Assembly: GCA_946482345.1 (NCBI GenBank)
Contig: CAMLRJ010000027.1
Coordinates: 1 to 15,805 of the forward strand
Reading direction: 5' to 3'
Length of the DNA stretch: 15,805 nt
Source of the DNA: an uncultured Cellvibrio sp.
GTDB taxonomy: Bacteria; Pseudomonadota; Gammaproteobacteria; Pseudomonadales; Cellvibrionaceae
The notes under the pieces are model-generated. The model saw only the letters and a program-made list of their open reading frames with translations, ran no database searches and was not told where the DNA came from. Each line of letters starts with the position of its first letter. Positions within the stretch are counted from its first letter, which is position 1. Below, piece after piece: positions 1-15,805 of the stretch. The position numbers and the translations under genes are program-made.

Positions 1-1
1 T

Positions 2-256
2 CCGGTTGCAGTTGCCTCGGGCCCCAAGACAGGCAAAGAGGTTTTTGAGAGCTTTTGTACAACCTGTCATACCGCTGGTGTGTTGAATGCCCCCAAATTG
101 GGTAATGCGGCTGATTGGGCTCCGCGAGTGGCGAAAGGTAAAGATACACTTTATAAGCATGCCATTGAGGGTTTCAACAGTATGCCTGCAAAAGGCATGT
201 GTTCTGCTTGTAGTGATGATGAGATCAAAGGTGCTGTGGATTACATGGCCAAATAA
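2..256 (+). CDS. Cytochrome c5 family protein (3' end only)
   Basis: Partial gene; the start lies left of the window and 84 residues are visible. It carries one covalent heme c site, CTTCH, at visible residues 19-23, and a likely axial methionine in SMPAKG (visible residue 61). Two cysteines spaced CSAC (67 and 70) follow, the extra pair typical of the cytochrome c5 branch of class I c-type cytochromes. The C-terminal stretch CSDDEIKGAVDYMAK also fits that family (CSDEE..AVdYM). Cytochromes c5 are periplasmic or membrane-anchored electron carriers that pass electrons to terminal oxidases or other respiratory enzymes; the partner here cannot be told. A strong intrinsic terminator follows 16 bases after the stop. 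The family call is firm; whether this is a single-heme or longer protein is unknown because the N-terminus is missing. Confidence 0.88.
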   Translation, partial: PVAVASGPKTGKEVFESFCTTCHTAGVLNAPKLGNAADWAPRVAKGKDTLYKHAIEGFNSMPAKGMCSACSDDEIKGAVDYMAK

Positions 257-272
257 GATCCCTGAATGAATG

Positions 273-298
273 ACGGCGCCTTGTGCGCCGTTTTTTTT
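273..298 (+). terminator. Intrinsic terminator of the cytochrome gene
   Basis: Perfect stem ACGGCGC / GCGCCGT around loop CTTGT, followed directly by eight T. It sits just past the cytochrome c5 stop codon and is a standard rho-independent terminator on the plus strand. Confidence 0.9.
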
Positions 299-560
299 GA
301 ACCCGATGCAAATTATTTAAGAAGAATCTACTTTTTTCCCCTATCAGTTTGTCCGTTGTCGTATAAATAAACCCGGTCATCATTTTGATACTGAATCAAA
401 AGGTTTGCGAAATACCAACCTGCCATAAATGATCTAGGCTTGATGTTAATTGGCTTTCCTGAAATCAGGTTGAGTTCCATTTTTACATCATCAATCACTA
501 CGGCAAGGATACAAATTTGCAAAATTCGAACTCATTTATGTGTTTGCAGAATGGTGCAAT
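299..560. other. Gene-free stretch upstream of the TonB receptor
   Basis: No convincing gene is seen here. Two short inverted repeats could be operator or hairpin sites for the receptor gene: TTTTGAT-ACTGA-ATCAAAA at 383-401, and CCTGA-AA-TCAGG at 458-469. No clear Fur box is present, and I could not fix a -35/-10 pair with confidence. A minus-strand reading frame covers much of this interval but lacks a ribosome binding site (see rejected items). Confidence 0.4.
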
Positions 561-2570
561 ATGCTAGTTAATCGACAGTCTCGCCACATCGCTGCCTGGC
601 TGTTGAGTTTATTGCCAATCGCTTCCCATGCTGATGATTATCTGGAAATGGATTTGGAAGAATTATTGACGCTGACAGTGAAGGGTTCCACTCTGCGCGA
701 TGAATCTCTCAAAACAGTACCTTCATCAGTGACCGTATTTACCAGGCAACAACTGGATGCTCTGGGGCTGGATTACCTGCATGAATTAATTAATCTGGTA
801 CCCGGTTTCCAAACCACACGCGGTGCCGATAGCCCGATAAATTACACCTACAGTGCGCGTGGTCGCCGTTTGGGTGTTCGTGCCCGGGAAATATTATTGG
901 TGGTTGATGGTCGCGTATTTTCTGATCCCCGTTCCAGTGGGGCGGATAGTGCGGTGAGCCTTTTCCCATTATCGAATATCGAGCGTATTGAAATTATTCG
1001 TGGGCCGGGTTCGGCTATTTATGGCTCGGGTGCATTTACCGGTGTGATCAACATTGTCAGCCGTCGTAACCAGCAGCGTTTTGCTATTGCGGCGGGCAGT
1101 GACGAACGGCGTAAAGCAGATATGAATATCTCGCAGCCATTAGGCAATCTGAAATTGGATCTTTATGCCCATGCCTATAAGGATAAAGGGCAGGATTATC
1201 GTCTGGCTTCTGTTGCGCAACCCACAACCGATGATCCGCGTCAGGATGTTCTGCTGGATCTTGAGCTCGCCTATGAAAACACCAAAGTAAAATTATTTAA
1301 TTCAAAACAACAAGGCGAAAATTTTTACACCCTGGAAAAAGTCAATAATGATTTCAATCAATACATTACCCGCTACAAAAATCTGCAAATAGAACAGGGG
1401 TTAAAACCTGCTGAAAATTGGAACTCCACATTTTCGCTGGGTTATTCAAAATCCTCGCAACTTTTTTATGGTGTTCTGGTGCCTGCAGGCAATCTGCAAA
1501 CCATCAGCCAGCCGGCCAGTACCCAGCCCATGTTGGCAAAAGTATTGTTGGCGGGAGAAGTTTATGGTGCATCGCTGGCGAATGATTTAACGCTCAGTGA
1601 CATCAGCAGTGTGCAATTTGGTCTGGAGTGGCGATATGAGCGTGAGACCGATGCCAAAGCAGACACCAATTATGATTTGGGTCAGTTGGCATTGCGCGAT
1701 TACCCCATAGCCTATTACGGTGATTTTGATCAATCCTTCAAAGTGGGCACTGAAGCTTCAAGGAAAACAACCGGTATTTACAGCCAATTCCTGCACAGTT
1801 TGACCGATGCAACCCGCCTCACTCTCGGTGCCCGTTATGACTATTACCAATCCATAGGTGAACATGTCAGCCCACGCATTGCACTGGTGCATCAGCTGGA
1901 CGACAAGCAAACGCTGAAATTACTTTACGGTGAGGCGTTCCGCGCGCCCAGCATGGCAGAGACAGGTTTGCTGAATAATCCGGTGGTAGTGGGTAATCCT
2001 GATCTGGACAATGAAATTGTCAAAACTCTGGAGCTTCTGTGGCTGGGTAATTGGAACAACATGTCCATGTCAGCCACGATTTATCACAACCGCTATGAGA
2101 ACCCTATAGTTGGCGGGATGATAGGCACTACCAGAACCTATCTGAATGATTCGGATGATAGTAATTATGGTTGCGGTTTAAGGTTTGACTGGCAAGCGAC
2201 ATCGCAATGGTTATTGCGTGTGAATTACACCCACATGAAAGACCTGCCGGATACCGCCTTTCGCGAAGCCGATGATCTGGGAATATTGATGTTGAATTTC
2301 AATCAAAATAAATGGAATTGGAATCTGTCAGCCAACTATCAAGCCGAACGCCGTTACATGCTCACCCAAACCCAACAAGTCGCTCTGGATTCCCACTGGG
2401 TTGCCAACAGCAAACTCCGTTATCAATTCAACAATTCCATCAACATGAGTCTGGCAATAAAAAATCTTTTCGATAAAGACTATTCCAATCCTGCCCAGGG
2501 CACAGGTATCAGGGATGGCATTCCCAATCGCGGTCGTGAGTGGACATTGGGGGTGGAGCGGGAGTTTTGA
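561..2570 (+). CDS. TonB-dependent outer-membrane receptor
   Basis: A 669-residue outer-membrane receptor of the TonB-dependent family, which imports scarce ligands such as siderophores, cobalamin or glycans using energy from TonB-ExbBD. From the ATG at 561 the N-terminus is a signal peptide (basic MLVNRQSRH, hydrophobic AAWLLSLLPI, cleavage probably after SHA, residue 24). The plug domain spans about residues 50-168, with VPSSVTVFTRQQL, VVDGRVF and IERIEIIRGPGSAIYGSGAF followed by GVINIVSRR. The rest is the 22-strand beta barrel, ending in an aromatic (EREF), as outer-membrane proteins do. An acidic motif, MDLEELLTLTVKGSTLRDESL, precedes the plug, as in a common gammaproteobacterial branch; no sharp TonB box is visible. 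A GTG at 540 in the same frame would add seven residues before the signal peptide and is less likely. The ligand cannot be told from sequence. It has no partner transport genes alongside. Confidence 0.9.
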   Translation: MLVNRQSRHIAAWLLSLLPIASHADDYLEMDLEELLTLTVKGSTLRDESLKTVPSSVTVFTRQQLDALGLDYLHELINLVPGFQTTRGADSPINYTYSARGRRLGVRAREILLVVDGRVFSDPRSSGADSAVSLFPLSNIERIEIIRGPGSAIYGSGAFTGVINIVSRRNQQRFAIAAGSDERRKADMNISQPLGNLKLDLYAHAYKDKGQDYRLASVAQPTTDDPRQDVLLDLELAYENTKVKLFNSKQQGENFYTLEKVNNDFNQYITRYKNLQIEQGLKPAENWNSTFSLGYSKSSQLFYGVLVPAGNLQTISQPASTQPMLAKVLLAGEVYGASLANDLTLSDISSVQFGLEWRYERETDAKADTNYDLGQLALRDYPIAYYGDFDQSFKVGTEASRKTTGIYSQFLHSLTDATRLTLGARYDYYQSIGEHVSPRIALVHQLDDKQTLKLLYGEAFRAPSMAETGLLNNPVVVGNPDLDNEIVKTLELLWLGNWNNMSMSATIYHNRYENPIVGGMIGTTRTYLNDSDDSNYGCGLRFDWQATSQWLLRVNYTHMKDLPDTAFREADDLGILMLNFNQNKWNWNLSANYQAERRYMLTQTQQVALDSHWVANSKLRYQFNNSINMSLAIKNLFDKDYSNPAQGTGIRDGIPNRGREWTLGVEREF

Positions 2571-2594
2571 TGCACTTGATTAGAATTATCATGC

Positions 2595-2623
2595 TTGCCG
2601 CAAATGAATACTTTAAGTATCAT
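2595..2623 (+). promoter_or_regulatory. Candidate sigma-70 promoter of the methyltransferase gene
   Basis: TTGCCG (2595-2600), a 17-base spacer, then TATCAT (2618-2623) give a plausible -35/-10 pair, with transcription expected near 2630. This places the RNA start upstream of the GGAG site and GTG start chosen for the methyltransferase. A weaker alternative -10, TAGAAT at 2581-2586, lacks a good -35. Inference from motif match only. Confidence 0.45.
2608..2620. promoter_or_regulatory. C-box-like palindrome inside the M promoter
   Basis: ATACTTTAAGTAT is a perfect palindrome around one central base. It contains ACT-NNN-AGT, the same core seen in the two sites ahead of the controller gene (ACTCATAGT, and ACCTATAGT with one change). 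It lies between the candidate -35 and -10 of the methyltransferase promoter, where a bound C-protein dimer would block RNA polymerase. Single operators that repress M are known in C-controlled systems such as Esp1396I. Function here is inferred. Confidence 0.5.
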
Positions 2624-2654
2624 ACCGGCGGTTACGGTTCTCACGGAGTGCGCA

Positions 2655-3614
2655 GTGTCCAGGCAAAAAAAAAGTTACTTATCCATTAATGAAATTCATC
2701 AAGGAGATGCGGCTGAGCTCATAAAAAAAATAAAGCCGGATTCTGTTGCGTTAAGTTTTTGGTCGCCCCCTTACTTTGTTGGTAAAAGTTATGAGAAAGA
2801 TGCGACATTTGATTCATGGCAAAATTTACTTAAATCGACAATCGAAGGGCATGTGTCTGCTTTAAAACCCGGTGGCTTTTTGGTTATTAATATTGACGAT
2901 ATTCTTGCGTTTCCAGACCCCCATATTCCCAGGATTCAAGCGCCTAATACATCCAAACTAAGATCCCCCATTACCAAAGAAGATGTTTTAGCGGCAAAGA
3001 AAAAATACCCCGATTACAACAGAAATAAATTGGCAGAGTTGCTGGGTTGCAGTGAGCAAACAATTGATCGTCGGTTAAACGGGAATAATATTCGCGGTGG
3101 TAAATACAACACACAAACCAGGGTTTGTCTGGTTGGCCACTACCTTGAGCGATATGCTTATGATTGCGGGCTTTATCTTTACGATCGCAGGATTTGGGCC
3201 AAAGATCCAACCTGGCAAAATTCACAGTGGCACTCAAGTTCTTATAGAGCTGTAAGCGAGTTTGAACATCTCTATTTTTTTTGGAAGCCCGGTGAGACAG
3301 TTATTGATCGTAACAGGTTAAATGCGAAAGAGTGGTCGGAGTGGGGAAGTCGCGGCATCTGGCATATACGTTCGGTTCGTTCCAATAAAAACCACGAAGC
3401 TCAATTTCCGTTAGGGCTGGCTGATAGAGTCGTTCGCCTGCTTAGCGAGAAAGGGGATTTGGTGTTTGACCCCTTCATGGGAAGTGGAACCACGGCTATT
3501 GCGGCGATTAATAATGATCGACATTACATCGGTATAGAGAAAGAAAAGGATTACGTTGATTTAGCCAGGCGACGAATTGAGCAAGAGCAACAACAAATAA
3601 GAATGATTATTTAA
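2655..3614 (+). CDS. Type II DNA methyltransferase, beta-class, probably N4-cytosine
   Basis: A 319-residue site-specific DNA methyltransferase, the protective half of a restriction-modification system. Catalytic motif IV, SPPY, is at residues 37-40. The AdoMet motif I, FDPFMGSGTT, is near the C-terminus (271-280), preceded by HEAQFP (motif X-like, 248-252). Motif IV before motif I defines the beta group, and SPPY favours N4-cytosine over N6-adenine. Residues about 106-150 form an insert resembling a helix-turn-helix (NRNKLAELLGCSEQTIDRRL), probably part of target recognition. The GTG at 2655 was chosen because GGAG sits six bases upstream and because upstream starts (TTG 2595, ATG 2604) lack a ribosome site and overlap the candidate promoter. 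Nine consecutive A lie in codons 4-7. The gene ends overlapping the convergent endonuclease gene by eight bases. Target sequence is inferred from the R partner, not from M. Confidence 0.88.
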   Translation: MSRQKKSYLSINEIHQGDAAELIKKIKPDSVALSFWSPPYFVGKSYEKDATFDSWQNLLKSTIEGHVSALKPGGFLVINIDDILAFPDPHIPRIQAPNTSKLRSPITKEDVLAAKKKYPDYNRNKLAELLGCSEQTIDRRLNGNNIRGGKYNTQTRVCLVGHYLERYAYDCGLYLYDRRIWAKDPTWQNSQWHSSSYRAVSEFEHLYFFWKPGETVIDRNRLNAKEWSEWGSRGIWHIRSVRSNKNHEAQFPLGLADRVVRLLSEKGDLVFDPFMGSGTTAIAAINNDRHYIGIEKEKDYVDLARRRIEQEQQQIRMII

Positions 3615-4449
3615 TTCTTGGCTCAATGTAGGGACTGCTTTTGTCGAATTTAATTTTTTGGCAGCGCCAGTTATCCAGTTTTGCCAGAGGCCCCAGCTTT
3701 ATGCGAGTGCGTTTTCGCGCAACTTTCACTTCGTCTTTTCCTGGTGTGAGTAATCCTTCAACTTTCTTGTTCAGGTTTGGTCCATCGAATAATGCCAAGC
3801 CATTTGGAACACTAATTAACTCCAGATATTCAAGTGGTTGTTCGCCGAGGGATTTAACGGAATAGACAACTTTTATGTAAAAGGTGAGAGTTGGAATAAT
3901 GCGGCCATCAACAATATAAAAAGGGGTCAGCTCTGGTTGAAACTCTCGCGTGACCTGCGGCCCTTTCATCAAGGTTACATCGTTATATACTTTTCCTTCG
4001 CTATCCAATTTTCCATTTCCGGTCACCTGGTTTGGGCTGCAAACTACTTCGTCGGTGTTGTCTGTTGGTCCGGTTGATTTAGCGTCTATGTGTATGAATG
4101 CATTGTTAGTCATGAATCTAATGTCATGGCCATAGGGCACACCTAAAAAACGCACAGATTCAAACGTATTTGCTATTAATGAATATAAATGCCCTTCAAC
4201 CACTTTTTCGCCAACTTCTCCCCATGGGAAGGCCTCGCCACGTGGTTTGTGGCCGCGTTGTATAGGGGCATATTTTTCCCAAAACGGTTTGAGTTCAGCG
4301 GCTTTGTCAAAGTCTGCTTTTATTTGTGTTGAAATTGAAAAAATCTTTTGAATTAATATTTCAGTAATATCTTTTTCGAGTTGAAGCAAGACTTTACATC
4401 CATCACTTAACAATAGTGCGCGCGCGTCATCAAATTGTTTTGTATTCAT
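3607..4449 (-). CDS. Type II restriction endonuclease, BglI-like
   Basis: A 280-residue protein that I recognise as similar to restriction endonuclease BglI (about 299 residues, PD-(D/E)XK fold, cuts GCCNNNNNGGC). Blocks matching BglI as I recall it are LKPFWEKYAPIQRG (53-66), PWGEVGEKVV (75-84), GHDIRF (107-112), HIDAKSTGP (120-128), SPNQVTGNG (138-146) and SVPNGLALF (213-221). The BglI catalytic residues Asp116, Asp142 and Lys144 would correspond to D109, D122 and K124 here, so the enzyme looks intact. The start ATG overlaps the controller stop codon as ATGA, indicating translational coupling in a C-R operon. The 3' end overlaps the convergent methyltransferase gene by eight bases. Isospecificity with BglI is an inference. 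Base composition looks somewhat lower in G+C than the flanking genes, as expected for an acquired system. Confidence 0.87.
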   Translation of the reverse strand: MNTKQFDDARALLLSDGCKVLLQLEKDITEILIQKIFSISTQIKADFDKAAELKPFWEKYAPIQRGHKPRGEAFPWGEVGEKVVEGHLYSLIANTFESVRFLGVPYGHDIRFMTNNAFIHIDAKSTGPTDNTDEVVCSPNQVTGNGKLDSEGKVYNDVTLMKGPQVTREFQPELTPFYIVDGRIIPTLTFYIKVVYSVKSLGEQPLEYLELISVPNGLALFDGPNLNKKVEGLLTPGKDEVKVARKRTRIKLGPLAKLDNWRCQKIKFDKSSPYIEPRIK

Positions 4450-4682
4450 TTTTTATCCATTAACAGTACATCAACATCAATTTCAAGCGCAGAAGAAATT
4501 TTGTATAAATTCAACATGGAAACATTCCGTTCTCCGCGTTCTGCCGAGCCAATATATGTCCTGTGCAATTCAGTAATTGCAGCAAGCTCTTCCTGTGAAA
4601 GTTGCTTTTTTAGTCTTTGGCTTTTTAGGCGTAATCCAAAAGCTATCAGCAGCTCGGTTTCTTGTGGTGTGTATGTAGTCAT
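4446..4682 (-). CDS. Restriction-modification controller protein (C protein), HTH
   Basis: A 78-residue helix-turn-helix regulator of the Xre-like C-protein family. These dimers time expression of R-M genes so that methylation precedes cutting in a new host. The family signature is plain: GLRLKSQRLKKQLSQEELA, then HRTYIGSAERGERNVSMLN and a short C-terminal helix. HRTYIGS-ERGERNVS is near-diagnostic for C proteins. The frame is open upstream to 4733, but ATG 4682 is chosen: the encoded length then matches the family, the extension would run through the operator, and the predicted promoter places the RNA start on this very ATG (leaderless mRNA, known for several C genes). The stop overlaps the endonuclease start by four bases. 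Expected to activate its own operon at low level, shut it off at high level and repress M. Confidence 0.92.
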   Translation of the reverse strand: MTTYTPQETELLIAFGLRLKSQRLKKQLSQEELAAITELHRTYIGSAERGERNVSMLNLYKISSALEIDVDVLLMDKK

Positions 4683-4688
4683 GACGGG

Positions 4689-4716
4689 ATTGTATTGTTG
4701 GATGACTATAGGTCTA
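4689..4716 (-). promoter_or_regulatory. Promoter of the C-R operon (leaderless)
   Basis: Read on the minus strand: TAGACC (4716-4711), a 16-base spacer, then TACAAT (4694-4689). TACAAT puts the transcription start at about 4682, the A of the C-protein ATG, and no Shine-Dalgarno sequence precedes that ATG. The poor -35 fits a promoter that needs activation. Motif-based inference. Confidence 0.6.
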
Positions 4717-4729
4717 CAGACTATGAGTA
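4704..4729. promoter_or_regulatory. Tandem C-box operators of the controller protein
   Basis: On the minus strand two 11-base semi-palindromes, TACTCATAGTC (4729-4719) and GACCTATAGTC (4714-4704), are separated by TGTA, centres 15 bases apart. The pattern resembles the known C-box (GACTTATAGTC type) of Esp1396I-like systems. The distal site lies just upstream of the -35 (activation position). The proximal site overlaps the -35 and spacer (repression position), the standard architecture for C-protein feedback. Confidence 0.75.
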
Positions 4730-4754
4730 GCATTGCATGTTGGGAATCAAGACG

Positions 4755-4781
4755 AAAAGAGGGTTATGTATAACGTCCCTC
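4755..4781 (-). terminator. Possible weak terminator of rep
   Basis: On the minus strand GAGGG and CCCTC, with an inner GTTAT-AC-ATAAC, can form an imperfect hairpin followed by TTTTC. It begins within the rep stop codon and would separate rep transcription from the C-R operon just downstream on the same strand. The stem is imperfect and the T run short. Confidence 0.4.
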
Positions 4782-6792
4782 AATCAAACATACTCAACAA
4801 ATTGGTAATTGTTTCGCTGCCTTTTGCCTGATTTTTTTCTGGTGTCAATTCACCGAAACCTTCGCGTTCAATATCATCTTGCGGTAATTCATCCAGAAAA
4901 CGGCTGGGGGTGGTGTCGATGATTTCGCCGTATTGTTTACGTTTGGCGGCGAAGGTCATGCTGAGGGTGCGTTGCGCGCGGGTGATGCCGACGTAGGCGA
5001 GTCTTCTTTCTTCTTCGATATTGTTGTCGTCTATGCTGTTGCGGTGTGGAAGTAAATCTTCTTCCATGCCGACTAAAAATACATGCGGAAATTCCAATCC
5101 TTTTGATGCGTGTAATGTCATTAATTGCACGGCGTCGGTGTTGTCTTCTTCGGCTTGTTGTTCCAATAAATCGCGCAGAACCAATTTACCAATAGCGGAT
5201 TCAATTGATGGATCATCGTCTTGATCTTCTTGTCGTTGTAATGTTTTGGCGAGTGACTCGATCAGGTAATTCACATTCTCCATGCGTTTTTCGGCCGCTT
5301 TGCTGCTGCTGGAATTTTGGTGCAGCCAACCCTCGTAATCCATGTCATTAATCATTTCGCGAATTGCAGCAATGGCATCACTTTCAAAACATAAACGGGT
5401 AACGCGCTCAATCCAGCGCACAAAACCCGATAATCGTTCGTAGTTTTTTTCCGGTATGCGCGATTGCAAACCCAATTCGCTGACCGCACTGAATAAACTC
5501 AGGTGTCGCTCACCGGCATATTGGCCCAGTGCTTCGAGCGTGCTGGTGCCGATTTGTCGGCGAGGAGTGTTGATGATACGCAAAAAAGCGTTGTCATCAT
5601 CGGGGTTGATTAATAAACGCAAATAAGCCATTACATCTTTGATTTCCGTTTTGGAAAAAAATGATGAGCCGCCACTTAATTTGTAACTGATTTGGTGTTG
5701 CTGCAATTTCATTTCCAATAAACGCGATTGGTGATTGCCGCGATACAAAATCGCAAAATCACGGAATTGGTAATTGAATCGTAATTTTTGTGTGAGTATT
5801 TCGGTGGCGACCCGCTCGGCTTCGGCATCTTCATTGGGACAGCGAATTAAACGCAGCGGATCACCCAGACCCATCTCGCTCCAGAGTGCTTTATTAAATT
5901 CATGTGGATTGTTGGCGATTAATTGGTTGGCGGCGCGCAATATGCGACTGGTTGAGCGATAGTTTTGTTCGAGTTTGATCACTTCCAGTTGCGGATAATC
6001 CTGTTTCAGTAATGACATGTTTTCCGGGCGTGCGCCGCGCCAGGCGTAAATTGATTGGTCATCATCGCCAACCACTGTTAATGCACCACGTACACCAACT
6101 AGTAATTTAACCAATAAATATTGGCTGGAGTTGGTGTCTTGATATTCATCCACTAACAGATAGCGAATTTTCTTTTGCCAGTGCAATAAAATATCCGCAT
6201 GGGTTTGAAAAAGTTGCACTGGAATTAAAATCAAATCATCAAAATCAACTGCGTTGTACGCTTTCAGCGCTTGCGCATAAGCTTTATAAATAATCGCAAT
6301 TTTTTGTTCGCCTTCCGATTTGGCAAACGATTCTGCTTGATGTGGCAACACCAAATCATTCTTCCATTGGGAGATTTGTTGTTGTACCTGATTGAGTAAA
6401 TCCGAATCCTGATCGCCTTCGCGAAACAGTAATTCTTTTAACAAGCTGCGCGCATCTTCGGCATCAAAAATGGAAAAGCCGGGCTTAAATCCCAAGTGTT
6501 TATGTTCACGCCGAATAATATTCAAACCCAGATTGTGAAAGGTGGATACAGTCAAACCCTTGCTGGCATCACCACGCAAAAGATGACCGACGCGTTCCTT
6601 CATTTCGCGAGCTGCTTTATTGGTAAAAGTCAGGGCGGCAATATGGCGTGCGGGTATGTTGCACTCTTTGATGAGATAGGCAATTTTGCGTGTGATTACA
6701 CTGGTTTTGCCACTGCCCGCACCCGCCAGAACCAGGCAAGGGCCATCAATATAAAGCATGGCTTGGCGTTGACGGGAATTGAGCTGAGTCAC
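4780..6792 (-). CDS. rep: ATP-dependent DNA helicase Rep
   Basis: A 670-residue superfamily 1A 3'-to-5' DNA helicase closely resembling E. coli Rep, which helps the replisome pass DNA-bound proteins and supports restart of stalled forks. Motifs in order: Q motif LNSRQRQA at the N-terminus, Walker A AGAGSGKT (23-30), LTFTNKAAREMKERVG (motif Ia), Walker B LLVDEYQDTN (about 212-221), GDDDQSIYAWRGA (242-254, motif III), LEQNYRST (motif IV), LMTLHASKGLEFPHVF (motif V) and AYVGITRAQRTL (motif VI). GPCLVLAGAGSGKT and ARHIAALTFTNKA fit Rep rather than UvrD. Length matches the family. The GTG at 6792 is chosen over the TTG two codons upstream because AGGG stands seven bases before it. The R-M island lies immediately downstream; nothing links the two functionally. 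Confidence 0.95.
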   Translation of the reverse strand: MTQLNSRQRQAMLYIDGPCLVLAGAGSGKTSVITRKIAYLIKECNIPARHIAALTFTNKAAREMKERVGHLLRGDASKGLTVSTFHNLGLNIIRREHKHLGFKPGFSIFDAEDARSLLKELLFREGDQDSDLLNQVQQQISQWKNDLVLPHQAESFAKSEGEQKIAIIYKAYAQALKAYNAVDFDDLILIPVQLFQTHADILLHWQKKIRYLLVDEYQDTNSSQYLLVKLLVGVRGALTVVGDDDQSIYAWRGARPENMSLLKQDYPQLEVIKLEQNYRSTSRILRAANQLIANNPHEFNKALWSEMGLGDPLRLIRCPNEDAEAERVATEILTQKLRFNYQFRDFAILYRGNHQSRLLEMKLQQHQISYKLSGGSSFFSKTEIKDVMAYLRLLINPDDDNAFLRIINTPRRQIGTSTLEALGQYAGERHLSLFSAVSELGLQSRIPEKNYERLSGFVRWIERVTRLCFESDAIAAIREMINDMDYEGWLHQNSSSSKAAEKRMENVNYLIESLAKTLQRQEDQDDDPSIESAIGKLVLRDLLEQQAEEDNTDAVQLMTLHASKGLEFPHVFLVGMEEDLLPHRNSIDDNNIEEERRLAYVGITRAQRTLSMTFAAKRKQYGEIIDTTPSRFLDELPQDDIEREGFGELTPEKNQAKGSETITNLLSMFD

Positions 6793-6872
6793 AAGCAAAC
6801 CCTGTGGTTACGGTGGGCGGCGATTCTAGCAGTCCGGGTTTAAAAATCTAAGTGATTTTTTTACTGTTTGGC

Positions 6873-6900
6873 TTGATGGTTGATCAGACTAGGCTATAAC
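6873..6900 (+). promoter_or_regulatory. Candidate promoter of the GGDEF-EAL gene
   Basis: TTGATG (6873-6878), 16-base spacer, TATAAC (6895-6900) on the plus strand, in the 235-base gap between divergent rep and the signalling gene. It would give a leader of about 120 bases. Motif match only. Confidence 0.4.
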
Positions 6901-7027
6901 TCATGAGCGGTGTTTGGATTTTTAATGCGCCCAATTGATATAACAACAAGGATCAAATAAGGATTTAAAAAAACGTGACTTCCACTAAACTGATTTTTTT
7001 TCAAATCTGTAAGGGGAAATAATTTCC

Positions 7028-8758
7028 TTGAGTGAAAATGTTCGAGTGCTTTTCATCGACCCGGAACAGGGCGAGTATCTGTTGGTTGCCGAATTGTTGT
7101 CGCATATTCGTCATGTGGATTACGATTTGGTCTGGTGTCATTCTTTGGTGAAAGCCCTGCCACTTTTATTATCTGATGAGTTTGATGTGGCATTGGTCGA
7201 TTATTATTGGGGGCAAGATTCGGCGCGCGATTTATTAAATGTTACACGCATACAGGCTTGCAAAACACCGATTGTCATAATGACGGATGAAATAGAAAAA
7301 CAGGTAGCAGAAGATGCCATTCGTGTAGGTGCAGCTGATTATTTAATAAAAGATCAAATTGATGCTCCGTTGCTGGAACGAACCCTGCGTTATGCCATTG
7401 AACGCAAAACAATGGAGCAGCATCTTGCACGTCTGGCGCATTACGATTCGTTAACGGATATTCCCAATCGTATTCTTTTTCGAGATCGACTCGAGCACGC
7501 TATTTTGTTAGCTGAGCGTGACAACACTAATTTTTGTTTGATGTTTATTGATTTAAATGGATTCAAACAGGTTAACGATAATTTTGGTCACGATGCCGGT
7601 GATGAAATTATTAAGGTCTGTGCCCAACGATTGAATAATTGTTTGCGTCGAAGTGATTCCGTCGCCCGCATGGGGGGTGATGAATTTACCTTATTATTAC
7701 AGAATACCGATAACAATCGTGACGTTGCCTTGATCGCAGAAAAAGTGATTCAGGCTATATCACAGCCAACCATCATCAAGGGATATGAAGTGGTTGTTGG
7801 TTGCAGTATCGGTATTGCCATTTATCCACAAGCCGGTCGCGATGCAGAAAGTTTATTTAAACATGCAGATATGGCGATGTATAAAGCCAAACAGGATTCA
7901 GACAGTAATTATCAATTTTTTACGGAGTCCATGAATAAAGATGTCAAACGACAATTGCGAATGGAAGCGGATTTGCGTTTGGCATTAAAAAAACAACAAT
8001 TTATTTTGCATTACCAGCCGCGAATCGATGCGTCTACAGGTAAATTGGTGGCAGTAGAAGCCTTGTTACGTTGGAATAAACCAGGTACAGGTTTAATTAA
8101 CGCCAGTGAATTTATTGCGACAGCCGAAGAAACGGGTGTTATTACTGCAATTGGTTACTGGGTGATTCGACAGGCGTGTCATGATCTGAAGCATTTGCAA
8201 TCTGTGGCGGGCTATCAGGTCATGATGGCGATTAATTTATCGCTTAAACAATTTCGCGATGAAAATCTGGTGCACCATGTCGCCAGTATTTTTAATGAAT
8301 TTGCTGTTAATCCGGGTGATATTGAATTTGAAATTACGGAAACGGCGTTTTCTGAAAATCTTGACCTGATTACACTTTGCATGAAGCCATTGGCTTATTT
8401 CGGCGTTAATTTTTTACTGGATGATTTTGGCTCGGGCCACTCATCTTTATTGCATTTACAACGTTTGCCTATGAGCAGCGTTAAAATTGATTTGAATTAT
8501 TTGATTGAGTTAAATCGTAGTGTGGTTGATCGCCGTCTGGTTGCGGCGACTATTGCATTTGCCCAGCATTTGGGCAAGCAATTGGTTATTGAAGGTGTTG
8601 AAACTCAGGATCAACTTGAATGGTTGATCGGCCTCGGGTGCGATCAAATGCAAGGGCATTTATTTTCAGAGGCCGTTGAAATATCCGCTGTGTGTGACAT
8701 CTATTCTATGAGCAAGGATACCGATGTTTCTCGGGTAAGTGCGTCATTACCTCTGTGA
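7028..8758 (+). CDS. Response regulator with GGDEF and EAL domains (cyclic-di-GMP turnover)
   Basis: A 576-residue cytoplasmic signalling protein. REC domain (about 5-125): acidic residues D11 and E13, predicted phospho-acceptor D58 in VALVDYY, T86 and K108. GGDEF domain (about 138-300): DSLTDIPNR, FIDLNGFKQVND and an intact GGDEF at 216-220, with an RxxD inhibitory site (R207-D210) exactly five residues before it. EAL domain (about 312-560): EALLRW (344-349), AINLS, EFEITE, DDFGSG (465-470), VKID (485-488), EGVE (522-525) and QGH. All residues usually needed for diguanylate cyclase and phosphodiesterase activity appear present, so it may do either, depending on REC input. The start is TTG at 7028 with AGGGGA ten bases upstream; SENVRVLFID is a normal REC beginning. 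No cognate histidine kinase is adjacent. The direction of its net effect on biofilm or motility cannot be read from sequence. Confidence 0.93.
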   Translation: MSENVRVLFIDPEQGEYLLVAELLSHIRHVDYDLVWCHSLVKALPLLLSDEFDVALVDYYWGQDSARDLLNVTRIQACKTPIVIMTDEIEKQVAEDAIRVGAADYLIKDQIDAPLLERTLRYAIERKTMEQHLARLAHYDSLTDIPNRILFRDRLEHAILLAERDNTNFCLMFIDLNGFKQVNDNFGHDAGDEIIKVCAQRLNNCLRRSDSVARMGGDEFTLLLQNTDNNRDVALIAEKVIQAISQPTIIKGYEVVVGCSIGIAIYPQAGRDAESLFKHADMAMYKAKQDSDSNYQFFTESMNKDVKRQLRMEADLRLALKKQQFILHYQPRIDASTGKLVAVEALLRWNKPGTGLINASEFIATAEETGVITAIGYWVIRQACHDLKHLQSVAGYQVMMAINLSLKQFRDENLVHHVASIFNEFAVNPGDIEFEITETAFSENLDLITLCMKPLAYFGVNFLLDDFGSGHSSLLHLQRLPMSSVKIDLNYLIELNRSVVDRRLVAATIAFAQHLGKQLVIEGVETQDQLEWLIGLGCDQMQGHLFSEAVEISAVCDIYSMSKDTDVSRVSASLPL

Positions 8759-8813
8759 TTCAGTTGTTTAATGCAAATCGCTTGTTCAATCAATTTTCTG
8801 CACGCTAACTGAT

Positions 8814-10325
8814 TCACGCCGAGGTGCTTGCCTGTCTATCCAATGTTCTGTAACTCAATGCTTCAGAAATTTCTGTTAATGTAATTTGTTCTTTGTCTGC
8901 CATGTCAGCCAGCGTACGGGAAAGTTTTAATACTCTGTGTAATGCGCGTGTTGATAGCCCTAATTTTTCAATGGCCTGTTCTAAAAATTGTGAATCCTGC
9001 GCGCTGATTGCGCAATAGGTTTCCAGTTCGGATGCGTTGAGTTGATGATTGATTTTACCCTGGCGTTGCAGTTGAATGTGTCTCACTTTTTTAACGCGTT
9101 CGCGAATAATTGCACTGGGTTCGTTTTGCAGTTGTTTGGTCAGTAGCTCGCCTTGTTTTAATGCACGCACTGGAACATGCATGTCGATTCTGTCCAGCAA
9201 TGGCCCCGATAATCGGTCGCGATAACGACGAATTTGTTCAGATGTACATCGACACCGACTGTTATCACTGCCGTGATAACCACAAGGGCAGGGATTCATC
9301 GCAGCGATCAATTGAAATTTTGCGGGATAACACGCTTGTGCACGTGCACGTGAAATTCGCACTTCACCGTTTTCCAAAGGTTCGCGCAACACTTCCAATA
9401 CTTTTCGTTGAAATTCTGGAAGTTCATCCAAAAACAAAACGCCTGAATGTGCGAGAGAAATTTCACCGGGTTTTGGATTTGATCCGCCGCCGACTAATGC
9501 AGCAGCAGAACTTGTATGATGAGGTGCTCGAAATGGGCGCTGACCCAATGCAAGTTGACTGTCTGCAGATGCAACAGAATAAATTGCCGCAACATCCAGC
9601 ATTTCTCTTTCAGTTAATACGGGAAGTAATCCGGCCAATCGGCTGGCCAGCATGGTTTTTCCTGTACCTGGTGGCCCGTAAAGTAAAAGATTGTGTCCGC
9701 CCGATGCGCAAATTTCCAGCGCACGTTTTGCGTGTGATTGGCCTTTTACATCAGCAATATCCAATCCGCCTTCCTGTGCAACAGGTTTGGTAGGAATTTG
9801 TTGGTGTAAAAATTCGCGGCCGTGTAAATGCGCACAGACTTGCAATAAAGAATCCGCTGCATAAACGCGGGTTTGACTCCCCATCGCTGCCTCAGCTGCA
9901 TTATTTCGACTGATAATTAACGCGCGGTTTGCATCGCATGCGGCAAGTGATGCAGGCAGTGCAGCATTGACTGCGCGCAATTCTCCCGACAGTGCCAGCT
10001 CACCTAAAAATTCAGTTTCTTGTAAGCTTTCAAGAGGAATTTGTCCTGATGCTGCCAAAATTCCCAAAGCAATTGCCAAATCATAACGCCCACCTTCTTT
10101 GGGTAAATCTGCAGGTGCGAGGTTAACGGTGATGCGTCGTGCAGGAAATTCGAGATAGGAATTTAAAATCGCACTGCGAACGCGATCTTTGCTTTCTTTC
10201 ACGGCGGCTTCGGGTAATCCGACTATGGATAAAGCAGGCAGACCATTTGAGAGATGAACTTCAACTGTAACCAGTGGAGCTTCGATACCGAGTTTTGCGC
10301 GGGAATAAACAATAGCGAGTGACAT
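8814..10325 (-). CDS. comM: ComM/YifB family AAA+ ATPase (Mg-chelatase-like)
   Basis: A 503-residue protein of the YifB/ComM family. ComM is a hexameric helicase that drives branch migration when incoming single-stranded DNA recombines during natural transformation; the gene is also kept in bacteria not known to be competent. Residues 1-165 form the N-terminal Lon-like domain (SIVGLPEAAVKESKDRV, ITVNLAPADLPKEGGRYDLAIALGIL). The AAA+ core has Walker A GPPGTGKT (217-224), Walker B VLFLDE (296-301) and RPFRAPHH. Four cysteines in NPCPCGYHGSDNSRCRC (345-360) probably hold a metal, and LSGPLLDRIDMH is the sensor/arginine region. The C-terminal domain is the usual Mg-chelatase lid (LSTRALHRVLKLSRTLADM). 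ATG 10325 has AAGGA seven bases upstream. It lies downstream of ubiK on the same strand, 100 bases apart, and converges on the GGDEF-EAL gene. Confidence 0.94.
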   Translation of the reverse strand: MSLAIVYSRAKLGIEAPLVTVEVHLSNGLPALSIVGLPEAAVKESKDRVRSAILNSYLEFPARRITVNLAPADLPKEGGRYDLAIALGILAASGQIPLESLQETEFLGELALSGELRAVNAALPASLAACDANRALIISRNNAAEAAMGSQTRVYAADSLLQVCAHLHGREFLHQQIPTKPVAQEGGLDIADVKGQSHAKRALEICASGGHNLLLYGPPGTGKTMLASRLAGLLPVLTEREMLDVAAIYSVASADSQLALGQRPFRAPHHTSSAAALVGGGSNPKPGEISLAHSGVLFLDELPEFQRKVLEVLREPLENGEVRISRARAQACYPAKFQLIAAMNPCPCGYHGSDNSRCRCTSEQIRRYRDRLSGPLLDRIDMHVPVRALKQGELLTKQLQNEPSAIIRERVKKVRHIQLQRQGKINHQLNASELETYCAISAQDSQFLEQAIEKLGLSTRALHRVLKLSRTLADMADKEQITLTEISEALSYRTLDRQASTSA

Positions 10326-10425
10326 ATTTGCATCCTTGTAAATGAGTGAAACATCCAGTGGCGCGAACTATACCTGAGCGGGTTTGAATTGCCAATTACG
10401 GAGGACGCATTGCCGATCCTGTATC

Positions 10426-10653
10426 CTAAGAACGACTTTTTTCCATTTCCGCTAATTTTGCTTCCAGAGCTTCCAACTTTTCCCGAGTTCTTTGCAATAC
10501 CGCTGTTTGTGCATCGAATTGATCGCGGGTGACCAGATCCAACCGTGAAGCAGCGGATTCAATCAGGCGTTTCAAATCCTGACGAGAGATAAATTCTTCT
10601 TTGGGAAAATGCTGCTGCACTTGTTCCAATAATTCTTTAATTGGGGAAATCAT
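10426..10653 (-). CDS. ubiK: Ubiquinone biosynthesis accessory factor UbiK (BMFP domain)
   Basis: A 75-residue small protein of the YqiC/BMFP family, named UbiK for its role as accessory factor of the aerobic ubiquinone (coenzyme Q8) assembly complex, where it works with UbiJ. The N-terminal part (MISPIKELLEQVQQHFPKEEF) is amphipathic and matches the family, RDQFDAQTAVL is the conserved centre, and the C-terminus (about 50-72, RTREKLEALEAKLAEME) is the trimeric coiled coil. The ATG at 10653 has only a weak purine-rich site upstream. It is divergent from glnK across a 426-base control region and followed by comM on the same strand. Confidence 0.9.
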   Translation of the reverse strand: MISPIKELLEQVQQHFPKEEFISRQDLKRLIESAASRLDLVTRDQFDAQTAVLQRTREKLEALEAKLAEMEKSRS

Positions 10654-10809
10654 GATCTTTTCTCTGAAAAAATGTCACTTTGTGAGTCGTTGCTGCTGAC
10701 TATATCAGCTGTTGATTGGAATTTCCTGAATTGATTTTCCCTGCAAAAGTGCAAAATTTGCGGTAATAACCCCGGTATTTTTCTTGCGCAGCACATAAAA
10801 GCCTCTGTT

Positions 10810-10826
10810 TGCATCATTGTGGTGCC
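10810..10826 (+). promoter_or_regulatory. NtrC binding site, distal
   Basis: TGCATC-ATTGT-GGTGCC matches the NtrC consensus TGCACC-N5-GGTGCA at 10 of 12 defined bases. It is centred about 151 bases upstream of the predicted sigma-54 start, a normal enhancer distance. Confidence 0.65.
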
Positions 10827-10841
10827 GATGGTTTTGCTGTG

Positions 10842-10858
10842 CGCTCTCAATTGGTGCT
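10842..10858 (+). promoter_or_regulatory. NtrC binding site, proximal
   Basis: CGCTCT-CAATT-GGTGCT keeps the right half (5 of 6) and a weaker left half (3 of 6) of the NtrC consensus. Its centre is exactly 32 bases from the distal site, so both fall on the same face of the helix, as at the classical glnA enhancer. Confidence 0.5.
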
Positions 10859-10942
10859 CACTTTTCTTTTGTCAGGGGTATAACGTCAATCCAATCGCTT
10901 TAAAAATACCTAACCATATGTTTCTAAATGTTTTTTTTATAT

Positions 10943-10958
10943 TGGCCTGCCTTGTGCA
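10943..10958 (+). promoter_or_regulatory. Sigma-54 (-24/-12) promoter of glnK
   Basis: TGGCCT-GCCTT-GTGCA has the required GG (10944-10945) and GC (10956-10957) twelve bases apart and matches TGGCAC-N5-TTGCA at 8 of 11 bases. Predicted start is near 10969. With the upstream NtrC boxes it indicates induction under nitrogen limitation. Confidence 0.7.
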
Positions 10959-11040
10959 ATTTTCCCCGGGCAAATAGTTCGAGGATTTAGACGTCTTTAT
11001 TTTTATTAAGTGATGTTTGAATTCTGGAGTTTTCGATATT

Positions 11041-11058
11041 CCACATTTTTTTATGTGG
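11041..11058 (+). other. Leader hairpin ahead of glnK
   Basis: CCACAT and ATGTGG form a perfect six-base stem around a six-T loop, followed shortly by a T-rich run (11062-11067). It ends 10 bases before the CAGGAG ribosome site of glnK. It could act as a weak attenuator or mRNA stabiliser; function unproven. Confidence 0.4.
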
Positions 11059-11061
11059 TGA

Positions 11062-11418
<357 letters not shown>

Positions 11419-11470
11419 CAATAACGAAATCTATTAGTAGCAGTTGATTAATCACCTTAGGAGTCATCCC

Positions 11471-12925
11471 GTGAAAAAATTGATCTCAATGGGCGCCAAA
11501 ATCGCCCCGCTAGCAACGCTGGCAGCTTTATCTCTGGCCTCTGGACACCTTTTTGCGCAGGAAGCTGCTGAAGCCGCCGCCGCACCAGCCGCACCCAGTT
11601 TTGAAAAGGGTGATATAGCCTGGATGATGACCAGTACTCTGCTGGTTTTGTTTATGGTTTTGCCAGGTCTGGCACTCTTCTACGGCGGTATGGTTCGCGC
11701 CAAAAACGTTTTGTCGTTGGGCATGCAAATATTTGTCACTTTCTGTTTGATCAGTATTTTGTGGGCGATTTACGGTTACTCGCTGGCCTTTACTGCAGGC
11801 GGTAGCTTGGGAGAATTTATAGGTGGTTTTGATCGCCTGTTTTTAAAAGGCATGTTGGATGATGCAGGCAACCTCACAGCTGCTGCTACTTTCAGCAAAG
11901 GCATTTATATTCCTGAGTATCTTTATGCTGCATTCCAGATGACTTTCGCTGCATTGACACCTTGTTTGATAGTGGGTGCTTTTGCCGAGCGCATGAAGTT
12001 TTCTGCAGTGCTGTTGTTCATGGTCTTGTGGTTCACTTTCGCTTACTTGCCAATTGCACACATGGTGTGGTTCTGGGCGGGTCCTGATGCTTACACTACT
12101 GCTGAAGCCGGTGCTGCTGCTACAGCGGGTGCAGGTTTCCTTTTCCAACACGGCGCTCTGGACTTTGCCGGTGGTACAGTCGTTCATATCAATGCGGGTA
12201 TTGCCGGTTTGGTAGGTTGTTTGCTGATTGGTAAGCGTAAAGGTTTTGGTAATCAATCATTGGCTCCACACAATGTTCCTTTCACTATGATCGGTGCTGC
12301 GTTGCTCTGGGTGGGTTGGTTCGGTTTCAACGTAGGTTCAAACCTCGAAGCTAACGCTTTCGCCGCTCAAGTGTTTATCAATACTTTCATTGCAACAGCT
12401 GCTGCTGTATTGGCTTGGACTTTTGGTGAGTGGTTGTTACGCGGCAAACCTACCATGCTGGGTGCTGCTTCAGGTGCAATCGCGGGCTTGGTTGCAATCA
12501 CTCCTGCTTGCGGATGGGTCGGCCCAATGGGTGCACTTATCATCGGATTGATCGGCGGTTTCATCTGTATGTTGGCTGTGCTGAAACTGAAGGCCGCTTT
12601 GGGTTATGACGACTCATTGGACGTGTTCGGCGTTCACTGTGTTGGCGGGATCATAGGTGCGATTTTGACCGGTGTATTTAATAGCCCTGATCTGGGTGGT
12701 ACAGGCATATACGATTATGTGACAGGTACCTGGGGATATGCTGGTATGGGTACCCAGGTCTGGGCTCAAACCAAAGGCGTGTTGATTACCATTCTTTGGT
12801 CCGGTGTTGTCTCCTTTGTGGCTTATAAACTGGTCGATATCATCATAGGTCTGCGTGTAACAGAAGAAGTGGAAACTGAAGGTTTGGATACAGCCGAGCA
12901 TGGTGAGCGCGGTTACCACATGTAA
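11471..12925 (+). CDS. amtB: Ammonium transporter AmtB
   Basis: A 484-residue inner-membrane ammonium channel. GTG 11471 is the start: AGGAG lies seven bases upstream, whereas an earlier TTG at 11444 would sit before that ribosome site. The N-terminus is a signal peptide (MKKLISMGAKIAPLATLAAL, cleavage probably near LFAQ, residue 30), followed by an Ala/Glu-rich spacer and 11 membrane helices. Pore residues are present: D231 and H239 in LDFAGGTVVHINAG, and H389 in DVFGVHCVGG (twin histidines, H168/H318 of E. coli). The C-terminal tail (LRVTEEVETEGLDTAEHGERGYHM region) is the conserved segment that docks GlnK. The gene is sandwiched between two PII genes, so the channel may be gated by either. 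Confidence 0.96.
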   Translation: MKKLISMGAKIAPLATLAALSLASGHLFAQEAAEAAAAPAAPSFEKGDIAWMMTSTLLVLFMVLPGLALFYGGMVRAKNVLSLGMQIFVTFCLISILWAIYGYSLAFTAGGSLGEFIGGFDRLFLKGMLDDAGNLTAAATFSKGIYIPEYLYAAFQMTFAALTPCLIVGAFAERMKFSAVLLFMVLWFTFAYLPIAHMVWFWAGPDAYTTAEAGAAATAGAGFLFQHGALDFAGGTVVHINAGIAGLVGCLLIGKRKGFGNQSLAPHNVPFTMIGAALLWVGWFGFNVGSNLEANAFAAQVFINTFIATAAAVLAWTFGEWLLRGKPTMLGAASGAIAGLVAITPACGWVGPMGALIIGLIGGFICMLAVLKLKAALGYDDSLDVFGVHCVGGIIGAILTGVFNSPDLGGTGIYDYVTGTWGYAGMGTQVWAQTKGVLITILWSGVVSFVAYKLVDIIIGLRVTEEVETEGLDTAEHGERGYHM

Positions 12926-12934
12926 TCCTGATTC

Positions 12935-12954
12935 CTCCCCCGGTGACGGGGGAG
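12935..12954 (+). other. GC-rich hairpin after amtB
   Basis: CTCCCCC / GGGGGAG forms a perfect seven-base stem with loop GGTGAC, nine bases after the amtB stop. No T run follows, so it is not a standard intrinsic terminator. It may protect the glnK-amtB mRNA 3' end or partly reduce read-through to the second PII gene. Confidence 0.55.
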
Positions 12955-13017
12955 ATCTTGATGTGGTTTAGACAAATGGAATATTTGCCATAGAATAGAG
13001 AGCGATGACAGGTGCTT

Positions 13018-13429
<412 letters not shown>

Positions 13430-13443
13430 ATATGTTGCATCAG

Positions 13444-13473
13444 AAAAACGCTGCCATGAGCAGCGTTTTTTTT
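13444..13473 (+). terminator. Intrinsic terminator of the second PII gene
   Basis: AACGCTGC / GCAGCGTT stem with loop CATGA, preceded by an A run and followed by eight T (13466-13473). It closes the glnK-amtB-PII group. The A run means it could also work on the minus strand. Confidence 0.92.
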
Positions 13474-13586
13474 GCGGATAATTTGCTTGCAAGAAAAATT
13501 ATTACTAGAATTCCCAACATTGGGTGCGAACTTGAATAATGAATTCAAAGAAGCTGAATCGGTAATAACGTGTTCCAGGTGACAAT

Positions 13587-13904
13587 ATGAGTGATGAAGA
13601 TTCTATCAACGATGAATTGGAAGATTCCCCGATTGAAGGAGAAGAGGAGGTTGATGATGTAGAGGATGCGGTTGATGGAGGAGATGATGCAGGTTTTGCT
13701 GCAGCACCAGCGAGCAAAGTTGCTGATGAAATTGAAGCCATGGAAGATTTCAGTATAGCCTCTCGTCAAAAAGCCCGTGATGAATTGGAAGCACAAATAG
13801 CAGAGTTTTTGGCAAGAGGTGGAAAAATTTCCCAAGTGGAACCCAACGTTACAGCTGATCCTCCTAAAAAACCGACTTCCGACTACGGCGGTCGCCCGAT
13901 TTGA
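13587..13904 (+). CDS. sutA: Transcriptional regulator SutA (RNA polymerase-binding)
   Basis: A 105-residue protein matching SutA of Pseudomonas aeruginosa, which binds RNA polymerase and broadly adjusts transcription, including ribosomal RNA and maintenance genes, during slow growth. The layout fits: a highly acidic disordered N-terminus (about 1-45, rich in Asp and Glu), a central helix (about 58-78, RQKARDELEAQIAEFLARGG), and the conserved C-terminal tail beginning KISQVEPNV and ending ADPPKKPTSDYGGRPI, which I recall as nearly the same in Pseudomonas SutA. AGGTGA lies four bases before the ATG. It has terminators on both sides, so it is its own transcription unit. Its place beside the glnK-amtB region agrees with my recollection of the Pseudomonas gene order. 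The acidic run shows in the DNA as a GA-rich stretch. Confidence 0.85.
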   Translation: MSDEDSINDELEDSPIEGEEEVDDVEDAVDGGDDAGFAAAPASKVADEIEAMEDFSIASRQKARDELEAQIAEFLARGGKISQVEPNVTADPPKKPTSDYGGRPI

Positions 13905-13909
13905 TAGTT

Positions 13910-13941
13910 AAAAATAGCCTCCTTGTGAGGCTATTTTTTTT
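13910..13941 (+). terminator. Intrinsic terminator of sutA
   Basis: AAAAATAGCCTC / GAGGCTATTTTT forms a long perfect stem with loop CTTGT, followed by further T to 13941. The A run makes it potentially bidirectional. Confidence 0.92.
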
Positions 13942-13998
13942 GGTCGATTTTTTGAATCCAGTTGGATTAGAATGGCCGCACCTTGACTTCGCACCGCA

Positions 13999-14014
13999 TG
14001 GTACAGTTAATGCT
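13999..14014 (+). promoter_or_regulatory. Possible sigma-54 promoter ahead of the symporter
   Basis: TGGTAC-AGTTA-ATGCT has GG (14000-14001) and GC (14012-14013) twelve bases apart, matching TGGCAC-N5-TTGCA at 8 of 11 bases, with predicted start near 14025. No NtrC box was found nearby, so this is only a candidate. Confidence 0.35.
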
Positions 14015-14032
14015 TATCGATTGTTGAATTCA

Positions 14033-14046
14033 TATTGATATCAATA
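14033..14046. promoter_or_regulatory. Perfect 14-base palindrome in the symporter leader
   Basis: TATTGATATCAATA is its own reverse complement and lies in the AT-rich region upstream of the symporter, just past the candidate sigma-54 start. It resembles an operator for a dimeric regulator. It is not an FNR site, which needs four bases between TTGAT and ATCAA. Confidence 0.35.
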
Positions 14047-14132
14047 ATTTTTTGTGAATTTGCAACGATATTAATGATGAAATTTCCCCAGGCTTGTTCA
14101 ACCTGATTAATCAATTAACAGAGGATTGACTT

Positions 14133-14210
14133 ATGTTTCTCGCTCTTGTTTTTACTCTCATGCAGGTCAGTCACCTGATACCAGTTCATAAAGGAGGCAG
14201 CAAATGTTAA
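14133..14210 (+). CDS. Small 25-residue ORF coupled to the symporter
   Basis: ATG at 14133 with AGAGGA seven bases upstream opens a 25-residue frame reading MFLALVFTLMQ then VSHLIPVHKGGSKC. The first ten residues are hydrophobic; the end is basic. Its last codons contain the AAGGAGG ribosome site of the symporter, and its TAA (14208-14210) falls inside the symporter's second and third codons, so the two frames overlap by seven bases. This is the arrangement of a translationally coupled leader or of a small membrane accessory protein. I do not recognise the peptide. It shows no amino-acid run suggesting attenuation. Alternatively it is a chance frame; the good ribosome site argues against that. 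Confidence 0.5.
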   Translation: MFLALVFTLMQVSHLIPVHKGGSKC

Positions 14211-15664
14211 CGGGTTTTGTTGCGCTTTATCTGATTCTTTCTATTGCTATAGGTATCTACGCGGCTACCAAAGTCCACAATGCCAAAGATTACATCACTG
14301 CGGGTAGAAGTTTGCCCATGGGCATTGTTATCGCGATGGTGTTTGCTACCTGGTTTGGTGCAGAAACAGTTTTGGGGGTGCCTGGAACTTTTATTGAATC
14401 CAATCTCGGTGGGCTTATTTCTGATCCATTCGGTGCATCATTTTGTTTGATATTTTTTGGATTGATTTTTGCCCGTCCACTGTATCGAAAAAATTTGCTG
14501 ACGCTGGGTGATTTTTATCGCGATAAATACAGCAAGCCAGTAGAAATTGCAGTGTCAATTGCAATTGCACTTTCATATCTGGGTTGGGTATCCGCACAGA
14601 TTACTGCTTTGGGTTTAACGTTTAATGTATTGACTGGTGGTGATATCAGTATGGCCACGGGCATAGTGATTGGCGCCAGTGTGGTGCTTTTATATACCTT
14701 GTTTGGTGGTATGTGGTCGGTAGCCCTGACAACAGTTGTGCAAATGACAGTAATCGTTATAGGTTTATTGTGGATTGCATTTTTAATGTCTGGTGAGACA
14801 CAAGGTGTTATGCCTGTCATCCAGCATGCGGCGGAGGCTGGCAAGTTTGAATTTTGGCCTGCACTGGAATGGGCGGCGATCATCACATTTGTCGCAGGTT
14901 TTTTAACGCTCGGTTTTGGTTCCATACCTCAACAAGACGTGTTCCAGCGTGTGAATTCATCAAAAAATGAAACAGTGGCGGTGTGGGGTACAACGATTGG
15001 CGGCATAGCTTATTTCTTTTTTGCTGCAGTGCCGATTTATCTTGCTTACTCTGCGACTATGATCGATCCACAGTTGGCTGCACAAGTAGGCGCTGAAGAT
15101 ACACAAAAAGTATTGCCGACATTTGTACTGAATCATATGCCGGTTTATGCGCAGGTTATTTTCTTTGGTGCACTTTTATCGGTGATCATGAGTACCGCCA
15201 GTGGCACTTTGCTTGCGCCTTCTGTGACTCTCTCGGAAAACGTCATCAAAGAGTTGTTGCCTAATGGAAAAAATATGAACGACAAACAATTCCTGATGTT
15301 GATGCGTATTGTTGTGGTGACATTTACGGTGTTGGTGACCGGGTATGCGCTTTACTCCCTGCAACATGAAACGTCTATACATGCCATGGTTGAAAATGCG
15401 TACAAGGTAACGCTGGTGATGGCACTGGTGCCTTTGTTTGCCGGTTTATTCTGGAAAAAAGCCAGCAATTTTGGTGCGGCCAGCTCAATTATTGCGGGAT
15501 TGCTGGTGTGGTTACCCCTGGAGTTTTTCGGTAGCCCCGAGTCCACAAATTCAACTATCAGTTTTATCGCCGAACAGGATATAGCGCATTTTGCCGGGTT
15601 TATTGTCGCAGCAATCGCCATGGTGATAGGTAGTTTGGTAAAACCAGCCGTTAAATCCGTTTAA
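14204..15664 (+). CDS. Sodium:solute symporter (SSS family)
   Basis: A 486-residue integral membrane protein of the sodium:solute symporter family (as PutP, PanF, SglT), using the sodium gradient to import a small solute. It has about 13 hydrophobic helices. Family signatures are AKDYITAGRSLPMGIVIAMVF near the N-terminus (the GGRSL-type motif after helix 1), ATWFGAETVLGVPG in helix 2, FGSIPQQDVFQRV, and SVIMSTASGTLLAPSV in the helix that carries sodium-site serine/threonine residues. ATG 14204 has a near-perfect AAGGAGG six bases upstream, much stronger than elsewhere in the window. The substrate cannot be predicted; it is not obviously acetate (ActP) or proline (PutP) type. No adjacent catabolic genes help. 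It overlaps the small ORF before it and is followed by a strong inverted repeat. Confidence 0.9.
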   Translation: MLTGFVALYLILSIAIGIYAATKVHNAKDYITAGRSLPMGIVIAMVFATWFGAETVLGVPGTFIESNLGGLISDPFGASFCLIFFGLIFARPLYRKNLLTLGDFYRDKYSKPVEIAVSIAIALSYLGWVSAQITALGLTFNVLTGGDISMATGIVIGASVVLLYTLFGGMWSVALTTVVQMTVIVIGLLWIAFLMSGETQGVMPVIQHAAEAGKFEFWPALEWAAIITFVAGFLTLGFGSIPQQDVFQRVNSSKNETVAVWGTTIGGIAYFFFAAVPIYLAYSATMIDPQLAAQVGAEDTQKVLPTFVLNHMPVYAQVIFFGALLSVIMSTASGTLLAPSVTLSENVIKELLPNGKNMNDKQFLMLMRIVVVTFTVLVTGYALYSLQHETSIHAMVENAYKVTLVMALVPLFAGLFWKKASNFGAASSIIAGLLVWLPLEFFGSPESTNSTISFIAEQDIAHFAGFIVAAIAMVIGSLVKPAVKSV

Positions 15665-15672
15665 TTTTTTAG

Positions 15673-15700
15673 AAGGGCAAGTGATCAATCACTTGCCCTT
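15673..15700. terminator. Long perfect hairpin between the symporter and hemC
   Basis: AAGGGCAAGTGA / TCACTTGCCCTT is a perfect 12-base stem with loop TCAA, nine bases after the symporter stop. The plus-strand side has no T run after it (GTGCCTC), so it is not a classic intrinsic terminator, though its stability suggests termination or 3'-end protection of the symporter mRNA. Confidence 0.55.
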
Positions 15701-15722
15701 GTGCCTCTTGTTGGAGTTCAAG

Positions 15723-15731
15723 TGTTATGAT
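15723..15731 (+). promoter_or_regulatory. Candidate extended -10 promoter of hemC
   Basis: TG-T-TATGAT is an extended -10 element with no clear -35; the predicted start is near 15738, giving a short leader to the hemC ATG at 15764. Confidence 0.35.
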
Positions 15732-15763
15732 TCGCACTTTGCCAACTCTCAGTGTTTGATTTT

Positions 15764-15805
15764 ATGTCTGAAGCGCCAACTTTACGCATTGCCACCCGAA
15801 AGAGT
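15764..15805 (+). CDS. hemC: Hydroxymethylbilane synthase HemC (5' end only)
   Basis: Only 14 codons are visible: MSEAPTLRIATRKS. The LRIATRKS/LRIATRQS start is characteristic of HemC (porphobilinogen deaminase), the cytoplasmic enzyme that joins four porphobilinogen units into hydroxymethylbilane for heme synthesis. The gene runs off the right edge. The call rests on this short but distinctive N-terminus. Confidence 0.8.
   Translation, partial: MSEAPTLRIATRKS

Follow-up and report, generated by a model that had tools for sequence, protein, structure and literature searches.

For the restriction endonuclease BglI from Bacillus globigii (PDB 1dmu), the numbers and roles of the catalytic residues have been described (PMC548270). 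Its partner M.BglI is an m4C enzyme that makes G(m4C)CNNNNNGGC, and 98.8% of BglI sites have been called modified (PMC4882945). The same paper names C.BglII and gives no C gene for BglI. In the mainly open-access literature searched, REBASE excluded, we saw no BglI-family system described as having a controller gene, and we claim no absence. Control of the methyltransferase differs among other systems: in Esp1396I, where C-R and M are convergent, C represses M from a single site (PMC4041747), whereas the M of AhdI is its own repressor and EcoRV relies on overlapping promoters (PMC11736437).

Here we describe a locus in a 15,805-nucleotide stretch of DNA (the window) that very probably holds a complete type IIP restriction-modification cassette, comprising a BglI-like endonuclease (R), a protective methyltransferase (M) and a controller circuit (C) acting on C-R and probably on M as well.

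The cassette and its enzymes

M lies at 2655..3614 on the plus strand and is a beta-class N4/N6 amino-methyltransferase of 319 aa, counted from GTG 2655. R (3607..4449, 280 aa, BglI-family type IIP) and C (4446..4682, 78 aa, a controller protein) are on the minus strand, convergent with M. The 3' ends of R and M overlap by 8 bp (3607-3614), and C sits directly upstream of R, with 4 nt (ATGA, 4446-4449) shared between its stop and the start of R. All three frames are open in the window, in agreement with the original prediction that M, R and C are intact. The cassette is flanked by a TonB-dependent receptor gene (ending at 2570) and by rep (ending at 4780), and no integrase or transposase was found among the six window proteins scanned with Pfam and NCBIfam. 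Four relatives were matched through rep (59-61% identical), two of which keep the order rep-yifB-ubiK-glnK-amtB; a tblastn search of the stretches examined with M, R and C returned nothing at E 1e-5, and these relatives are too distant for the ends of the insertion to be defined from them. Elsewhere in the window (11080-13429), inspection by eye and tblastn to relatives showed an AmtB-like gene flanked by two GlnK-like genes.

The original prediction had called R BglI-like, and sequence, predicted fold and residues all bear this out. R matches the Pfam model Endonuc_BglI (PF14562) with 233.4 bits (E 4.3e-69, curated cut-off 25) and the BglI chain of 1dmu with a phmmer E of 7.6e-40, and its predicted fold agrees with that of BglI when compared with the structure. 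The blocks expected from BglI (PWGEVGEK, DAKS, SPNQVTGNG and SVPNGLALF) are present, and E81, D109, D122 and K124 align with the catalytic E87, D116, D142 and K144 of BglI, so that the three residues D109, D122 and K124 had been named correctly. These four positions are invariant in all 27 aligned sequences, window R included. R and BglI differ in that they are only ~40% identical, a 13-residue stretch of BglI is missing from R, and one of the five base contacts is changed: D150, K266, R277 and R279 have identical counterparts, whereas D268 is replaced by E240. The residue at the D268 position varies among the aligned sequences (E 20, I 4, D 1, Q 1, T 1; n=27), and the genomes depleted in the target word (see below) include carriers with E, with I and with D there. 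A side observation from this family is P0036, a BglI-family protein of 479 aa recorded under Methylococcaceae, which has an extra PF13507 domain, either a fusion or an annotation error.

M matches PF01555 (E 9.6e-41) and the PADLOC type II methyltransferase model PDLC03260 (496 bits), and carries the motifs WSPPY and FMGSGT of beta-class amino-methyltransferases. It belongs to one protein family with the ten relatives aligned to it, and all share a very conserved internal block around CSEQTIDRRLNGNNIRGGKY, which looks helix-turn-helix-like and may contribute to target reading. Since the predicted target is defined by G and C alone and M is an amino-methyltransferase, m4C is implied. GTG 2655 fits better as a start than TTG 2595, given the comparison with relatives (whose M starts are themselves likely starts) and the position of the predicted promoter. 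A ribosome-binding-like CGGAG (2644..2648, plus strand) stands 6 nt upstream of it. TTG 2595 was rejected because this codon is part of the -35 element predicted for M. One relative, L004, has an M frame of 1125 aa beside its BglI-like R (L004:5813-9190, minus strand), whose extra N-terminal part begins helix-turn-helix-like, possibly a fusion.

Relatives and their controller genes

Searches with R gave no match in plasmids and phages (tblastn) or in viral contigs, and the single sequence gave none in genome contigs; an alignment search then recovered ten loci (L001-L010). The relative set comprises 13 loci, namely L001-L010, L021, L035 and L036, with 15 weak partial matches left out. The family is rare: it was met in one of 196 genomes in a Vibrio genus draw and in one of 369 in a gammaproteobacterial draw (the starting genome both times), and in three of 390 drawn from the order of G010. 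The Chloroflexota draw gave 16 matches in 400 (3 full-length and 13 weak ones to the C-terminal part) and the Acidobacteriota draw four in 297 (1 full-length, 1 N-terminal piece, which is L036, and 2 weak).

The original prediction had implied that a controller gene beside a BglI-like gene is out of the ordinary. The relatives speak against this, for a helix-turn-helix gene lies directly upstream of R in ten of the 13 loci (L001, L002, L005, L007-L010, L021, L035 and L036); L003, L004 and L006 showed no such gene. C-boxes similar to that of the window precede the regulator in seven of the 13 (L005, L007, L009, L010, L021, L036 and, least alike, L002), and no box of this type was recognised in L001, L003, L004, L006, L008 and L035. 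Eleven of the 13 loci have M and R in convergent orientation, and the stretches covering L009 and L036 do not include M. The genes in the C position of L008 (L008:4403-4958, two in tandem) and L035 (read by eye) belong to other helix-turn-helix kinds; the regulator thus seems exchangeable. R is split between two frames in L006, which is on a low-coverage contig, and in L009; assembly error is possible.

Two relatives illustrate how far likeness extends. L001 from Vibrio anguillarum has the C-R order and the convergent M of the window, but its R is ~60% identical, no AGTC-type box precedes its regulator, and the target word is not depleted in its genome. L009 from Brenneria salicis has the C-R order and nearly the same C-box, and differs in its split R (~60% identical; 59% over the aligned piece) and in a contig that ends before M; its genome is depleted (0.12).

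The target word in carrier genomes

R probably reads the same DNA word as BglI, with GCCNNNN^NGGC as the predicted site. A genome in which the enzyme has long been resident may lose the target word, yet keep the same half-sites at other spacings. We therefore counted GCC-Nk-GGC over whole genomes at k=4, 5 and 6 in an unselected set of ten carriers (G001-G010) and took the k5 count over the mean of k4 and k6 as a depletion ratio. The counts (k4/k5/k6) and ratios were 695/901/965 and 1.09 in G001, 3843/1729/4059 and 0.44 in G002, 575/96/617 and 0.16 in G003, 1069/43/1424 and 0.034 in G004, 2854/213/4281 and 0.060 in G005, 364/208/480 and 0.49 in G006, 1299/42/1435 and 0.031 in G007, 2889/1472/3814 and 0.44 in G008, 1943/252/2396 and 0.12 in G009, and 1310/1367/1847 and 0.87 in G010. 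The ratio was thus below 0.5 in eight of the ten carriers (one only just, at 0.49) and about 0.16 or less in five, and two (G001 and G010) had no real depletion of GCC-N5-GGC. G001 is the genome that carries L001, the locus whose R is 60% identical to window R.

The dip is not an effect of codon phase, as k=8 shares its phase with k=5 yet is not scarce in the five genomes with the strongest depletion (G003 681, G004 1152, G005 4014, G007 1096, G009 2448). All spacings from 0 to 12 were also counted in sampled stretches. Twenty stretches of four depleted carriers had a single k=5 site, where each of the twelve remaining spacings averaged ~132; 19 stretches of ten genomes lacking a family match had 242 k=5 sites, with ~233 for the remaining spacings. 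The carriers sampled for the stretches and the five genomes of the k=8 count were picked post hoc for being depleted. The window itself has no GCC-N5-GGC site where 3.1 are expected, a zero that is not significant because five of 41 spacings are at zero there. The original prediction of GCCNNNNNGGC, offered by analogy only, thus gains support of its own for the family as a whole, through the depletion in eight of ten carriers, and the window with its few expected sites decides nothing alone. In the most depleted genome, six of the 42 remaining GCCN5GGC sites of G007 fall within 50 kb of its 5.7 Mb (C18:262366-312149), perhaps recently acquired DNA.

Where R covers them, the mapped contact residues other than D268 do not differ between carriers with and without depletion. 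Absent depletion may therefore reflect recent arrival of the system.

A BglI-like fold could also serve a longer or different word, for instance the SfiI site GGCCNNNNNGGCC, and we regard this as very improbable. SfiI (PDB 2ezv; PF11487, type IIF) is without the D150 contact of BglI in its recognition loop (PMC548270), whereas the loop of R that matches BglI 146-155 has the BglI length and keeps D150 as D130. With phmmer, R did not match SfiI even at an E limit of 10. Moreover, it is the whole 6-base word, not an 8-base one, that is down to about 3-16% in five carriers of relatives of R, and an 8-base target would not produce this. Returning to a BglI-type R that reads GCCNNNN^NGGC, one can still ask whether the cassette is alive. 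That it is a silent relic, intact in sequence but not expressed or inactive, would be in line with the split R frames of L006 and L009; in the window itself the three frames are open, the catalytic residues, C-box and promoter-like elements are in place, and a protein 99% identical to R (P0002) is found on another contig. A relic is accordingly an unlikely explanation, and the cassette appears to be a real, apparently intact, BglI-type C-regulated system, a new member of a kind already known.

Operators and the possible control of M

The prediction of a controller gene beside R is well founded, as C matches known controllers in sequence and has a C-box upstream. Among solved controllers, C is closest to C.BclI (2b5a, E 2.6e-15) and C.AhdI (1y7y, E 7.2e-14), followed by C.Esp1396I (E 4.7e-7), and the longer ORF form matches the PADLOC model Control_protein (E 1.1e-20). 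The C.BclI and C.AhdI systems use other endonucleases. ATG 4682 fits as the start of C, giving the 78-aa protein; a start at 4733 was rejected because the C-box would fall inside the extension. This C-box, CTACTCATAGTCTGTAGACCTATAGTC, occupies 4704-4729 and consists of two 11-base operators 15 bp apart, predicted as a left (4719..4729, minus strand) and a right, gene-proximal one (4704..4714, minus strand). The predicted C-R promoter (4689..4716, minus strand) has TAGACC, a 16-nt spacer and TACAAT, and its -10 lies close to the C ATG, ending 6 nt upstream of it, the spacing needed for a leaderless message. Messages for C proteins are often leaderless. The predicted M promoter (2595..2623, plus strand) has TTGCCG, a 17-nt spacer and TATCAT, and both reach 9/12 in the consensus scan. 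Hits in the region (three) do not exceed those in shuffled sequence (mean 5.1), so the scan by itself was rejected as proof and both promoter calls rest on position.

Overlapping the predicted -10 of M is a palindrome, ATACTTTAAGTAT (2608..2620), possibly a single C operator. It is the only window match to ATACTNNNAGTAT with at most one mismatch, where 0.22 are expected for this pattern chosen post hoc. We scanned with a leave-one-out matrix built from the C-R operators (eight boxes picked by eye), reaching about 110 bp upstream of M and requiring a readable M promoter. In all six systems with an AGTC-type box the best site lies 22-35 bp from the M start, and its rank within the locus is 1 in L002, L007 and L010, 8 in L021, 30 in L005 and 52 (of 15753) in the window; by rank, three M operators are strong and three weak, the window being among the weak.

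If the palindrome is an operator, such a layout resembles Esp1396I, which has convergent C-R and M, paired operators before C and a single operator before M (PMC3758141, PMC4041747); published Esp1396I oligonucleotides have ATAGTC halves in common with the window C-box (PMC3758141). It differs in that window C is nearer C.BclI and C.AhdI than C.Esp1396I, and in that the M operator of Esp1396I overlaps the transcription start (PMC4041747), whereas the palindrome here lies over the predicted -10. Alternatively, C might control C and R alone, as in PvuII-like systems, with M constitutive or self-controlled and the palindrome at 2608-2620 a chance occurrence. Its low rank (52 of 15753), the post hoc choice of pattern and the other modes of M regulation reported for AhdI and EcoRV (PMC11736437) would all suit this account, as does control locus L001, which despite lacking an AGTC-type box gave a rank-2 hit. 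That hit is 89 bp upstream of M, though, and in the other loci without such a box the distances are likewise different (6 bp in L003, 6 bp in L006 with rank 5, and 41 bp in L008), against the constant 22-35 bp in six of six box-type systems, half of them at rank 1. We therefore consider control of C and R alone a real possibility but the less probable one, and favour a C that also acts on M.

With C acting on both promoters, the cassette could work as follows. R would cut foreign DNA at GCCNNNN^NGGC, as expected of a BglI-like enzyme, and M would shield the host's own sites through N4-methylation of cytosine. In a new host, basal C-R transcription would be low and M would act first. C dimers on the left operator would then activate C and R, and at a higher C level the right operator would also be filled and C-R shut down. 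By analogy with Esp1396I, C would probably also occupy the lone operator at the promoter of M, lowering M expression.

Taken across the relatives, we lean, with some reserve, towards a view of the BglI family in which most members, across several phyla, are under C control, a single C frequently serving three operators (a pair ahead of C-R and one ahead of M). Some hosts would have kept the system long enough to lose the target word almost wholly (~3% of neighbouring spacings), and the window would represent a gammaproteobacterial-looking branch of the family. Comparing the predicted word, in carrier genomes, with its half-sites set at different distances provides a check of the target free of wet work, and strong depletion in some hosts with none in others could help to date the residence of the system. 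The locus itself is a sequence-complete C-regulated relative of BglI with a testable promoter layout.
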